Shown: piece after piece, positions 1 to 64,000 of the stretch | Layout of the letters: each line of letters opens with the position of its first letter | How positions within the stretch are numbered: the stretch's first letter is position 1 | Assembly: GCF_001598215.1 (NCBI RefSeq) | Contig: NZ_BCXJ01000003.1 | Coordinates: 310,001 to 374,000, forward strand | Direction: 5' to 3' | Source: Shouchella clausii | Lineage (GTDB): Bacteria > Bacillota > Bacilli > Bacillales > Bacillaceae_D | Length of the DNA: 64,000 bases | Notes under the pieces: model-generated | What the model was told of the DNA's origin: nothing | Database searches by the model: none | What the model saw: only the letters and a program-made list of their open reading frames with translations | Program-made: the position numbers and the translations under genes

Positions 1-1034
1 TTGTTCGGAATGTCGACATAGCCATCCTTATAGTGGAAGACGCTGCCATCAATGAGATAATCGAGAAGGTCAGACCCTTCATTGTAATGGATGCCTAAGC
101 TTTGTTCTTGGATAAACGCATTGTGGCAAGTTGCATCCACTTGCAGGCAAGCCGCAAGGGCAATGGGTCCAAGTGGGCAATGGGGCGCTGCCGCCACATC
201 AAACGCTTCAGCCATTGAGAGAATTTTTTTGCATTCAGTAATACCGCCAGCATGGGACAAGTCTGGCTGGATAATATCGACATAGCCGTCAACAAGCACT
301 TGTTTAAAATCCCATTTCGAAAACATCCGCTCTCCTGTTGCGATTGGAATAGCTGTGTTTCTGGCAATTTCCCGTAATGCCTCATTGTTTTCCGGCAGCA
401 CGGGCTCTTCAATAAACATCGGCTTAAATGGTTCTAACTCTTTGGCAAGAATCTTGGCCATTGGCTTATGGACGCGTCCATGAAAATCGACACCTATCCC
501 GACATACGGGCCAACAGCTTCGCGAATCGCAGCCACATTGGCAAGGACGCGGTCAATTTTTTCAAAGGAATCTATATATTGCATTTCATCGGTTGCATTC
601 ATTTTCACAGCAGTAAAACCTTTGTCAACTACTTGTTTCGCTGCAGCTCCAACTTCATTAGGACGATCTCCGCCAATCCATGAGTATACTCTTATCTTCT
701 CTCGTGCTTTGCCGCCAAGCAACTGGTGAACAGGCACATTATGATACTTCCCTAAAATATCCCACAATGCTTGGTCAATACCGGAAATAGCGCTCATTAA
801 TATTGGCCCACCACGATAAAAACCGCCGCGGTACAGAACATTCCAATGGTCTTCAATTTGAAAAGGATCTTTGCCAATCAGGTAATCCATCAGCTCATGC
901 ACAGCGGCCTCTACAGTAGCAGCACGCCCCTCAACTACAGGTTCGCCCCAACCAGTCATTCCTTCGTCCGTCTCTATTTTCAAAAACAGCCACCGTGGCT
1001 GGACTTTGAATAGTTCATAGCTTTTAATTTTCAA
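1..1034 (-). CDS. dgoD: D-galactonate dehydratase (partial, C-terminus off the left edge)
   Basis: Enolase-superfamily dehydratase converting D-galactonate to 2-dehydro-3-deoxy-D-galactonate. The reading frame is open to the window edge, giving about 344 codons of roughly 380 usual for DgoD. It starts at a TTG ([15 protein letters not shown]) behind a GAGGGGAG ribosome binding site. Visible family marks are the WGEP and [12 protein letters not shown] segments, [14 protein letters not shown], the metal-ligand region EEPVLPEN, the ATGERMFS segment and [12 protein letters not shown]. It matches E. coli DgoD closely along the visible length as I remember that sequence. It overlaps the upstream aldolase gene by 11 bp, so the two are probably translationally coupled in an operon with the kinase and IclR regulator. 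The missing C-terminus is only the window cut. Confidence 0.94.
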
Positions 1035-1692
1035 TATTTGTTCTCCCCTCTTTCTGATCTTTCATTGCTTGCTCAAGTGCCGCTACATAGTTTTTCGCTT
1101 TTTCCGTAAGCTCGCGAAGATAGGCAGGCGTCACTTCGGCCTTGCCGTCTACTAAAGAACTGCCAATGCCAAATCCGACAGCTCCTGCTTGTTTAAAAGC
1201 ACCAATGTTCTGGTCATTGACTCCGCCTGTTGGCAAAAGCGGAATATGGGACAACGGTCCGCGAATGTCCTTGATGTAACCTGGGCCCGCGCTTGCCGGA
1301 AAAACTTTGACAATATCGGCTCCAAGCTCGTAAGCGCTTAAAATTTCTGTCGGCGTAAAGGCACCTGGTATGCTGACTTTGCCATAGCGTTTCGTCATTT
1401 CAATCGTTGCCGCTTTTACAGTCGGGGAAAGGATAAAATCAGCCCCCGCTTGGATCGCTGAAAATGCCGCTTCCGGATCTAAGACCGTTCCAGCGCCAAT
1501 TTTCATTTCGCGGCCCAGTTCCCTTGACAACATACGAAGCGATTCGAATGCGTCAGGGGAATTAAGGGCGACTTCAACTAAGCGAATGCCTCCCTCCTTA
1601 AGAGCGCTTCCAATTTTCACTGCGTCCTCTGGCGGCACACCACGGATAATCGCAATCAGTTGGTGCTTATAAATGGCTTGTAACGTTTCCAT
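1024..1692 (-). CDS. dgoA: 2-dehydro-3-deoxy-6-phosphogalactonate (KDPGal) aldolase, Eda/DgoA family
   Basis: Class I aldolase of the KDPG/KHG family (222 aa), which cleaves 2-dehydro-3-deoxy-6-phosphogalactonate (or -gluconate) to pyruvate and glyceraldehyde-3-phosphate. Seen: the catalytic-Glu strand [10 protein letters not shown] (about E40), the GAGTV loop (about 66-70), the Schiff-base lysine in [10 protein letters not shown] (about K129) and the phosphate loop LPTGGVN. AGGAGG sits 5 nt before the ATG. The neighbouring DgoD makes the galacto substrate more likely than the gluco one. It overlaps dgoD by 11 bp and lies 9 bp after the kinase gene. The family assignment is firm; substrate stereochemistry is inferred from context. 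Confidence 0.92.
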
Positions 1693-1701
1693 ATTTTCCT
1701 C

Positions 1702-2649
1702 CTAACGATTCACGTCTTCTCCATCTTGTTGGAAAGCATGCAATGTTTGCCGAGAGGGCAATCCTTCAATATCGCCGTGCACTTGGGTAACAAAAGCGCC
1801 TATCGCACAACCGCGCCCGACTGCCTCTTCAATCGCGAGCCCATCTAGCAAACCAGACAAAACGCCTGCGGCAAATCCGTCGCCAGCGCCAATTGGGTCA
1901 ACGACTTCCTTTACTGGGAATGGAGCAATATAGCCTGCCTGTTTTGCACTCTTGTAATAAGCGCCTTTTTCGCCTAGTTTAACGACTGCAAGGCGAGCAC
2001 CAAGATGTAAACAGCGATCGGCAATTTCCTCGCTATTGTTTGTGCCGAATAAGTACTGGCCTTCCCCAGAGCCTGGCAAAACGATATCAGCCATGCCAAT
2101 CAGACGCTCCAACAAACGCTTCTGTTTCTCTTCTGTCAGCAATTTTTTCCGTATATTTGGGTCAAACACGATTTTGACATGATGCTTCTTGGCCATTTCT
2201 ATTAATACGAATGTTGTCTGCTCGCATGATTTGCTCAATAATGGCGTAATCCCTGTTATATAAAGAAACTTCGCTTTCTTAACGTAGTCCTCATCAATAT
2301 CAGCAGGCTCTAGACGGCTCGCTGCAGAACCCTTTCGGTAGTAAAGGATATTTGCCGTCTTCGCAGTCGTTTGTTCTTTCAAAAAAAGTCCCGTTGGAGC
2401 CTGTTCATCCATGGCTACATACGTTGTATCGACGCCTTCGCCACGGACAGATTGGATGATTTTCGCTCCTAACTCGTCTGCGCCGACTCGACTAATCCAA
2501 CCTGTTTTATGACCAAGTTTCGCTAATCCGATCAACGTGTTCGTCTCTGCGCCGGCCACACGCGCTGAAAAATTAGAAGCGTATCGAAGCTGTCCGTCCT
2601 CTTTAGGAGCAAACAACACCATTGTTTCTCCTATGCTTACTACATCCAT
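1702..2649 (-). CDS. kdgK: PfkB-family 2-dehydro-3-deoxygluconate/galactonate kinase
   Basis: Ribokinase/PfkB-fold sugar-acid kinase (315 aa). Seen: the N-terminal SIGETMVLF strand, the glycine-rich RVAGAETNT substrate segment, FDPNIRKKL (about 162-170), and the C-terminal signature DPIGAGDGFAAG with the catalytic base near D257. In this operon it would phosphorylate 2-dehydro-3-deoxygalactonate between the DgoD and aldolase steps. In E. coli this step is done by the unrelated ASKHA-fold DgoK, so this is a non-orthologous replacement as in other KDG-kinase pathways. It starts at ATG after GAGGTG and lies 29 bp downstream of the regulator gene. Confidence 0.9.
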   Translation of the reverse strand: MDVVSIGETMVLFAPKEDGQLRYASNFSARVAGAETNTLIGLAKLGHKTGWISRVGADELGAKIIQSVRGEGVDTTYVAMDEQAPTGLFLKEQTTAKTANILYYRKGSAASRLEPADIDEDYVKKAKFLYITGITPLLSKSCEQTTFVLIEMAKKHHVKIVFDPNIRKKLLTEEKQKRLLERLIGMADIVLPGSGEGQYLFGTNNSEEIADRCLHLGARLAVVKLGEKGAYYKSAKQAGYIAPFPVKEVVDPIGAGDGFAAGVLSGLLDGLAIEEAVGRGCAIGAFVTQVHGDIEGLPSRQTLHAFQQDGEDVNR

Positions 2650-2678
2650 TCAAACACCTCTTCATGTACTGGCTTCCT

Positions 2679-3428
2679 TTAAAAAGCGTATCCGAGCTTT
2701 TGTGAAATTCCGTTTGCTGTGTCGATCACGTTTTTCACGATCTGGCTTTTTTGCCTTTGCATCCGCTCTTTTGGGCCTGCTACGCTAATCGCCGCTTGCA
2801 TTACTTTTGATGCGTCAAATATGGGCGCCGCCACGCAGTACAGCCCTTCCTCATTTTCTTCATCATCAATCGCATAACCTAGCTGTTCATATTCTTGCAA
2901 ACGCGCCAGCAGCGTCTCTTTATCGGTGATTGTGTGTGGGGTGATCGGCTTAAGCGATACATGTTCTAAATAATCGACACGTTGCTCCTCCGGCATGAAT
3001 GTCAAAAAAGCCTTGCCAAGCCCCGTGCAATAAAGAGGCTTTCGGCCGCCTAAATACGCTGACGTCCGAATCGAGCGATTGCTGTCGATTTTCGCCACGT
3101 ATACAAGTTCCTGGTTGGCAAGTAGCGCCATAAATACCGTCTCCTCTACTGCTGCAGCTAATCGTTGCAGCGATTCGGCGCTTAACGAAGCAAGATCAAG
3201 TGATTCACGAGCGGCATTACCAATCGGAATCAGTTTTGGACCAAGGGCAAACTTTTTGGCTTGGTTTACAGAAAGATAATTTTCGCAATAAAGCGTATTT
3301 ACTAAAGCAGACGTGCTACTTTGCGGCAACCCAAGGGTTTCGCTAATTTCTTTAATACTTAGCCCATTGACATGGGTGCTTAACAATTCAAAAATACGCA
3401 AAACCCTTTCCGCTGATTTTACCGACAA
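2679..3428 (-). CDS. IclR-family transcriptional regulator of the galactonate operon
   Basis: IclR-type regulator (249 aa with the start chosen here) with an N-terminal winged helix-turn-helix (SAERVLRIFELL ... GLPQSSTSALVNTL) and a C-terminal effector domain (YVAKIDSNRSIRTSAYLGGR, LYCTGLGKAFL, ENEEGLYCVAAPIF). The longest frame starts at a GTG at 3452, but AGGAGG (3439-3444) lies inside it and 10 nt before a TTG at 3428, so I start at the TTG. It is the first gene of the dgo operon and probably senses a galactonate intermediate. A 16-bp palindrome and a partial copy sit directly upstream of the ribosome binding site and are likely its operator. Effector and sign of control are not visible. 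Confidence 0.88.
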   Translation of the reverse strand: MSVKSAERVLRIFELLSTHVNGLSIKEISETLGLPQSSTSALVNTLYCENYLSVNQAKKFALGPKLIPIGNAARESLDLASLSAESLQRLAAAVEETVFMALLANQELVYVAKIDSNRSIRTSAYLGGRKPLYCTGLGKAFLTFMPEEQRVDYLEHVSLKPITPHTITDKETLLARLQEYEQLGYAIDDEENEEGLYCVAAPIFDASKVMQAAISVAGPKERMQRQKSQIVKNVIDTANGISQKLGYAF

Positions 3429-3446
3429 TCTATATCCGCCTCCTAA

Positions 3447-3481
3447 AATCACATATGTGATTCAAAATCTCTTATGTGATT
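3447..3481. promoter_or_regulatory. Candidate IclR operator: palindrome plus half-conserved second copy
   Basis: Positions 3447-3462 read AATCACATATGTGATT, a perfect 16-bp palindrome. A second, imperfect copy (AATCTCTTATGTGATT) lies at 3466-3481, 19 bp away centre to centre. The pair lies immediately upstream of the regulator's AGGAGG. IclR proteins usually bind paired palindromes near their own promoter, so autoregulation is inferred. I do not see a convincing promoter in 3485-3764; that stretch otherwise appears empty. Confidence 0.5.
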
Positions 3482-3764
3482 TAAAGTTACTCTAACATAA
3501 CTAATTGCTTTTTTGCAACAAAAATGTTAAAGCGGTTTCAACGCGTTCGCTGTTTAGCTCGTTTCTGTCATTCACCATTCACCTTATGTGTATTTCTTGA
3601 ACGGCAGCCTAAAAGGGAAACGACAGATTTGGAGCGATTTCCCTCTTCCCATTTGAAATGAACATGCTGTTTTTCCACCTGATATCACGCAATAAATCTG
3701 GCAATGATGCCCGCCGTTCCACCTTTTTTCACTGTCCATACACTAAAAAAAAAGGAGGGAAGCC

Positions 3765-4373
3765 ATGTATGTATATGTCGCAATTGGAGATTCGCTTGTA
3801 ACAGGGGTTGGCTCAACCAACGGATTTGTCGTACCTTATCGGAACATGGCAAGCCGCCGATTAGGACAGCCGATCCAACTAATTAAACTGGCTAGAAACG
3901 GGCTAACCTGTGAACAGATCTCCAGTTTGACTTTTAGGCATTCTAAAAAAATCGAACGTGCCAATATCATAACGATTACAGCTGGAGGGAACAATTTTTT
4001 AACCGCCTTACGGCAAACGAGTAGAACAGGCTCGGTCGATCATCTCCCTAAAATTGCAGCTGGCGTTTACGCCTGTTTACATCACCTTATCCGCCAGATC
4101 ACTTACGTAAAACAACATGATCGCAAACCATACATCGTCCGTGTGTTTACCCTTTACAATCCGCTATCAAAAATTCCAGTTATTCAGTCGCATCTCTTTC
4201 GTTTTAATCAGCGCTTATATACGTTGGAACGCTATCCACATGTGCGCATCGTTGACATTAGCTTTCTTTCAGACGGAGTTCATTATCTGGCAAAAGATGG
4301 GATCCATCCAAATAACCGTGGCTATGAGAGGATAGCTGAGGCTGTTTATCAGACAGGGTTCTATCCTTTGTAG
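3765..4373 (+). CDS. SGNH/GDSL-type lipase or esterase
   Basis: Small SGNH hydrolase (202 aa). Seen: block I AIGDSLVTGVG with the catalytic Ser near residue 10, block II Gly in ARNGLTCEQ, block III TAGGNNF (oxyanion Asn), and block V DGIHPNNRGY holding the Asp-His pair. No signal peptide is visible. AAAGGAGG precedes the ATG by about 6 nt. Length and architecture match the spore-germination lipase group (LipC/YcsK-like) of bacilli, but I cannot confirm orthology. It is a single gene transcribed convergently toward the GH3 gene, with hairpins at 4400-4426 and 4496-4520 between them. Confidence 0.85.
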   Translation: MYVYVAIGDSLVTGVGSTNGFVVPYRNMASRRLGQPIQLIKLARNGLTCEQISSLTFRHSKKIERANIITITAGGNNFLTALRQTSRTGSVDHLPKIAAGVYACLHHLIRQITYVKQHDRKPYIVRVFTLYNPLSKIPVIQSHLFRFNQRLYTLERYPHVRIVDISFLSDGVHYLAKDGIHPNNRGYERIAEAVYQTGFYPL

Positions 4374-4399
4374 AGAACCACTCTGTTTACATGAAAAAA

Positions 4400-4426
4400 G
4401 CCAGCTAACTAGAAAAGATAGCTGGC
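4400..4426 (-). terminator. Rho-independent terminator for the GH3 gene
   Basis: An 8-bp perfect stem (GCCAGCTA / TAGCTGGC) with an 11-nt loop. On the minus strand it is followed directly by TTTTTT. It lies 117 bp past the GH3 stop codon. Confidence 0.65.
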
Positions 4427-4495
4427 ATTGCAGATTTAAGCCGAAAAAGCCCATCCCATGCATAGGACAGGGGTTGTCTTCAGACAACAGATTCA

Positions 4496-4529
4496 CCGCC
4501 AGTGGACTCCCACTTGGCGGCTTTTATTT
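4496..4529 (+). terminator. Terminator-like hairpin downstream of the GDSL gene
   Basis: CCGCCAGTGG pairs with CCACTTGGCGG (one bulged T) and is followed on the plus strand by CTTTTATTT. It is about 120 bp beyond the GDSL hydrolase stop codon. A second small stem (GTTGTCT / AGACAAC, near 4473-4488) precedes it. Confidence 0.55.
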
Positions 4530-4542
4530 CGATCCTGCAGAC

Positions 4543-7029
4543 TTAAATTCTTTCTTTTATTTGTACGTTTGATTTTATCTTTACATTTGAAGAAAACACT
4601 TTTCGATCAATGATTAACTCTTCTCCCACTACATTAAAGGAGTCATTTAAACGGATGTCCTCCGATGAAGCACCAATATATACTTCCATTTTTCCAGGCT
4701 CCACTATTTGTTTCAAATCATTGTTATGAAAAGCCAACTGTCTCATATCAACGGTAAATGTAATTTCTTTTGATTCATGAATATTTAGGTTAACCTTGGC
4801 GAATCCTACAAGCTGTTTAGTAGGTCGTGCAATCCTACTAAAGCAGTCTCGTATGTAGAGTTGTACAACTTCGTCCCCCTGATAAGGACCCACATTTTTT
4901 ACGTTGAACGTAACTTGAAGCTGCCCGTCCGTCGCTACTTCTTTATTTAGTGACAGGTCGCTGTACTCAAAAAATGTATAACTTAATCCATGTCCCAAAG
5001 GATACAAAGGCCTATTTTTATCATGGTCAATGTACTCTGCCCACTCGTCAATCTCTATATAAAAAGGAGATCTGCTAGCGTACATTGGAATTTGTCCTTT
5101 ATCCTTAACGATTGTAACTGGCAGCTTGCCACTTGGATTGGTTTTGCCTGTTAACACATTAACAATAGCTTGCGCCCCCGCCTGCGCAGGCAACCAAGCG
5201 TACAGCACTGCCTTGCTTCTTTCGTTAATAGATGGGTTTGATAAAGGCCTTCCATCCACTATAACGGAAATGACTGGTTTATCAAGTTGAAAGACCTCTT
5301 CCATCATCTCTAACTGTGGTTTTTCAACATCGATATGAATGTTATCCTTGTTCTCTCCCGCCGTTGCGTCAGGGGCTCTCATACTTTCTCTTCCGCCAAG
5401 AATCGCGATAACCACGTCAGCTTGTTGCACCGCTTTCTTAACCTTGTCAATGCCGCCTTCAATAGGCCTATTGATTTCGCAGCCTTTTTCATAAATGATG
5501 TTCTCTTGCCCACATTCCTCTTCCAGTATCTCTTTAACCGTGCTGCAATTAGGATAAAAGAGCTGGCTAAATTCATCCATGTTTTTGTAAACCTTATTGG
5601 ATGTCGATCTTCTTTTCTTGAGCATTGCAATAATCATTTCCTTTTGTTCTGGAGAAGGACGCTCATCAAAAACAATTCCCTGTGATTTTAGCATACCTCG
5701 ATGTTCCGTAATGACGGTGTCATACGCCATTTTAATGAAATTGTCATCTTCAGAACGATCAAAGTCACTGGTTGTTGTATCTGCTGTTCCTACTGCCGAA
5801 TAGCCCCCAAAGAAATTCACACTATTATTAGCAGACGGCCCTATGACCGCTATTTTTAGACCTTTCTTTAATGGCAAAGTTGCCTCATCATTTTTGACAA
5901 GCACGATCGACTTCTCAGCAATTTCCTGTGATAGTGCTTGATATTCTTTCTTCTTAATCTCTTCGTGAAAGTCACCTGTTTTAAATGGGCGCTCAAACAA
6001 CCCTAAAGTGAATTTAGTCTCTAACACCCTGCGAACAGCTCGGTCAATATATTCTATGTCCAGTTCTCCTGACTCTACTGCTTCTTCAAGGTACTGATAA
6101 CAGATATGATTCGGTTGCTCTACATCCATTCCAGCTTGAAGCGCCATGACCGCCGTTTCTTTTCGGCTCTCTGCAACGCGGTAACGTGAATGAGCGTGAC
6201 TAACACTGCCATAATCTGCTACAACTAAACCTGAGAATCCAAGCTTATTTCGTAAAATGTCGGTTAATAACCATTTGGACGTAGACACCGCCTGCTCATT
6301 CAAGATTCCATAGCTATTCATTATTCCCATTACGTCTGCTTCATGGATAGCAGCCTCAAAAGGAAAACAGTACGTATCAAGCAGCTTTCTTTCTCCTATT
6401 TGCTGCTCTCCCCCGTTTCTGCCTCCTTCAGCATTTCCGTATCCAACAAAATGTTTGGCCGTGGCCATCATTTCTTTGTTTCCTTGTACCCCTTTGACAA
6501 ATGCTGTTCCCATTTGAGCAACGAGATAAGGATCTTCGCCGTACGTTTCGCCAATCCTTCCCCACCTCGGATCACGGCCCAAGTCAAAAAGAGGCGAATG
6601 AACCGTATTGATGCCAAAAGCGAGTAGTTGTTTCTTGACTACTTCTCCCATTTTTTTCGCTAATGCCGGCTCCCACGTGGATGCTACACTCATCGATTGA
6701 GGAAATGTGGTGGCGCCCGGTATTTGTGCGCCGGCTATGCCTTCATTATGAATAAGCACAGGGATTCCTAATCGTGTTTCATTGACAAAAAAAGATTGCA
6801 ATTTTTCTAATGTTTCCATATCCTTCTTATGATCTCCTGTTTGAGAACTGTTTAAGAAGCTTAGCGTGCCCACCCCATGCTGATAATTCTCGCTCACATG
6901 GTGGATCGGATCGCCTTGCCCGTGATTGACTAGGCCAAATAGTTGGGCTACCTTTTCCTTTAGTGTCATTCTTCCTAATAGATCTTCTACTCTTTCTGCT
7001 ACGCTTTTGCTTGGATCTTTGTAAAGCAT
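4543..7029 (-). CDS. Glycoside hydrolase family 3 beta-glycosidase
   Basis: Large cytoplasmic GH3 enzyme (828 aa, no signal peptide). Domain order is the GH3 N-terminal TIM-like barrel (about 1-330, with HNEGIAGAQIPGATTFPQ, KHFVGYGNAEGG and the nucleophile in GLVVADYG near D272), the GH3 C-terminal alpha/beta sandwich (about 390-660, IGPSANN ... AILGGRE), and a fibronectin-III-like domain (about 700-800, NVGPYQGDEVVQLYIRD). The family hydrolyses beta-glucosides or beta-xylosides with retention; substrate cannot be read from sequence. It is divergent from the AraC-type regulator gene, and the GPH symporter beyond is a likely importer of the same substrate. A weak cre-like stretch (AATGCGTTTTCA) sits near 7188. 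Confidence 0.92.
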   Translation of the reverse strand: MLYKDPSKSVAERVEDLLGRMTLKEKVAQLFGLVNHGQGDPIHHVSENYQHGVGTLSFLNSSQTGDHKKDMETLEKLQSFFVNETRLGIPVLIHNEGIAGAQIPGATTFPQSMSVASTWEPALAKKMGEVVKKQLLAFGINTVHSPLFDLGRDPRWGRIGETYGEDPYLVAQMGTAFVKGVQGNKEMMATAKHFVGYGNAEGGRNGGEQQIGERKLLDTYCFPFEAAIHEADVMGIMNSYGILNEQAVSTSKWLLTDILRNKLGFSGLVVADYGSVSHAHSRYRVAESRKETAVMALQAGMDVEQPNHICYQYLEEAVESGELDIEYIDRAVRRVLETKFTLGLFERPFKTGDFHEEIKKKEYQALSQEIAEKSIVLVKNDEATLPLKKGLKIAVIGPSANNSVNFFGGYSAVGTADTTTSDFDRSEDDNFIKMAYDTVITEHRGMLKSQGIVFDERPSPEQKEMIIAMLKKRRSTSNKVYKNMDEFSQLFYPNCSTVKEILEEECGQENIIYEKGCEINRPIEGGIDKVKKAVQQADVVIAILGGRESMRAPDATAGENKDNIHIDVEKPQLEMMEEVFQLDKPVISVIVDGRPLSNPSINERSKAVLYAWLPAQAGAQAIVNVLTGKTNPSGKLPVTIVKDKGQIPMYASRSPFYIEIDEWAEYIDHDKNRPLYPLGHGLSYTFFEYSDLSLNKEVATDGQLQVTFNVKNVGPYQGDEVVQLYIRDCFSRIARPTKQLVGFAKVNLNIHESKEITFTVDMRQLAFHNNDLKQIVEPGKMEVYIGASSEDIRLNDSFNVVGEELIIDRKVFSSNVKIKSNVQIKERI

Positions 7030-7340
7030 GATTAAACCTCCAAGATTTAGAAATGTAATAGATTTTAAGACAATGGAACTTACTTACAAAGTCTAACTGT
7101 CCACTTCATTCTTCTTTTTAATTTCGCAACCGTTTTATTTTCAATTTCGATCATATGTAATTAATCCTTTAGAAAACGAAAATCTTTTTAATGCGTTTTC
7201 ATAAAAGCTTATTAAAAGAACGATTACGCTTATAACTTATAGCGTTATGATAACACTTCATGTTTTTTCTTTATGGAAACCTCGTTCTTTTTTTAGTAAT
7301 ATGGAAGTAATTATTTGTTATCAGGTACAATAAGGAGTAG
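7030..7340. promoter_or_regulatory. Divergent intergenic region between GH3 and AraC-type regulator
   Basis: This AT-rich 311-bp region must hold the outward promoters of both genes. I see a weak cre-like match (TTAATGCGTTTTCA, about 12 of 14 positions by eye) near 7185-7198 and a symmetric-looking stretch with ATAGCGTTATGAT near 7238-7250. No clear -35/-10 pair stood out. Confidence 0.35.
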
Positions 7341-7346
7341 GTGGTC

Positions 7347-8588
7347 TTGAACTCACAATCTCAGATTATCAAGAGTAAATGCGAACTGATTACAAGCACC
7401 TTTGACTTGGCTACTTTTTTTGTTCCGAATGAAGCTGACATGTCTTATAAATATTTGCATAATCGAATATTAAATCCGTTATATAACAATGAAAAAAAGA
7501 GCTCATTAAATATCTTACAGTTTGACTCCAGTAAATCCTATTCTGCACCTATCATTAGAAAAACAGCTTTTTTCGAAAAATTTATTACTATTAGTGTAAT
7601 GGACAACGACCAATTTCTCGGCAACCTCATTATTGGACCGTCCATTACAAATACGATTACAGATGAGAACATTAATGGACTAATAAACGATGCACGAGCT
7701 TTTTTTAAGCGAGAAGAAATCTTCAATTATTACAATTCCGTCCCTGCCTTCCCCTTAGATAAGCTCATAAGTATAAGTGTGATGATCAACTACCTATTAA
7801 ATGGAGTATTGATTGCCACAGACACTGTTTTAATTAACCATAAAGAAGTGATCACACCGGCTAAAAACAACGCACAATTGCTGATAGATGATTTCAGAAA
7901 CGCCAATCCCCAACCTTTTCAGGATCGTTTATTTGAGAAACAAATTCTCTCTATTGTAAAAGAAGGAAGAGTCGACGCTTTAGAAAACTCCGTTTTTGTA
8001 AAAGAGGAGGGGAATGCAAGCGCTTTCTCAAAGACGAGCTATCTTCGCTCTTTAAAGACACATATTGTGGCGTTGATTACACTTGTTGCCAGAGCTGCTA
8101 TTGACGGTGGATTAAATGCTCAAATTTCTTTCCAGTTAAATGAACGTTACATACAACAATTGGATCGAATAAATAATGTTGATGAAGTCAAAAAAATGAC
8201 AAAGGAAATGCTATTCACCTTTACAACCGAAGTAAAGCAAGTACAACATGAAAGATATTCAAAAACAATTAGTATGTGCATAGACTATGTTGTACGGCAT
8301 TTGTACACAGAAATCGCTCATGAAGACATTGCCGAGTATGTTCATTTAAGCCCGAAGTACTTATCCGTATTATTCAAAAAAGAGGTTGGCATGTCACTAA
8401 CGGATTACATCCGGCTTAAGCGAATTGAAGAAGCTAAAAAGCTGCTTCAACATAGTCAAACGCCTATCCCAGAAATATGCTCCTCTTTAAACTTCTATGA
8501 TCAAAGCTACTTTACAAAAGTATTTAAGAAGCTAGTTGGTGTAACGCCAAAACAATATCGGGAAAAACACCACCTTCAAAAAGAGTAA
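7347..8588 (+). CDS. AraC-family transcriptional activator of the adjacent glycoside genes
   Basis: A 413-aa regulator with a C-terminal AraC/XylS double helix-turn-helix. The first HTH is HEDIAEYVHLSPKYLSVLFK; the second includes IPEICSSLNFYDQSYFTKVFKK followed by VGVTPKQYRE. The long N-terminal part (about 1-300) has no motif I recognise and is presumably the sensor domain. It is not a response regulator (no receiver motif). AAGGAG lies 3 nt from a GTG at 7341 but 9 nt from the TTG at 7347, so I prefer the TTG. Its position between GH3 and the GPH symporter suggests it controls both. AT content looks higher than in flanking genes. Confidence 0.85.
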   Translation: MNSQSQIIKSKCELITSTFDLATFFVPNEADMSYKYLHNRILNPLYNNEKKSSLNILQFDSSKSYSAPIIRKTAFFEKFITISVMDNDQFLGNLIIGPSITNTITDENINGLINDARAFFKREEIFNYYNSVPAFPLDKLISISVMINYLLNGVLIATDTVLINHKEVITPAKNNAQLLIDDFRNANPQPFQDRLFEKQILSIVKEGRVDALENSVFVKEEGNASAFSKTSYLRSLKTHIVALITLVARAAIDGGLNAQISFQLNERYIQQLDRINNVDEVKKMTKEMLFTFTTEVKQVQHERYSKTISMCIDYVVRHLYTEIAHEDIAEYVHLSPKYLSVLFKKEVGMSLTDYIRLKRIEEAKKLLQHSQTPIPEICSSLNFYDQSYFTKVFKKLVGVTPKQYREKHHLQKE

Positions 8589-8606
8589 AATAGAGTAACG
8601 TCAAGA

Positions 8607-8646
8607 AAAGGGTCTAAACGTCTCGAAATGAACGATTGGACCCTTT
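8607..8646. terminator. Terminator between converging AraC-type and GPH symporter genes
   Basis: AAAGGGTC pairs perfectly with GACCCTTT around a 24-nt partly paired loop, between the two converging genes. No long T-run follows on either strand beyond the T3 of the stem, so strength is uncertain. Confidence 0.45.
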
Positions 8647-8672
8647 CACTCTGGATTTCTGCCTAGTATCTA

Positions 8673-10190
8673 TTATTTTGCAATTACATTCAGATCGCCA
8701 GAATGACCGTTTCTTCGTTCCTCTAACACTTCCTGAATCTCAGTCATCCGCTCTTTATCAAGTTCGTAAAATTTCATGGCAATGAGCGATAGACCCCACG
8801 AAATAATTAATATCCCAAAGTTAAGGAACATTGCCATCCAAAATAGGCTTTCAGAATAAGGTGTGTCCACATCTGGAAAAGCGGTTTTAAACCCAATAAA
8901 TGCAAGTAATAAACCTACTACGGTTTGTTGTAACGAAGAAACCGTCTTATCAATAAATATATAGAGGGAGGATACCAATCCTGGTGCATAACGATTCGTT
9001 TTATACGTATTGTAATCAACTATATCGGCTAGCATTGGCTGCACAAACGAAGAGCTCATAAAGCGAACAGCTCCACTAACAATAAACAAGAATATGAAAG
9101 CAATCGTCATGAATCCCATATTATCCATTCGAATTTGTGTCGGATCGCCTATCCATAGTAATAGGAATAATAGACTATAACCAATGATACAAGCCCATGT
9201 TGAGAGAACATACCCTTTTTTGGAACCAAATCTCATAGCGTAACGAATTCCAAAAAACAGAACCAATAGATTAGGAAGCGTAGCCATTGATTGTGTTACA
9301 CCTAACATCGCATAATTTCCAATCACAATCCCAAATAGCATGACATTTACAACCGCATTACCAGAAACTTGCAAACTTAATTTATCTGTAGCCATCGTTA
9401 GGACAAATAATTGTAAGGGGCGGTTACCTTTTAACATCGGCCACAGATCTTTAACCTTAACCTGTGCTGTATTTTTTCCAACTCCAAAATTTTCAGTACG
9501 GTCCTTCGAGCGAATAGCTATTATTGCAAGCCCATAACCAACCGCCGCAACAATGAGAGTGAAAATTGTCATTTCATGGAATAATTCTACATCGCTATAA
9601 GTGTATTTTCCTGTTAAATACATTGTCAAAAATACCGTTGCAACAGCATAAAAAAGCATCGTATAAATCGTGCTAAACCCGCCGACAGCAGGGCGTTGTT
9701 GTGGGTCATTTGTTAAAATGTTATTTCCAATATTACCTGCAATTCCAGAGAACGTATACCCAATAATGAATATGACATATAAAAGGATAAAGTAAACGAG
9801 TTTGAATCCATCAGCTATTAAATGATTTGTGTAAAACAGGAGTACAGTTGATAGGCCCATTGTTAAGTAGGAAAGAGCAAATAAAATTCTCACTTTACCA
9901 AATTTACCCTTTGTTTTGTCAACAATTAAAGCAATGAGCGGATCGGTAATTCCATCAAAAATGCGTGAACCCGTAATGACGTAGGAAGCAACAACGGTTC
10001 CCAGTCCTACAATCCCTGCTGCATAGTAGGATACTAGTGTCATTAGAAACATAAAACCATTATGTCCAATACTTTGTAAAGGATATACGGCTAACTGCCA
10101 ACTTTTCGCACGTCGGAACTTCTTCTCTCTTTCCGCCTTTTCCAATGCTCTTTGTTCTTTTTTCATCCTTCTCGCTTCTTTTTTATCCAT
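8673..10190 (-). CDS. GPH-family glycoside/pentoside/hexuronide:cation symporter
   Basis: A 505-aa, 12-TM-type major facilitator of the glycoside-pentoside-hexuronide family. The hallmark between TM2 and TM3 is visible as RIFDGITDPLIALIVDKTKGKFGKVR (about 74-99). Repeated hydrophobic spans and a conserved FGIRYAMRFGSKKGY loop follow. The first about 28 residues are an unusually charged Lys/Arg/Glu stretch (KKEARRMKKEQRALEKAERE) before the transporter core. It would import oligosaccharides or glycosides for the nearby GH3, GH1 and GH2 enzymes using a cation gradient. Two overlapping cre-like sites precede it, implying CcpA repression. Confidence 0.9.
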   Translation of the reverse strand: MDKKEARRMKKEQRALEKAEREKKFRRAKSWQLAVYPLQSIGHNGFMFLMTLVSYYAAGIVGLGTVVASYVITGSRIFDGITDPLIALIVDKTKGKFGKVRILFALSYLTMGLSTVLLFYTNHLIADGFKLVYFILLYVIFIIGYTFSGIAGNIGNNILTNDPQQRPAVGGFSTIYTMLFYAVATVFLTMYLTGKYTYSDVELFHEMTIFTLIVAAVGYGLAIIAIRSKDRTENFGVGKNTAQVKVKDLWPMLKGNRPLQLFVLTMATDKLSLQVSGNAVVNVMLFGIVIGNYAMLGVTQSMATLPNLLVLFFGIRYAMRFGSKKGYVLSTWACIIGYSLLFLLLWIGDPTQIRMDNMGFMTIAFIFLFIVSGAVRFMSSSFVQPMLADIVDYNTYKTNRYAPGLVSSLYIFIDKTVSSLQQTVVGLLLAFIGFKTAFPDVDTPYSESLFWMAMFLNFGILIISWGLSLIAMKFYELDKERMTEIQEVLEERRNGHSGDLNVIAK

Positions 10191-10237
10191 ATTTCCTTCT
10201 CCTTTAAAATTGATTTTAACGTAATGCGCCTCCTTTT

Positions 10238-10264
10238 GGTAAACGCTTTCATAAAACGCTTACA
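10238..10264 (-). promoter_or_regulatory. Two overlapping cre-like catabolite repression sites
   Basis: Read on the minus strand, 10264-10251 is TGTAAGCGTTTTAT and 10251-10238 is TGAAAGCGTTTACC. Each differs from the cre consensus TGWAARCGYTWNCA at about two terminal positions, and they share one base. They lie about 50 bp upstream of the GPH symporter start. CcpA repression in the presence of preferred sugars is inferred. The remaining 10265-10650 region shows no gene or clear signal to me. Confidence 0.6.
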
Positions 10265-10650
10265 AGTAACCCCATGTCGATAGGGGCCTACAACTCCTCT
10301 CCATTCCGTTTAACACTGTGGCAATGGCCCTTCATTCATAAGAAAGTAGTACATAAATGTTCAGTTGCTATGGAGTAGCATACCAACGCTCTAACGTATT
10401 GTATGGTGTCTTCGTTCGTTTTTTGGTGTAATTAGACGATATACAAAAGAAAAAAATGATCAATGTGGCTCTACACAGACCCTACTTTTTTGTTACTTCA
10501 TACTCTTCCATTTACTATTCGTTTTCTCATCCAACCGCCCCTTAGATTTACATTTTGTAACTTTATTATCCAACGGCTGCTAAGTCCGTTATAGTAATGA
10601 AGTCATTTTTTTAGTAGGTTTTGCTCAAATAACGACCAATTCACAGTAAA

Positions 10651-10688
10651 AAAGCCCAACCGCCCCTATATTGGAGAAGTTAGGCTTT
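10651..10688 (-). terminator. Rho-independent terminator for the DHA2 exporter transcript
   Basis: On the minus strand AAAGCCTAAC pairs with GTTGGGCTTT (one G-U pair), followed by a T-run. It lies 80 bp after a possible 40-codon ORF and about 150 bp after the exporter stop codon. Confidence 0.7.
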
Positions 10689-10732
10689 ATCGTTGCTTCA
10701 AACAATAGTTTGATACAGATTGTCTTTCCCTG

Positions 10733-10855
10733 TTACTCGTTTAACCAGATGGAAGAACATATCGCCCACTTCTCTCCCGCTTCATCCAATCCTGGCCATT
10801 TGCAGTACAAACGAATTTCTTTGAAGGGAAAACGGTTAACCTTGTCGTGATCCAT
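10733..10855 (-). CDS. Possible 40-aa small protein overlapping the exporter stop codon
   Basis: An ORF beginning MDHDKVNRFPFKEI starts inside the last codons of the DHA2 exporter gene and ends before the terminator. It is rich in Trp and charged residues (CKWPGLDEAGEKW, SSIWLNE) and does not look like random low-complexity sequence. The ribosome binding site (AAGAAG) is weak. I recognise no family. It may be a translationally coupled small protein or an accidental frame. Confidence 0.22.
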   Translation of the reverse strand: MDHDKVNRFPFKEIRLYCKWPGLDEAGEKWAICSSIWLNE

Positions 10856-12281
10856 GTTCTTCTTGTTTAGCCGGCTTTAAAAACATGGCTAAAGCCAAGG
10901 CACCAGCCGAAAAGAAGATAGCAGTAAAAAACGCGTCATTGATTCCTGCCAACATCGCTTGATCCATCACCTGCTCATTTACGTTCGATGCTTCTTTTAA
11001 ATACTTGGCATGATATTCGGTGCGAATTGACATGATGGTGACTAAAAGAGCGGTGCCAGTCGCTCCAGAGACTTGCTGCATCGTATTATTCATCGCTGTA
11101 CCGTGTGGATATAACGGTTTAGGCAACTGGTTAAACCCAGTAGTCGATACAGGCATCATCACCATTGAAATGCCTAACATCCTAATGGCATTGAGGAAGA
11201 TAAGGTGACTATACGTTGTCTCAAACGTTAGTTGGCTAAAATAGTAGCTTGTGATTGTAATGATAGACAAGCCTATGAGAGCCAGAACCCTTCCACCAAA
11301 TTTATCAAATAATCTCCCGACAATCGGAGAAGATACAGCTAAAATAATCGCTCCTGGTATCATCATTAACCCGGCATTTAAAGAGGGAATACCTCTAAGA
11401 TCAATAAAATAGATAGGAATCATAATCATCGATGAGAACAATGTCATCGCTACAATCATAGAAATCGTGATCGACAATGAATACATTGGATATTTAAAAA
11501 TAGCAAAGTTCAACATTGGCGTTTTTTGTTTTTGTTGTCTTAAAATAAAGAGTGTTAATGAGAGGGCGCCAACGAGAATCATTCCGTATACAGTTGGATG
11601 GCTCCACCCACTGTTGCCAGCAGAACTAAATCCGTATAAAATTCCGCCAAAACCAATACTAGAAAAGATTAATGACAAAACGTCCAGTCGCGTGTCCTTT
11701 TTTTCTTTTTTGTCCTTTATTATGAAAAAACCAGCCAATAGGATCAGGATGGCCACAGGTGCAATCATGAAGAATAGCATTCTCCAATCAAAGTACTGTA
11801 CCATCCAGCCTGACAGTAATGGCCCAATCGCAGGCGCCCCCATCATGACGAAGCCGGTAACTCCCATAGCCGTTCCTCGCTTTTCGATTGGAAAGCTTAC
11901 AAGCATGACATTCGTTAAAAGTGGGGACATAACTGCCGCCCCAGAGGCTTGAATCATTCTGCCAACCAATAGAACAGAAAAAAGTTGAGCTGTTCCTGCT
12001 ACAAGCGTGCCCGTAATAAATAAACCAATGGCAACTAAAAACAAACGCCTGATAGAATATTTTTGAATAAAATAAGCAGTAACAGGAATAAGAATCCCAT
12101 TCACCAGCATATAGCCTGTTGTCAGCCATTGTGCTGTGGCCGCATTCACATGGAAATCCTCCATGATGGCGGGAATGGCAATGCCTAGTAGTGTATTATT
12201 TAACAAAGCAATAAAAGCTCCTACCAATAACACCGCTATCATTTTATATGGTGGACGTCCTGTTATCATTGATTGACTCAT
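10836..12281 (-). CDS. DHA2-family multidrug efflux MFS transporter (LmrB/EmrB-like)
   Basis: A 481-aa drug:proton antiporter. Seen: about 14 hydrophobic spans, TM1 with ALLNNTLLGIAIPAI, the TM4-side WLTTGYMLVNGILIPVTAY segment typical of DHA2 proteins, motif A-like YFIQKYSIRRLF, and motif C-like GAPAIGPLLSGW near 160. Length and these segments resemble B. subtilis LmrB (lincomycin/puromycin efflux), but drug specificity cannot be deduced. It stands alone between the sugar symporter and GH1 genes; no TetR- or MarR-type repressor is adjacent. Confidence 0.88.
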   Translation of the reverse strand: MSQSMITGRPPYKMIAVLLVGAFIALLNNTLLGIAIPAIMEDFHVNAATAQWLTTGYMLVNGILIPVTAYFIQKYSIRRLFLVAIGLFITGTLVAGTAQLFSVLLVGRMIQASGAAVMSPLLTNVMLVSFPIEKRGTAMGVTGFVMMGAPAIGPLLSGWMVQYFDWRMLFFMIAPVAILILLAGFFIIKDKKEKKDTRLDVLSLIFSSIGFGGILYGFSSAGNSGWSHPTVYGMILVGALSLTLFILRQQKQKTPMLNFAIFKYPMYSLSITISMIVAMTLFSSMIMIPIYFIDLRGIPSLNAGLMMIPGAIILAVSSPIVGRLFDKFGGRVLALIGLSIITITSYYFSQLTFETTYSHLIFLNAIRMLGISMVMMPVSTTGFNQLPKPLYPHGTAMNNTMQQVSGATGTALLVTIMSIRTEYHAKYLKEASNVNEQVMDQAMLAGINDAFFTAIFFSAGALALAMFLKPAKQEEHGSRQG

Positions 12282-12356
12282 GAATCCACCTCCTGTTTTT
12301 ACATCTATTACCTCTACTTTTCGTAACAGCTATTGACCAAGTTTACGCATTGTTCT

Positions 12357-13655
12357 TTACTTACTATCTAAACCGTTTCTTTTTATCCCCCCTAAGAAAG
12401 ATAAACTCTTCTTCGGATACCGTGTTTGTGTTTTTCGATCAACCGCGATTAAGCCAAATGTTTGTTCATAACCTAATTGCCACTCAAAATTATCCAAGAG
12501 GGACCAGTATGTATATCCAATAACCGGAATCCCTTCCTCTATACATTGGTAAACGCCAGTTAGCGCCCTTTCAATAAATTCGATTCTTTCGTGGTCGTCG
12601 GTCGTGGAAACCCCATTTTCTGTCACGACTATTGGCTTGTGCCAGTGTTCTGAAACAAACCGCAAAACATTGGCCAACGCTTCAGGGTAATACTCGTAAC
12701 CCATTTTTGTTAATCTTGTATGCTCATCAGGTGAAACCACTCCGTTTGGACCGTGAACCTTTCTAGAGTAATTCTGAACTCCTAAAAAATCATCTTCCTG
12801 AATATAGGGCAAGTAATTCAGGAAGTCTTCATACTGTTCATTCTTTGCGTGTTCCTCTCCGCCAGGCAACGCCTGATGATCATAAAGGGAGAACGTTATA
12901 CCGACCTTTATACTAGGGCGTAACTCTTTTATGACTTGTCTTGCTCTCTGGTGACACGTCATAATAATTTGTTCACCATTTTCCGATCTTGCCGTTAAAA
13001 ATGTATGAATTTGCCTTGGGTCAACGGCAAAAGCTTCTCCTAAAAATCGGTAGTAATTCTCCATTTTATGTTTCATGTCAACATTTAAGCCAACCTGGAC
13101 CTCTCCATCTCCTAGTTTGTTCTCTGCTTTATTACGTTTCATCATTCTTTTCATAATCTTTTTAATCTGCTTCCCCATATTTGCTTCATTAATCGTACAT
13201 ATATAGGGAATAAGATCACCCAATTCAGAAATTATGAAACGACAATAGTTCTCGAAGTGATGAATGGTCTGTTCACTTTCCCAGCCGCCTTCAGAAATGA
13301 GCCATTTAGGGGAGGAAAAGTGATGCAAAGTCACAATCGGCGTTATTTGTTGTTGATGGCAGAAGCGAAGGACTTCTTTATAATGCTCGACTTCTTTTTC
13401 ATCAAAAAGACCTTTTTCCGGTTCAATTCGCGCCCATTCTATAGAAAACCTGTAAGCATTGCCTCCTGCTTCTGCTAACAACAAAATGTCCTCTTTAAAT
13501 TTTCGATAATGATTAACGGCGTCTAATGAAGGCTCTTTATAAAGGGAATCGGGAGCATGCTCCATGACCCAAAAATCACTGTTTATATTATTGCCTTCAA
13601 CTTGGTGTGCAGCTGTGGCAGCACCGATCATAAAATCGCTTGGGAATGTCTTCAT
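12357..13655 (-). CDS. Glycoside hydrolase family 1 beta-glycosidase
   Basis: GH1 enzyme (432 aa, cytoplasmic) with the N-terminal signature FPSDFMIGAATAAHQVEG, acid/base Glu in CTINEANMG (usual NEP is NEA here), and nucleophile Glu in PIVVTENGVST. The C-terminal GYTYWSLLDNFEW and GLIAVDRKTQTRYPKKS are also typical. It is shorter than most GH1 proteins (about 450-480). Substrate could be a beta-glucoside, -galactoside or 6-phospho form; there is no PTS nearby, so a non-phosphorylated substrate is more likely. It follows the broken GH2 gene by 67 bp, with a weak hairpin (13680-13700) in between. Confidence 0.9.
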   Translation of the reverse strand: MKTFPSDFMIGAATAAHQVEGNNINSDFWVMEHAPDSLYKEPSLDAVNHYRKFKEDILLLAEAGGNAYRFSIEWARIEPEKGLFDEKEVEHYKEVLRFCHQQQITPIVTLHHFSSPKWLISEGGWESEQTIHHFENYCRFIISELGDLIPYICTINEANMGKQIKKIMKRMMKRNKAENKLGDGEVQVGLNVDMKHKMENYYRFLGEAFAVDPRQIHTFLTARSENGEQIIMTCHQRARQVIKELRPSIKVGITFSLYDHQALPGGEEHAKNEQYEDFLNYLPYIQEDDFLGVQNYSRKVHGPNGVVSPDEHTRLTKMGYEYYPEALANVLRFVSEHWHKPIVVTENGVSTTDDHERIEFIERALTGVYQCIEEGIPVIGYTYWSLLDNFEWQLGYEQTFGLIAVDRKTQTRYPKKSLSFLGGIKRNGLDSK

Positions 13656-13679
13656 TATGAACCCTCTCTTGTAAAACGA

Positions 13680-13700
13680 CCTCTAACATGTAGTTAGAGG
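13680..13700 (-). terminator. Weak terminator/attenuator between GH2 and GH1
   Basis: CCTCTAAC pairs with GTTAGAGG around a 5-nt loop, followed on the minus strand by TCGTTTT. It may reduce read-through from GH2 into GH1. Confidence 0.5.
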
Positions 13701-13722
13701 TAGCCTTTATGTTATTGTCGAA

Positions 13723-16383
13723 TTACTGTAATTGCTTAAACTCGTTTTCAATCTTTTTGAGGATGCCCTTTGGAAGCATCGTTTCCGGCGCATATGCAAT
13801 CAATTGGTTAAAACTCAGGTCTTTGGCTCGCTTAAGCATTGGGTTATTTATCAATTCAGGCAAATGCCTTTGAAACACTTCTCTTGTTGGAGGGGCCTCT
13901 AATAATTCCTCAATAGTCATGTCAAAACTATAGAACAACTGCTGCTTTTCCGGATTAAATTCTTTATAATCTGTTTCCCCTTTCCTGCAAGTAACCGTTA
14001 CATAAGCCTCTGTTAGCCCTTCTCCTGAAGCTGTAACTGTAAAGGAACCATCCACACCTGTACTCCTTACAATGGCAAGTGCCCTACCTTTGTACAGCTT
14101 TCTTTCATTGCCTGTAAATAACTCTGTCGATAAAGGATCAGCAGAACCTAAGGCGATTAGCTCTCCTTCCCCTTCCACATGAATTTTTACGTTATTGTCT
14201 GCATAGGGAACGACTCTCCCAGCTTTATCTATTGCTTAAATTGATAGATACGCCAAATCACCATAATTGGACTTCATTTGTGTTCGATCCGTTTCTAGCC
14301 GAAGACTAGTTGGAGTGTTTGTTGTTTCTAATCGATCTCTCCCAGCTTCTTTACCTTTTATGTACGCAACCACTTCTAACGTACCTGGCTCATAAACAAT
14401 CTCAAAAGAAGTTTTGTATTCTTTCCTCCAACCGGACTGTTTTTTCCCATAGGATCGCCCATTCACAAGTAACTCCACTTCTTCTGCACCTGAATAGACA
14501 TCCACTCTTGTCTTTTGATTCTCACATCCTAAAAAGGTATAGCTTCGTTCCACAGGCTCCCAGCCCCAAGGTTTAAAATGAATCTTTTCACCATATCGTT
14601 TTGGTGGCAGCACAGTGATATATGGTTGCTTCCTTACTTCCCACACAATATCTCGATAGTAAGATTGAGGGCGTTTCTCCCCACATACATCAATATCTCC
14701 CGCATGGGCGTAAAACCATGGAAACTCTCCTCCAGCTGCCATACTAGGACTCCCAACATTCACTCTCCCAAGCCCAGCTTCTCCTAAATAGTCTATGGCC
14801 GTCCATACAAAATCTCCAATAACGTTCGAATTGTTAATTGTTTCTTCCCAATTTTCGAATAAGTTTTGCGGATAAGTTTCTGATCCATATATAACCCGAT
14901 TTGGAAATCTTCCAGCGTCATATTTATACCGTTTCACTTTATAGTTATAACCTGCAGTATCTAATGGTTCGAAGTACTTTTCCGTGACTTCACCCCATAC
15001 ATCGTTGTCAGGATCGACGTTGTTTCCTAGCATATTCAAGATGACATTGCCATCCACTACGGTTGTCATACTTGCATACTCTGACATCAGTGAGCAAGCT
15101 GAAGCTGTAACCGCTCTGCTTGAGTCTAATTCTTTTATTTTGTCAGCCAAGCGTTTACTCCAAACATAACCATCAGAAGAGCCGTTCCTCTCTTCAACTT
15201 CATTTCCAATTGACCACATAATGATAGAAGGATGATTAAAATCACGCTTCACAAATGTCTCTAAATCTTCTTCCCAATACTTTTCAAAAAACAGATGATA
15301 ATCAAAACTTTTTCTGCCTGCAACCCATGCATCAAATGCTTCATTAATAACCAGCATTCCTAATCGATCGCAGGCATCTAATAAAGCCGGTGCATGAGGG
15401 TTATGTGCCAACCTTATTGCATTAAAACCAGACGCCTTTAATAGCTCTACTTTCCGTTCTTCAGACCGGTCGTAGCTGGCACTGTCTAAAGGCCCGTGAT
15501 CATGGTGAATACAACCACCTTTCAGCTTCAATTTTGCCCCATTTAATTTAAAGCCTTCCTGAGCATCAAAAGAGAGCTCACGAATGCCAGTAAAAGTTGA
15601 ATGACTCTCATCCTCCATTCCATTACGGATAATGCGAATCTTAATATAATATAAGTAGGGATTGTCAAGTTCCCAAGGTTGGAAGGGGGATAAAGCGAGA
15701 TTACTCGTTACTTGTTGCTCCGCCGTTTTTTCCAAGGTAATCTCTTGCTCATCCTTCCATACTACTTCTTGATCCGAAGACAAAACTTCAATCTTATAAA
15801 TCACCTTTTCACGGGACTCCAACTTATTTGTGATAACCGTCTGTACTTGGAGCTTGGCTACACTGTCTTTTATCGACTTTGTGACCGCTTGACAGTTCCA
15901 TGGTTTAATATGAATTTGCTCACCAACATGAAGCCAAACATGCCGGTATATTCCAGTGCCTGCATACCATCTAGAGCTAGGCTTCTGGCTATTCTCCACA
16001 TGGACAAGAAGGATATTTTTTTCTCCTATCGTAATGTGCTCTGTTATATCTACTAAAAAACTCGTATACCCATTCACGTGCTTAGCGACTACATCATTAT
16101 TCACATAAACGGTGGAAATTCCCATAACTCCTTCAAATTCCAGAACAAGCGTTTTATTCTCCCATTCTTTGTCTATAATTAGTTCTTTCTTATAATACAG
16201 ACTTGCCCCTTCTGTAAAACCTTCTTCATAACCAGAAGGATGGTCCTGCTTTCGTTTCTTTTCAACTGCAATGTCATGGGGTAAATGTATAGCCTTCCAG
16301 TCACGGCTCATTTGAATTAATATTGAATTTCCTAATGTACTCTCTAAATAATGCCAATCTTTATTGAGTAACCATTTTTCCAT
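13723..16383 (-). pseudogene. Glycoside hydrolase family 2 (beta-galactosidase type) interrupted by an in-frame TAA
   Basis: One continuous frame of 887 codons with a single internal TAA at 14236-14238; codons on both sides align with one GH2 protein. The first 715 codons hold the sugar-binding, immunoglobulin-like and TIM-barrel domains, with acid/base Glu in MWSIGNEVEERN (about E395) and nucleophile Glu in VIYGSETYP (about E502). After the stop the frame continues AIDKAGRVVPYADN ... VEGEGELIALGSADP, the usual C-terminal domain of this family. A one-base change of GAA or CAA would explain the stop. The truncated product keeps both catalytic residues and might be partly active. A strong cre-like site lies upstream. 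A sequencing error is possible. Confidence 0.85.
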
Positions 16384-16528
16384 ACTAGCCCCCCTTTTTA
16401 ATCAGCATTCATCACCATTCCTTTTATTAGAGACTTGCATCGGTCAAATACACTTGCCCATATATAAAAATAAAGAGACCCCTATTTTACACAAGTTAGC
16501 AAACTGTTCTCTAAGTCTTCCCTTTTTA

Positions 16529-16542
16529 AGATAACGCTTTCA
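16529..16542 (-). promoter_or_regulatory. cre-like site upstream of the GH2 gene
   Basis: On the minus strand it reads TGAAAGCGTTATCT, matching the cre consensus at 13 of 14 positions by eye. It lies about 150 bp upstream of the GH2 start. CcpA repression is inferred. Elsewhere in 16384-16729 I see AT-rich sequence but no gene. Confidence 0.6.
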
Positions 16543-16729
16543 AAATAATCATACACCTACCTGAACAGGTAAGTATGGTAATTTGTTTTTAATTTCTGTA
16601 CTATACTCCTTTCTTCGGATAAATTTTACAAGGGAGAGTCACTAAATTACTGAACCCTATTTTACAACTGGCGTTACAGACCAGATAAATGAACAAGTGA
16701 ACTGCATTTTATTTTCGTTTCCCGCTAAA

Positions 16730-17383
16730 TTACAAGGTAATATACCCTCGTTTAATCGCAACAGAAACCGCCTCAGATCTGGAATCAACATTTAATTTAT
16801 TGTAGATGTTCGTTAAATGCGCTTTTACTGTTCGTTCAGCAATTCCCATATCAAATGCAATTTCTTTATTACGATAACCTTTTGATACAGCTCTTATGAT
16901 AAATAATTCTTTATCGGTTAATATGCACTGCTTATCGTTAGCATTTGTACATTCTGGCTCGCTTTTTTGTTTCCCATTTAAAATTTTCATCATAATTTCT
17001 GGTTTTATTAATGTATCTCCTCTTAGTGCAGACTCGATGGTACGGAATAAATCATCCCTACCTGTATCTTTCAGTAAATAGCCTTTTGCCCCTGATTGGA
17101 TACCTTTGATCATTAATTCATCTTCGTTGTAAGTGGTAAGAATAATGACGGGGATATCGATTTGGTTTTGATTCAGATATTGAATCGTTTCTAGCCCGCT
17201 CATAACAGGCATATTTAAATCGAGGAGAATAACATCTACTTTATGATTCTCAAGAAACTCAATTGCTTCTTGGCCATTCCCTGCCTCACCAATTACTTTA
17301 TAAGATTCATTTGTTTCTAAAATGAGCTTAAGCCCTTCCCTTACAACCAAATGGTCATCCACAATCAAGATATTCCTTTTCAC
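16730..17383 (-). CDS. NarL/FixJ-family response regulator, partner of the kinase at 22889
   Basis: A 217-aa response regulator with an N-terminal receiver (acidic pair DD at 9-10, phosphoacceptor near D55 in VILLDLNMPV, conserved Thr and Lys in ILTTYNE and YLLKD) and a C-terminal LuxR-type HTH (TDKELFIIRAVSKGYRNKEIAF ... RTVKAHLTNIYNKLNV). This pairs with DesK/NarX-type kinases; the only such kinase nearby is at 22889-24094, on the far side of the P450 genes on the same strand. Control of the P450 genes by this pair is inferred. A terminator precedes it, so it probably has its own promoter in 17384-17540. Confidence 0.9.
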   Translation of the reverse strand: MKRNILIVDDHLVVREGLKLILETNESYKVIGEAGNGQEAIEFLENHKVDVILLDLNMPVMSGLETIQYLNQNQIDIPVIILTTYNEDELMIKGIQSGAKGYLLKDTGRDDLFRTIESALRGDTLIKPEIMMKILNGKQKSEPECTNANDKQCILTDKELFIIRAVSKGYRNKEIAFDMGIAERTVKAHLTNIYNKLNVDSRSEAVSVAIKRGYITL

Positions 17384-17546
17384 GTCGACTCACCTTCCTA
17401 ACCAAATATATGTAATACAATGGTACCATTTCATTGCCCTTGATCCATAGCTTTACCCGTTATGAACGTGTAGTTCGAATGACCTCCACTCTGCCCTTAT
17501 CATTACTCTTCCTACTAAAGAATACAAGCCCGCCATAGAACAGCAG

Positions 17547-17590
17547 AAAAAAAAGATGACTACTGAATAGACAGTAAATCACCTTTTATA
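17547..17590 (-). terminator. Terminator at the end of the P450 operon
   Basis: On the minus strand GGTGATTTACTG pairs imperfectly with CAGTAGTCATC, then a run of eight T follows. It sits 35 bp after the P450 stop codon and before the response regulator gene. Confidence 0.6.
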
Positions 17591-17617
17591 GTAGGACGAT
17601 GGGTCGTCTGTCCTCCA

Positions 17618-18850
17618 TTAAGAATATACGTTCATTGGCAAAAACAGTAACGATTGACCTGGCGCGGAGTCAGTTAGATTTTGTTCAAGATCAAATGATT
17701 CAACTGGCTCAATTCGCGTAAACGTTTGCAGAAATGCAGTTAAGGCAATGTTTAATTCTAATCTTGCAAGGGGTGCTCCTAGACAAAAATGTGGTCCGTT
17801 GCCAAATGTGAGATGTTTTTTATTGTTTGGTCGGTGTATATTAAATTCAAACGGGTTTTTAAACATGTCTTCATCCATATTCGCTGCACTCATCCACGCA
17901 ATTACGACATCCCCTTTTTTCAACTCAACCCCTAAAAGATTGTTGTCCTTTTTTACAAAACGCTCTCTTTTCGATACATGAAATCGATAACGAAGCATTT
18001 CTTCCACAGCCTTAGGAACAAGATCCAAATCGTTTCGTAATTGTTCGTATAAGGCTGTTTCTTCATACAATAAGGAATAAAACATACTTGAAATCATATG
18101 GCCTGTTGTTTCAATTCCAGCTCCTAGCAAAAGCATCGTCGTTCGGACGATTTCATCATCTGAAAATGTTTCACCATCCACTTCCACTTTTATTAAATCG
18201 GAAATAATGTCATTCGATGGATTGTCGTGCTTTTGAACGACAAGAGGATAAAGGTATTGGAAATATTCTTTTGCAGCTGTCCGCTTTTTTTCATCTATTT
18301 CCTTTTCTTCTCCTTTTGTATAAGGCTGAAATAGGACATCCACCCACTTTTTATACATAAGGCAATCCTTTGAGGGGACTCCGATTAAATCAGCCATTAC
18401 CATTGTCGGAAAGAGGGCAGAAAATTCTTGAACAATATCGACTGTAGGTTTTCCCTTCATATTCTTTACAAGTTTATTGGCAATTTGCCGAATTCGCGGT
18501 TCCCAGTTTTTCAAAGTACGAGGGGTAAATGCCGCCGATAATAGAGAACGGGCTTTTTGATGTTTAGGTGGATCAATGCCCGCAATATTTATTTTTTCGG
18601 GAATCTCGCCTTCTTTGTTATTTGCCCCTACAGCTATTGTTGATCGCTCTCCTTCACTCGAGAAATATTCATGTTTGCTTAAAACCTGTTTGACATCTTT
18701 ATACGTAAACACATTCCATGTATCTGTTCCTGAATGGTAATAAAGAGGGTCGTTGATTAGCATGTTTTTGTACCAGGTGATAGGAAAAAACGCTTCGGCT
18801 CTAGATTGAAAGTTTGTTATTTCTTGTAAATCTATGATTTCCTTCTTCAT
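17618..18850 (-). CDS. Cytochrome P450 (CYP109-like, class I)
   Basis: Soluble bacterial P450 (410 aa) oxidising an unknown substrate with electrons from ferredoxin. Seen: DPPKHQKARSLLSAAFTPR in the B'-C region, the I-helix oxygen-activation motif LLGAGIETTGH, the K-helix ExxR in EEMLRYR, and the heme-thiolate loop FGNGPHFCLGAPLAR. The N-terminal FPITWYKNM and the WEPRIRQIA segment resemble B. subtilis CYP109B1 (YjiB) from memory. No membrane anchor is present. It lies 42 bp downstream of the ferredoxin gene, which probably supplies it with electrons. The CYP family number is a guess. Confidence 0.92.
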   Translation of the reverse strand: MKKEIIDLQEITNFQSRAEAFFPITWYKNMLINDPLYYHSGTDTWNVFTYKDVKQVLSKHEYFSSEGERSTIAVGANNKEGEIPEKINIAGIDPPKHQKARSLLSAAFTPRTLKNWEPRIRQIANKLVKNMKGKPTVDIVQEFSALFPTMVMADLIGVPSKDCLMYKKWVDVLFQPYTKGEEKEIDEKKRTAAKEYFQYLYPLVVQKHDNPSNDIISDLIKVEVDGETFSDDEIVRTTMLLLGAGIETTGHMISSMFYSLLYEETALYEQLRNDLDLVPKAVEEMLRYRFHVSKRERFVKKDNNLLGVELKKGDVVIAWMSAANMDEDMFKNPFEFNIHRPNNKKHLTFGNGPHFCLGAPLARLELNIALTAFLQTFTRIEPVESFDLEQNLTDSAPGQSLLFLPMNVYS

Positions 18851-18892
18851 CCTCTCTCCCTCCTTGAATGTTTCCTCTTCCTTATTCGTATG

Positions 18893-19132
18893 TCATTTAT
18901 CACGTTTAAAAGGCTGGTCTGATACGCGGACGGAATCAGTTGGGCACTCTTCGAGAGCATCATCCATCTCATCCCACCATTCCTCCGGTACTTTACATGT
19001 ACCTTGATTATTATCTAGTTTGACAAATGCAAAGCCTTCATCATTCAAATCATAGATATTAGGCGCAGCTGCTTCACAAGCACCGCAAGCAATACATGTA
19101 TCTTGATTTATCAACGTATACTTTGCCGCCAT
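18893..19132 (-). CDS. fer: [4Fe-4S] ferredoxin (Fer-like)
   Basis: Small ferredoxin (79 aa) with the cluster motif DTCIACGACEAAAP and a distant Cys in EECPTDS, matching the single [4Fe-4S] ferredoxins of bacilli (B. subtilis Fer is of similar length). I start at the ATG at 19132 (MAAKYTLIN), 5 nt after GGAGG; the longer frame from a TTG at 19144 begins inside the ribosome binding site. It would shuttle electrons from the reductase at 21520-22533 to the two flanking P450s. An insertion (DNNQGTCKVPEEWW) between the cluster half-motifs is usual for this group. Confidence 0.92.
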   Translation of the reverse strand: MAAKYTLINQDTCIACGACEAAAPNIYDLNDEGFAFVKLDNNQGTCKVPEEWWDEMDDALEECPTDSVRVSDQPFKRDK

Positions 19133-19259
19133 ATGAACCTCCAACTATTTTGTTGTTTTTTAAACCCAATGATTATTCACAGATATTTAGCTGAGAAAGC
19201 CCTTGCTATTGGGCGTGAAATGAATTTAAGCAAGAACCAATCAGGAATGAACGATAAAC

Positions 19260-20018
19260 TTAATGAGAGCTCCAACCGCCATCTACAATTAACTCTTCAC
19301 CTGTGATAAATTTCGACTCGTCAGAAGCTAAATATAAGTAAGCATAGGCAATATCGTTTCCTTCCCCTGCATGTGGAGGCAATGGAATCTTATTCGTAAA
19401 TGCTTGACCAAGTTGTTCTTGAGAAGTGACACCATGTTTTTTAGCTGCACCTGTAAAAATCGCTCCTGGATAGACAGAATTGACACGAATATGGTCTTTA
19501 GCGAAATTGAATGCTGCATGCTTTGTCAAAGAGCGAACGCCCCCTTTAGCTGCACTGTATGCGGCAGCGCCATTGTCGCAGCCCCCCACTATTGCTGATA
19601 AAGAAACGCAGTTCACAATTGAACCTTTATTATTTTTCTGCATATAAGGGATGGCCGTTTTCATGCCTAACCATACAGACGTCAGATTTAGTGATATGGC
19701 TTTATTCCAGCCATCCAGATCCTCTTCTAGCAACCCTTTATGAAATGAGACACCGGCATTGTTAATTAATATATCGATTTTTCCAAAAGACTGATGTGCC
19801 TGTTCACATACTTGCTTCCACTGCTCCTCTGAAGTTACATCTAACTCTAGGGCGAGCATGTCTTCCTGTTGATTGGAAAATTCCTCTTTTAATGTTGCAG
19901 CTGCAATGTCCGTAGCAACAACTTTTGCTCCCTCTTTTGCAAATAACGTTGCCGCAGCCAAGCCCATGCCGCTAGCTGCACCTGTAATAACCGCTACTTT
20001 GTTGTCTAACCGTCCCAT
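19260..20018 (-). CDS. Short-chain dehydrogenase/reductase
   Basis: Classical SDR (252 aa). Seen: the NAD(P) motif TGAASGMG (about 12-19), Asp in the second strand (VVATDIAA, favouring NAD), NNAG, the catalytic Ser region CVSLSAIVG, YSAAKGG (Tyr-Lys pair) and the C-terminal ITGEELIVDGGWSSH. It resembles hydroxysteroid or cyclic-alcohol dehydrogenases of the FabG/3-beta-HSD group. Between the two P450s it could oxidise an alcohol made by one of them. Specificity is unknown. Confidence 0.9.
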   Translation of the reverse strand: MGRLDNKVAVITGAASGMGLAAATLFAKEGAKVVATDIAAATLKEEFSNQQEDMLALELDVTSEEQWKQVCEQAHQSFGKIDILINNAGVSFHKGLLEEDLDGWNKAISLNLTSVWLGMKTAIPYMQKNNKGSIVNCVSLSAIVGGCDNGAAAYSAAKGGVRSLTKHAAFNFAKDHIRVNSVYPGAIFTGAAKKHGVTSQEQLGQAFTNKIPLPPHAGEGNDIAYAYLYLASDESKFITGEELIVDGGWSSH

Positions 20019-20136
20019 GTAAATCCCCCTTTATGTTTAAAGTATTAGAGGCATTCAGGTTTCTTCACCTGATTGCCCTCTTATACTCAACTAGCAAGCA
20101 AAATTGATTCGACATTCGTCCAACAATAAAAAATGC

Positions 20137-21396
20137 TTAAAAAGAAACAGGAAGGGAAGATAGGCTTTGAGCAGCTAGCTTAAATTTCCAGCTTACATTT
20201 TCCCTTGGAATGCTAAGTCGCAGGTTTGGCATGCGCTTTAGTAGCGTCGTAAACGCAATATCTCCTTCCACACGTGCAAGTGGTGCACCTAAACACATAT
20301 GAATCCCTTGCCCAAATGCGAGATGACGTTTGATTTTCCGCGTGATATCCAATTCCTCTGAGTGTGAAAAATAATTTTCGTCGCGATTCGCTGATTTCAA
20401 TATCGGAAAAATCATATCGCCTTTCTTGATCAGTTGCCCACCAAGCTCAAGATCCTTTAAAGCATAACGTGGGCCAGCGGTTGTAGAGGGACCATTAAAA
20501 CGCAACAATTCTTCAACTGCAGATGGGATTAAACGAAGGTCCGCTTTCAGCATTTCCAGTTGTTCTGGGTGATCGAGCAACATTAACGTACCGATAGATA
20601 TCAATGTTGAAGTCGTTTCATGCCCTGCAAAAATTAATAACTGAATCATTGAAATGAGTTCTGTCTCGTCCAGCCGATCCCCTTGCTTTTCAATGGAAAT
20701 CAATTGGCTGATTAAATCATCAGAAGGCTGCTCGCGTTTATGTGCGATAAGCTGCTTAATGTAGTCACTGAAATCTTTCAGGCTTTCTGCCGTCTTTGGG
20801 TCAGCCGTTCCCACTCCAAGACCATCTGCGACCCCATCAGACCACTCGTGTATTTTTCCGTGGTCTGTTTTTGGTACACCAATCATGTCAGATATCACAT
20901 TGATTGGTAAGGGATTGGCGTAATCTTTAACAAGATCCATTTCTCCTTGGTCTTGAACCTGGTCAAGCAATTCATTCGCTAATTTTCGGACCCGTGGGCG
21001 TAAGCTTTCCATGTATCTCGGAGTGAACGCTTTGGCAACTAATGTCCGCAGCCGCCTATGATCAGGCTCGTCAATGGCGTTCAAGGAATTCGATAGAAAC
21101 AGATCAGAGCCAGACGTCTTTGTGTTACCTGTTAAAGAGTCTTTAATGTTACTGTCCTTATCAATCGACTTAGGGTCCACGCAAAAATGCTCTTGATCTT
21201 TTAGTACCTTCAACGCCTCTTCAAAATGGGTAACAGCCCATGCTTGATTTTCAGATTGCCCCATTGGAAATGGCAGTTGTACAACTGATCCTACTTCTCT
21301 CGTTTGCGCAAATACCGAAAACGGGTTCTCTTCGCTCTTTCCACTTAACACTTTTAATAATGCCTGTTCTGGTGCTCTTTGACCTGAATGTTCCAT
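20137..21396 (-). CDS. Cytochrome P450 (CYP107-like, class I)
   Basis: Second soluble P450 (419 aa). Seen: NAIDEPDHRRLRTLVAKAFTPR, the I-helix motif LLIFAGHETTSTLI, ExxR in EELLRFN, and the heme loop FGQGIHMCLGAPLARVE. The longest frame begins at 21492 with a basic stretch, but GGGGAG lies 8 nt before the ATG at 21396 (MEHSGQRAPEQALL), so I use that start. The overall pattern is close to CYP107-type enzymes; the substrate is unknown. It shares the operon with the ferredoxin, SDR and reductase genes, a full class I electron chain. Confidence 0.92.
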   Translation of the reverse strand: MEHSGQRAPEQALLKVLSGKSEENPFSVFAQTREVGSVVQLPFPMGQSENQAWAVTHFEEALKVLKDQEHFCVDPKSIDKDSNIKDSLTGNTKTSGSDLFLSNSLNAIDEPDHRRLRTLVAKAFTPRYMESLRPRVRKLANELLDQVQDQGEMDLVKDYANPLPINVISDMIGVPKTDHGKIHEWSDGVADGLGVGTADPKTAESLKDFSDYIKQLIAHKREQPSDDLISQLISIEKQGDRLDETELISMIQLLIFAGHETTSTLISIGTLMLLDHPEQLEMLKADLRLIPSAVEELLRFNGPSTTAGPRYALKDLELGGQLIKKGDMIFPILKSANRDENYFSHSEELDITRKIKRHLAFGQGIHMCLGAPLARVEGDIAFTTLLKRMPNLRLSIPRENVSWKFKLAAQSLSSLPVSF

Positions 21397-21519
21397 ATAC
21401 AAATCTCCCCTTTTGAAATGTAGTGGATATTTAGATCGATGTACGTTGTCCAATAAACGTCCCTTTTTCTTCGATGTTCGCTCCATCCCCACTTATTTCT
21501 TTTTTACAAACATTTTTTC

Positions 21520-22533
21520 TTACACCACTGATTTATTTTTCTTATCCATTAAGCTAGTGCTGTGCAGCGGCTGGACTTTTGCCGACGGTTCAATGTAAAC
21601 CTTTGCGTTGCTTACCGCTGTCGCTGCTTCTCCAAACCCTGTCGCAATCAGCTTTATTTTCCCCTCATATGTACAAATATCGCCTGCAGCATAAATTCCT
21701 TGCCTATTCGTTTCCTGTCTCGAATTTACAACGAGCGAGTTTTTCTCGATAGCAAGGCCCCAATCTTTAATCGGTCCTAGCGACGAAACAAACCCATAAC
21801 TAACGATCACGTCATCCGCCTCAACCTCGATTTCGCTATCTCCTTTCGCTTCCTTAAGAATGACTTTCTCTAAACCATCCTGACCTTCTAAACAAACAGG
21901 TACATAAGGTGTCAAAACGTCTACTCTAGATGTTTCAAGGAGAGCGACACTATGCTCATGGGCGCGGAAGGTATCTCTTCGGTGCACTAAAGTGACCTTT
22001 TCAGCAATTGATTCTAACATTAGGGACCAATCAACCGCAGAATCTCCCCCACCAAAAACAACTACTTTTTTATTCGTAAATTTGCTTAAATCATTGATAA
22101 AATAATGGACATTTGTGCTTTCTAGACTTTCCGGTACCTCAATAGGAAGTTTTCGTGGCTGAAACGCCCCGTTTCCTGCTGTTATAATGATTGATTTTGA
22201 AAGGTGTTTTCCTGTTTCGGTGTAAATGGTAAAAACATCATTCTCCTGTTCGATACGCTGAACCGATTGTCCAAGACACAACGCTGTTTCTTCTTTAAAC
22301 AGGTTCATTTGTTCTTGTAAATTGTCAACCAATTCTTGAGCCTGTACTTTTGGAAATCCCGCAATATCATAAATGTATTTTTCAGGATACAACGCTGACA
22401 GTTGTCCACCAAGCTGTGGCAGGCTCTCAATGATCTTGACTGATGCTTGCCTCATCCCCGCATAAAAAGCGGCAAACATCCCAACTGGCCCGCCTCCAAT
22501 TATAGTCATATCAAACACTTCATCATTCAGCAT
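21520..22533 (-). CDS. Ferredoxin-NADP(+) reductase, thioredoxin-reductase-like (YumC type)
   Basis: Flavoprotein (337 aa) of the bacillar FNR group. Seen: the FAD dinucleotide fold [19 protein letters not shown], the NADPH motif [13 protein letters not shown], and the C-terminal FAD contact YAAGDICTY followed by [17 protein letters not shown]. It lacks the CxxC redox pair of thioredoxin reductases, which fits FNR. I start at ATG 22533, 5 nt after GGGGTGG. It is the first gene of the P450 operon and would reduce the ferredoxin. A housekeeping copy is normally elsewhere in these genomes, so this one is probably dedicated. Confidence 0.9.
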
Positions 22534-22634
22534 ATTAACCACCCCTATTATCACGAAAATTGGATAAACACCTTGATATTTCTAAAGAAAGACTTTTCTA
22601 TAACGAAAAATATACAACAATGAACCAATAAAAA

Positions 22635-22669
22635 AATCGTACAGTTGGGTAAGGACCAACTGCACGATT
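22635..22669 (-). terminator. Terminator between the sensor kinase and the P450 operon
   Basis: AATCGT-CAGTTGG pairs with CCAACTG-ACGATT (one internal mismatch, 13 bp paired), then a T-run on the minus strand. The kinase and P450 operon are therefore separate transcripts. The stretch 22670-22888 is otherwise featureless to me. Confidence 0.7.
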
Positions 22670-22888
22670 GGGTATGAATGCTTTGTGTACAGAATGACGT
22701 TCTGAAACACTTCTTTTGTTGAAATATCCATCTTTTTTACCAATTTCTTTCAATATATCACCTTTCTCCTCCCTGAGATCTAGTTACATTTTCTCCCTGT
22801 CTACAAATTGGCTAGTTTGTTTGCACCACTCAAAGGGCATCAACCTTATGGACGTTTGGGCAAAAATCAAACTTGAGCAATTTTTCAT

Positions 22889-24094
22889 TTATTTGCCTGT
22901 ACAAGTTAGAGGAATGCTCATACAGATTCTTGTGCCATTTCCTTTTTCACTTTTAATATCCACTTCCCCATTTAATATGCGAACACGTTCAGCCACGCCA
23001 ATCAGCCCATAATGGCCAACTTGCTTCCCTATTTTGTTTGTATTAAAACCAATGCCGTCGTCTTGGATTGAAACAACAAGCCTCTCTTTTTCAGACCAAA
23101 TCGAAATACTTACGCTAGAAGCCTGTGCATGCTTAGCTATATTCATTAGACACTCGCCAATCATATAGATGCAATGTTGTTTAATCAAACTTGTTAAAGG
23201 AGGCAACGTCTCAAAAGATCGATTGACCTCAATCGATGTTGCGTCTGTAAATTTTATAATTTCCTTTTCCACCTCATGAACAAAATCGACTTCATCTATG
23301 GAATCAGCTCTTAAATCATCAATCGCTTCCCTGGCCTCCTTTAGTGCCGTTCGCGCTTGATACATCGATTCTTGGACAATTTCTTTTGCACGCTCATTAT
23401 TTTTGTTCTGAAGATGGATATCAACTGCTTCTAATTTCATGATAAGCCCAGCAAGCCCTTGAGCTAATGTATCATGCAAATCTCTGGCAATTCGTTTTCG
23501 CTCACTTGCGATCGTAAGCTCTTTAATTTTTTGATTGGCTAACTGCAACTCATATAAATAATATTGCATCCGTCTCCACGCGTTCGCTTGCCTTACGTAT
23601 AGAATTGAATAAAACACAGCGATAGCGATAATAAAAAATAAAATAGGAATAAAAAAGGGCAGTTCTTGAATGCCATAATTAATACTAATTGCGTAAGAAT
23701 AAGGCAAGTATAACAGCACTACAATAAAAATCACTTTGAGAGAATGGTTGAATATATGAATGCTTTGAGCAATTAATATTGGTAATAGACCGAGTAACAC
23801 GGCTGGTGACCCATGTGGCATAATGAATGCTGACACAAATATGATGCTACACTGTAGGAAAAAATAGAGCCACGTATAGCGATGTTTAAACAACCCAGAA
23901 AAAATATGCAACGTTAAATATAGGAGCATGAAAACTGTAAAAAAAATAGCTTGTGCGTATATCATCTCTTCTAAAAACTGCAATACAATCGTCGCTACCC
24001 ATACTAAAACAACCCAAAACAAGATGCGAAACCGATAGATTGGAAGGTTGTCAAAAATATGGTGGTCCTCTATATGTACATTTTCTTTTACCAT
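22889..24094 (-). CDS. Sensor histidine kinase (HisKA_3/DesK-NarX type) bracketing the P450 operon
   Basis: Membrane kinase of about 401 aa. The N-terminal part has five to six hydrophobic spans (about 20-170) with almost no extracellular domain, as in intramembrane-sensing kinases. A linker follows, then the phosphoacceptor box RKRIARDLHDTLAQGLAG (His near 207) and a HATPase domain with GECLMNIAKHA (N box) and DDGIGFN (G1). It starts at ATG 24094 after GGAGGGG. It pairs with the NarL-type regulator at 16730. The lack of a sensor loop suggests it detects membrane state or a lipophilic compound, consistent with P450 substrates; this is inference. Confidence 0.9.
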   Translation of the reverse strand: MVKENVHIEDHHIFDNLPIYRFRILFWVVLVWVATIVLQFLEEMIYAQAIFFTVFMLLYLTLHIFSGLFKHRYTWLYFFLQCSIIFVSAFIMPHGSPAVLLGLLPILIAQSIHIFNHSLKVIFIVVLLYLPYSYAISINYGIQELPFFIPILFFIIAIAVFYSILYVRQANAWRRMQYYLYELQLANQKIKELTIASERKRIARDLHDTLAQGLAGLIMKLEAVDIHLQNKNNERAKEIVQESMYQARTALKEAREAIDDLRADSIDEVDFVHEVEKEIIKFTDATSIEVNRSFETLPPLTSLIKQHCIYMIGECLMNIAKHAQASSVSISIWSEKERLVVSIQDDGIGFNTNKIGKQVGHYGLIGVAERVRILNGEVDIKSEKGNGTRICMSIPLTCTGK

Positions 24095-24199
24095 GTTCCC
24101 CTCCATTTTCACTTGACCAGGCCTTCAATCAGAGTTCCTGCGAAATTATTCCCATTATACATGATTTTTTTTGTATAAATCCAAAGATGAGGACTTAAA

Positions 24200-24362
24200 T
24201 TTGCGGCTGGTTATCAACGTGGCGGCTACGTTATTGTTAAAAAAGGGGAAATAGATCTAGGAAGGAAGGAGCCATTCATCGCAGGAATTGATGAATCAGC
24301 TCCTAATAGAAATGGAGTTAAACCCATTATGTTTCACACTCGTTTGTTCTTCATGCCTTCTT
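24200..24362 (+). pseudogene. Possible remnant of an unrecognised protein-coding gene
   Basis: On the plus strand an open frame (after a TGA near 24187) reads LKFAAGYQRGGYVIVKKG, then EIDLGRKEPFIAGIDESAPN and RNGVKPIMF. The composition looks protein-like, but there is no start codon or ribosome binding site, and it runs into the antisense of the ATPase gene. I do not recognise the family. It may be the debris of a deleted gene or coincidental coding-like sequence. Confidence 0.25.
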
Positions 24363-25625
24363 CTAGTGAAAGCCTAGTTCGTCGCCGCCTTCCCACCACT
24401 TGCCGGTTTTGCTTTTCTTCTGTTCTTTTTTCATCGATTTGATCAGTTTGTTCATATCTACTTTGCCAGCAGTATGCTGTTCCATTGCCGCCGCTATAAA
24501 CAATTCTTTGAGCTGTGCAAAAGAAAACCCTTCAGTTTCACGAACAATTTTGTCTAAATCTACTTCTCGGACGACAGATTGGAAATCAAGAATCTCTACA
24601 TAATGATGACGTAACTCTTTATTAGGAAGAGGAATTTCATAGCCGCGGTCAAATCGGCCAGCACGGTTGATCAAACCTGGATCAATTTCCTCAGGGTAGT
24701 TGGTTGTGCCAATTAAGAAAATCCCCTCTTTTGAAGTAGCGCCATCAAGAGTATTTAAGAAATAAGAACGAGCCTCTTCAGGCATAGAGTCAATGTCTTC
24801 AATCACTAATATCATCGGCGCAAGACGTGTCGCTGACTCAAACACTTGGCTGATCGATTCACTTGAAGTAAATTCGGTAATTTGCCAATAGGCGACAGGG
24901 GCATCAACGGTGCCAGCAATTGATTTAACGAGCGTTGTTTTGCCATTGCCAGGAGGGCCATAGAGCAAGATCCCCCGTTTATAAGGAATGTTAAACTTGG
25001 TAAAAAAAGACCGGTCTTCTGCGAAGAAATGATCCAACATCTGGTAAATCTCTTCCTTTACATCAGCCCGCAGCACAACCTCTTCCCGGGAAATAGCGCG
25101 CGTTACAGGTTGCTGTTCTTGAATAAACCCGTCCATCCCTTCTTTAAACACAAGCACTTCGTTACGACTTTTATGCCACAGCCGGTTCCGTAACGTTTGC
25201 AGGAAGTTCTCCATTTCTAAAGGGCTTGTCGCCAACACACACTGCATGTACATAATGCTTGTATCGTCAAAAACAGGAATACGGGCGAAAGCAATGCCCG
25301 CATTTGCATAGGCATAGACATTATTCTGGAGTGCCCGGTGCACCCGATAAACGGGTTCACGGGCTTCTTCATCATATTCGAACGTCTGTGTCTCCAGCTT
25401 ATCGAAAATTTTGGCTACATGCTCCACTTCTGGATTTTCATTTTTGACGTCTTCTTCAAAAATCGTCCATAACTCAAAATGGGCATCATCCGTTTGATAA
25501 GGTTCATAAGTTTTGCCATAGGCGGCAAACAAAGCGTCTTGAATGCCTCCAATCAGCCTTGCATACCCGGGATAGCCTCTCACGTCGTTTTTCTGATCTG
25601 CACTTTGCTCATAAATGCACTTCAT
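24363..25625 (-). CDS. yjoB: AAA+ ATPase, YjoB/BCS1-like
   Basis: A 420-aa protein with a poorly conserved N-terminal half (about 1-190) and one AAA domain: Walker A YGPPGNGKTT (about 222-231), Walker B ILVIEDIDS, sensor-1 IGTTNYPEEID, and the arginine-finger region NRAGRFDRGYEIPLP. Size and domain layout match B. subtilis YjoB, a chaperone-like ATPase; the orthology is from memory. I could not see the sigma-W promoter (TGAAAC/CGTA) expected if regulation is conserved. It is transcribed alone. Confidence 0.8.
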   Translation of the reverse strand: MKCIYEQSADQKNDVRGYPGYARLIGGIQDALFAAYGKTYEPYQTDDAHFELWTIFEEDVKNENPEVEHVAKIFDKLETQTFEYDEEAREPVYRVHRALQNNVYAYANAGIAFARIPVFDDTSIMYMQCVLATSPLEMENFLQTLRNRLWHKSRNEVLVFKEGMDGFIQEQQPVTRAISREEVVLRADVKEEIYQMLDHFFAEDRSFFTKFNIPYKRGILLYGPPGNGKTTLVKSIAGTVDAPVAYWQITEFTSSESISQVFESATRLAPMILVIEDIDSMPEEARSYFLNTLDGATSKEGIFLIGTTNYPEEIDPGLINRAGRFDRGYEIPLPNKELRHHYVEILDFQSVVREVDLDKIVRETEGFSFAQLKELFIAAAMEQHTAGKVDMNKLIKSMKKEQKKSKTGKWWEGGDELGFH

Positions 25626-25731
25626 CTGCGTTTCTCCTTCTCCTTTTCTCTAAAAGAAGTTCCTGAAAAAGTAGCCTTCTTCCATATAAATATAGCGTAA
25701 CATTTGACCTAGGAGTATCTGTGCTTATTCA

Positions 25732-26400
25732 TCAGCGATTTCCATCAATCCATGTTTTTAAATGTTCGAGATCGTGGGTAAGGTGTTTCACAATTAGTTC
25801 GATTGCTTTTTCTCGCTGGCGCTCTCGCAACGCTTCATAGATGCGACGATGTTCAGCCTCAATAACACTGGCACGGTTTTCTCCTTTCATATTAATGACT
25901 CGGCAATAGTAAATGAGCACATCTAAACTTTCCAACTGTTTTTTCAAATATGGGTTATAGCTGTATTTTGCCAACAACTGGTGAAACGTTTGGTTGCAGT
26001 CGATAATCGCTTCTTGTGGCTTATTTTCAGCAATCGCTTTTTCAGCTAGGGCAAGCTCTTCGCCAATATGGTCCAAATCAGCATCGCTGGCGTGTTCAAT
26101 GCACATCTCCACGGCAAGGGACTCAAGGGCAATCCGTATTTTGTAAAGCTGTTCCGCATCCGTAGCAGTCAATTGGCACACGACAGAGCCTGTTTTTTCG
26201 TCAGGTTGTAACAAACCGTCTTTTTCGAGAAGCCGCATTGCTTCCCTAATCGGAGAGCGGCTTACACCTAGACGCTTCGCCAACTGCGTTTCGTTGATTT
26301 TTTCTCCAGGTGCCAATTCGCCACGGTAAATCATGTTTTTAAGATGGTTGTAGAATTGCAGAAAATAGGGAATCGGTTTTTCCAACTTCGTATTCGTCAT
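25732..26400 (-). CDS. GntR-family (FadR/FCD subfamily) transcriptional regulator
   Basis: A 222-aa regulator with an N-terminal winged HTH (IYRGELAPGEKINETQLAKRLGVSRSPIREAM, about 19-51) and an all-helical FCD effector domain whose metal/carboxylate ligands fit Asp in CNQTFHQLL and the two His in EAEHRRIYEAL and VKHLTHDLEH. FCD regulators usually bind small organic acids. It is divergent from the tartrate/malate dehydrogenase gene, and a palindrome over that promoter's start site is its probable operator. Repression of the dehydrogenase is inferred. Confidence 0.9.
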   Translation of the reverse strand: MTNTKLEKPIPYFLQFYNHLKNMIYRGELAPGEKINETQLAKRLGVSRSPIREAMRLLEKDGLLQPDEKTGSVVCQLTATDAEQLYKIRIALESLAVEMCIEHASDADLDHIGEELALAEKAIAENKPQEAIIDCNQTFHQLLAKYSYNPYLKKQLESLDVLIYYCRVINMKGENRASVIEAEHRRIYEALRERQREKAIELIVKHLTHDLEHLKTWIDGNR

Positions 26401-26478
26401 GCTATCCCTCCGGCTGTCTTTCCTTAACAGTAACGAAACTTTTTTAGAAAATCAATTTAGGAAAAACCATTACTGCCC

Positions 26479-26552
26479 TTGCCACATCGCCACTGCTGCT
26501 ATATGATAAACATATCGGTCGACCGTCGACGGGTTTTATGTAAGCGCTATTT
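26479..26552 (+). promoter_or_regulatory. Sigma-A promoter, palindromic operator and cre-like site of the dehydrogenase gene
   Basis: TTGCCA (26479-26484), a 17-bp spacer and TATGAT (26502-26507) form a good sigma-A promoter. The perfect palindrome CGGTCGACCG (26516-26525) sits at the expected transcription start, followed by another GTCGAC, suiting repression by the adjacent GntR protein. TGTAAGCGCTATTT (26539-26552) matches cre at about 12 of 14 positions, suggesting catabolite repression as well. Confidence 0.6.
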
Positions 26553-26571
26553 TTTATAGGAGAGTGATACG

Positions 26572-27633
26572 ATGCAAACTTTTTCGATTGCCAGCATTCC
26601 TGGAGATGGCATTGGCAAGGAAGTAGTCCCACTGGCACAAGACGTCTTGCAAACTGTTTCCGACATCCATGGCGGTTTCCGCTTGTCCTTTACATCTTTT
26701 CCTTGGGGCTGCGACTACTACTTAGAGCATGGCAAAATGATGGCAGACGATGGTCTTGAACAGTTAAAATCCTATGATGCCCTCTTTCTTGGCGCTGTCG
26801 GCAATGCCAATCTCGTTCCCGACCATATTTCCTTATGGGGCCTATTAATTAAAATTAGGCGCGAATTCCAGCAAGAAATCAACGTCCGCCCTGCTAAAGT
26901 CATGGAAGGCATTCAGTCACCTCTGCACCATCCAGCTGATTTTGATTTGGTCGTTGTCCGTGAAAATAGTGAAGGAGAATATAGCTCCATTGGGGGGCGA
27001 ATTTATCAAGAAGAGAATGAGCTAGCCATTCAAAATGCCGTTTTCTCGAAAAGAGCTGTTTCCCAAGCAGTTCGGTATGCTTTCCAACTCGCCAAAAAAC
27101 GCAAAGGACACGTCACAAGTGCAACAAAGTCAAATGGCATCGTACATACCATGCCGTTTTGGGATGAAGTCTTTCATGAAGTAGCCAAAGATTATCCTGA
27201 TGTCCGAACCGATTCCCAGCATATTGATGCATTAGCGGCTTTCTTTGTCACAGATCCTTCTCGCTTTGATGTCATTGTTGCTTCTAATTTATTCGGCGAC
27301 ATTCTAACGGATATCGGTGCAGCAATAATGGGCAGCATCGGCATTGCTCCAGCAGCAAACGTCAACATGAATGGCAAATATCCTTCGATGTTTGAACCTG
27401 TTCACGGGTCCGCTCCTGACATTGTTGGCAAGGGGATCGCTAATCCAATTGGCCAGATTTGGACTGCTAAACTAATGCTTGATCATTTAGGCTATGAGGA
27501 AGCGGGAACGCTTCTATTAGACGTCATCGAAGGAGTTATCAAAAATGGTTTTATCACCCCTGATGTCGGCGGCACATACAGTTCTAAAGCAGTGACGAAC
27601 GAGATCATCGCCAGGCTCAAAAAAATAGGATGA
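26572..27633 (+). CDS. ycsA: Tartrate dehydrogenase / D-malate dehydrogenase (YcsA-like)
   Basis: NAD-dependent beta-decarboxylating dehydrogenase of the isopropylmalate/isocitrate family (353 aa). Seen: IPGDGIGKEV, the substrate segment around IKIRREFQQEINVRP, VVVRENSEGEYSS, the metal-site Asp residues in NLFGDILTDIGAA, and the NAD loop FEPVHGSAPDIVGKG. The group oxidises tartrate, D-malate or isocitrate-like acids. AGGAGAG precedes the ATG by 7 nt. A promoter, operator and cre-like site lie upstream, and the divergent FCD regulator fits a dicarboxylate inducer. Exact substrate is not decidable from sequence. Confidence 0.88.
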   Translation: MQTFSIASIPGDGIGKEVVPLAQDVLQTVSDIHGGFRLSFTSFPWGCDYYLEHGKMMADDGLEQLKSYDALFLGAVGNANLVPDHISLWGLLIKIRREFQQEINVRPAKVMEGIQSPLHHPADFDLVVVRENSEGEYSSIGGRIYQEENELAIQNAVFSKRAVSQAVRYAFQLAKKRKGHVTSATKSNGIVHTMPFWDEVFHEVAKDYPDVRTDSQHIDALAAFFVTDPSRFDVIVASNLFGDILTDIGAAIMGSIGIAPAANVNMNGKYPSMFEPVHGSAPDIVGKGIANPIGQIWTAKLMLDHLGYEEAGTLLLDVIEGVIKNGFITPDVGGTYSSKAVTNEIIARLKKIG

Positions 27634-27669
27634 TCAACGATTCATTTGCTCTCCGATAGTGGCAAAAAA

Positions 27670-27702
27670 CGCGCTTCCCGCCTTTTCGAGACAGGAAGCG
27701 CG
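27670..27702 (-). terminator. Terminator for the small DUF2642-like genes
   Basis: A 9-bp perfect stem (CGCGCTTCC / GGAAGCGCG) with a 15-nt loop is followed on the minus strand by TTTTTT. It lies about 145 bp past the last minus-strand gene and shortly after the end of the converging dehydrogenase gene. Confidence 0.6.
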
Positions 27703-27846
27703 CAATCGATACACCTCAAGAGCATTTGTCATACAGCCAGTCGCGCTTCTTATAAAGCGTTCCATTCGACAATAACAGCGCGTTCTCTGCTCACTTCTTT
27801 AAGGCTACTGGCCGCTTTTGATAAGATTGAATAGGAAGACTAGGTT

Positions 27847-28047
27847 TTAGGGGAAGCGGACAAAGTTGATAGCGCTAACTGCGATGCTTACTTGGATGCT
27901 TGGGCCGTACCCATTCGACGTGATAATAACAACAATATTCGCTGTTACACTTAAGAGAATGCCTTCTAAAAGGTTGTTATCTGTTGCGATTTCAACCGTT
28001 TGGCCAATTCGGGTCGCCAACTCATCTGTAAATAAATTTTCAAACAC
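27847..28047 (-). CDS. Small DUF2642-like, probable spore-associated protein
   Basis: A 66-aa protein of alternating hydrophobic strands (IGQTVEIATDNNLLEGILLSV, IVVIITSNGYG, IQVSIAVSAINFV) resembling the small beta-barrel DUF2642 proteins found in Bacillaceae spore layers. It is a shorter relative of the product encoded 13 bp upstream; both share the pattern of a G-V strand, a G-x-L turn and a V-x-I strand. No signal peptide, Cys or catalytic motif is visible. The spore assignment is from family knowledge and is tentative. Confidence 0.6.
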   Translation of the reverse strand: MFENLFTDELATRIGQTVEIATDNNLLEGILLSVTANIVVIITSNGYGPSIQVSIAVSAINFVRFP

Positions 28048-28060
28048 GTTTATCCCCCCT

Positions 28061-28342
28061 TTACTGTCCGCTTACCGCTTCAATTTCTGCAATACGCACA
28101 AGCACTTGCGACCCGGTGTCTTCGATTATCACGATGTAATCAGTCTGGACAGTAAGCAATGTCCCTGTTATCACACCAAATGGCGTCGTTACTGTTACAG
28201 GCTGACCAACTAAGCCAAGCAATACATCCCTAATGGTTCCTGTCCCATTAGGAGGAGTTGGTCCGTTAGTCTGTTTCGCCAACCTGATTTCCAATAACAA
28301 ATTTAACAACTGGAGAGTGAGAGATAATTCTCCGTTTGCCAT
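28061..28342 (-). CDS. DUF2642-like small protein, probable spore coat component
   Basis: A 93-aa protein. The N-terminal 40 residues form an amphipathic Leu-rich helix (LQLLNLLLEIRLA) and a Gly/Pro linker. The C-terminal 55 residues are a small beta-barrel (LVGQPVTVTTPFGVITGTLL ... DYIVIIEDTG ... VRIAEIEAVSG) of DUF2642 type. It starts after a GGAG-type ribosome binding site and is cotranscribed with the shorter paralogue. Function is unknown; relatives are linked to the spore surface. Confidence 0.65.
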   Translation of the reverse strand: MANGELSLTLQLLNLLLEIRLAKQTNGPTPPNGTGTIRDVLLGLVGQPVTVTTPFGVITGTLLTVQTDYIVIIEDTGSQVLVRIAEIEAVSGQ

Positions 28343-28557
28343 AATGATTTACACTCCTTTCTTGTCTACAATCAATAAATGCGAAATTTGTCATCTTGTA
28401 TAGATAAGTTCCTACTTTTTAAACCTATTTCGCTAAAATTCCACTGAAACCTAAGTTCCCTTCAAATGGCTTACTTGAATACCATGGTTCATAAGACTGC
28501 CGTCTGTCATTTGCTCTATTAGAAAAAAATAGTCGGCAAAATCAGGAGGAATGAACG

Positions 28558-29841
28558 ATGAGCGACATCTCGGTATTTTGTTTAAACTATAGGAGTGGCG
28601 CTTTATTGCAACAAGCGCTGTCTTCAATCAGCACTCTTAAACCCCGAATCAAAACGCTTTACCTTATTAATTCGTCAACAGCTGTTGATCAGCAAACATT
28701 TCCCTACGAAACAAAAACCATTGCTGTATCCAATCGAGAGATCGCTGGCACTTTAAACAATCTCCTCCCAACATGCGACAGTACGTATACCCTTTTCTTG
28801 CATAACGGCGACACCCTGCTTCCAAACGCACTGCCTAACCGTTTCACACTTCCTCCCGATAAAACGGTGATGACATTTAAACAGGCAATTGGGAGCCAGT
28901 ATGTGGAACAGCCTTTCTTCGTACGGACAGCTCTCTTTCAGGAAAAGCAGTTCGCTGATATCGTTCACTTGCCTTTTCCAGAAGCATTATTTCCCGCTTG
29001 GCTGCAAAACGTAGAAACACGTCAAATTGTTCACACAGAGGATCCTTGTATTAAACGGCCAAGAGCCAACACATCAAAAAGCGAACGCGAGAAGTATGCG
29101 CTCATGATGAAATACAGCCGCACAAAAGCGGAGATCGCTTCGCCGAGCCTTGCCATCATCATGTCCGCCTTTAATATGACTGATTATCTTGAAACAGCCA
29201 TTGCTTCTTGTTTTTTACAACAAACACAGCCTGACCAATTGCTCATGATCGACGATGGCTCAAAAGACGATAGCTACGAAAAGATGCGCAAATGGGAAAA
29301 ACAACGGGGCGTAAAGGCGTTCAAACAAAAAAATCGCGGTAAAGCCCGCGCTTTAAATGCATTGCTCCCTCACGTCGAAACCGATTTTGTGATGGAATTA
29401 GATGCAGACGATTGGCTTGACCCCGATGCACTGTTCACGATTAAGAAAAAACTGCAACGTCTCCCGAAACATGCTGCCGTTTTATACGGCAATTTTAGAA
29501 GGTGGAAACAACAGCCAACAGGCACTCTCCTTTATAAAACGGTAGCGAAAGGAAAACCTGTCCGCACGGCAAGTGAACTCTTGTCCTATCCATTTCCACT
29601 AGGTCCCCGCATTTATCGCACAGCGATGTTAAAACAAATCAACGGGTTTCCTGTCACGCCTTTTGAGAACGGACGTTTGTATGAAGACGTGAGTGTTTTA
29701 GTGAAATTAATCAAGCAACCCGATTCGGTTTTTTGCTATGAAGATTTTACTGTTTATAACATCCGCGAACATCCTACAAGCATTACCCGACTCAATCGCC
29801 ATAAATGGAATGCGTTTTTGCCTCACGCAGATGGTGATTGA
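28558..29841 (+). CDS. Family 2 glycosyltransferase with a degenerate N-terminal half
   Basis: A 427-aa protein. From about residue 195 it is a normal GT2 (GT-A fold) enzyme: LAIIMSAFNMTDYLETAIAS, DDGSKDDS, NRGKARALNALL and the metal-binding ELDADDWLDPDAL. The first about 150 residues look like a second, decayed GT-A domain (ISVFCLNYRSGALLQQALSS, TYTLFLHNGDTLLPNAL) in which the usual DDG and DxD acids are replaced. AGGAGG lies 8 nt before the ATG. It is next to the DUF2642 genes and upstream of the glycan island; donor and acceptor sugars are unknown. Confidence 0.85.
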   Translation: MSDISVFCLNYRSGALLQQALSSISTLKPRIKTLYLINSSTAVDQQTFPYETKTIAVSNREIAGTLNNLLPTCDSTYTLFLHNGDTLLPNALPNRFTLPPDKTVMTFKQAIGSQYVEQPFFVRTALFQEKQFADIVHLPFPEALFPAWLQNVETRQIVHTEDPCIKRPRANTSKSEREKYALMMKYSRTKAEIASPSLAIIMSAFNMTDYLETAIASCFLQQTQPDQLLMIDDGSKDDSYEKMRKWEKQRGVKAFKQKNRGKARALNALLPHVETDFVMELDADDWLDPDALFTIKKKLQRLPKHAAVLYGNFRRWKQQPTGTLLYKTVAKGKPVRTASELLSYPFPLGPRIYRTAMLKQINGFPVTPFENGRLYEDVSVLVKLIKQPDSVFCYEDFTVYNIREHPTSITRLNRHKWNAFLPHADGD

Positions 29842-29893
29842 TAGACAGATATTGGTTTATCTAGGTTGATACCAATCCATCTTGAAAACAAAT

Positions 29894-29939
29894 AAAGGAT
29901 TATTCATAGTAGTCCTGTGACTAAAATGAATAATCCTTT
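29894..29939. terminator. Bidirectional terminator between converging GT2 and GNAT genes
   Basis: A 14-bp perfect stem (AAAGGATTATTCAT / ATGAATAATCCTTT) with an 18-nt loop. A-rich on the left and T-rich on the right flank, it can stop transcription in both directions. Confidence 0.75.
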
Positions 29940-29979
29940 GTATCATGAATGATTTTTAATCGGTTGATCAACCAAACCA

Positions 29980-30456
29980 TTATACCTTTAAACTCATAAT
30001 GAGCTGTTCGCCAATTGGACCGATTTTCCTCTTTCCTGTATCTTGAAATCCCGTTTTTACATACAGTTGTTGGGCAGCTATGTTTTTATGGTTGACAGCC
30101 AAAACAATTTCATTGCATTTAGGGAATTCCATAGTGACGAACTCCTTTAGTAACAACATAGCCTGCTTTGCATAACCTTTTCCTTGTTTCGCTTCGTTAA
30201 TGGATAATGCAGTGAGCAACATAGCCTGTGGATTGTCGGAATACTCTTTTACTCTATCCGTCGAGTGCATTAAAAAGAAGCCCACTGGTTCTGTCTTGTG
30301 AAGGATAACGATTCGATACTGACCTTCTGCCACTTCCTTGTAATCGTTTGGCAACGATGTAAATTGAGCTTGCTCTTTAGGCAGTTCAAACGTACTCAAT
30401 GTATCTATGTACTGGTATGAAAAATGCTTTAATTCTATATGATTGGTTCTCTCCAT
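29980..30456 (-). CDS. GNAT-family N-acetyltransferase
   Basis: A 158-aa acetyltransferase. Seen: motif A in LSINEAKQGKGYAKQAMLLL (acetyl-CoA pyrophosphate loop QGKGYA) and motif B in VNHKNIAAQQLYVKTGFQDTG. The acceptor is unknown. The ATG at 30456 lies 5 nt after GGAGGAG; an upstream GTG frame begins inside that site. It is monocistronic, converging on the GT2 gene, and probably unrelated to the glycan genes. Confidence 0.85.
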   Translation of the reverse strand: MERTNHIELKHFSYQYIDTLSTFELPKEQAQFTSLPNDYKEVAEGQYRIVILHKTEPVGFFLMHSTDRVKEYSDNPQAMLLTALSINEAKQGKGYAKQAMLLLKEFVTMEFPKCNEIVLAVNHKNIAAQQLYVKTGFQDTGKRKIGPIGEQLIMSLKV

Positions 30457-30716
30457 CGTCACTCCTCCTCGACCTCATTATACAACAAGAACAAATGTTT
30501 TGTATCGCCCAACTGCTTTTGCTAACATTTCGTCCCCCCGCATTACAGACTACTTCTATTCCGATTTACAAAAACCATTTATCGATTACCGTACCGGCCA
30601 CACATCGACTTGCCTAATTCGTTCTCCGATGGAGCCAAAAGCCGTTTCCGTTTTTTTGAAACGAAATAGAATGAAGAAGCCGCAAAAAGAATGGTAAGAA
30701 AGGAGCTAAAAACCAA

Positions 30717-32060
30717 TTGCGTCCATATGAAAAACCGCAACTTTATGACCCACTTCACACGAAAGTTGGCGTTATTGGTTTAGGATATGTGGGCCTTCCG
30801 CTTGCGTTGTTATTTACTAAAAAAGGCTACCATGTTACAGGAATCGACATTGACGCAGACAAAGTTGCCTCGTTGCAACAAGCGTCAAGCTATATTCCCG
30901 ATATTGAAAATCGGGAACTTGCTCAAGTGTTGGCTACAAACAAGTTAACGTTTGCTGCTGATTACCGCGGAATCGAAGACTTGGATATTATTGTCATATG
31001 CGTCCCAACGCCGCTAGCAAGCGATAACAAGCCTGATTTGCGCTATTTAAAGCACGTAAGCGAAGCCCTTTATCCTAGACTGCAAGAAGAACAGCTCGTT
31101 ATTGTCGAGAGTTCGACTTACCCTGGAACGACACGTGAAGTAATCCAACCCATTTTAGAAAAAAGCAATCTGGTCCCTGGTAAAACGCTGCACTTGGCTT
31201 ATTCGCCTGAGCGGATTGATCCAGGAAACAAATCGCTTTCGATTGAGGAAGTTCCAAAGATTATAAGTGGGCTTTCCGAGCAATGCCTCATGCGTGTTGC
31301 AGCCTTTTATGGACGTGTGTTCCACACAATTGTTCCAGCCTCCTCACTGGAAGTTGCTGAACTCGCCAAGCTTTTAGAAAACAGCTACCGCTTTATTAAT
31401 ATTTCGTTCATCAATGAAATGGCGATGTTTTGCGACAAACTCGGCATTGATTTATGGGAAGCGATTTCGACGGCAACTACTAAGCCTTACGGGTACCAGG
31501 CGTTTTATCCTGGCCCCGGAATTGGCGGGCACTGCATCCCGATCGACCCTTTATATTTATACTGGGTCGGTGCACAGCGTGGCTTCCACACCCAATTTTT
31601 ATCGTTATCCGAGCAAATGAACCAGACGATAACATCTTATGTCATCGAACAGATTAAAAAGCTAGCCGAAACAGACAAATCCATTTCCGATTCATCGATT
31701 GTGTTATGCGGGCTCTCTTATAAAAAAGATTCCAATGATGTCAGAACCTCTCCTGCACTTGACATTATGAAGGCGCTCATCCAGCTTGGCGCCAACGTCT
31801 GTTATCATGATCCCCATGTTCCATCACTGGAAATAGGACAAACGCTCTATTCTTCGCAGCCACTCTCTCAGGAGTTGCTAGAAAATGCCGATCTTGTTGC
31901 CATTTTGACCGACCATTCCAACTTGCCAATAAAATCAATTCTCGAACATGCAAAAGTGGTGTACGACACAAAAAATGTGACAAAAGGGTATAAAGGCAAA
32001 GCGAAGACAGTTGTGTTAGGAGGCGGGGGAACGAACTACCCAGCAGATGGGAAAAGCTGA
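30717..32060 (+). CDS. UDP-sugar 6-dehydrogenase (WbpA/UDP-GlcNAc or UDP-Glc dehydrogenase family)
   Basis: A 447-aa NAD-dependent dehydrogenase oxidising C6 of a UDP-sugar to the uronic acid. Seen: the N-terminal Rossmann motif VGVIGLGYVGLPLA (about 17-30), VPTPL, ESSTYPGTT, the catalytic Cys in GIGGHCIPIDP (about C273), and the C-terminal domain LCGLSYKKDSNDVRTSPAL. The GGHCIPIDP form is typical of UDP-N-acetyl-hexosamine dehydrogenases. It starts with TTG after AAAGGAG (about 11 nt). Its stop overlaps the start of the next glycosyltransferase (TGATG), so the two are cotranslated. It likely supplies an acidic sugar to the glycan. Confidence 0.88.
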   Translation: MRPYEKPQLYDPLHTKVGVIGLGYVGLPLALLFTKKGYHVTGIDIDADKVASLQQASSYIPDIENRELAQVLATNKLTFAADYRGIEDLDIIVICVPTPLASDNKPDLRYLKHVSEALYPRLQEEQLVIVESSTYPGTTREVIQPILEKSNLVPGKTLHLAYSPERIDPGNKSLSIEEVPKIISGLSEQCLMRVAAFYGRVFHTIVPASSLEVAELAKLLENSYRFINISFINEMAMFCDKLGIDLWEAISTATTKPYGYQAFYPGPGIGGHCIPIDPLYLYWVGAQRGFHTQFLSLSEQMNQTITSYVIEQIKKLAETDKSISDSSIVLCGLSYKKDSNDVRTSPALDIMKALIQLGANVCYHDPHVPSLEIGQTLYSSQPLSQELLENADLVAILTDHSNLPIKSILEHAKVVYDTKNVTKGYKGKAKTVVLGGGGTNYPADGKS

Positions 32061-32752
32061 TGATCTCGGTTATTACATGCACAAACAGAAACGACAATAT
32101 GAAGATGGTATTTGACAATTATTCGCGCCAAACAATGCAGAACAAAGAGCTTATTGTCATCTTGAATCATGACAAAATGGATCTTAGCGCTTGGAAAGAG
32201 CAAGCAAAAAAACTGCCTCGCGTTTCCGTTTTCCAAGTACCAGAGCACCTGTCTGTCGGAGAATGCAAAAATATCGCCGCCGAAAAAACAGCCTATCGCC
32301 ATATTGCGAAATTTGACGACGACGATTATTATGCCCCGCTCTATTTGGAGACAGCATGGTCTGCCTTTGAAAAACAACGTGAGGTGGATATTGTCGGAAA
32401 AAGCAGCGTTTATTTCTATTTCCAAAAAAGCAAATGCTTAGGTTTATTTCCTTCTTTGTATGAAAATCAGTTTGCTGAACAAGTGGTTGACTCGACGTTA
32501 GTATTCAAAAAAGAACTACTAAAAGACGTTTGCTTTCCAAAAATGAAAATTGGTTCCGATAAAAAATTCCAAAAAGATTGTGCAGCAAAAGGATATCGGA
32601 TTTTTTCCACTGATCGCTATAACCACGTCGTGATTCGAAACGGAAACCCTAATTTCCATACGTGGAAAGTAACAGACGAGCAATTATTAAAGAAGTGCAC
32701 CAACCTTGTACACACGGAAGACTATCAAGCATTGATATCCAGCACTAGCTAA
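32060..32752 (+). CDS. Family 2 glycosyltransferase
   Basis: A short GT2 enzyme (230 aa) with the N-terminal strand ISVITCTNRNDNM, the LSVGECKNIAAEK helix and the metal-binding KFDDDDYYAP, then SDKKFQKDCAAKGYRI near the acceptor region. It overlaps the upstream dehydrogenase stop by one base. Sugar specificity is unknown; the partner dehydrogenase suggests a uronic-acid glycan. Confidence 0.85.
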   Translation: MISVITCTNRNDNMKMVFDNYSRQTMQNKELIVILNHDKMDLSAWKEQAKKLPRVSVFQVPEHLSVGECKNIAAEKTAYRHIAKFDDDDYYAPLYLETAWSAFEKQREVDIVGKSSVYFYFQKSKCLGLFPSLYENQFAEQVVDSTLVFKKELLKDVCFPKMKIGSDKKFQKDCAAKGYRIFSTDRYNHVVIRNGNPNFHTWKVTDEQLLKKCTNLVHTEDYQALISSTS

Positions 32753-32789
32753 TCCGGGCTGACGATTGCAAAAATGACTGTAATAAACT

Positions 32790-32816
32790 AGGCCATTGGC
32801 AAAGCCAATGGCCTAC
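32790..32816. terminator. Perfect 12-bp hairpin between converging glycosyltransferase genes
   Basis: TAGGCCATTGGC, an AAA loop, and its exact complement, between a plus-strand and a minus-strand gene. There is no T-run, so it may act as a bidirectional mRNA-end structure rather than a strong terminator. It slightly overlaps the end of the minus-strand gene. Confidence 0.55.
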
Positions 32817-33763
32817 AGACTGTCTATCAGCCTGAGAAATGTATTTCTCTGCTCTTTCATTTTTTTAAGGATAAAAAGAATGTCTCCCATTCTTTTTTTG
32901 CATCGCTCTAGTGTCCAGTGGTTGACGACGGTTTTACGGATCTCCTTAGAGAACTGTTCCCTTTTCGCAGGGCTTTCGATAAGCGTTTTCACGGCCTTCT
33001 GAAAGGCATTCGCTTTTCTTGGAACAATGAATCCGTTGGTATTGTCTTTAATAAGTTCTGGGACAATGCCGACACGTGTGGAGATGATCGGCACTCCGCA
33101 CGCAGCGGCTTCTAAAACAGGCAATGGAATATGTTCGGATGAACTAGAACAAATAAAACAATCTAATTGTTGGTAAAAACCGACCATTTTCTCACGAGGC
33201 ACACGATCTTGGTACGTGCGTATATCCAGCTCTACATCCAGCTTCTCTAATCCTGCGGTAACGAGGTCATACCCTTTTAGCTCCCGGTAATCTTGTTGGT
33301 CTATTCGTCCTACCCATCCTACTTTGAAGCGATCGTTTTCCTTTTTAGAGACTCGGGGCTTAAATTGCTTTTCATTGATCCCCACCCTCGTTTTCTTAAT
33401 TGGCACCAACGGACGCAACAACGTTGCAATTTCATCAGAGCCGGTGTTTAAGCCGCGGAATCCTTTTAAAAATTGGATAAACGCTTTTTTATCCCCAGCG
33501 TTTTTCATGTGGTTGTCAAGAATACGGATCGATGTCATCCCTGTCGCCATTTGATCATAGGGAATGGTCGTTTGTTTATGAAGCTTCCTAGCAATATTCA
33601 CCGACATCGGATAAAACAAATCATAGCGGCTCCGATCGCCCGCTTTTACTTGATTTACATATTTTAGGTGCAATTTGATTTTTTCATATTGAAGAGACAG
33701 TAGATCTTTTGCACGGTAGTCAAACGCCCAGCCAGGCCCCCCTGCCACTAACAGAATGTCCAT
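32813..33763 (-). CDS. Family 4 glycosyltransferase
   Basis: A GT-B-fold enzyme of 316 aa. The C-terminal donor domain shows VGWVGRIDQQDYRELKGYD and the nucleotide-sugar motif EHIPLPVLEAAACGVPIIST (with the conserved E...E spacing), then GFIVP. The N-terminal half is short and little conserved. It is the last gene of a four-gene minus-strand glycosyltransferase run (36337 to 32813). Confidence 0.87.
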   Translation of the reverse strand: MDILLVAGGPGWAFDYRAKDLLSLQYEKIKLHLKYVNQVKAGDRSRYDLFYPMSVNIARKLHKQTTIPYDQMATGMTSIRILDNHMKNAGDKKAFIQFLKGFRGLNTGSDEIATLLRPLVPIKKTRVGINEKQFKPRVSKKENDRFKVGWVGRIDQQDYRELKGYDLVTAGLEKLDVELDIRTYQDRVPREKMVGFYQQLDCFICSSSSEHIPLPVLEAAACGVPIISTRVGIVPELIKDNTNGFIVPRKANAFQKAVKTLIESPAKREQFSKEIRKTVVNHWTLERCKKRMGDILFILKKMKEQRNTFLRLIDSL

Positions 33764-33820
33764 CGTACCACCACCCTTTCAATTGCCAACTGTATCACTT
33801 GTCTTTTTAGCGCCAGCCAT

Positions 33821-34516
33821 TTACATGTTATCACCTTGCTTTTTAAAATAGGCAATATGCTTTTGAAACAATTGGTCGATCCGATTGTCGTAGTCTTTAT
33901 TTTTCGTAATCGCAGTGGGGCCGGACATTTTTTGGATCCAACTATCAGGCCGTTTGATCGCAATAATAGGAACTCCCTCTTTCGCAGCTTTACAGGCAAT
34001 AAACGCATCCCTCATGTTCTGATATGGAAAATCGCTTGGTTTTACTACAAAGGAACTGGAATGCATGCATGACGTTCCCACCCCCGGAATGAGGACTTGG
34101 GAATCAACGTCTAAACCTTTATAGGAAAGATGGGGGTTCGTTTTGTTTTTAAACACTTGCTTAATAGGGGCTCGGTAGTCAAAACTCGAACCATGCACGC
34201 AAGCAATGATCTTGTTGTTATGGGCTTTCATTAAAGCCACCATTCGTTCAACATAGTTTGAAGGGTATATTAAATCGTCGTCTACGCAAAAATAGTAGCC
34301 TTGTGTTTGGGGATATCCTCGAAATGCCATTTGCCCACCTAAGTTTTTATTAGAAAAGGACAGTTTGATTTTGCTTTCTTTTTTTAAAAACGCCGGACAA
34401 TCATTGGCTCCGTTTATATGGATGTACATGAGGTCACACTGTTTTAAAAGAGTCGGTACAATCTTTGGCAAATGGGAAAATCGACTCGGCAGTGCAGCCA
34501 TGCCAATTGCAATCAT
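33821..34516 (-). CDS. Glycosyltransferase-like protein (GT-A fold)
   Basis: A 231-aa protein beginning MIAIGMAALPSRFSHLPKIV, a pattern seen in small GT-A transferases of polysaccharide clusters. It has NKNLGGQMAFRGYP and the metal motif YYFCVDDDLIYP. Relatives are annotated as glycosyltransferases; the acceptor is unknown. It is 16 bp after its upstream neighbour's stop and 57 bp before the GT4 gene. Confidence 0.75.
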   Translation of the reverse strand: MIAIGMAALPSRFSHLPKIVPTLLKQCDLMYIHINGANDCPAFLKKESKIKLSFSNKNLGGQMAFRGYPQTQGYYFCVDDDLIYPSNYVERMVALMKAHNNKIIACVHGSSFDYRAPIKQVFKNKTNPHLSYKGLDVDSQVLIPGVGTSCMHSSSFVVKPSDFPYQNMRDAFIACKAAKEGVPIIAIKRPDSWIQKMSGPTAITKNKDYDNRIDQLFQKHIAYFKKQGDNM

Positions 34517-34532
34517 GAGCTTCCCCCCTTTC

Positions 34533-35360
34533 TTAATGCTGTTTAAGTAGTTGTTCCAGCAAGTGGACTTCTTTGGTTGGCACCATATTCTTAATTTCCG
34601 TAAACAAACGATCTTGGTAGAAAGCCAACAGCGATTTTTTTAGTGAACGATACGGGGGAAGTTGATGATATGGGTTGGTATGGCCTTGTTCCACATAGTT
34701 TTTAAAATGGTCTGGCCCGTTTCGTAATATGCCTAAATGGAAACCATGATGAGGCCGATAATGATGCTTGTCGATGTTGCCAAAACCAATTCTTTTCTCC
34801 ACTAAGTTATAGAGAAATTCTTCATCGCGGATACCTGTACGAAATGCTTCTTCAATTTTTTCCGGACGTTCCAAGTAATAGGCAATTAAAGAATCCATTT
34901 TCTTGTAATATTCCTTTGTTTTAATAAAATGGAGCCCCGTTAGCCGTTTTGACTGTGGGCGAATTTGATTGCTGTAAGGCAAGCCAATCTTTTGGCAATG
35001 CTCTAAATGCCCCTCTAATAAGGGAATGTCTTCTTTAATGATTAAAAAATCGACATCGCCGATATAGACATAGTCAAATCCAGCAAATTCACTAGCTGGC
35101 AATAAAAAACGCCGTGCTTTGCCTTCATTTGCTAGCGATACTTTTTTTAACAATTTGGTTTCCTTGATTTCCACGTTTTTCGATAATTGTTGTTTGATCC
35201 GTTCCAGGCTCGCGTGTTCGTTCGCTGACAGTTGGCCGTTTACAAAGATCTTCACAAAATAATGGGGGTAGCTTTTTAAAAAGCTATAAACGTAATAAGG
35301 AATGAACTTTTTGTAATTTCCGTACACATAGGTAGTTACACACAACCGTTTCGAGCTCAT
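34533..35360 (-). CDS. Glycosyltransferase-like protein with a DxD motif
   Basis: A 275-aa protein with an N-terminal strand RLCVTTYVYGNYKKFIPYYVYS and a likely metal/nucleotide site in YVYIGDVDFLII, suggesting a GT-A (GT8-like or stealth-type) transferase. His-rich KHHYRPHHGFHLG near 225 may bind metal or substrate. I start at ATG 35360 (AGGAG, 7-nt spacing); this ATG overlaps the upstream stop as ATGA, so the two genes are coupled. Family placement is uncertain. Confidence 0.7.
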   Translation of the reverse strand: MSSKRLCVTTYVYGNYKKFIPYYVYSFLKSYPHYFVKIFVNGQLSANEHASLERIKQQLSKNVEIKETKLLKKVSLANEGKARRFLLPASEFAGFDYVYIGDVDFLIIKEDIPLLEGHLEHCQKIGLPYSNQIRPQSKRLTGLHFIKTKEYYKKMDSLIAYYLERPEKIEEAFRTGIRDEEFLYNLVEKRIGFGNIDKHHYRPHHGFHLGILRNGPDHFKNYVEQGHTNPYHQLPPYRSLKKSLLAFYQDRLFTEIKNMVPTKEVHLLEQLLKQH

Positions 35361-36337
35361 GTCGATTCTCCTTTGCTTGGCTTTGGTTTGATCGCAAACA
35401 AGACTTCCAACCAATCGCCAATCGTCTTTTCAACTGTAAAATGAGCCACCATTTGCGCCCGCGCTTCTTGTTTCAATTCCAATAGATAATCCTTGTCTGT
35501 TTGCAGCTCTCGAATTTTGCCTGCAAAGTCCCGTAATGCGAGGCTGTCGATGATAAGCGACCGGCATTTAGGACCTGCTACAGTTTTGACATAGCCTACA
35601 TTAGTCGACAATACCGGTACGCCGCTCGCGTAAGCTTCCATCGCTGGAGCCGGGCCCCCTTCGTTGGAAGAAGTAATTAACAGCAAATCCAACTTGTTAT
35701 AAAAGGATGGCATCTTTTCTAACGGCACCGTAGAAGATCGGGTTGCTTCTACAAAAGCAACATTTGGGTCACTCGCAAATGCTCGCACAAGCGCCTTGTA
35801 TAATGTATGGTAATTTTTCACTTTACGCTTGTCATTTCCCACCCAGCCGATGACGATTTTCCCCTTATTATCGGCTGGCTTAGTCGGAGACGGGCAGAAC
35901 CGCTTCGTATCAACAAATGGCCGGATAAAAGAAACCGTTTTATGAGGAAGCCGTTTCTTCACCTCGGATGCCAATTTAGGGCTGATCGCCCCGTATCTAG
36001 ATGCTTTCATCATGCGCCGAAAGAAGTCATGATTGGCTTTAAAGTGGTCGCTCCATTCCCGGTAAGCTTGGTGGTTTTTCGTCAAGTAATTATAGGATCC
36101 GATTTGAGATGAATCGACACGGATGCCAATAAAAGAAAGGGTCTGAGCAATCCCCAACCCCAATGCAGCGATTACGTCGTAAGAAGAATTAATCGCCCCA
36201 GCGCCATTTTCGGCCACTCTTCCTTTCAGTTCCGTCAATGAGCAAATTTCTAGAGAAGGATGATGCTGTTGTATCATTTTTGCTTTTGCCCCTAACACCC
36301 ACCAATCATAATCGTATACGAGCAAGTGTCTGGCCAC
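35357..36337 (-). CDS. Family 4 glycosyltransferase, first gene of the minus-strand glycan operon
   Basis: A GT-B transferase of about 326 aa: VIGWVGNDKRKVKNYHTLYKAL and the donor motif NEGGPAPAMEAYASGVPVLST. The longest frame starts at 36412, but AAAGGAG lies 9 nt before a GTG at 36337 and the product then begins ARHLLVYDYDWWVLGAKAK, a natural first strand, so I choose that start. It is divergent from the epimerase gene at 36543, with about 200 bp between for both promoters. Confidence 0.85.
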   Translation of the reverse strand: MARHLLVYDYDWWVLGAKAKMIQQHHPSLEICSLTELKGRVAENGAGAINSSYDVIAALGLGIAQTLSFIGIRVDSSQIGSYNYLTKNHQAYREWSDHFKANHDFFRRMMKASRYGAISPKLASEVKKRLPHKTVSFIRPFVDTKRFCPSPTKPADNKGKIVIGWVGNDKRKVKNYHTLYKALVRAFASDPNVAFVEATRSSTVPLEKMPSFYNKLDLLLITSSNEGGPAPAMEAYASGVPVLSTNVGYVKTVAGPKCRSLIIDSLALRDFAGKIRELQTDKDYLLELKQEARAQMVAHFTVEKTIGDWLEVLFAIKPKPSKGEST

Positions 36338-36542
36338 CCTTAAGCTCTCCTTTGCTATATTTAGGCCAGCTATATTCATGCCTCCGGTCTGACCGTTATT
36401 CTGATAAACCATCGTATGCCCAAAAGCTTTTTATTATGCGTCGCTAGCACGGTGAATCACGACTCCTGTTCAATTTTGGAAACACCGCATTTTTACCTGC
36501 ATAAACTAAGATGGATGTTTACAAATACAAGGGGGTGTCCGC

Positions 36543-37475
36543 GTGGCAACTTACCTAGTTACAGGGGGAGCTGGCTTTATTGGCTCTAATATTGCCAAAG
36601 CGCTTGTGGCCAAAGGAGAAAAAGTCAAAATTTTAGACAATTTTAATACAGGAAAAAAGGACAATATCGCTGAATTTATTGATGAGGTTGACGTTATCGA
36701 TGGCGACTTTACAAATGAGAAAACGGTCCAATCTGCGTTAAAGCAGGTAGATATTGTTTTTCATCAGGGAGCGATTCCGTCTGTACCAAAGTCGATTCAA
36801 AACCCGCTCGGATCGAACCATGCCAATGTCTCTGGTACGCTTCAGCTCTTGCAAGGTGCGGTTGAAGCAAAAGTAAGTCGATTTATCTACGCGGCTTCGT
36901 CATCAGCTTATGGGGACTCGGAAACATTGCCTAAACATGAACAATTGCCTGGCAACCCCATGTCCCCTTATGCTGTCAGCAAATACGCAGGTGAACTTTA
37001 TTGTAAAGTTTTCTATAACCTCTATGGTTTGGAAACCATTTCGCTTCGTTACTTTAATGTCTTTGGCCCTCGTCAAGACCCCAATTCCAAGTATGCAGCC
37101 GTCATCCCTAGCTTTATAAAGGCGATGCTAAACGACAAACCACCGACTATTTTTGGCGACGGCACACAATCGCGTGACTTTACGTTTATTGATAATGTTG
37201 TTTCTGCCAATTTATTAGCAGCCAACGCTCCAAAACTACAAGGAGAATCGGTAAACATAGGGGGAGGCGCCAGCATTGACCTCAACTCACTGGTAGATGA
37301 AATCAATTCGCTCTTGGGCAAACACATTCAGGCAAGCTATGGGCCTGAACGGCCAGGCGACGTGAAACATTCCCTTGCCGATATCCACCTTGCCGAAAAA
37401 CTCATTGCCTACCGCCCTACTGTTTCATTCCAGGAAGGATTAAGACAGACTGTCGATTGGTTTAAACGCCACTGA
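36543..37475 (+). CDS. NAD-dependent NDP-sugar 4-epimerase (GalE/WbpP-like)
   Basis: An extended SDR of 310 aa: YLVTGGAGFIGSNIAKAL (NAD loop), HQGAIPSVPKSI, catalytic Ser region AASSSAYGD, YAVSKYAGE (Tyr-Lys), and the late FGDGTQSRDFTFIDNVV and IGGG segments. The SVPKS segment is typical of UDP-GlcNAc/UDP-GalNAc epimerases (WbpP group) rather than GalE. It starts with GTG. It probably makes the hexosamine or its epimer for the surrounding glycosyltransferases. The 37476-37692 stretch downstream shows no gene. Confidence 0.87.
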   Translation: MATYLVTGGAGFIGSNIAKALVAKGEKVKILDNFNTGKKDNIAEFIDEVDVIDGDFTNEKTVQSALKQVDIVFHQGAIPSVPKSIQNPLGSNHANVSGTLQLLQGAVEAKVSRFIYAASSSAYGDSETLPKHEQLPGNPMSPYAVSKYAGELYCKVFYNLYGLETISLRYFNVFGPRQDPNSKYAAVIPSFIKAMLNDKPPTIFGDGTQSRDFTFIDNVVSANLLAANAPKLQGESVNIGGGASIDLNSLVDEINSLLGKHIQASYGPERPGDVKHSLADIHLAEKLIAYRPTVSFQEGLRQTVDWFKRH

Positions 37476-37692
37476 TTTTGAGCTTACTTATCGCTTAGCC
37501 TGTCGATGACCGTGCCACGAAGCTGAGTCAACATAAGCGCATGCTTTTCACATGTAGGTGTATCTTCACTACATTTCGTCGAACTGATCGTTATCTTTTT
37601 ATTTGTTCCTTGAATACTAGGAGTATGTTTTATTGTATCGGCTTGTTATACGGATGCCTTGCTCGAATGTTGGTCATAACGGATGACCTAAA

Positions 37693-37721
37693 AAAACAGC
37701 ACCTCCATTAGGTGCTGTTTT
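37693..37721. terminator. Terminator closing the RiPP-like operon (and the epimerase gene)
   Basis: AAAACAGCACCT pairs with AGGTGCTGTTTT around a 5-nt loop, a 12-bp perfect stem with A and T tracts. It works on both strands and marks the 3' end of the nine-gene minus-strand operon. Confidence 0.8.
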
Positions 37722-37803
37722 GCGTGGTGATTAGTCGGGGGGATGACGCTCTGTCACTTTTCCTTCCTGAAAAAGATGGCTATTTTAAAAAACAATGCGC
37801 CGC

Positions 37804-38355
37804 CTATTTTACCCTTTCGGCTTCCTTGCCTAAATCGTATCTTCCTAGATCCACTGATTTGTCGTTGATTTTCCCATAGTAGTGGACATCGACAAAGCGG
37901 CCATTTTTAAAAACCGCCTCTTTACGGACACCTTCGCGTTCATAGTGGCCTTGTTCCATCATCACCAATACCCGTTCATTGGTGGCCAGCACTTCTGCTT
38001 CGATACGCCTTAATCCAATACTGTTAAAGCATATATGTTCTAGTTGGCGAAGAACTTCTGGCCCATAACCGTTTCCCCAAAAGGCAGGCTTAATCATAAT
38101 CCCTAATTTGCACGTACGGTTTACTCCATGGATATCGTGGATTTGTGCAATGCCAACTGCTTCTTCAGCCATAATCTTAAAATGCTTTTGTGATTTGTTC
38201 GTAATCCAAGACTCCAATTTTCCTCTAAGGAGTAATCGGCTTTGCGGGTAGTTGTATCCTAAAATAGCGGTTTGAAACACAGCTTCATCGTTGTACATTT
38301 CATCAACCAATTCAATGTCCTCTAGATTCAAAGGCTGAAGAGCCAATTTCATCAT
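37804..38355 (-). CDS. GNAT-family acetyltransferase (RimJ/RimL-like), last gene of the RiPP-like operon
   Basis: A 183-aa acetyltransferase with LGIMIKPAFWGNGYGPEVLRQL (acetyl-CoA loop GNGYG) and the following IGLRRIEAEVLATNERVLVMMEQGHYEREG, typical of the ribosomal-protein-acetylating RimJ/L group. It lies 12 bp after the MFS exporter gene and before the terminator, so it belongs to the operon. It may acetylate the product for resistance or tailoring, which is inference. Confidence 0.82.
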   Translation of the reverse strand: MMKLALQPLNLEDIELVDEMYNDEAVFQTAILGYNYPQSRLLLRGKLESWITNKSQKHFKIMAEEAVGIAQIHDIHGVNRTCKLGIMIKPAFWGNGYGPEVLRQLEHICFNSIGLRRIEAEVLATNERVLVMMEQGHYEREGVRKEAVFKNGRFVDVHYYGKINDKSVDLGRYDLGKEAERVK

Positions 38356-38367
38356 TCACCACTCCCT

Positions 38368-39591
38368 TTAGCTAATTCTTTCAAGCGTAGTGGTCGCTTC
38401 CTGATTAAATGGATGGAACCAGTAGCGCACGATCAACGCTAACGATAAAATACACAGCAGGGCGAATACGATGCGGATATGGATAAACTCTGCCGCTACA
38501 CCCCCGATTAAACCAGCAACAGGCAACGTCGACTTGCTTAGCATTAAAAACAGCCCATTGACACGGCCTATTAAATCGTCAGGGACTATTTGCATTCTTA
38601 ACGTTTTATTGACGACATTAAAAATAATGATCGGCACTGTATGGACCATCATCGCTAGGCCTAGCGTAACCCACCCTGTGCTAAGCGAGATAATACCAAT
38701 GCCGCCACTGCTGACCATTAAGCATACGAGCAACATCCGGTTCGTTCGTTTGAATGTTTTCGTAATCAATGGAATAAAAAACGTCAGAAGTACTTGCGAG
38801 ACGGCAGCAATTGTATATATGAGGCCCGTCTGAGAAGAATCCAAAGCCAATGTATCCCTCGCAAAAAAGACAAGTAAGGCGACAACGACAGCATTGGATA
38901 TGTTCACCAACATCATAATTAAAAGAAGCGGTTGAAGAACTTCGTGTTTTTTTACGTAGCTTGCTCCTTGGACTAGATGTTTCCAAGAGCTGCCACCGGC
39001 AATTTTTTTAATGTTTTCTTTTTTGATTCGGTAAAACAAGACAACCGCGCAAATGATAAAAAACGAAATAGCGTCAAGAAGCAACACGGTAAAACCACCG
39101 AACATGCTAATCAACATCCCTGCCAAAGCACTGCCAAAAAGCAGTGACGTGGAGTCAAGGAACTGAAATGACGAATTAACATTCACAATTTTATCTTTTG
39201 GAAACATCGACGGAATGATGCTGTTTAATACAACGCTAAACATCGCTCCTCCGCAAGCAATAAAAAATCCGCAAACAAAAATCCAGATAATCGGAATTTG
39301 GTTTGCTGCTGCGTTTCCAATCACAATCGTTAACAAAAAGAACCCTTGTAAGAAAGCAGAGAGAAACAGCAACAACTTATGGGAAAAGCGATCCGCCAAC
39401 AGCCCTGCCAATGGGGAAACGAACAAAAATGGAATCGTCTCTAAAAAGAACATGACGCCCATATAAAAAGAGGAGCCCGTTAATTCATAAATGATCCATG
39501 GCATAGCAATCAAATAGAGCTTATCGCCTATTTTCGAGACGAGCGACCCGAAAAAAAAGAGGATGAAATTACGGTCTGCTAATAGCTTCAA
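38368..39591 (-). CDS. MFS exporter (MFS_3/enterobactin-exporter-like)
   Basis: A 12-TM major facilitator of about 407 aa: FGSLVSKIGDKLYLIAMPWI in TM1, the motif-A loop GLLADRFSHKLLL, and a TM7-12 half starting LLIMMLVNISNAVVVALL. The MFS_3 group includes siderophore and macrolide exporters. The long frame begins at 39636, inside the upstream gene. AAGGA lies 9 nt before a TTG at 39591, 5 bp after the TsaA gene's stop, giving LKLLADRNFILFFFGS, so I prefer that start. It probably exports the operon's product. Confidence 0.85.
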   Translation of the reverse strand: MKLLADRNFILFFFGSLVSKIGDKLYLIAMPWIIYELTGSSFYMGVMFFLETIPFLFVSPLAGLLADRFSHKLLLFLSAFLQGFFLLTIVIGNAAANQIPIIWIFVCGFFIACGGAMFSVVLNSIIPSMFPKDKIVNVNSSFQFLDSTSLLFGSALAGMLISMFGGFTVLLLDAISFFIICAVVLFYRIKKENIKKIAGGSSWKHLVQGASYVKKHEVLQPLLLIMMLVNISNAVVVALLVFFARDTLALDSSQTGLIYTIAAVSQVLLTFFIPLITKTFKRTNRMLLVCLMVSSGGIGIISLSTGWVTLGLAMMVHTVPIIIFNVVNKTLRMQIVPDDLIGRVNGLFLMLSKSTLPVAGLIGGVAAEFIHIRIVFALLCILSLALIVRYWFHPFNQEATTTLERIS

Positions 39592-39596
39592 GTGCT

Positions 39597-40076
39597 TCAA
39601 TCCTTGTAGTAGTTTTTCATCAACTCGGTTATCCACCCCGGTTGCCTAACTTCGCCAATGGGGCCAAACTCGTTGACATAGGGCTTAATGTCAATCACAG
39701 GGGTACCATCGATCGCGTCTAACGCTTTTACGGTAAGCCTATTTCCGTTCATTTCCAACAACGCACATCTAGACACACCAATCGCGTTCGGCCTGCCTTT
39801 GGCTCTTTGCGCAAAAATGCCGACGCTTGGCCAGCCTGTATTATTGCGTGGATGGCGGTCTTGGTAGACAATTTTGCTTTGGTCAACTTGATCCATGTGG
39901 AAGACGATTTCCAAATGGGAAAAAGAATCTAGTCCTTTTAAAGCAGAAAGGGGAATATCCTCGTTCACAACAATTTCGCTAATGACCGATCCCCAATGGT
40001 CATCGGTCATTTCAGTTCGCGGCGAACGGACGTGGCCAATGTATTTTATCGTTGTCGTTTGCTGTTTGTCTGTCAT
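39597..40076 (-). CDS. TsaA/TrmO-domain (VirR-like) SAM-binding protein
   Basis: A 159-aa protein matching the TsaA beta-barrel family: IKYIGHVRSPR, LKGLDSFSHLEIVFHMDQ, HPRNNTGWPSVGIFAQR, KGRPNAIGVSRCALLE and LDAIDGTPVIDIKPYVNEF. TrmO of this family is an AdoMet-dependent N6-methyltransferase acting on t6A in tRNA. Here the stand-alone domain sits in a biosynthetic operon and may methylate the product instead, which is inference. ATG 40076 overlaps the upstream stop as ATGA. Confidence 0.85.
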   Translation of the reverse strand: MTDKQQTTTIKYIGHVRSPRTEMTDDHWGSVISEIVVNEDIPLSALKGLDSFSHLEIVFHMDQVDQSKIVYQDRHPRNNTGWPSVGIFAQRAKGRPNAIGVSRCALLEMNGNRLTVKALDAIDGTPVIDIKPYVNEFGPIGEVRQPGWITELMKNYYKD

Positions 40077-40426
40077 GTCCACACCTCGTCTCGAATCAGC
40101 AAATGGCCTTTTTCAATTTTTTGCACACAAATGAAAATCTCTTCTTCCTGACAGCCTTCACAACGGGCTATGACTTGCTTGATTTTCGGTAAAAGCGCTT
40201 TTAGCTTCTCGGATGAATGGCTTTGTTTGCAAACCATTTTGACAATTGGAGCAGGACAAGGGCTCGTCAGCCAATCTTGTTTATAGGCGTGCTCGATTTT
40301 GTTCCACAGTACCCAGCAATGGTCTGTTGGGATCGCCAACTCTTTTGTGACCGTATTGGCGATTTTGCCAAGAACCTCTTGATTCGCGGGACAGTCGAGC
40401 GGTGAATGAAGTGTAATCACTGGCAT
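40073..40426 (-). CDS. Tautomerase-superfamily-like protein
   Basis: A 117-aa protein starting MPVITLHSPL, with Pro next to the initiator Met as in the 4-oxalocrotonate tautomerase superfamily, where it is the catalytic base after Met removal. It continues with a helix-strand pattern (NQEVLGKIANTVTKEL), then Cys-rich CPAPIVKMVCKQ and IARCEGCQEEEIFICVQ, unusual for the family. The chemistry in the pathway is unknown. It lies 10 bp after the methyltransferase gene and is coupled to the TsaA gene by ATGA. The assignment rests mainly on the N-terminus. Confidence 0.6.
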   Translation of the reverse strand: MPVITLHSPLDCPANQEVLGKIANTVTKELAIPTDHCWVLWNKIEHAYKQDWLTSPCPAPIVKMVCKQSHSSEKLKALLPKIKQVIARCEGCQEEEIFICVQKIEKGHLLIRDEVWT

Positions 40427-40436
40427 CCCTTTCCCC

Positions 40437-41195
40437 TCATTTCGTAAGAAGGAACATCGCTGTCCTTACAGGAATGTAAAAATCATCTTCTCGTTTTTCA
40501 ATTCCCATTGTCTTTAAAAAATGGGCAGGCGCTTGCTCCAATTTAGCGCGGATTTCACGCTCTGCTTCCAAACCAGAAGAAGCGATTTCACACCACCGTT
40601 TGATGCTGATGCCTCCTGGCTTTTCGCTTAAATCGCTAAACCCTTCTACTACTGTTAGTCCTTCGTGTATAAAAAGGTCGAGCCATTGTTCATACGAATA
40701 GCTTTTAATATGCGTTTCGTCATGGAGGAGCTCCAATTCATGATTGAATTGGTCAACTTGTTTGTCTCCATACCCTTCCAAGTCAATAATCGCTATTGTT
40801 CCGCCTTTTTTTACTACTCGTTTCATTTCTTTTATCGCTAACGTGATATCGGTAAAATGGTGGGCTGCAAGCCGCGTTACGACAATGTCAAATTGCTCCG
40901 ATTCAAACGGCAAGTTCTCGGCATAGGCACAAACGGTTTTAACGCTTTTCCCTTTTGTAGCAGCAAGCTTTTCGACATTTGCCAGCATAGATTCAGAGGG
41001 GTCAACACTCGTCAATGAGCGGGGCGCAAGCGCCAACCCCAAATGGCCCGATCCACAGGCAACATCGCAAATCGCTTTGTCATGCACATCTCCTAACAGC
41101 GTCTTTAACTGGTCGATCGAGGGACTTGCTTTGTGAACCTCGCTATTTAAAAAATTGTCTGCGATTTGGTTAAACCGTTGGGCACTTTTATTCAT
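40437..41195 (-). CDS. Class I SAM-dependent methyltransferase (UbiE-like)
   Basis: A 252-aa methyltransferase with motif I in AICDVACGSGHLGLAL (AdoMet Gly-rich loop), acidic motif II in LTSVDPSESM, motif III around AYAENLPFESEQFDIVVTRLAAHHF and the later IAIIDLEGYG strand. The Methyltransf_11/UbiE pattern suits N-, O- or C-methylation of small molecules or peptides. It overlaps the upstream hydrolase stop by 8 bp. In this operon it probably tailors the ribosomal peptide or its product. Confidence 0.87.
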   Translation of the reverse strand: MNKSAQRFNQIADNFLNSEVHKASPSIDQLKTLLGDVHDKAICDVACGSGHLGLALAPRSLTSVDPSESMLANVEKLAATKGKSVKTVCAYAENLPFESEQFDIVVTRLAAHHFTDITLAIKEMKRVVKKGGTIAIIDLEGYGDKQVDQFNHELELLHDETHIKSYSYEQWLDLFIHEGLTVVEGFSDLSEKPGGISIKRWCEIASSGLEAEREIRAKLEQAPAHFLKTMGIEKREDDFYIPVRTAMFLLTK

Positions 41196-41868
41196 GAATC
41201 GATTTTCCTCCTCCTACTAGGCGAACAAGATGGACAATTGGCCCTTCCGCCTCACTGTTCATTGGATTGAGCGAGTGTCCCAATCCTTTTAAAATCGATG
41301 TTTCGACTGGCGCTGTGCTGTTTATACAGCTTCTGACAGTTTGGCTGTACTTCGCAGGGGCGATCAGATCATCGAGGCTTATATTCTCACCAAACGCAAT
41401 ATAATCCTCGCTTCCATATACAAGACTGATCGCTTCAACTTGTTCGGCAACAGTAACCGCCTCATCGACATATAAGCCAATTAACACAGCTGACGAAGGG
41501 CTTGTAACGCTTTGCAGCTTCTCTAAAACGAGATTTGCTCCTAATGACATCCCTATAAACGTAATGCCATACGCAGGGTGTGCTGCTTTTATCCGTTGGT
41601 AAACCGCACTTAAACGCGACGCCCGATAGCCATACTCTTCGTCTGATATGCTTTCTCTGCGGTTGACTCGATCTGGAAAATCAAACCGGCAGACACCAAT
41701 TTTTTCATCGACCAAGCTTGCTTCCAATTGATCATATAGTTGCCGCTCGCCTTCAGCGCCGTCTTCATCGAATTTTCCCATTTGCCCCGATTGGACAATC
41801 AAAACGATTTTTTTAGAACCAAAAGGGATGTTTTCGTGCAACCGATATCTGGATGGATTCATTTCCAT
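41188..41868 (-). CDS. Alpha/beta-hydrolase-fold protein
   Basis: A 226-aa cytoplasmic hydrolase with the nucleophile elbow ITFIGMSLGANLVLE (Ser of GMSLG), an oxyanion-region strand KKIVLIVQSGQMG, an acidic residue in LVYGSEDYIAF and a His in LKGLGHSLNPM. It looks like a small serine esterase or peptidase (dienelactone-hydrolase-like). In the operon it could cleave the leader or release a modified fragment; this is inference. It is 11 bp after the HemN-like gene. Confidence 0.75.
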   Translation of the reverse strand: MEMNPSRYRLHENIPFGSKKIVLIVQSGQMGKFDEDGAEGERQLYDQLEASLVDEKIGVCRFDFPDRVNRRESISDEEYGYRASRLSAVYQRIKAAHPAYGITFIGMSLGANLVLEKLQSVTSPSSAVLIGLYVDEAVTVAEQVEAISLVYGSEDYIAFGENISLDDLIAPAKYSQTVRSCINSTAPVETSILKGLGHSLNPMNSEAEGPIVHLVRLVGGGKSIHE

Positions 41869-41879
41869 GCGATATCGCC

Positions 41880-43316
41880 TTACTTATGGCAAATTTCCGA
41901 AGAAAATTGTCCGATTTGCCCGTGGAAATAGACAGAGATAATTTCTTCATGCAGCGCTTCCCCTTCAAGGGTAGGCAACAAGCGGTCGTCATCAAGTTTC
42001 ATTAATAAATTACTTTCGAGCAATGATCGAATGACTCCTGCATAAGGTTCGTCATTGATCAAGTCGACATGAAACTCTTTTTGGTAACGGCTCAACTGAA
42101 TTGGTTGGTTTGACTTGTAATTAAACCCTAATGAAGTGGAAATCGCTTCATTACCCGTTAGCATTCTGCCAAAAGAAGACGGCGATTCATCGTTTTCCAT
42201 CCGTTCCACGTAGCGATTAATATCGCTAACATTATGGGTTTGTAAAATAGTGCCTTCCTTGTCATTTAACCAGCCATACACCCCTGGTCCATAGGCAATC
42301 ATGGAGTCATAGCGCTCCCATTTATTTTTCGAAATTTGTGGAATATTGCCTTCAGGGTAAGTGTTTTTTCGGCTCCACCATCCGCAAGGGCTAGGCTCAT
42401 AGCCATACTTGAGGAACACCTTCAAAATCTCCTCGCGCATTTGGTATGTTTGCTCCAACGTCGGAAATAGCCCCTCGGCTTCCATTTTTTCCCGCACACG
42501 GTCATTATTCCATAATGACACATTGCCAATCCCCATCTTTTGCCTATCGGCATTGCGCAAACGGTAAATTGTAATCGTCGGCACACCCATATCGCAGAGC
42601 ACTTCGATGTCACGGGCAACACTGTTCGCAGTTTGGTGAGGCAACCCAAAAATAATATCGACATTGAACGGTTTGTTAGACAAAAGCAACTTGTTAATCG
42701 CATCAATCGACATTTTTCTGTCATGTTTGCGGCCGACCGCTTTAATCACCTCGTCTTCCAACGATTGCACACCCATGCTAAAGCGGTTAAATCCCATTTC
42801 CAGCGCCTGTTCAATTTCATCGCCCTGGTAATTGTCCGGATTTCCCTCGAGTGATATTTCACAGTCATCAGCGATCGTGTAGTGTTCCCTAATGTGTTTA
42901 ACGATCTTTGCCAATTGGTGCGGTTTCATCAGTGAAGCAGTCCCGCCGCCTAAGTAAATCGATTCGATCTTTGCTTTCGTCACCCAAGGCGCTTGTGCGA
43001 TCGTGCTGGCTGACTCTTTAATTAAAAGGGTTACCCACCTATCGAGCACTTCTTCTTCTTTTCCATTTTGAGGCAAGTACTTTTTCACGTAATTACAAAA
43101 ATAACAGATGTAGGAACATAAAGGCACATGAAAATACAATGTTGCTGGCTTGTTTGCGCCATCAAAGTGGTTATACAAATCAGCTAAAGCAGCTCCTTCT
43201 ACTGTTTCCCCGAAATTGGCAGTTACATTAATGTTATAATTATTGTGAGAAATTTGCAATTCAGGATGCCTCTTAAGCAATTCGCCTACATTCAATTCCG
43301 TTTGATTCAGAGCCAT
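41880..43316 (-). CDS. HemN-like radical SAM enzyme
   Basis: A 478-aa radical SAM protein of the HemN/HemW superfamily. The [4Fe-4S] motif is in LYFHVPLCSYICYFCNY (Cys 67, 71, 74). HemN-like YLGGGTASLM, ISLEGNPDNYQGDEIE, FNRFSMGVQSLE and VDIIFGLPHQ follow, then a C-terminal winged domain (LTGNEAISTSLGF). HemN-like proteins include C-methyltransferases and radical cyclases in RiPP pathways (e.g. NosN, TbtI), and heme chaperones. It has no HemW-specific role here by context. It is 11 bp after the SPASM gene. Confidence 0.88.
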   Translation of the reverse strand: MALNQTELNVGELLKRHPELQISHNNYNINVTANFGETVEGAALADLYNHFDGANKPATLYFHVPLCSYICYFCNYVKKYLPQNGKEEEVLDRWVTLLIKESASTIAQAPWVTKAKIESIYLGGGTASLMKPHQLAKIVKHIREHYTIADDCEISLEGNPDNYQGDEIEQALEMGFNRFSMGVQSLEDEVIKAVGRKHDRKMSIDAINKLLLSNKPFNVDIIFGLPHQTANSVARDIEVLCDMGVPTITIYRLRNADRQKMGIGNVSLWNNDRVREKMEAEGLFPTLEQTYQMREEILKVFLKYGYEPSPCGWWSRKNTYPEGNIPQISKNKWERYDSMIAYGPGVYGWLNDKEGTILQTHNVSDINRYVERMENDESPSSFGRMLTGNEAISTSLGFNYKSNQPIQLSRYQKEFHVDLINDEPYAGVIRSLLESNLLMKLDDDRLLPTLEGEALHEEIISVYFHGQIGQFSSEICHK

Positions 43317-43327
43317 CTGTACTCCCC

Positions 43328-44620
43328 CTATTGGTCAATTTGCAATTGCAATTTGTAACCTGCTCGCTTCCTCTCTTCCCAGTAACGGTTTGCCTCGAGC
43401 ATAAAGCGCTGCAAATATTCGGTTGCGCCACAACCAAGCTTATCGCCAGAAACATTCTTAGCCAATGGCGGGCAACGGAACTGGCACCAAATGCCTTCTT
43501 GGTAAACAGCACAGCTTTGGCACCCTGTAAATTCATCAAATGTAATGCTTCGAAATTCGTCAAAGCCGTGTTCCCATATGTCTTTAAAAGAGTGGTCTCG
43601 TAAATTGCCTGCTTTGTAATCGTCGTTGCTCATGCAATTGCTGCAAGGATAGACATCTCCAGCACTGTTGATGTAAGCAATCGTCCGTCCACATTTCTCT
43701 TGGTTCGTTTCTCGTTCAACTTTTTGGCAAAACTTAACCGTTTCTAAACTAAACATCCGCGTCGCTTCAGCTGGTTCACTGGCAGGTGGTTTCTCGAATT
43801 CGGGCTTGCTGAAACGGTCCATGCATTTCTTATAGATAGCAATCGATTTATCGACTAGTTCCGGTGGCAATAAGATGTCGGGATGCATAAGCGCTCGGCC
43901 AATTGGATGGGTTTCGAGCCATTGGGGGCGCGGATAGCCGTTTTGGGCACACCATTCAAAAATTTCCTCAGCGTCATCTAAGTTATAGCGATGGACAGAA
44001 ATGGCCGTCCTGAACGCGTGGCCATACTTTTTCATCCATTCGAACTTTTGTCTCAGTTTTGGGAAATCCATTCCCCCGCGAATCGTCCGTTCCGGGTCAG
44101 CGGTATCAAAGCTAATGAAAAAAGACGTGTTTGGCGCCAGCGCCGCCAGCTTTTCTTCTGTAATGAGAAGGCCATTGGTAAAAACTTGTGTATAAAAAGG
44201 TTTTGTTCTCGCGTAGTTGATAATTTCCACCGCATCTCGATGGGCGAAAATTTCTCCCCCGCTTAAAAACAGTTGGAGAATGCCAGCGTCTGCAAGTTGG
44301 TCAATCGTCTCTTTGATTAACTCGGTTGACATCTCATTTGGCCTTTTGTACGCCGAGTTAGCGTAACAATGCTTGCAGCGCAAGTTGCATAAATTTGTTG
44401 TTTCAATAAACGCAATCGCAGGCGCGCTTAAATGAAATTTATTTAAATCCACTAACGGGTCAGGGATTATGTAGCGATTTAAAGCTGTGAGGTCAATGCG
44501 CTCCCCTTTATTAAACCGGTCGAATTCTGCCTTGGCCGCCTCTTCAAAAAAATGAACTTTCCCGGTCGGCAACAGCCCGACAATCCCCCCGTCGTTTACT
44601 TGATACGGAATCATTACCAT
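43328..44620 (-). CDS. SPASM-domain radical SAM peptide maturase
   Basis: A 430-aa radical SAM protein. An N-terminal 70-residue region (PYQVNDGGIVGLLPTGKVHF) precedes the core motif TTNLCNLRCKHC (Cys 78, 82, 85). The catalytic barrel includes LFLSGGEIFAH and the TNG and SFDTADPE segments. The C-terminal SPASM domain has many Cys (VKFCQKVERETNQEKCGR, DVYPCSNCMS, GCQSCAVYQEG, IWCQFRCPP, KLGC) for two auxiliary [4Fe-4S] clusters. This architecture is typical of enzymes that modify ribosomal peptides. It starts at ATG 44620 (GGTGGTGG, 5 nt) and is separated from the peptide gene by a structured 240-bp leader. Confidence 0.92.
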   Translation of the reverse strand: MVMIPYQVNDGGIVGLLPTGKVHFFEEAAKAEFDRFNKGERIDLTALNRYIIPDPLVDLNKFHLSAPAIAFIETTNLCNLRCKHCYANSAYKRPNEMSTELIKETIDQLADAGILQLFLSGGEIFAHRDAVEIINYARTKPFYTQVFTNGLLITEEKLAALAPNTSFFISFDTADPERTIRGGMDFPKLRQKFEWMKKYGHAFRTAISVHRYNLDDAEEIFEWCAQNGYPRPQWLETHPIGRALMHPDILLPPELVDKSIAIYKKCMDRFSKPEFEKPPASEPAEATRMFSLETVKFCQKVERETNQEKCGRTIAYINSAGDVYPCSNCMSNDDYKAGNLRDHSFKDIWEHGFDEFRSITFDEFTGCQSCAVYQEGIWCQFRCPPLAKNVSGDKLGCGATEYLQRFMLEANRYWEERKRAGYKLQLQIDQ

Positions 44621-44645
44621 TCAAACCACCACCCACTATGTTAAT

Positions 44646-44845
44646 GGGAGATGCTGTTGCATCTCCCCTCAAACTGTAGCCAAACGCTCGCATCCTTCGT
44701 TGTTCGTCTCGTTCATTTGCTCATGAACCCCCGTTCTATTCGCATCTTCACTCGACTTCACGCCTCGGCTGACAAGCGTTTTCTATCAGTTGAGTGATTT
44801 TGTCGACGTTGTCGACAACCTCCAGGAGATGCTGTTGCATCTCCC
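44646..44845. repeat. Two copies of a 21-nt self-complementary element between peptide and radical SAM genes
   Basis: The copies are 44647-44667 and 44825-44845, identical over 21 nt and 178 bp apart. Each folds as a stem (GGAGATGC / GCATCTCC) with a 4-nt TGTT or AACA loop. No T-run follows either. Between them lie a perfect GTTGTCGACAAC palindrome (44808-44819) and a candidate 35-codon frame. They may stabilise or process the mRNA between precursor and enzyme genes. Confidence 0.7.
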
Positions 44846-44855
44846 GAAGGCCCAT
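44748..44855 (-). CDS. Possible 35-aa peptide following the precursor gene
   Basis: An ORF (MGLREMQQHLLEVVDNVDKI...) starts 4 nt after the precursor stop codon and encodes an amphipathic, acidic helix-like peptide with one Cys. There is no ribosome binding site beyond translational coupling. The first repeat element lies within its 5' part. It may be a second precursor or only chance coding in a structured leader. Confidence 0.25.
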   Translation of the reverse strand: MGLREMQQHLLEVVDNVDKITQLIENACQPRREVE

Positions 44856-44859
44856 TTCA

Positions 44860-44991
44860 TTAATTGAGTTCCATGTCTTCTAATTTGACGCTTCCTGTAC
44901 CTGCTCCTACCACAGCTAGTGTGATACCGTCTTTTGGTTGCTCTTGGTCCAAGCGGATTCGTTTTAAGTTGCTAGATGATTTCTTTTTCAT
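44860..44991 (-). CDS. Candidate ribosomal precursor peptide (43 aa) of the radical SAM operon
   Basis: A short peptide of 43 residues. The N-terminal 21 residues are basic and polar (KKKSSSNLKRIRLDQEQPK), a leader-like segment. The rest begins DGITLAVVGAGTGSV and ends KLEDMELN; it has no Cys and no aromatic residue. AGGAGG lies 7 nt before ATG 44991; an upstream ATG (44997) is too close to the ribosome binding site. The Gly/Val/Thr-rich centre is a candidate core for radical SAM chemistry. It lies upstream of the SPASM gene behind a Fur-family-like box. No similar precursor comes to mind. Confidence 0.7.
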   Translation of the reverse strand: MKKKSSSNLKRIRLDQEQPKDGITLAVVGAGTGSVKLEDMELN

Positions 44992-45016
44992 CGCCATCCC
45001 TCCTCCCTCGCGGTTT

Positions 45017-45035
45017 AAACATAATGATTATGTTT
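45017..45035. promoter_or_regulatory. Fur-family-like box upstream of the precursor gene
   Basis: A perfect 9-1-9 inverted repeat, AAACATAAT-G-ATTATGTTT. The inner six bases per side and the single central base fit the 7-1-7 pattern of Fur, PerR and Zur boxes: five of seven half-site positions match Fur and PerR, and seven of nine match the extended Zur half-site (consensus from memory). It lies about 25 bp upstream of the start codon. Metal or peroxide control of the operon is inferred. No clear -35/-10 pair was seen in 45036-45164. Confidence 0.5.
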
Positions 45036-45164
45036 GCTCAGGTTATTCTGCTTTCCCAACGAAACCCCTGCTTCCTTGCAACAAACTCCATATTGGGAAA
45101 TGTTTTCATTACTATTTCACTAGGCGGAAACCCTCATTTTAAACAAATTTACTAATAAAGCTTT

Positions 45165-46604
45165 TTACAAAGATAACCCCGTCCATCGCCAATACGTATT
45201 AAAAAATATGACGATTAACCCAAAATAAACCAATGCCAGTAAGCAGCTCAAACGAAATAAGTCATTCGCCTTAAAACTCGGTTTTTCTTCAAAAAAAATT
45301 AAAAGCGCTTTAGAACTAATTGGAAAAGTTAAACAATAATTAAGAGCAACCATTTTCATAAACAGCAACGCTTGTGGATTGAATCCTTTTGCTAGCGCTA
45401 AAGCTAACAATGGCGGGACAAGTATGACCGCTCTCGTAGTATGGGAGGGGATGTAAAGGTGTGCGCTCATACAAATAGCAATCAGAAAAAAGATCGTCAA
45501 GGATTCTGAATGGCTTAAATACCGTTCTGCTCCTTCCAACAGTAGCTGTACGGCCCATTCTGCTGCTCCTGTTTGCATCAATGCTTCCCCTAATGCAATT
45601 GCTGCCCCTACGTAAAGAAGCAAATTCCATGAAACAGCCTCTACCCCTTCTTTCCACTTAATTACCCCTATCTTAGGCATAAGCAAAGTGAAAGCGCCAA
45701 TGATCGTCACGGTCGCTATGTGAACCCCATGGGTCGCTTCAGTTAGCCACAAACCCATCATAGCGACTATGACTAAAACAGTCCGTTTTTCAGCAGAAGT
45801 CATAGGCTCTGACATCTGATTTTCATTATGGAAATTCAGTTGCCGCGCCCGTTTGTCTAAAAACAACCACCCAATCATCAAGCAGGCACACATACTGGCC
45901 AAAAAGGCAAAAGGCATCCCCCATATTAGCCACTGGACAAACGATATACGCTCGTGTCCGAGTGTCGGCAAATAGTCATTGGCAATCAAATGGGAGCTAG
46001 CACCGATCAAGGTTGCATTTGTTGCCAAAAGAATAACAGTCGGGATTAATAGCGCAAGCGCTTTTGTAAAACGCTCGTTATCCGCTTGTTTCGACAAATC
46101 CCGATATAGGGGCAGCAGTACTGAGGCCCGTCCAGAAGTGGAGGGAATGAACAACGTAAGCACTTGGGTGATTATCGTAACAACGAACAGCAGCAAAAAT
46201 GTCGAGCGCGCCTTGGTAGTGAGCGCAAACGACATTCGTTTGGCCAAGCCCGTTTTCTGCATACAGGCGCCAATCATAAATGTCCCTAACATTAACCAAA
46301 TTACGTCAGAGGAAAGAGATTCAAAGAGCAATTCCTGCGGGACAGCTCTCGTGAGAACAAGCAATAACAGTGCGCCTAAAGCGACCATCGCTGGTGGAAG
46401 AGCCGTAAACAGCCAACAATAAATAGCCAATATTAACATCATGAGAGACATTCTGCCTTCGGCCGTAAGCTCTGATGGGGTCACGGCTAACGACAGAACA
46501 ACAGCTGCAAAAAGCACCTCCCACTTCCCGCGCTTGCGCTTATTATCGGAATTTACAAAACGTTTCCTGCGTTTTGTCCTCACTCTCTTCGCCTCGATCG
46601 TCAT
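45165..46604 (-). CDS. SLC13/DASS-family sodium:carboxylate symporter
   Basis: A 479-aa, 11-13-TM transporter of the divalent anion:Na+ symporter family (CitT/SdcS-like): SDVIWLMLGTFMIGACMQKTG, FIPSTSGRASVLLPL (SNT-like substrate loop), LATNATLIGASSHLIA, and a second half with LLYVGAAIALGEALMQTG and SAHLYIPSHTTRAVILVP. The N-terminus is very basic. Its ATG overlaps the glycerate kinase stop as ATGA, so the two form one operon; glycerate or a related hydroxy-acid is the likely substrate. Confidence 0.87.
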   Translation of the reverse strand: MTIEAKRVRTKRRKRFVNSDNKRKRGKWEVLFAAVVLSLAVTPSELTAEGRMSLMMLILAIYCWLFTALPPAMVALGALLLLVLTRAVPQELLFESLSSDVIWLMLGTFMIGACMQKTGLAKRMSFALTTKARSTFLLLFVVTIITQVLTLFIPSTSGRASVLLPLYRDLSKQADNERFTKALALLIPTVILLATNATLIGASSHLIANDYLPTLGHERISFVQWLIWGMPFAFLASMCACLMIGWLFLDKRARQLNFHNENQMSEPMTSAEKRTVLVIVAMMGLWLTEATHGVHIATVTIIGAFTLLMPKIGVIKWKEGVEAVSWNLLLYVGAAIALGEALMQTGAAEWAVQLLLEGAERYLSHSESLTIFFLIAICMSAHLYIPSHTTRAVILVPPLLALALAKGFNPQALLFMKMVALNYCLTFPISSKALLIFFEEKPSFKANDLFRLSCLLALVYFGLIVIFFNTYWRWTGLSL

Positions 46605-47788
46605 GACGCTTTCCCGCCTTGACCTTCTTCCTTATCCGCAAGGGACAAGCCCACTAATACCATCCTTATGGATGCTTCTGTGCAATCGCGAATCCATTTT
46701 TCTGTTTTTTCCATTGCCGTCTCTAAACTTGACGGCGTTTGCAAAATGCTCGTAAAAACGTCAATTCCATGACGGTAATTGATGTTGGCTCCTTTCCCAA
46801 TTGTGCCAGCAATCACGATCACCGGTTTACCATAACTTTTTGCCCGTGCCGCCACCTCTGCTGGGATTTTCCCTTTTGGTGTTTGAAAATCAATGCTTCC
46901 TTCTGCCGTGAATACTAAATCGGCTTGTTGGATATGACGGTCAATGTCTAAATATGTCAAAATCACTTCATACCTTGGATAAAGTTTCGCTCCCAATAAT
47001 CCATGAAAGCAAGCGCCTAACCCTCCTGAAGCACCACCTCCTGGAATGTCCCTTACACGGACGCTAGTTGTTTCCACGATTTGTTCTGCCAAATTTTCAA
47101 GACCACGATCCAATAAATCAATTTGCATCTGGGATGCGCCTTTTTGCGCCCCAAAAATACGGGCAACCCCATTTTTTCCACATAAGACGTTATGCCAATT
47201 ACAGGCAACATCTATGGGGATATAAGCTAGACGGCGGTCTATGCCACTAAGGTCAATAGCAGCAATAGATGGCAAAACAACAGCCCCCTTCCTTGCGTCG
47301 ACTACCGATCCAGTTTGATCGAAAAAACGAATGCCTAACGCTTGTCCCATCCCTATGCCCCCATCACTAATGCCTGAATCGCCGCAGCCAACAAGGATAC
47401 GCTCCGCCCCAAAATCGAGGGCTTTTTTGATCAATTCCCCTACACCAAATGATGACGTGAACAACGGGTTCCTCTTCTCTCTCGGTACAAGTTTCAACCC
47501 CGCAGCTTGAGCAATTTCAATCACAGCCGTACGTTTCTCACCAGTGCCCAAAAACCCAAATATCGCTGTCACTTGTTGGTTTATTGGTCCGGTCACCTCC
47601 GCTGAATGCAATGTGCCGTCCGTCCACGCTACCATCGTTTCTGTAAACCCTTCCCCTCCATCGACTAAAGGGACAGAGATCACCTTCGCCTCAGGCAAAG
47701 CCCGAATAATTCCCTCCTTCATGTTGGCAGCGACTTGTTCTGCGCTGACACTCTCTTTAAAGCCTGATGGAGCCAAGACAATATTCAT
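46601..47788 (-). CDS. glxK: Glycerate kinase (GlxK/GarK family)
   Basis: A 395-aa glycerate 2-kinase: NIVLAPSGFKESVSAEQVAANM, PLVDGGEGFTETMV, AQAAGLKLVP, GCGDSGISDGGIGMGQALG, CGKNGVARIFGAQKGA and PGGGASGGLGACF. It phosphorylates D-glycerate to 2-phosphoglycerate from degradation of glucarate or glyoxylate. A weak cre-like stretch (AGAAAGCGCTGTGA) lies near 47837. It is coupled to the downstream SLC13 transporter gene, which probably imports its substrate. Confidence 0.9.
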   Translation of the reverse strand: MNIVLAPSGFKESVSAEQVAANMKEGIIRALPEAKVISVPLVDGGEGFTETMVAWTDGTLHSAEVTGPINQQVTAIFGFLGTGEKRTAVIEIAQAAGLKLVPREKRNPLFTSSFGVGELIKKALDFGAERILVGCGDSGISDGGIGMGQALGIRFFDQTGSVVDARKGAVVLPSIAAIDLSGIDRRLAYIPIDVACNWHNVLCGKNGVARIFGAQKGASQMQIDLLDRGLENLAEQIVETTSVRVRDIPGGGASGGLGACFHGLLGAKLYPRYEVILTYLDIDRHIQQADLVFTAEGSIDFQTPKGKIPAEVAARAKSYGKPVIVIAGTIGKGANINYRHGIDVFTSILQTPSSLETAMEKTEKWIRDCTEASIRMVLVGLSLADKEEGQGGKAS

Positions 47789-47916
47789 AAGTGATCACTC
47801 CTAACTTTTATAGACCAAGAATAAACAACAAAAAATAGAAAGCGCTGTGAAGTATATGAAAAGACGATTAAAAAACGGTTTTATTTTGCTTAAAACCGAT
47901 ATAGAGCAACAAAAAA

Positions 47917-47946
47917 AGCAGCCAGGCATAATGCCTAGCTGGTCGT
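47917..47946 (-). terminator. Terminator downstream of the PepSY gene
   Basis: On the minus strand, CAGC-AGGCAT pairs with ATGCCT-GCTG with one bulge on each side, followed by a run of seven T. It lies about 20 bp after the 47968 gene. Confidence 0.6.
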
Positions 47947-47967
47947 ATAAGAGTGGTTTATTATAAT

Positions 47968-48522
47968 TTAGTCATCCATGTCCACTTTTAAGACTTCTCC
48001 GCTTACAGCAGCAATGTCAATGGTTGTTTCATCATTCTTGCCGGTTTCGACTTCGATTTCATACACATACTGGCCATCCTCTTTATCCACTTCCACTTCC
48101 GATACGGTACCATCTACTTCTTCAAGGGCCCGTTTGATGGCTTCATCGGTGGAAAGCGCATCAGCTGGCAGTTTGCTGCCTTCGTCGTCATCTTCGTTAT
48201 CCTCGTCGTCTATGCGTTCACTTTTCCTTTGTTTGACCTCGCCCGAATCAGCAGCAATGTCAAATTCATATTCTTGGCCGTCTTTGTGAATTTCTACTTC
48301 ATAGTGATCTTCCCCGTCATCACGATCTCGCTCCAATTGCAGAATATGGCCGCCTCCTGTTTCACGAATGGCAATCTCCTCAGCTTCTTTATAAGTGATG
48401 CCTGACTGATTCTCTGCCTTTTCATTCGCTAATACGGCATCACTACTCAAAGCGTATCCACCCAACGCAAGCCCACTGATCAAAACGGTTCCCGCAAGCA
48501 CCAAATTCATTCGTTTCATCAT
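47968..48522 (-). CDS. PepSY-domain secreted protein (YkoJ/YkoI-like)
   Basis: An exported protein of 184 aa with a signal peptide (MKRMNLVLAGTVLISGLALGG), then two PepSY repeats (ITYKEAEEIAIRETGGG ... YEFDIAADSGEVKQRK; LSTDEAIKRALEEVDGTVSEVEVD ... TTIDIAAVSGEVLKV) joined by a very acidic linker (DDEDNEDDDEG). AAAGGAG precedes ATG 48522. PepSY domains are thought to inhibit proteases or sense conditions. It is a paralogue of the protein encoded just upstream and belongs with the two-component system at 49541-51586. Confidence 0.82.
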   Translation of the reverse strand: MMKRMNLVLAGTVLISGLALGGYALSSDAVLANEKAENQSGITYKEAEEIAIRETGGGHILQLERDRDDGEDHYEVEIHKDGQEYEFDIAADSGEVKQRKSERIDDEDNEDDDEGSKLPADALSTDEAIKRALEEVDGTVSEVEVDKEDGQYVYEIEVETGKNDETTIDIAAVSGEVLKVDMDD

Positions 48523-48739
48523 GTTCCACTCCTTTGTTGTTGTTACGTTTATCATAAGCAACAAAGATTAAAACAAAGGAAAGGAAAGATTAGAAAACAA
48601 TGAGAATCTCTTTAAAATGTGTTTAGTCATTAAACAATAATTAACCTAGTGTCACACAAATGTTTCTAGCCCTACCTTGCTGTCTAGTGTCAACCAAGTC
48701 GTTAGTGAAAACGAACTTTCTGCACTGGCGTTGTCTTTT

Positions 48740-49462
48740 CTAATCATCGTCACGGCCTTCAATAGCGACGCTCTCAATCGCCCCGGTAAATGCATTGACG
48801 ACAATTGTTCCTTCTTCGCGGTCTGTTTCAATTTCAATCTCATAGACAAGCAAACCATCTTCTTCGTCTAGTTCACTGTCGACAACCGTTCCATTCAACT
48901 CCTCTAAAGCGATTTGCTTTGCCTCTTCGACGGAAATTTGCCCGCCAGTTTCAACTGGTTTTTCTTTGGAACGTATGACGTCACCGTTAACCCCGTCAAT
49001 GTCCACTTCGATTTTTTGGCTGTTCTCTTTTACTACAATCACTTTATAAACGTTCCTTTTCTCATCATAATCGATTGACTCAACTATGCCGTTCCCTTCA
49101 GTAGCAGCAACTTTTTCGGCGTCTGTTTGTGGAATTGGCTCCTGATTCTCTCCATCATTTGGCAGGTTGTCATTGTTCTTCTTTTCTTGTTGAAGCTGCT
49201 CAATCTTTCCAGTGGCTCCATCAACAAAAAGCACATACGTATTGGCGTCTTCCTCTAGTATAATTTTATATTGCTCTTTTCCCTTGGCGTGCGTCAGTTC
49301 AGAGGAGACAATGTTGCCGGCATATTTGGCACTTACTGTTTGCCTGACTTCCTTTTCCGTCAAAAGCGGGTCATTTGTCCCCATTACGAGCGTAGTAATA
49401 CCAAATACAGCTGCTGTAGTAACGACAACAATGCCTATTGCCCAATACCATTTCCTTTTCAT
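48740..49462 (-). CDS. PepSY-domain membrane-anchored protein (YkoI-like)
   Basis: A 240-aa protein with one N-terminal membrane span (WYWAIGIVVVTTAAVFGITTL) and an extracellular part with three PepSY-type segments (YKIILEEDANTYVLFVDGATGKIEQL; DEKRNVYKVIVVKENSQ; VYEIEIETDREEGTIVVNAFTGAIESV) and an acidic Asn/Asp-rich linker. AGGAGG lies 6 nt before ATG 49462. It probably reports cell-envelope or protease status to the neighbouring kinase. Confidence 0.8.
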   Translation of the reverse strand: MKRKWYWAIGIVVVTTAAVFGITTLVMGTNDPLLTEKEVRQTVSAKYAGNIVSSELTHAKGKEQYKIILEEDANTYVLFVDGATGKIEQLQQEKKNNDNLPNDGENQEPIPQTDAEKVAATEGNGIVESIDYDEKRNVYKVIVVKENSQKIEVDIDGVNGDVIRSKEKPVETGGQISVEEAKQIALEELNGTVVDSELDEEDGLLVYEIEIETDREEGTIVVNAFTGAIESVAIEGRDDD

Positions 49463-49540
49463 AGCCATCCTCCTCCCTTCCCATTTTCCCACAACTTTAT
49501 TACAGCTACAGGAAAAAGACATTAAAATCTGCTGAGAAGC

Positions 49541-50896
49541 TCATTGATTCAGGTGCAGCGGAAGATAAACAGTTGCGGTTGTCCCTTCGCCCTCTTTGCT
49601 TACAAGCTCGATCTTTCCATGATGGGCGTCCACGATTCGCTTAGCAATCGGCAGTCCTAAACCAGTTCCACCTGTTCCCCTTGTGCGGGACTTATCCACG
49701 CGGTAAAAGCGATTATACACGTTGTCTAATTCATCTTTCGGAATGCCTATGCCCCTGTCTGTTATTGCGATTTGTGCTTCGGCTTCAACTGAGGCAACCG
49801 TGATTTTGACAGGCGCGGCACTGTATTTGATGGCATTGTCCAATAAAATAAACAGCAGCTGCTTTATTTTTTGGGGGTCGCCTTCCAATTCAACTTTGTT
49901 TGTGGCTGCGTCTACAATGATTGACCGTCCAAATGCTCTCTCTAAATTTAGCGCAGATTCCTTTGCCACTTCCACTAAGTCGATTTTTTGGCAATCAATT
50001 TTAAACTGTGACTCATCTTCGGCCAAGAGCAACATTTGCTGGGCCATTTCCTTCATACGGACAGATTCTGAGTAAATGGCCTCTACCGCTTCTTCCAAAA
50101 CCTCAGGCTTTTCCTTCCCCCACCTTTTCAACAATTTGGCATAACTTTCCACGACCGTTAATGGCGTTTTTAGCTCGTGGGAAGCGTCGGAGACAAATTG
50201 TTCTTGTTTTTTATAATTGGTTTCAAGCAAATCCATCATTCGGTTAAACGTTTGCGCCATTTTGGTCAGTTCGTCATTTGACTTCTTTTCAAACGCGATA
50301 CGTTTAAATGTGCCACGTTTTTGGATTTCCTCCATTGTCTGGATCATGGCAGCAATCGGATTAACAATCAAATTGCTTAAGACGCGCCCGCCTATAAAAG
50401 AAGGAATTACAATCATTAAGATAGCGATCGCCAAAATGACTTGCAACACTCTGAGCGTATTCTCCATAGTCCCCTGTTTTTCCGTTAGTTCAAGGGACAC
50501 TACTTCTCCATTCTCCCAAATGACTGGGTGAGCCGCTACAGTATACAACTCCCCCTCTATGCGGTGCATTTCGCTCTGTTCCCCTTCACGGTAAACCGTA
50601 GGTAGCTCTGTCATCTCTCGACTTCTCGCTACGTCAAGCAAACTTTTTCCATCTTCCGATATGATCCGAATCATCGAATCGGCAGGCAAATAAGCTCTTA
50701 GAAAGCGAGGCATATCCAAACTGGCATCAGCGGTGTGCAATGCCTCGGCCATATTATCCATTTGTGTTTCAGCACGCTCAACTGCTTCATTCTCCATTGT
50801 TTTTTGGAAAACGACATAAATCGCCCCATTTGCCGCCAACACTAATAAAAGCAGCCAAATAGTGGAGAACAAGGTAATCCGGTTTTTAATATTCAT
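49541..50896 (-). CDS. ykoH: Sensor histidine kinase (YkoH-like, EnvZ/OmpR class)
   Basis: A 451-aa kinase: two membrane spans (LFSTIWLLLLVLAANGAIYVV and VLQVILAIAILMIVIPSF) around an extracellular sensor (about 35-150), a HAMP linker, HisKA with FVSDASHELKTPLTVVESYAKLL, and HATPase motifs (N box LFILLDNAIKYS, DRGIGIP, GTGGTGLGLPIAK). It is 3 bp downstream of its response regulator. With the two PepSY genes it follows the B. subtilis ykoGHIJ order. Confidence 0.88.
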   Translation of the reverse strand: MNIKNRITLFSTIWLLLLVLAANGAIYVVFQKTMENEAVERAETQMDNMAEALHTADASLDMPRFLRAYLPADSMIRIISEDGKSLLDVARSREMTELPTVYREGEQSEMHRIEGELYTVAAHPVIWENGEVVSLELTEKQGTMENTLRVLQVILAIAILMIVIPSFIGGRVLSNLIVNPIAAMIQTMEEIQKRGTFKRIAFEKKSNDELTKMAQTFNRMMDLLETNYKKQEQFVSDASHELKTPLTVVESYAKLLKRWGKEKPEVLEEAVEAIYSESVRMKEMAQQMLLLAEDESQFKIDCQKIDLVEVAKESALNLERAFGRSIIVDAATNKVELEGDPQKIKQLLFILLDNAIKYSAAPVKITVASVEAEAQIAITDRGIGIPKDELDNVYNRFYRVDKSRTRGTGGTGLGLPIAKRIVDAHHGKIELVSKEGEGTTATVYLPLHLNQ

Positions 50897-50899
50897 CGC

Positions 50900-51586
50900 T
50901 CATTCCTTCATCGTATAGCCAACTCCCCGGACCGTATGGATGTATGGCTTAGAAAAGTGTGTGTCAACTTTTTTGCGTAAATAGCGAATATAAACATCGA
51001 CAACGTTCGTTTCTCCGTAATAATCGTATCCCCAAACGTGCTCGATGATCTGTTCGCGGCTCAGTACTTGGCTTTTATGAGAAACAAGAAAAACGAGCAA
51101 GTCAAACTCCCTTGGCGTCAATTCTATCGGTTTAGATCCTCTTGTGACTTCCCTAGTTTGCACATCGATTGCCAAATCGCCTAGTTCGTACCGCTCCTCT
51201 TTTTGCGAGGCCTTATAAGCCACTGACATGCGCAAACAGGCACGAATCCTCGCAAGCAGCTCTTCAATTTCAAAAGGTTTTGTAATATAATCATTTGCCC
51301 CTAAATCGAGGCCGCTAACTTTATCAGGCAATGAATCGCGTGCTGTTAGTAAAATCACTGGCGTCTTACTTATGCTACGGATGCGTCTCAACACTTCCAT
51401 TCCGCTTAATTCAGGAAGCATGACATCGAGGAGCACCAAGTCCCATTGTCCTCTTTTAAAAGCTTCTAACCCAGAAAACCCTGTCGATGCCGCTTCTGTT
51501 TCATACCCTTCGTGTTCAAGTTCTAACTGTATTAGTCGGGCAATCTTTCTTTCATCCTCAATAATCAAGATTGATTCTCCGCTCAT
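50900..51586 (-). CDS. ykoG: OmpR/PhoB-family response regulator (YkoG-like)
   Basis: A 228-aa regulator: receiver domain with the phosphoacceptor near D54 (WDLVLLDVMLPEL), Thr/Lys switch residues in ILLTARD and YITKPFE, and a winged-helix output domain (ELTPREFDLLVFLVSHK ... VVDVYIRYLRKKVD ... IHTVRGVGYTM). The frame opens further upstream, but GGAGGAG lies directly before ATG 51586, so I start there. It probably controls the downstream PepSY genes and itself. Confidence 0.88.
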   Translation of the reverse strand: MSGESILIIEDERKIARLIQLELEHEGYETEAASTGFSGLEAFKRGQWDLVLLDVMLPELSGMEVLRRIRSISKTPVILLTARDSLPDKVSGLDLGANDYITKPFEIEELLARIRACLRMSVAYKASQKEERYELGDLAIDVQTREVTRGSKPIELTPREFDLLVFLVSHKSQVLSREQIIEHVWGYDYYGETNVVDVYIRYLRKKVDTHFSKPYIHTVRGVGYTMKE

Positions 51587-51777
51587 TCGCTCCTCCGTTT
51601 CTCCCTGTTCCATCCCTCTTTTCTGGATAGGATACTCGAACCAGCCAGTTTTTATAAAATCATAGCACAGGAGGGGACAATACAAAAGGCATGCCAATTA
51701 GGCGTTTTGCCCCTTATTATACCTGTCCTTTCTCACCACATTGCGCTGACCTTTTCGCGCTTATGTCCGTTCGTTTA

Positions 51778-51845
51778 CTAGCTATTACAGCGAAATAACA
51801 CTATTTCCATCACCTTACAAGTAGAATGCTTCTTGCCAATTCTTC
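51778..51845. repeat. Left copy of a ~68-bp direct repeat flanking the SIS-GntR-hexapeptide module
   Basis: About 68 bp starting TACTAGCTATTACAG, matching the copy at 55324-55391 with about seven differences (roughly 90 percent identical, by eye). Both copies are in the same orientation. This copy ends about 30 bp upstream of the SIS gene promoter. The 51587-51777 stretch holds no gene I can support. Confidence 0.65.
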
Positions 51846-51873
51846 TTAACGTATTTCCATCAAAACCTTCCTA

Positions 51874-51917
51874 TTGACTTGTTAACACTACTTGTTATAA
51901 CATGTGTGTATAACAAG
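51874..51917 (+). promoter_or_regulatory. Promoter and inverted-repeat operator of the SIS gene
   Basis: TTGACT (51874-51879), a 16-bp spacer and TATAAC (51896-51901) form a sigma-A promoter. CTTGTTATA (51891-51899) and TATAACAAG (51909-51917) are perfect inverted arms overlapping the -10, suited to repression by the GntR/HutC protein encoded two genes downstream. A related half-site (GTTATAATAAG) precedes the GntR gene. Confidence 0.6.
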
Positions 51918-51934
51918 TTTAGGAGGAGAAATGA

Positions 51935-52675
51935 ATGGAAACAAAAGCGGAAATTACACGTTACTTGGATTATTTGACTGAAACATGGAAGTCTGTCACG
52001 GAAAACGAAATTGACCACATCAATCAAGCTGCTGAGTTCATTTTTAATTCTTGTAAAGACGGAGGTCGTTTTTATGTGTTTGGATCTGGCCACTCACATA
52101 TGATTGCCGAAGAAATCTATATTCGTGCCGGAGGGTTAGCCTATGTAAAAGGAATTTTACCTCCAGAATTAATGTTGCATGAGATGCCTAACAAAAGTAC
52201 CTATCTAGAAAGATTGGATGGATACGCCAAAAGCATTCTAAATCTATACAAAGTAGATGAAAAGGATACATTAATGGTCGTTTCGAATTCAGGAAGAAAT
52301 AATATTCCTGTAGAAATGTGTTTGGAGGCAAAGAAACTAGGAACGAAAGTGATTGCATTGACATCAATGGACCATGCAAAAAATGTGTCTTCTCGTCACT
52401 CCTCCAATAAAAAAATACATGAAATTGCAGATGTGACGATTGATAATCATGCTCCTAAAGGAGACGCTGCCTTTCAAATGCCTGGTATTAAAGCAGGATT
52501 AGGACCAACCTCTGATTTTACAGGAATAGGCATTGCCCAAACGATTATCATTGGTGTGATCCACAAGTTAAAAGAAGCTGGATTGGATGTCCCTGTATTC
52601 CAAAGTTCCAATTTAGATGGTGCAGACAAATATAACGATCACCTATTCGACACTTACTACGGTTACTGGAAGTAA
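51935..52675 (+). CDS. SIS-domain phosphosugar-binding protein (UPF0309-like)
   Basis: A 246-aa sugar-isomerase-fold protein: FYVFGSGHSHMIAEEI (phosphosugar loop), VVSNSGRNNIPVEMCLEAK and LTSMDHAKNVSSRH are SIS signatures. The DNHAPKGDAAFQMPG segment and QSSNLDGADKYN C-terminus match the uncharacterised UPF0309 group. It probably handles an amino-sugar phosphate. It is the first gene of a GntR-controlled module. AGGAGG lies 7 nt before ATG 51935. Confidence 0.82.
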   Translation: METKAEITRYLDYLTETWKSVTENEIDHINQAAEFIFNSCKDGGRFYVFGSGHSHMIAEEIYIRAGGLAYVKGILPPELMLHEMPNKSTYLERLDGYAKSILNLYKVDEKDTLMVVSNSGRNNIPVEMCLEAKKLGTKVIALTSMDHAKNVSSRHSSNKKIHEIADVTIDNHAPKGDAAFQMPGIKAGLGPTSDFTGIGIAQTIIIGVIHKLKEAGLDVPVFQSSNLDGADKYNDHLFDTYYGYWK

Positions 52676-52759
52676 TCCCTTATCCTTCTCAATTTTCAAG
52701 TGAAATGAACATACATGTTATAATAAGATGTATTAAATTTTCTTTAAGGACTGAAAAGG

Positions 52760-53470
52760 ATGAAGGAAACATTACCGAAATATCAAGTTGTAAAAGAATA
52801 TATATTGGCGCAAATAAAAAAAGGGGTTTATTTGCCTCATCAAGTTATTGAATCGGAATTAGAATTGATGGAAAAGCTGAATGTCTCAAGAATAACCATT
52901 AGAAGAGCGTTAGAGGAATTGGTGCATGATAAAGTATTGACTAAGAAAAAAGGGGTTGGCACATTTGTGAACCCCCTTCCTAAATACACGGGTTTTAAGC
53001 CAGGTGTAAGCTTTACTTTGGAAGCAAAAAACAGAGGGATGCAACCCTCCACCGAATTATTACAATTAACAAAAGTGGTTGCTGATGATCAACAGGCAGA
53101 TGATATGCAAGTGGCGATTGGCGATCCATTATGGCTAGTTGAGCGGATACGGTACGCAGACAATATCGCTGTATCTTATGAATTAGAGTATTTTGATCAT
53201 CACTTGGTGGGAGAACTTACAGGAGAAATATGTAAGCATTCGATTTATGAATTTTTGGAAAAAAAGGGCGTTGAATATGAGTTTGTCGATCAAAAAATTT
53301 CTGCAGTGTTAGCTGACGAGACGTCCTCTGCTCATTTAAGTGTTCCTATAGGGTCTCCACTCATATCAATTAAAAACATTGCTTGTTTAAAAAATGGCAA
53401 ACCGTTTAATGTTGGCTTTGCCTTATATCAAACCAATTCCTTTTATTTAATGCATACGATTTATCGATAA
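52760..53470 (+). CDS. GntR-family (HutC/UTRA subfamily) transcriptional regulator
   Basis: A 236-aa regulator: winged HTH (VVKEYILAQIKKGVY ... ELELMEKLNVSRITIRRALEELVHDKVLTKKKGVGTFV) and a UTRA effector domain (FTLEAKNRGMQPSTELL ... LWLVERIRYADNIAVSYELEYF ... ISAVLADETSSAHLSVPIGSPLISIKN). UTRA regulators often sense amino-sugar phosphates such as GlcNAc-6-P. It probably represses the SIS gene and itself. Confidence 0.88.
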   Translation: MKETLPKYQVVKEYILAQIKKGVYLPHQVIESELELMEKLNVSRITIRRALEELVHDKVLTKKKGVGTFVNPLPKYTGFKPGVSFTLEAKNRGMQPSTELLQLTKVVADDQQADDMQVAIGDPLWLVERIRYADNIAVSYELEYFDHHLVGELTGEICKHSIYEFLEKKGVEYEFVDQKISAVLADETSSAHLSVPIGSPLISIKNIACLKNGKPFNVGFALYQTNSFYLMHTIYR

Positions 53471-53526
53471 CGACAAAATGGCCCAATCAAGCATTAAGCT
53501 TTTCTTTCGTAAAGGAGAATCATACG

Positions 53527-54879
53527 ATGAAAGTAATATTGGTGTGTAGCGATTACCAAAAAAAGATGTTTCCATATGATAAAGAATGGCAAACGGCTTG
53601 TCTAGAAATTTTAAACACGCCAAATATGATTCGGCAAATTGACTTTTTTCTACAAAATGGCATACAGCCAAATGATATATATGTGTATCTATCCTATCAG
53701 CACAACCAAGTGATTCCTCTTCTTAAACCATACGAAGGCATTCATTTAGTTAAGAATTATAAAGACTTCCGAGAATTTCTTTCAGCATATGCCTCGACCT
53801 TTGATGATCAAACACTTATTGTGAAATCTGATTATGTATTTGTCAACGACGATCTCCATAAAGTGATAAACCACCAAGGCACAGACTTTGCATTGTTAAC
53901 CGAAAAACAGGAAAGTACGAAAGCCATTTGTGCAAAAGTGGCAAATGAAAAAATTACTTATTTTTTAGGGCATCCTCGAGATCATTACGTGACACACGAA
54001 GTTGCTGGTATCTATTGTTTAAGCAAACAAGCATTAGATTATGTTATTCATAGTTCGAATGGGTTTGATAAAAGGATTTCTGGTTCTATGATACCTGATC
54101 AGTTTTATATTGAAAACGGCTTAAATCAATTTATTGAATCCGGAAATCAAATCAAAAGTGTCATTGCTCAATATAAAGTATTTCAACTATTGTTTCCGTG
54201 GAGTATTCTCGATGCCAATAGTTATCATCTGAATCGATTAGTCGCCCTCCTTTCAGAAAAGTCTATTAGCTCCAGTGCGAAAATCGAAGCATCTGCTTCT
54301 ATTAATGGGAAATTGAAGGTGGGGGAAAACTCCTATATTGGAAAAAATGTAATCATTAACGGCAATGTCATTATAGGCGAAAATGTTGTCATCGACAATG
54401 GGGCCATTCTAAACGGCAATATCCTCATTGGAGATCATTCGTATGTAAAAGATTATGCAAAGATTGAGGGGCCAACAGTAATTGGTAAAGACAACAAATT
54501 TGGTCACAACGCAGAATTCAAAGGCGTTTCTATGAAGGGTGTCTCTGCCATTCATTATAGTGAAATGTTTGGTGTTATTGGACGTTACGTAGACATTGCG
54601 GCAGCATGCGTATGCGGCATTTTGAGATTTAATGATACAGAACAACCTCATAAAATCTCAGGCCAAACTTACACAGCAAAAAATTCAAACGCCGTATTTA
54701 TAGGGGACTATACCCGTACAGGAATCAATAATGTATTTTTACCTGGAAATAAAGTCGGTAGTAATTCCGCGTTATACCCTGGCTTAATTGTTGAAAAGGA
54801 CGTGCCTCATGAAACCATCGTGCTCAAAAAACAAGAAACTGTTGAGCAGCATTGGGGGCCAAACAAATACGGTTGGTAA
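53527..54879 (+). CDS. GlmU-like protein with left-handed beta-helix C-terminus
   Basis: A 450-aa protein. The N-terminal half resembles an NTP-transferase fold (HKVINHQGTDFALLTEKQES, HEVAGIYCLSKQAL) but lacks the nucleotide-binding GxGTRM loop. The C-terminal part has hexapeptide repeats (VGENSYIGKNVIINGNVIIG, GENVVIDNGAIL, GDHSYVKDYAKIEGPTVIG) and a glycan-like MKGVSAIHYSEMFGVIG segment, typical of GlmU-type acyltransferase barrels. It may be a regulatory or acetyltransfer protein rather than an active uridylyltransferase. It is downstream of the GntR gene in the same module. Confidence 0.75.
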   Translation: MKVILVCSDYQKKMFPYDKEWQTACLEILNTPNMIRQIDFFLQNGIQPNDIYVYLSYQHNQVIPLLKPYEGIHLVKNYKDFREFLSAYASTFDDQTLIVKSDYVFVNDDLHKVINHQGTDFALLTEKQESTKAICAKVANEKITYFLGHPRDHYVTHEVAGIYCLSKQALDYVIHSSNGFDKRISGSMIPDQFYIENGLNQFIESGNQIKSVIAQYKVFQLLFPWSILDANSYHLNRLVALLSEKSISSSAKIEASASINGKLKVGENSYIGKNVIINGNVIIGENVVIDNGAILNGNILIGDHSYVKDYAKIEGPTVIGKDNKFGHNAEFKGVSMKGVSAIHYSEMFGVIGRYVDIAAACVCGILRFNDTEQPHKISGQTYTAKNSNAVFIGDYTRTGINNVFLPGNKVGSNSALYPGLIVEKDVPHETIVLKKQETVEQHWGPNKYGW

Positions 54880-55068
54880 TCGTTCAAAGTGATTCTTGAT
54901 GAAAAATCACCTCTTTGTTAAGCAACCGACTAAATTTAAAATGGCTCCCTACTTCATTTAGAAAAATAGCCTACTAGCATTACAAAAACATTACACAGGT
55001 CGTAGCCGTTATTGAATGGTCTATAAACGATTAAGAGATATTCCTTTAATCTAACTTACTTGATTATG

Positions 55069-55100
55069 CCCAACTGATCTCCATTCGGTTGGGTTTATTT
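55069..55100 (+). terminator. Terminator after the hexapeptide-repeat gene
   Basis: CCCAAC pairs with GTTGGG around a 13-nt loop and is followed by TTTATTTT. It lies about 190 bp after the stop codon. The surrounding 54880-55521 region otherwise shows only an unsupported short frame (55117-55329) and the right repeat copy. Confidence 0.6.
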
Positions 55101-55323
55101 TCTCTCAAAAGGACTATTGAAAAACATGAGAGGGTATTGCCATAACTGTTCCACTCTCCGTTTAAATAGAGAGCGAGTCTCACATCTACTTAAACGTGAC
55201 TACCCCGTTTATAAGAATTGTTCCGCGCCGATTTTTCGCATCGGATTGAGGCTTCCAATCTTGCATTTCACCCCATTTATAGTCTCTCCTACCCTATACT
55301 ATTATTCTGACTGTTTCGCTGAT

Positions 55324-55391
55324 TACTAGCTATTACAGTGAAATAACACTATTTCTATTCCCTTACAAGTAGATTACTTGTTGCCAATTCT
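55324..55391. repeat. Right copy of the ~68-bp direct repeat
   Basis: See the left copy at 51778. It has the same orientation and about seven differences. It lies about 130 bp upstream of the LysM-3D gene. The pair brackets a 3.5-kb module and could mark an insertion or recombination event, or a shared regulatory duplication. Confidence 0.65.
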
Positions 55392-55521
55392 GTTGAAAAC
55401 GGCTTTTGCTTTCTGTATAGTGTGTACTTGCGAACACAACATCCCCTTTTTAACTCGTTATGTTCTAAAACAAACAAACTAGTGTTGGGGATTCACTAGT
55501 TGAATAAGGAGAGTGCAAGAC

Positions 55522-56103
55522 ATGAAAAAACTAATCGCTTCACTTGCAGTAGTCGGCTCAATGCTTATTGCTTCTCCTGCTTTTGCTTATGAAGTACAAA
55601 GTGGAGATACGCTAAGCGGCATTGCTAACGATAATCAAGTTTCAGTAACGGCATTAGTGGAGGCCAACCCGCAAATTTCTGATAAGAATCTGATTTTTGC
55701 TGGGCAACAGCTAAATATGCCAGGAGCTGAAGAAAACAACGAACCGCAATTGAAAGGCGAGACGGAAACAAATGAACAGGCTCCTTCTGAAACCGAGTCT
55801 AGCCCGAAGGAAGCTTCAACGACTTTGACTGTTGAAGCCACTGCCTATACAGCCAGTTGCAATGGTTGCACAGGTGTTACCTATACAGGAATTGATTTAA
55901 ATGCCAACCCAAACCAAAAAGTAATCGCAGTTGACCCTAATGTGATTCCTCTTGGCAGCAAGGTCTATGTTGAAGGCTATGGTGAAGCCATTGCCGCAGA
56001 TATTGGCGGAGCTATTAAAGGCAATAAAATTGACGTGTTTATCCCTAATGAAAGCGAAGCTTTGCAATTCGGCCGTCAAGAAGTAACCGTCCACGTCTAT
56101 TAA
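55522..56103 (+). CDS. yocH: LysM-3D domain cell-wall protein (YocH-like)
   Basis: A secreted protein of 193 aa: signal peptide (MKKLIASLAVVGSMLIASPAFA), one LysM motif (YEVQSGDTLSGIANDNQVSVTALVEANPQ), an acidic Glu/Thr-rich linker, and a C-terminal 3D domain (VEATAYTASCNGCTGVTYTG ... VIAVDPNVIPLGSKVYVEGYGEAIAADIGGAIKGNKIDVFI). The 3D domain contains the three conserved Asp. It is YocH-like but has one LysM where B. subtilis YocH has two. AAGGAG precedes ATG 55522. Confidence 0.88.
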   Translation: MKKLIASLAVVGSMLIASPAFAYEVQSGDTLSGIANDNQVSVTALVEANPQISDKNLIFAGQQLNMPGAEENNEPQLKGETETNEQAPSETESSPKEASTTLTVEATAYTASCNGCTGVTYTGIDLNANPNQKVIAVDPNVIPLGSKVYVEGYGEAIAADIGGAIKGNKIDVFIPNESEALQFGRQEVTVHVY

Positions 56104-56109
56104 ACAAAA

Positions 56110-56134
56110 AAACGGGCGCCTGCTGGCGCCCATT
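56110..56134 (-). terminator. Terminator of the ROK/LplABC operon
   Basis: GGGCGCC pairs with GGCGCCC around a TGCT loop; on the minus strand a T-run follows. It lies about 80 bp past the ROK kinase stop and just after the yocH-like gene, so it may serve both. Confidence 0.7.
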
Positions 56135-56217
56135 GATTAAAAAAACGTTTATCTGCTAAATAAATAAAAAGGCTCCTTAGCGTTTATATACATAGTCTGA
56201 ACCTCGTTTTATCGTCA

Positions 56218-57099
56218 TTATTGCCCTTGTTCTTGCATGAAATGGCGCATAGCGCCAATGAGATTGGCGTTTCCTTGGAAATGACAACGTTCAAAGCGTG
56301 GCATTTGAAGGGTGTAGCCGTAAAGTTGATCTTTCAATTGCCTATAGGCATGGCCGACACCGTCCAATAAATCATCACGTGCTGAAATGCCACCGCCAAG
56401 CAATATTTTTTCTGGATTGTAGACATAGTGGACATTGTGGATACCTGCTGCTAAACAAAAGTAAAAGGCATCGATGGCCTTTTTTGCAGCATGATCGCCT
56501 GCTTCATAAGCAGCAAACACATCACTTGCGGTTAAACGATCCCCTTGCTGATCTGTCCACGTTGCGTAGCGGCGGACAATAGCAGAAGCCGAGGCCATCT
56601 CACTAAATGGCACAGCTGTTCTCTGAACAGGGTCAATGGATAAGAGTGTGTACCCTAACTCCCCACCAAGTAAATCAAATCCCCTGTGCAACTGGCCGTC
56701 TTTGATCAACGCTCCGCCAATGCCTGTGCCAATGACGATTACAGCCAAATCCTTGCAGTCTACACCGTTCCCTTTCCACACTTCAGCTAATGCTGCGCAA
56801 CAAGCATCATTCTCAATCGAGACGGCAAGTCCAGTCGCTCGCTGAATTTCTTGCAGCAAATGGCCTTCGTGAATGTAGGGAATCGCGCTTGTCCCTTCAA
56901 TCGATCCATGTTTTGTGACCGTGCCAGGTGAACTGACTGCTATTCCTTTTGTGCCGTTACGGCCTGCCCAACCGCTAATGAGCGCCAGTAGCTCTCTTTT
57001 CGTTGCCGGTGTTTTGATTTGCTCATGAGCAAACCAGTTGCCCTGTTCGAAAAAAGCTCGCTTGATATATGTGCCTCCAAGATCAATCGCTAAATACAT
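56218..57099 (-). CDS. ROK-family sugar kinase, last gene of the LplABC operon
   Basis: A 293-aa ROK kinase: MYLAIDLGGTYIKRAFF (phosphate-1 loop), GIAVSSPGTV, VIVIGTGIGGALIKDGQLHRGFDLLGGELGY (ROK signature region) and LLGGGISARDD. The Cys-rich zinc motif (CxCGxxGCxE) of many ROK proteins is absent, as in beta-glucoside kinases. GGAGGG precedes ATG 57099. It probably phosphorylates the monosaccharide or glycoside imported by the upstream ABC system. Confidence 0.85.
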   Translation of the reverse strand: MYLAIDLGGTYIKRAFFEQGNWFAHEQIKTPATKRELLALISGWAGRNGTKGIAVSSPGTVTKHGSIEGTSAIPYIHEGHLLQEIQRATGLAVSIENDACCAALAEVWKGNGVDCKDLAVIVIGTGIGGALIKDGQLHRGFDLLGGELGYTLLSIDPVQRTAVPFSEMASASAIVRRYATWTDQQGDRLTASDVFAAYEAGDHAAKKAIDAFYFCLAAGIHNVHYVYNPEKILLGGGISARDDLLDGVGHAYRQLKDQLYGYTLQMPRFERCHFQGNANLIGAMRHFMQEQGQ

Positions 57100-57146
57100 C
57101 GTTTTCCCTCCACAAAAAACGGGCAGATGCATCTGCCCGGCATTGC

Positions 57147-58595
57147 CTATTCTTCCATAACCTCTTTCCATTCTTCGTACTGTGCCTGTACCTCATCCAT
57201 TACTTTTTCGAGCCCCGCGTCTTCCATTCGTTTAATGGCCATTGGCACGTACTCCTCCGGATCAACGCTTCCCGTATAAATTGGCGCCAAATATTCGCTC
57301 GCGACATTGGACAAATTGGCGATTTCTGTTCGTACGTTGGAAGGGTCAAAATGGAAACCAAGAATTGGCGATGGGACCGCCGATTCATTAAACGTTTCAA
57401 ATGCTTCCCATTTGTCTTCTGGCTCATTTTCAAACAACTGCAAAATAAAGTGGTTGCCTAAAGCATAAGTCGGCATGTTGTAATTTTCGACTCGTGCTGG
57501 TAAGTCACGGATAATCCCTTCCTCTACTTGTTCATAGTGGGTCCCTTCTATACCGTAGTTTACGAGATTGCGAACATATGGGTCTGTGTTTAATAAATTT
57601 AAAAATTCAACGGCTTTTTCTGGATGACGCGAAGTGGCAGAAACGACTTGCAGCGAGCCAGTCACCGATTCATTTTTAATAACGGGATCATTGATCGGCT
57701 GTGTAACGATTGGGTAGCCCGCATCACGTTCCCATAAAAGTTCTGCATATGGATTGTATTCTTCTACACGGACAAACCAGTTCTCGACATTATAAGGCCA
57801 TGGATCATTCGAACTGGCAGCATCGGCTGGAATATAGCCTTTCTCATAAAAGTCGCGGATTGTGTTAAACACCGCCATCGCTTCTTCCGTTTCCAGGAAG
57901 TTAATGGCTTGTTCCGTATCCCCTGTTAAAGGAAAAGCAACGGGCATGTCTGCTCCAAGCACATAGTCAAATGGCATGATTGGTTGGAACGTGCTCGATG
58001 CAGGGAACGGGGTGATTTGCGGTTCATTTTCCTTTATTTCGGCAAGCATCGGTTCCAAGTCTTCATAGCTGGATACTTGCGACGTGTCAAAGCCGTATTT
58101 CTCCACTAAGTTTCCGTTAAAAACAAACACGCGCTGCTGCCCTACTTCTTTATTGGCTGGAATCCCGTATAATTCACCTTCAATGCTCGCTCCTTCAAGA
58201 AGCGCATCATCAATAGCCTCTTTCATTTCTTGCCCATGTGAATCAAGTAAATCGTTAAGCCCTAGATAGGCGCCTCTTTGGGCATTTAACGTGTATGTTC
58301 CCCCTGATGCAAAGGCGATGTCAAAATTTTCTCCAGAAGAAGTAATAATATTCATTCGTTCATCGTAATCGCCCCAGTCCACTTGTGTCATATGGACGCG
58401 CACACCAATTTCTTCTTCTGTATAAGCATTTAATTCAGCCATGACATCATTTAAATCTGGCTGTGGCGTGCCAATCATATACCATGTCAATTCCGTAACG
58501 TCGCCAGCATTATTGTTGGCTGGTTCGTCACTGGAGCAGCCTGCTACAATCAGCGCAACAGCAGAAGCTGCCGCTGCGATTCTTAATGTTTTCAT
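57147..58595 (-). CDS. lplA: Lipoprotein sugar-binding protein (LplA/YtcQ-like)
   Basis: A 482-aa extracellular solute-binding lipoprotein. Lipobox IVAGC (Cys near 20) after a short signal peptide, then the CUT1-type large binding domain (ELTWYMIGTPQPDLNDVMAE, ITSSGENFDIAFASGGTYT, LNTDPYVRNLVNYGIEG, FNESAVPSPILGFHFDPSNV). It starts at ATG 58595, 7 nt after AGG. Ligands of this group are oligosaccharides or polygalacturonate fragments. It is downstream of two permeases in the same operon; no ATPase is encoded here, so it probably shares MsmX-type ATPases. Confidence 0.88.
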   Translation of the reverse strand: MKTLRIAAAASAVALIVAGCSSDEPANNNAGDVTELTWYMIGTPQPDLNDVMAELNAYTEEEIGVRVHMTQVDWGDYDERMNIITSSGENFDIAFASGGTYTLNAQRGAYLGLNDLLDSHGQEMKEAIDDALLEGASIEGELYGIPANKEVGQQRVFVFNGNLVEKYGFDTSQVSSYEDLEPMLAEIKENEPQITPFPASSTFQPIMPFDYVLGADMPVAFPLTGDTEQAINFLETEEAMAVFNTIRDFYEKGYIPADAASSNDPWPYNVENWFVRVEEYNPYAELLWERDAGYPIVTQPINDPVIKNESVTGSLQVVSATSRHPEKAVEFLNLLNTDPYVRNLVNYGIEGTHYEQVEEGIIRDLPARVENYNMPTYALGNHFILQLFENEPEDKWEAFETFNESAVPSPILGFHFDPSNVRTEIANLSNVASEYLAPIYTGSVDPEEYVPMAIKRMEDAGLEKVMDEVQAQYEEWKEVMEE

Positions 58596-58624
58596 GTAAG
58601 TGCCTCCCCCTTTTGCAAACATCC

Positions 58625-59575
58625 TTATTCTTTCACCCCGCCAATTGTCAGGCCGCTAATGAAATACTTTTGAAAAAACGGGTAGGAAACAGCGATCGGC
58701 AATGTCGCGATGACCACCATTGCCATCTTAGCGGCATCCTGCGGGATCGTTGAATAAATTTGGTGCGCCGCTGCGCCTAATTGGGTGTTTTGCCGCATGA
58801 ATTCCATATTGTTTTCAATCCTCATCAATAGCGATTGCAGCGGTACCAAGTCAGGATTGTCTATAAACAGCAATGCATTAAACCAGTCGTTCCAGTAACC
58901 GAGCGTTGTAAACAGTGAAATGGTGGCAATACCAGGAACCGCCAGTGGAGCAACAATTTTAAAAAATATGCGCCATTCTCCAGCTCCGTCAATGCGCGCT
59001 GACTCCAAAATCGACTCGGGTACGGAGCGCATAAAAAAGGTGCGCATGATAATGATGTAAAACGCATTCATCGCAAGGGGAATAATGAGCGCCCAAATCG
59101 TGTTGCGAAGGCCTAGCACTTGCGAAACGACGATATAAAGCGGAACGAGCCCTGCTCCAAACAACATCGTAAAGAATGCAAAAAATGTAAAAAACTTACG
59201 GTAGCGAAACTGCGGCCGAGATATCGCATAAGAATAAAGGGCAATCATCGAAACGCTTATGATTGTTCCTAGAACTGTTACTACAATGGTAATGCCATAC
59301 GATTGCAGCAACTGATCACGCATATTCCACAAATACGTGTACGCATCTACTGACCATGACTCTGGGATCAGTTGGTAGCCATTTAACGCTAACGATTCTT
59401 CGGCTGTAAATGAAATAACAATGACATAAAGGAACGGAAAGATGCACATAAACGCAGCCAAGCCAAGAATGACGACCATAACGGCGTTTGTTTTTGGCCC
59501 AAATGTGTGGGCATTTCCTGCTTGCTTGCGTTTGCGAGCAGCGGTCATTTTCCCAGTCTCGCGGTTTGTCTCCAT
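58625..59575 (-). CDS. lplC: ABC transporter permease (LplC/YtcP-like)
   Basis: A 316-aa CUT1 permease with six hydrophobic spans and the EAA loop SILESARIDGAGEWRIFFKIVAPLAVPG near 200-228, which contacts the ATPase. The N-terminus is cytoplasmic and basic. It follows LplB and precedes LplA in a typical lplBC-A arrangement. Confidence 0.9.
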   Translation of the reverse strand: METNRETGKMTAARKRKQAGNAHTFGPKTNAVMVVILGLAAFMCIFPFLYVIVISFTAEESLALNGYQLIPESWSVDAYTYLWNMRDQLLQSYGITIVVTVLGTIISVSMIALYSYAISRPQFRYRKFFTFFAFFTMLFGAGLVPLYIVVSQVLGLRNTIWALIIPLAMNAFYIIIMRTFFMRSVPESILESARIDGAGEWRIFFKIVAPLAVPGIATISLFTTLGYWNDWFNALLFIDNPDLVPLQSLLMRIENNMEFMRQNTQLGAAAHQIYSTIPQDAAKMAMVVIATLPIAVSYPFFQKYFISGLTIGGVKE

Positions 59576-59629
59576 TTGACACCTCCATTCAATCGCAACA
59601 TTGGCAATGACGATTCATCACACAACGTT

Positions 59630-60559
59630 TTAAAAAAGCGCATAATCTGGATCTATCTTTTTGGCAATATAGTTGGTCAATAGCACTAAAATAAAACCAA
59701 CAAAAGCTTGATAAAGCCCAGCCGCCGTCGTCATACTAATGTCGCCCATTTGCATGAGCCCACGGTACACATATGTATCGATGACATTTGTCACCGAGTA
59801 CAATGTGCCGGAATCACGGGGCACTTGGTAAAACAAGCCGAAATCAGCACTGAATATTTTGCCGATATCGAGAATCGTCAATATGACAATGAGTGGCATA
59901 AGCGCTGGCAGCGTCACGTGTTTAATTTGTTGCCATTTGTTTGCCCCATCAATCATCGCTGCTTCATAATAATCGCGATTGATTCCAGCAATGGCAGCTA
60001 AGTAAACAATGCTAGCAAACCCAACACCTTTCCAAAAATTGATGAACGTTAATACAAATGGCCAATAAGCAGGCTCATTGTACCAAGATATCGGCGGAAT
60101 ATTAAAAAAGCCTAAAATGGTGTTTGCTAATCCCCGATCCATGCTTAAAAACGTAAACACAAAGTAACTGACGACTACCCAGGATAAGAAATGGGGAAAC
60201 AACATGCCTGTCTGGTAGATCTTGGCGAGCTTCCGGTTGACAAGTTGGCTGAGTAAAATCGCTAACGCTACAGCTAAGATAAGGCCAACCACTATAAATA
60301 CAGCATTGTACAATACTGTATTTCTCGTAATAATCCAGGCGTCGCTTGTTGAGAAAAGAAACTGGAAATTCTCCCACCCGACCCATTCGCTTGTACGAAT
60401 GCTTTCGATAAATCCGTCTGGATGATAGCGAAAATCTTTAAATGCCAATATATTGCCTGCCATCGGCAAATAGGCGAGCAACAAAAACCAAATCGTTCCA
60501 GGGAGGACCATTACAAGCCATACCCGGTTATCATAAAGATGTTTCATAAAACGTTTCAT
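59630..60559 (-). CDS. lplB: ABC transporter permease (LplB/YteP-like)
   Basis: A 309-aa permease: WLVMVLPGTIWFLLLAYLPMAGNILAFKDF in TM1, and the EAA loop DYYEAAMIDGANKWQQIKHVTLPALMPLI. The long frame continues upstream to 60670 with Cys-rich residues, but AAAGGAGG lies just before ATG 60559, so I start there. It is the first transport gene of the operon and lies 98 bp downstream of the yesN-like gene. Confidence 0.9.
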   Translation of the reverse strand: MKRFMKHLYDNRVWLVMVLPGTIWFLLLAYLPMAGNILAFKDFRYHPDGFIESIRTSEWVGWENFQFLFSTSDAWIITRNTVLYNAVFIVVGLILAVALAILLSQLVNRKLAKIYQTGMLFPHFLSWVVVSYFVFTFLSMDRGLANTILGFFNIPPISWYNEPAYWPFVLTFINFWKGVGFASIVYLAAIAGINRDYYEAAMIDGANKWQQIKHVTLPALMPLIVILTILDIGKIFSADFGLFYQVPRDSGTLYSVTNVIDTYVYRGLMQMGDISMTTAAGLYQAFVGFILVLLTNYIAKKIDPDYALF

Positions 60560-60656
60560 GACCGCCTCCTTTCTTCTTTTAAGAAAGCCCTTACATTCAT
60601 TGTAGCAAGGCATTTGTGTCGCATATACTGAACAATGTTTACATTCATTGGACGAA

Positions 60657-62153
60657 TTAAGGGTTTTCACTTAGCCGTACAACATGCCTAAATTCATTAG
60701 GGGTTACCCCGACTTTCTTTTTAAATTGCTTGTAAAAATAAGTGGCGTCCGCATAACCGACATCTTTTGCAATCTCTCCAGCTTTCCGTCTACTCTCGGT
60801 TAGTAGCTGCTTGGCCAGAGCAATCCTTTTCTGGTTGATGTATTCAGAGAAACTTACTCCCATTTCCCGTTGAAACAGTTGCCCTAAATAGATTGGGTTA
60901 ATAAAAAAACGCTGTCCCAGTTGCTTGAGCGATAAATCGGATGCGACATGCTCGTCCACGTAGGCTAGCACTTCTTGCAATACAACGTGGCTGACTTCCT
61001 GCTTTTTTTGCAACTCGGCGGCTTTGTGTTCAATCAGCCCATTGACGATATCTAGCAGCTCTGAAAGGATGGGCGCTTGGAATAATTGTTGCATGTCAGC
61101 CATGCCTGAACGCTCGCTTCCCATTTGTTCGGTGACTAATATCACTTCTGCGGCGATTCGCCTGGCCGCCTCCCCATCGATGCCGTTACCGACAATGGCC
61201 GCCTGCGCCCATGCTTTCGCCTCTTGAACCTCCCCGTCCGTCAAATGCTTTTGCAGACGAGAATAGTGGACGCGGCTCTCGGCAGGCACTTGTTGCAAAA
61301 ACCGCATCGCTTCCTTTTGTGTCACGATTTCCGTTTGGTTAAACAATCCACGTTTCGTTTTAAAAGCAGAGGCGACATCCAATGTTCTCGTTAACGGGGA
61401 CAAGCTTTTGTGTTCACACTCTCCTTTCACAAGCAGGAAAGGAACGGCGAACAGGTCGTCGACAAGCGTAATAATCGAAGTGATTGCTTCCTCTGTCAGT
61501 GCTGTGTTTGTCAGAAGAAAAAAATCATTTTCCGGCGTCCGGCAGCAAACACCTGGAGCAATGACCGCTTCCGCTTGCTGTTGAAAAAGCTGGATGGCTT
61601 GATCGTCCAACTGGTGGATGGCTGGAATCACGAGTACGTTTAGCTGCCTAAAAAAAGAGCTCTGGCTTGGACGATACAACTGCATCCGTTCTTCGTATTG
61701 CTGCCTTCCCATCTCTCCTGTCAGATAGCGCCATATGGCGTTGTCGCGTAAAATGAGCGCAGCCACTTGCTCTTTTTGCTCGTGCTCCCGCTTCCGCTTT
61801 ACTTGTGCAATGGTTGCCACCAATTCACGGTCATCAACCGGTTTGAGCAAATAGTTTTCAATCCCCAGCTTTAAACCGCTTCGGACATACTCAAAGTCTT
61901 GGAAACCAGACAACACCACCCATCGCGTAGAAGGCTGGATGTTCTTCCATTGCCTGATCAATTCTAACCCGTCACATTGGTGCATACGAATATCGGTAAT
62001 AACAAGATCGCACGGGAGCTCGCTATAGCAAGCCAGTGCCTCGCTTCCATCAAGCGCTGTGCCAATGACTTTACAGCCGATTTCCTCCCACTCAATTAAA
62101 CGTTGTAATCCTTCGACAATTAATGGTTCATCATCAACAAGCAGGACTCGCAT
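60657..62153 (-). CDS. yesN: Response regulator with AraC output (YesN-like)
   Basis: A 498-aa regulator: receiver domain (D54 in LVITDIRMHQ, LLKPVDD) and a C-terminal AraC double HTH (SLKQLGQRFFINPIYLGQLFQR ... SFSEYINQKRIALAKQLL ... GEIAKDVGYADATYFYKQFKKKVGVTPNEFR). The middle region is variable. ATG 62153 lies within the kinase gene's last codons (about 20-bp overlap). It probably activates the lplBC-A-ROK genes in response to the kinase. Confidence 0.9.
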   Translation of the reverse strand: MRVLLVDDEPLIVEGLQRLIEWEEIGCKVIGTALDGSEALACYSELPCDLVITDIRMHQCDGLELIRQWKNIQPSTRWVVLSGFQDFEYVRSGLKLGIENYLLKPVDDRELVATIAQVKRKREHEQKEQVAALILRDNAIWRYLTGEMGRQQYEERMQLYRPSQSSFFRQLNVLVIPAIHQLDDQAIQLFQQQAEAVIAPGVCCRTPENDFFLLTNTALTEEAITSIITLVDDLFAVPFLLVKGECEHKSLSPLTRTLDVASAFKTKRGLFNQTEIVTQKEAMRFLQQVPAESRVHYSRLQKHLTDGEVQEAKAWAQAAIVGNGIDGEAARRIAAEVILVTEQMGSERSGMADMQQLFQAPILSELLDIVNGLIEHKAAELQKKQEVSHVVLQEVLAYVDEHVASDLSLKQLGQRFFINPIYLGQLFQREMGVSFSEYINQKRIALAKQLLTESRRKAGEIAKDVGYADATYFYKQFKKKVGVTPNEFRHVVRLSENP

Positions 62154-63882
62154 CACAGTCGCTCTCCTCCCTTTCTAATGGACATGTTAGTTGGACAGAA
62201 GTGCCCTCACCAGCCACGCTATGGATGGATAACCCATAAGGCTGTCCATATTCCAGCTGAAACCGTTTATGGATGTTGGCCAACCCGATAGACTGCTCGA
62301 TATGTTGGTACTCTTCCTCACGTAGCTTCGCTTTTACCGCTTCTAGGCGCTCGCTGGTCATGCCTTTGCCGTTATCGTGTACAACGATCGTCAACACATC
62401 TTCCTTTTGCTGAATCGCGATATGCAGCCGATTGTCCTTTTTGTCAGGCATAAATCCATGGATCATGTAATTTTCCGCTAATGGTTGCAAACTAAACCTT
62501 AAGATACTGTCCATTAACAATGAGGAATCAACTACATATTCAACCGCGAGTGCATGTCGGTACCGTTGCTCCATTAATGCCATATACTGCTTCGTATGTT
62601 CCAATTCTTCGCCTAACGTAGCACTGCGGTTTTCCGACAAAGCGTACCGCATAATCGAAGCTAAATGAAACGTCATCGCTCCAGCATCAGTGGCACCTTC
62701 AATCACTGCTTTCATGCGGATCGCCTCCAGCGTATTATAGAGAAAATGAGGATTCATTTGCGCCTGCAGCGCCCTCATTTCAGCTTCTTGCTTTTTTAAT
62801 TCGAGTACATAGGATTTGTCGATATAGCGCTTTAACTCATCTAGCATCCGATTAAAATTCCCAGCAATCGAGCCTAGTTCATCTTTTTTATTTTGTAAGC
62901 TCATATCAATCCGCGCTGATAGATCCCCTTGCTCAACGAGCTGCATCGATGCTTCAATTCGTTGCATCCGCCTGGCGTAGCGACGCATAACGAAATAGCC
63001 AACGGCAACCGTGGCACACGCAACGGCTATTAATAATGCAATGGTGGCGTATACGAGGGAACTCAATTCCGTGATTTCAGACCGTGGCACCACCCCTACA
63101 TAGTAGAGACCTCTGTCTCCATCCTGCTCCACTTTGTAATAGAAAGTTTCGCCGTTTTTCACCATTTCTTTGTAAACGGGCCCTGAGTCCTCTTCTTGTG
63201 GCAATTCAAGCGGATCAGGCCTGTTGGCAAATAAAAGCGTTCCGTCTTCCTTATGCATTTGGAGTAAGCCGACATTGTTCGCAGACGCCACTGCTTGCCG
63301 CAATGCTTCGCTGCTATAATAGGCGGTAAGCTGGCCAATCCCAGTTGTTGAGGAACCATCATTAATGGGCCGAGTTAAGGTAATCGCTTGCTGCTCGCCC
63401 TCCTTTTGAATCCGATTCCAATTCGCATATTGAAACACATAAGCATATACTTGATCTGTTTCATAACTGGTCAAGGTGATGGCATCAATGGCGCCGTCTC
63501 CATAATAAAAGCCGCGCATAAACGATTCGACGTTGCTCGGCACAAATGAGCGCTGCAGTGAATATTGATCCAGTCTGTATTCCAAATACGTTTCAGGGTC
63601 ATTTTTTAATGCAACAGCTATCGACTCAACAAGCTCTGGATAAAAATACAATTCACGTAAGTGAGTCGCAAGCGAGCGTTCCCGTTCAGCCATATAAACA
63701 GCCAGAGCTTCGACTTGTTTTTCATTGGCTTCAAGGGATCTAGTTATGAAGTCATCGGCTACATATTTTGCGATCAGCACAACGAGCAAGCTAATAACAA
63801 GCAAAATTATAATGGAGTACATTGCTAAAATCCGGTTGAAAATTTGGTATCTTGCGCGGCTGCGCAGCCGTCTCCCTTTCAT
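62134..63882 (-). CDS. yesM: Sensor histidine kinase (YesM/LytS-type)
   Basis: A 582-aa kinase: one N-terminal membrane span (MYSIIILLVISLLVVLIAKYV), an extracellular Cache-like sensor (about 40-285), a second span (YATIALLIAVACATVAVGYFV), HAMP (RIEASMQLVEQGDLSARID), a His_kinase box (LRALQAQMNPHFLYNTLEAIR) and HATPase motifs (DNGKGM, GIGLANIHKRF). AAAGGTGG precedes ATG 63882. It senses an extracellular sugar, by analogy with the family, and signals to YesN. 63883-64000 holds the upstream region. Confidence 0.88.
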   Translation of the reverse strand: MKGRRLRSRARYQIFNRILAMYSIIILLVISLLVVLIAKYVADDFITRSLEANEKQVEALAVYMAERERSLATHLRELYFYPELVESIAVALKNDPETYLEYRLDQYSLQRSFVPSNVESFMRGFYYGDGAIDAITLTSYETDQVYAYVFQYANWNRIQKEGEQQAITLTRPINDGSSTTGIGQLTAYYSSEALRQAVASANNVGLLQMHKEDGTLLFANRPDPLELPQEEDSGPVYKEMVKNGETFYYKVEQDGDRGLYYVGVVPRSEITELSSLVYATIALLIAVACATVAVGYFVMRRYARRMQRIEASMQLVEQGDLSARIDMSLQNKKDELGSIAGNFNRMLDELKRYIDKSYVLELKKQEAEMRALQAQMNPHFLYNTLEAIRMKAVIEGATDAGAMTFHLASIMRYALSENRSATLGEELEHTKQYMALMEQRYRHALAVEYVVDSSLLMDSILRFSLQPLAENYMIHGFMPDKKDNRLHIAIQQKEDVLTIVVHDNGKGMTSERLEAVKAKLREEEYQHIEQSIGLANIHKRFQLEYGQPYGLSIHSVAGEGTSVQLTCPLEREESDCDASPAC

Positions 63883-64000
63883 CGCCAAACCACCTTTGAT
63901 TGCGAAAAAGCTTGGCAGAGCATGCTGCCCTCCAAGCCATTTCATTATCGTGTTTATGCCGCCACTGTTTGTTCCATTTTCGAAAACATTTTTTTACAGA

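Follow-up and report, generated by a model that had tools for sequence, protein, structure and literature searches.

Radical SAM enzymes with a SPASM domain are best known as maturases that cross-link Cys and aromatic residues. The bonds made by SkfB, CteB, SuiB, and PqqE need Cys or aromatic-type residues: sactipeptides and ranthipeptides depend on core Cys for their thioethers, the cyclophane, streptide, and darobactin types need Trp, Tyr, Phe, or His, and both PQQ and mycofactocin use Tyr. Canonical TrmO (TsaA), a tRNA methylase, carries a C-terminal domain. A second group of relevant systems handles one-carbon chemistry. Class C radical SAM methylases are described, in excerpts of PMC9692996, as acting on sp2 carbons, and the excerpted text of PMC6050322 presents C10P and C10Q as a cyclopropanase pair in which the class I methyltransferase C10Q partners C10P. 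Also relevant is the five-gene tvg RiPP system of Halomonas anticariensis, in which, according to the excerpted PMC9062424, a radical SAM maturase acts on Val, with a Gly-rich precursor bearing a TVGG repeat, to give cyclopropylglycine.

The window (the whole 64,000-nucleotide stretch of Shouchella clausii DNA analyzed here) carries on its minus strand, at 37804-44997, nine ORFs in one operon, which in our judgment probably represents an undescribed class of RiPP-type biosynthesis. The features, in the order of transcription, are as follows.

45017..45035, no strand assigned: perfect 9-1-9 palindrome AAACATAATGATTATGTTT, candidate operator, upstream of the peptide gene
44860..44997, minus strand: precursor peptide, 45 aa (43 aa if the start is at 44991)
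44818..44851, minus strand: stable hairpin between the peptide stop codon, which it directly follows, and the gene of the first enzyme (71-nt stretch, -34.5 kcal/mol, 0/200 shuffles as good)
44646..44667, minus strand: second hairpin copy (21-nt exact repeat, 178 bp from the first copy)
43328..44620, minus strand: SPASM radical SAM enzyme, putative peptide maturase (profile and structure matches)
41880..43316, minus strand: HemN-like radical SAM enzyme, putative class C methylase (best profile ChuW/HutW; solved relatives HemN and NocN)
41188..41868, minus strand: alpha/beta serine hydrolase, putative releasing enzyme (conserved Ser108/Asp155/His198)
40437..41195, minus strand: class I SAM-dependent methyltransferase (Methyltransf_11)
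40073..40426, minus strand: tautomerase-like protein (N-terminal Pro conserved in 5/5 rows; family matches weak)
39597..40082, minus strand: TrmO N-domain (TsaA/UPF0066) protein (TrmO_N; no TrmO C-domain match)
38368..39636, minus strand: MFS transporter, putative exporter (MFS_1)
37804..38355, minus strand: GNAT acetyltransferase (Acetyltransf_3)
37693..37721, minus strand: intrinsic terminator-like hairpin with a T run, closing the operon (12 pairs, -19.6 kcal/mol, 0/200 shuffles as good)

The layout proposed in the first-pass annotation was borne out: all nine ORFs were found at these coordinates on the minus strand, and the intergenic spacing, 239 bp between the peptide and SPASM genes followed by 11, 11, -8, 10, -10, -40, and 12 bp, comprises the three overlaps that it had described, with 12 bp as the largest gap after the first enzyme. 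The terminator that it had placed at the end corresponds to the 12-pair hairpin and T run, a structure absent from the listing of the consensus terminator scan. A hairpin lies 3' of the peptide gene in all six loci inspected; in one (L011) it was spotted by eye, and in four others the folded equivalent was matched by few shuffles (10/200 in L009, 0 in L010, 1 in L012, and 2 in L022). No T run follows it in the window, L009, L010, or L012, and one is present in Taibaiella. The insert between the two hairpin copies is present in the window, in L020, and in L010 and is absent in L009; a 25-nt probe from it occurs once in the window and, among 156 loci, only in eight copies of this locus. A possible second precursor in the peptide-SPASM gap, a 35-aa ORF at 44748-44855, was discarded. 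This ORF is intact in L020, a locus nearly identical to the window, but in L010 its match breaks into two frames, and no match was found at an E value of 0.01 in L009, L011, or L012.

Searches with the peptide and with the SPASM enzyme marked the identical 5 of 398 relatives, the peptide being found in no other, and all nine genes, peptide included, occur in the same order in the window and four other genomes spanning two genera. Beyond the Bacillaceae, Taibaiella soli (Bacteroidota) has the six enzymes encoded after the peptide in unchanged order, its SPASM and HemN-like enzymes being 46% and 51% identical to those of the window. The nine-gene order in a second genus and the ordered six enzymes in another phylum place the operon beyond chance. 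The 21-kb Taibaiella locus, in which a short ORF (with 2 Phe and 2 His) precedes the SPASM gene, yielded neither an MFS nor a GNAT gene. This ORF is weakly similar to the window peptide (14/2000 shuffles scored as high in local alignment and 37/2000 in another alignment mode), and tblastn of the window peptide against Taibaiella gave nothing at an E value of 0.01. The expectation that the small peptide gene would accompany the enzymes holds within the Bacillaceae, where it is present in all five operon genomes, and holds by half in Taibaiella, with its weakly similar ORF and no tblastn hit. Two further loci are not independent cases, since L021 duplicates L009 in sequence and the proteins of L020 are 99.4-100% identical to those of the window. 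They came from a scan of genome contigs with two short motifs (80 of 91 matches kept, in 79 loci), which consequently misses relatives lacking both motifs; L020, L021, and L022 were read, and the other 76 loci show 24-45% identity in the listed segment. A HemN-like profile matched only the window's own genome among 398 genomes of its phylum and Taibaiella alone among 295 of its relatives and 345 genomes of its phylum. A plasmid-borne SPASM relative in Mesorhizobium (30% identity; 1 of 3 records read) and a HemN-like relative in Rhizobium (1 of 97 HemN-like plasmid records read) have different neighbor genes. The SPASM enzyme had no match among phages and 10 weak relatives (23-37% identity) among viral contigs, and the peptide had no match to plasmid sequences at an E value of 1.

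The peptide is probably 43 aa long, because the second ATG (44991) has, by eye, a seemingly better Shine-Dalgarno spacing and agrees with the start in the other genus. Its core, PKDGITLAVVGAGTGSVKL, consists of the same amino acids in both genera, yet 10 of its 19 codons differ, with 10 synonymous changes and 0 nonsynonymous ones; since the bases change while the residues stay identical, we conclude that selection acts on the amino acids. The Bacillaceae precursors contain no Cys, Trp, Tyr, Phe, or His, and Cys is absent from all three precursor types, the Taibaiella ORF included. Lacking Cys and aromatic residues, the Bacillaceae precursors rule out thioether, cyclophane, and Lys-Trp bonds. 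No TVGG motif was found in the peptide sequences compared and, by eye, no hydrophobic secretion-type leader on the precursor.

The SPASM enzyme, with Pfam Radical_SAM and SPASM matches, shares with SkfB, CteB, SuiB, and PqqE a radical SAM core, a SPASM domain, and a small precursor gene immediately upstream, and its nearest solved relatives are found among them: SkfB, PqqE, and a sactipeptide-type enzyme (5wgg) by sequence and SkfB, 5why, PqqE, and SuiB by fold (TM-scores near 0.5; we take 5wgg and 5why to be CteB). The fold neighbors are for the most part peptide modifying. It differs from these enzymes in that it falls far under the curated cutoff in each of the best 25 of 82 NCBIfam families, the top three including NirJ2 (a heme d1 enzyme; 96.6 bits versus 500), the mycofactocin maturase (95.9 versus 265), and PqqE (94.4 versus 381), and in that the bonds that they make are impossible in the Bacillaceae precursor, which has none of the five residues named above. 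The CX3CX2C motif is invariant in the aligned rows of both the SPASM and the HemN-like enzymes; three or more Cys of the SPASM region (C310, C326, and C383 in the window) are missing from the Taibaiella enzyme. Approximately 50 N-terminal residues are modeled as three strands and two helices (mean pLDDT of the model, 68; first five 10-residue blocks, 81-88), perhaps a short RRE-like domain, and the Pfam RRE (PqqD) profile gave no match on the enzyme at E values of up to 10. These relatives raise the alternative of an epipeptide-like system, in which the SPASM enzyme would epimerize Val or Ile to yield a membrane-active peptide. The Val/Ile-rich core without Cys or aromatics fits this, as does the presence of YydG among the weak solved relatives, and epimerization of Val and Ile is described in excerpts of PMC8326336; nonetheless, the YydG match is weak (E values of 7e-4 to 8e-4) and confined to residues 73-137, no hydrophobic secretion-type leader was seen by eye on the precursor, and epimerization leaves the further enzymes unexplained, which makes this reading most improbable.

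The HemN-like enzyme contains a Radical_SAM domain with C67, C71, and C74 (CX3CX2C) invariant in 5 rows and is related to the solved structures of HemN (E value, 2.5e-29) and NocN, a radical SAM methylase (E value, 1.3e-17). The motif and HemN-type sequence liken it to NosN/NocN, C10P, and ChuW/HutW, and the class I methyltransferase (Methyltransf_11) encoded two genes downstream recalls C10Q beside C10P, as far as the excerpts of PMC6050322 describe that pair. It scores under the cutoff for all 24 NCBIfam profiles matched, including the best, ChuW/HutW (185.6 bits versus 400), which sets it apart from the heme-degrading methylases. A second difference concerns substrate: set against the sp2 carbons given for class C enzymes in the excerpted PMC9692996, the precursor side chains, carbonyls and guanidine aside, offer none until an earlier step makes one. 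The same profile matches could be read as a tetrapyrrole pathway in which heme is modified or opened by a ChuW/HutW-like enzyme together with a SPASM enzyme of NirJ/AhbD type and the small ORF is a regulatory leader with an attenuator hairpin. HutW and NirJ2 are indeed the top NCBIfam profiles of the two enzymes, a hairpin lies directly 3' of the ORF, and the upstream palindrome has its ATAATNATTAT centre in common with Fur-type boxes. We consider this very unlikely, as both scores are far below their cutoffs, the amino acids of the ORF are conserved while its bases change, four of the hairpins have no T run (that of Taibaiella does), and the solved neighbors of the SPASM enzyme mostly modify peptides.

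For the remaining genes, the family assignments of the first-pass annotation agree with the profile matches, with the tautomerase-like protein matched weakly and the hydrolase supported through its conserved residues and model. The window copy of the hydrolase has no Pfam match, and its Ser108/Asp155/His198 triad is conserved in 6/6 rows and its structure model resembles serine esterases in a fold search. The Pfam Tautomerase match is at 17.4 bits versus a 22-bit cutoff, with Pro1 as the conserved N-terminal residue. Like the tRNA methylase TrmO, the TrmO-like protein has a TrmO_N domain (93.3 bits) and a DGTP..DIKPY stretch that aligns to solved UPF0066/TrmO proteins; unlike it, the protein is 161 aa long, with TrmO_N as its sole domain match at an E value of 0.01 and no C-domain, and its gene lies inside the operon in every Bacillaceae copy. 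Short forms do exist, as in a 147-residue archaeal relative, and since the NCBI TrmO model TIGR00104 was narrowly passed (93.9 versus 93.25 bits), the protein may have a tRNA role. None of the nine operon proteins matched a peptidase family at an E value of 0.01. The second-best NCBIfam profile of the MFS protein is the enterobactin exporter EntS (94.3 bits versus a cutoff of 324), one hint toward metals.

Small molecules are the usual substrates of tautomerases and of esterase-like hydrolases, in line with the fold matches of the hydrolase. This bears on another explanation, namely, that a small molecule in the style of PQQ or mycofactocin is built on the peptide as scaffold, with a few residues joined, the hydrolase excising them, and the tautomerase-like, TrmO-like, and methyltransferase proteins finishing a cofactor- or signal-like product. 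The ranking of PqqE and the mycofactocin maturase in the top three profiles for the SPASM enzyme (albeit far below cutoffs), PqqE among its solved relatives, and a core invariant across genera, as for a fixed product, are all consistent with it. We regard it as unlikely, given a Bacillaceae core without Tyr, a patchy distribution (5/398 relatives) unlike that of a housekeeping cofactor, and the MFS and GNAT partners.

The reading that we prefer, a RiPP-type pathway, draws its support from gene content, order, co-occurrence, core conservation, protein families, and conserved active-site residues, from which we infer all of the chemistry. RiPP-like maturation had been proposed at first pass, and the co-occurring peptide, the selection on its amino acids, and the RiPP maturases among structural relatives favor it, with the weak Taibaiella ORF as the counterpoint; that annotation knew of no described pathway with this combination, and we found none with this gene set in open-licence PMC papers. 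The peptide gene would supply a surplus of the ~43-aa precursor, and the hairpin behind it probably curbs read-through or shields the mRNA, such that precursor would outweigh enzymes. The SPASM enzyme, perhaps aided by the RRE-like N terminus, would act first on the C-terminal core DGITLAVVGAGTGSVKL; because this has no Cys, aromatic residue, or His, the enzyme would have to target one of the aliphatic or polar residues (Val, Ile, Leu, Thr, Ser, or Lys), and the outcome would be a desaturation, a C-C or C-O bond, or an epimerization. The HemN-like enzyme might then transfer a one-carbon unit from SAM, in the manner of class C methylases on sp2 carbons, and the class I methyltransferase could complete the modification by methylation or by ring closure as in C10P/C10Q. 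The hydrolase, tautomerase-like, and TrmO-like proteins may release and finish the product, which we infer is exported by the MFS transporter, with the GNAT enzyme modifying or protecting it (the last two as seen in the Bacillaceae copies only).

A narrower proposal, possible in our view though not probable, is a new RiPP class in which the SPASM enzyme would first create an unsaturated or otherwise activated site on purely aliphatic residues of the invariant GITLAVVGAGTGSVKL core and the HemN-like enzyme and methyltransferase would then add one carbon, giving cyclopropanated or C-methylated residues with tautomerase-like and TrmO-type finishing. It resembles the tvg system in the proposed radical SAM action on Val-type residues and differs in having no TVGG repeat and in that, in the excerpted PMC9062424, TvgB makes its cyclopropane without one-carbon addition. 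For this scheme, finishing proteins included, no RiPP precedent was found in open-licence PMC papers. With Cys and aromatics missing from the Bacillaceae precursors and the core frozen across two genera, radical chemistry is indicated on side chains of aliphatic or polar type, and the compactness of the operon, in a culturable Bacillaceae genus, makes that chemistry directly testable.

The first-pass annotation had also described a Fur-family-like palindrome upstream and a metal-responsive operon. The perfect palindrome at 45017-45035 is there: it is kept in 4/4 aligned Shouchella loci (of which L020 is nearly the window), its central base alone varying, and a search of the 4.66-Mb genome with the 13-bp core CATAATNATTATG gave a single exact match. 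It is not a canonical Fur box, with 4/14 mismatches to the Fur consensus and the same distance from the PerR and Zur consensus strings. Putative canonical Fur-type boxes, TGATAATNATTATCA, are common in the genome (5 exact; 63 at ≤2 mismatches versus 12 for the control). Fur regulation of the operon is accordingly not supported, and because the palindrome is off consensus and a search 5' of the operon in the second genus (L011/L012) did not find it, neither is the metal-responsive label. What lies upstream of the operon in that genus is a divergent gene for an HTH and TPR protein, a regulator of the peptide-sensing type, together with a small ORF.

The nine-gene operon proposed by the first-pass annotation, in which a short peptide gene is followed by genes for a SPASM radical SAM enzyme, a HemN-like radical SAM enzyme, a hydrolase, a methyltransferase, and tautomerase-like, TrmO-like, MFS, and GNAT proteins, was recovered as described, with every ORF where it had been placed and all on the minus strand. 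The families assigned there held up too, with a weak match for the tautomerase and no Pfam match for the window copy of the hydrolase. The genes are tightly coupled, as claimed, with 239 bp 3' of the peptide gene followed by spacings of 11, 11, -8, 10, -10, -40, and 12 bp. The noncoding features, including the predicted terminator and upstream palindrome, are as follows (window positions; operon on the minus strand).

45017-45035: perfect 9-1-9 palindrome directly 5' of the ribosome-binding site
44668-44817: insert of ~160 bp after the peptide gene
37693-37721: terminator-like hairpin with a T run at the operon end

In agreement with the claim of novelty, open-licence PMC papers yielded no described pathway with this gene set; supplements of genome-mining surveys may list the SPASM family. 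We rate the operon as following RiPP-type logic in which both the enzyme set and the substrate are unfamiliar.

A search of 398 relatives recovered the SPASM enzyme in five genomes, namely, 3 of the 12 listed from the window's genus (its own included) and 2 of the 4 searched from another genus of the same family, Bacillaceae, to which Shouchella belongs. A separate search of 398 relatives with the peptide returned the same five genomes, and the four other than the window's carry all nine genes in unchanged order. Genome-contig scans showed a nearly identical copy in Shouchella tritolerans (L020) and one in S. rhizosphaerae (L021) with the same sequence as another Shouchella copy, L009. In one locus of the second genus (L012, on a 124-kb contig), RVT_1 reverse transcriptase genes flank the operon on both sides (3613-5424, comprising two ORFs, and 15880-16941).

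The 45-aa peptide is identical in three Shouchella loci, with 4, 2, and 2 synonymous codon differences. Its core, PKDGITLAVVGAGTGSVKL, is also identical in the second genus, where 10 of 19 codons differ, every change being silent; over the 29 codons of the longer LKRIRL...VKL stretch, 13 changes are silent and 2 are not, and variation falls at the start and the last residues of the peptide. Silent changes that leave the core invariant are the pattern expected of a fixed-core precursor and count against a mere RNA leader. Folding gave a hairpin directly 3' of the peptide stop in the window, L009, a further Shouchella copy (L010), L012, and the Taibaiella locus described below (L022), with 0, 10, 0, 1, and 2 of 200 shuffles, respectively, folding as well, so that L009 by itself is not striking. 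In L011, from the second genus, the hairpin was recognized by eye. The window and L010 differ by an A-U to G-C exchange in one stem pair. The insert, present in the window, L010, and L020 and absent from L009, sits between two identical 21-nt hairpins, the second copy being seen in the window and L010; among the loci compared, a 25-nt insert probe matched only copies of the operon locus.

The single clear distant relative is in Taibaiella soli (Bacteroidota; L022), where a short ORF is followed, in the same order, by genes for the SPASM enzyme (46% identity), the HemN-like enzyme (51%), the hydrolase (25%, aligned over 102 residues), the methyltransferase and the tautomerase-like protein (29% each), and the TrmO-like protein; neither the MFS nor the GNAT gene was found in this 21-kb locus. 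The TrmO-like gene (L022:14363-14748) was matched in two reading frames, reflecting a frameshift or sequencing error. The 65-aa ORF is weakly similar to the peptide: its best local match is the Lys/Ser-rich start, a score reached by 14 of 2,000 shuffles (37 of 2,000 in another alignment mode), a VKLE motif is common to both by eye, and tblastn with the window peptide did not recover it at an E value of 0.01. Its candidacy as a precursor is supported mainly by its position and the hairpin 3' of it. The HemN-like profile recovered no further copy in 398 genomes of the window's phylum, 295 Taibaiella relatives, or 345 genomes of the Taibaiella phylum. The cassette is rare and sporadic across two phyla, a spread attributable to either age or transfer. 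A distant SPASM relative (30%) on a Mesorhizobium loti symbiont plasmid (CP050294.1) belongs to a different cluster, beside a B12-binding radical SAM protein, an aminotransferase, a transketolase, and a tyrosinase family protein.

By sequence, the best solved relatives of the SPASM protein are SkfB, PqqE, and 5wgg, and its profile scores lie far under each cut-off shown. The nearest folds of its structure model (mean pLDDT, 68) are SkfB, 5why, PqqE, and SuiB, followed by anaerobic sulfatase-maturating enzymes (TM-scores near 0.5). The N-terminal ~50 residues are modeled as three strands and two helices, which presumably resemble PqqD-type recognition elements; Pfam searches detected no PqqD-type domain in this protein. 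The HemN-like protein retains CX3CX2C, has ChuW/HutW as its best profile, at a score under the cut-off, and has a match in NocN, a radical SAM methylase. The hydrolase, esterase-like in its structure model, has Ser, Asp, and His residues conserved across all 6 aligned rows, and the tautomerase-like protein keeps its N-terminal Pro in 5 of 5. The TrmO-like protein, comprising the N-domain only, scores narrowly above the NCBI TrmO model threshold.

The precursors of the Bacillaceae lack Cys, Trp, Tyr, Phe, and His altogether and therefore cannot form thioether or aromatic cross-links. Class C methylases are described as adding SAM-derived carbon to sp2 carbons (PMC9692996), and the C10P/C10Q pair as forming a cyclopropane by such addition (PMC6050322). 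In the simplest order that we infer, the SPASM enzyme would act first and leave a site that is unsaturated or activated in some other way; next would come the HemN-like enzyme and the methyltransferase; and the hydrolase, tautomerase-like, and TrmO-like proteins would perform release and finishing last. One fixed chemistry is disfavored by Taibaiella, whose SPASM protein lacks three or more of the Cys residues found in the SPASM region of the Bacillaceae proteins and whose ORF contains Phe and His.

The operon had also been proposed to be metal-responsive, a label to be dropped unless experiments show such a response: the palindrome has 4 mismatches in 14 positions to the Fur, PerR, and Zur consensus strings alike and was not found at L011 or L012. 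In the genome, the palindrome core is matched once exactly and 20 times at one mismatch (reversed-pattern control, 12 in all), and canonical Fur-type boxes are enriched there (63 versus 12 for the control). The palindrome is kept in 4 of 4 aligned Shouchella loci, with the central base alone variable, within a leader that is well conserved throughout. The EntS match of the MFS protein (94.3 bits; cut-off, 324) is one weak hint toward metals. In the second genus, a divergent HTH+TPR gene (L011:12502-13785, plus strand; L012:5628-6908, minus strand) lies 5' of the operon, and between the two is an ORF of 44 aa whose N terminus resembles a signal peptide; this regulator-ORF pair was not found beside the Shouchella operon. 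The arrangement is similar to that of RRNPP quorum-sensing pairs and suggests peptide-based sensing in that genus.
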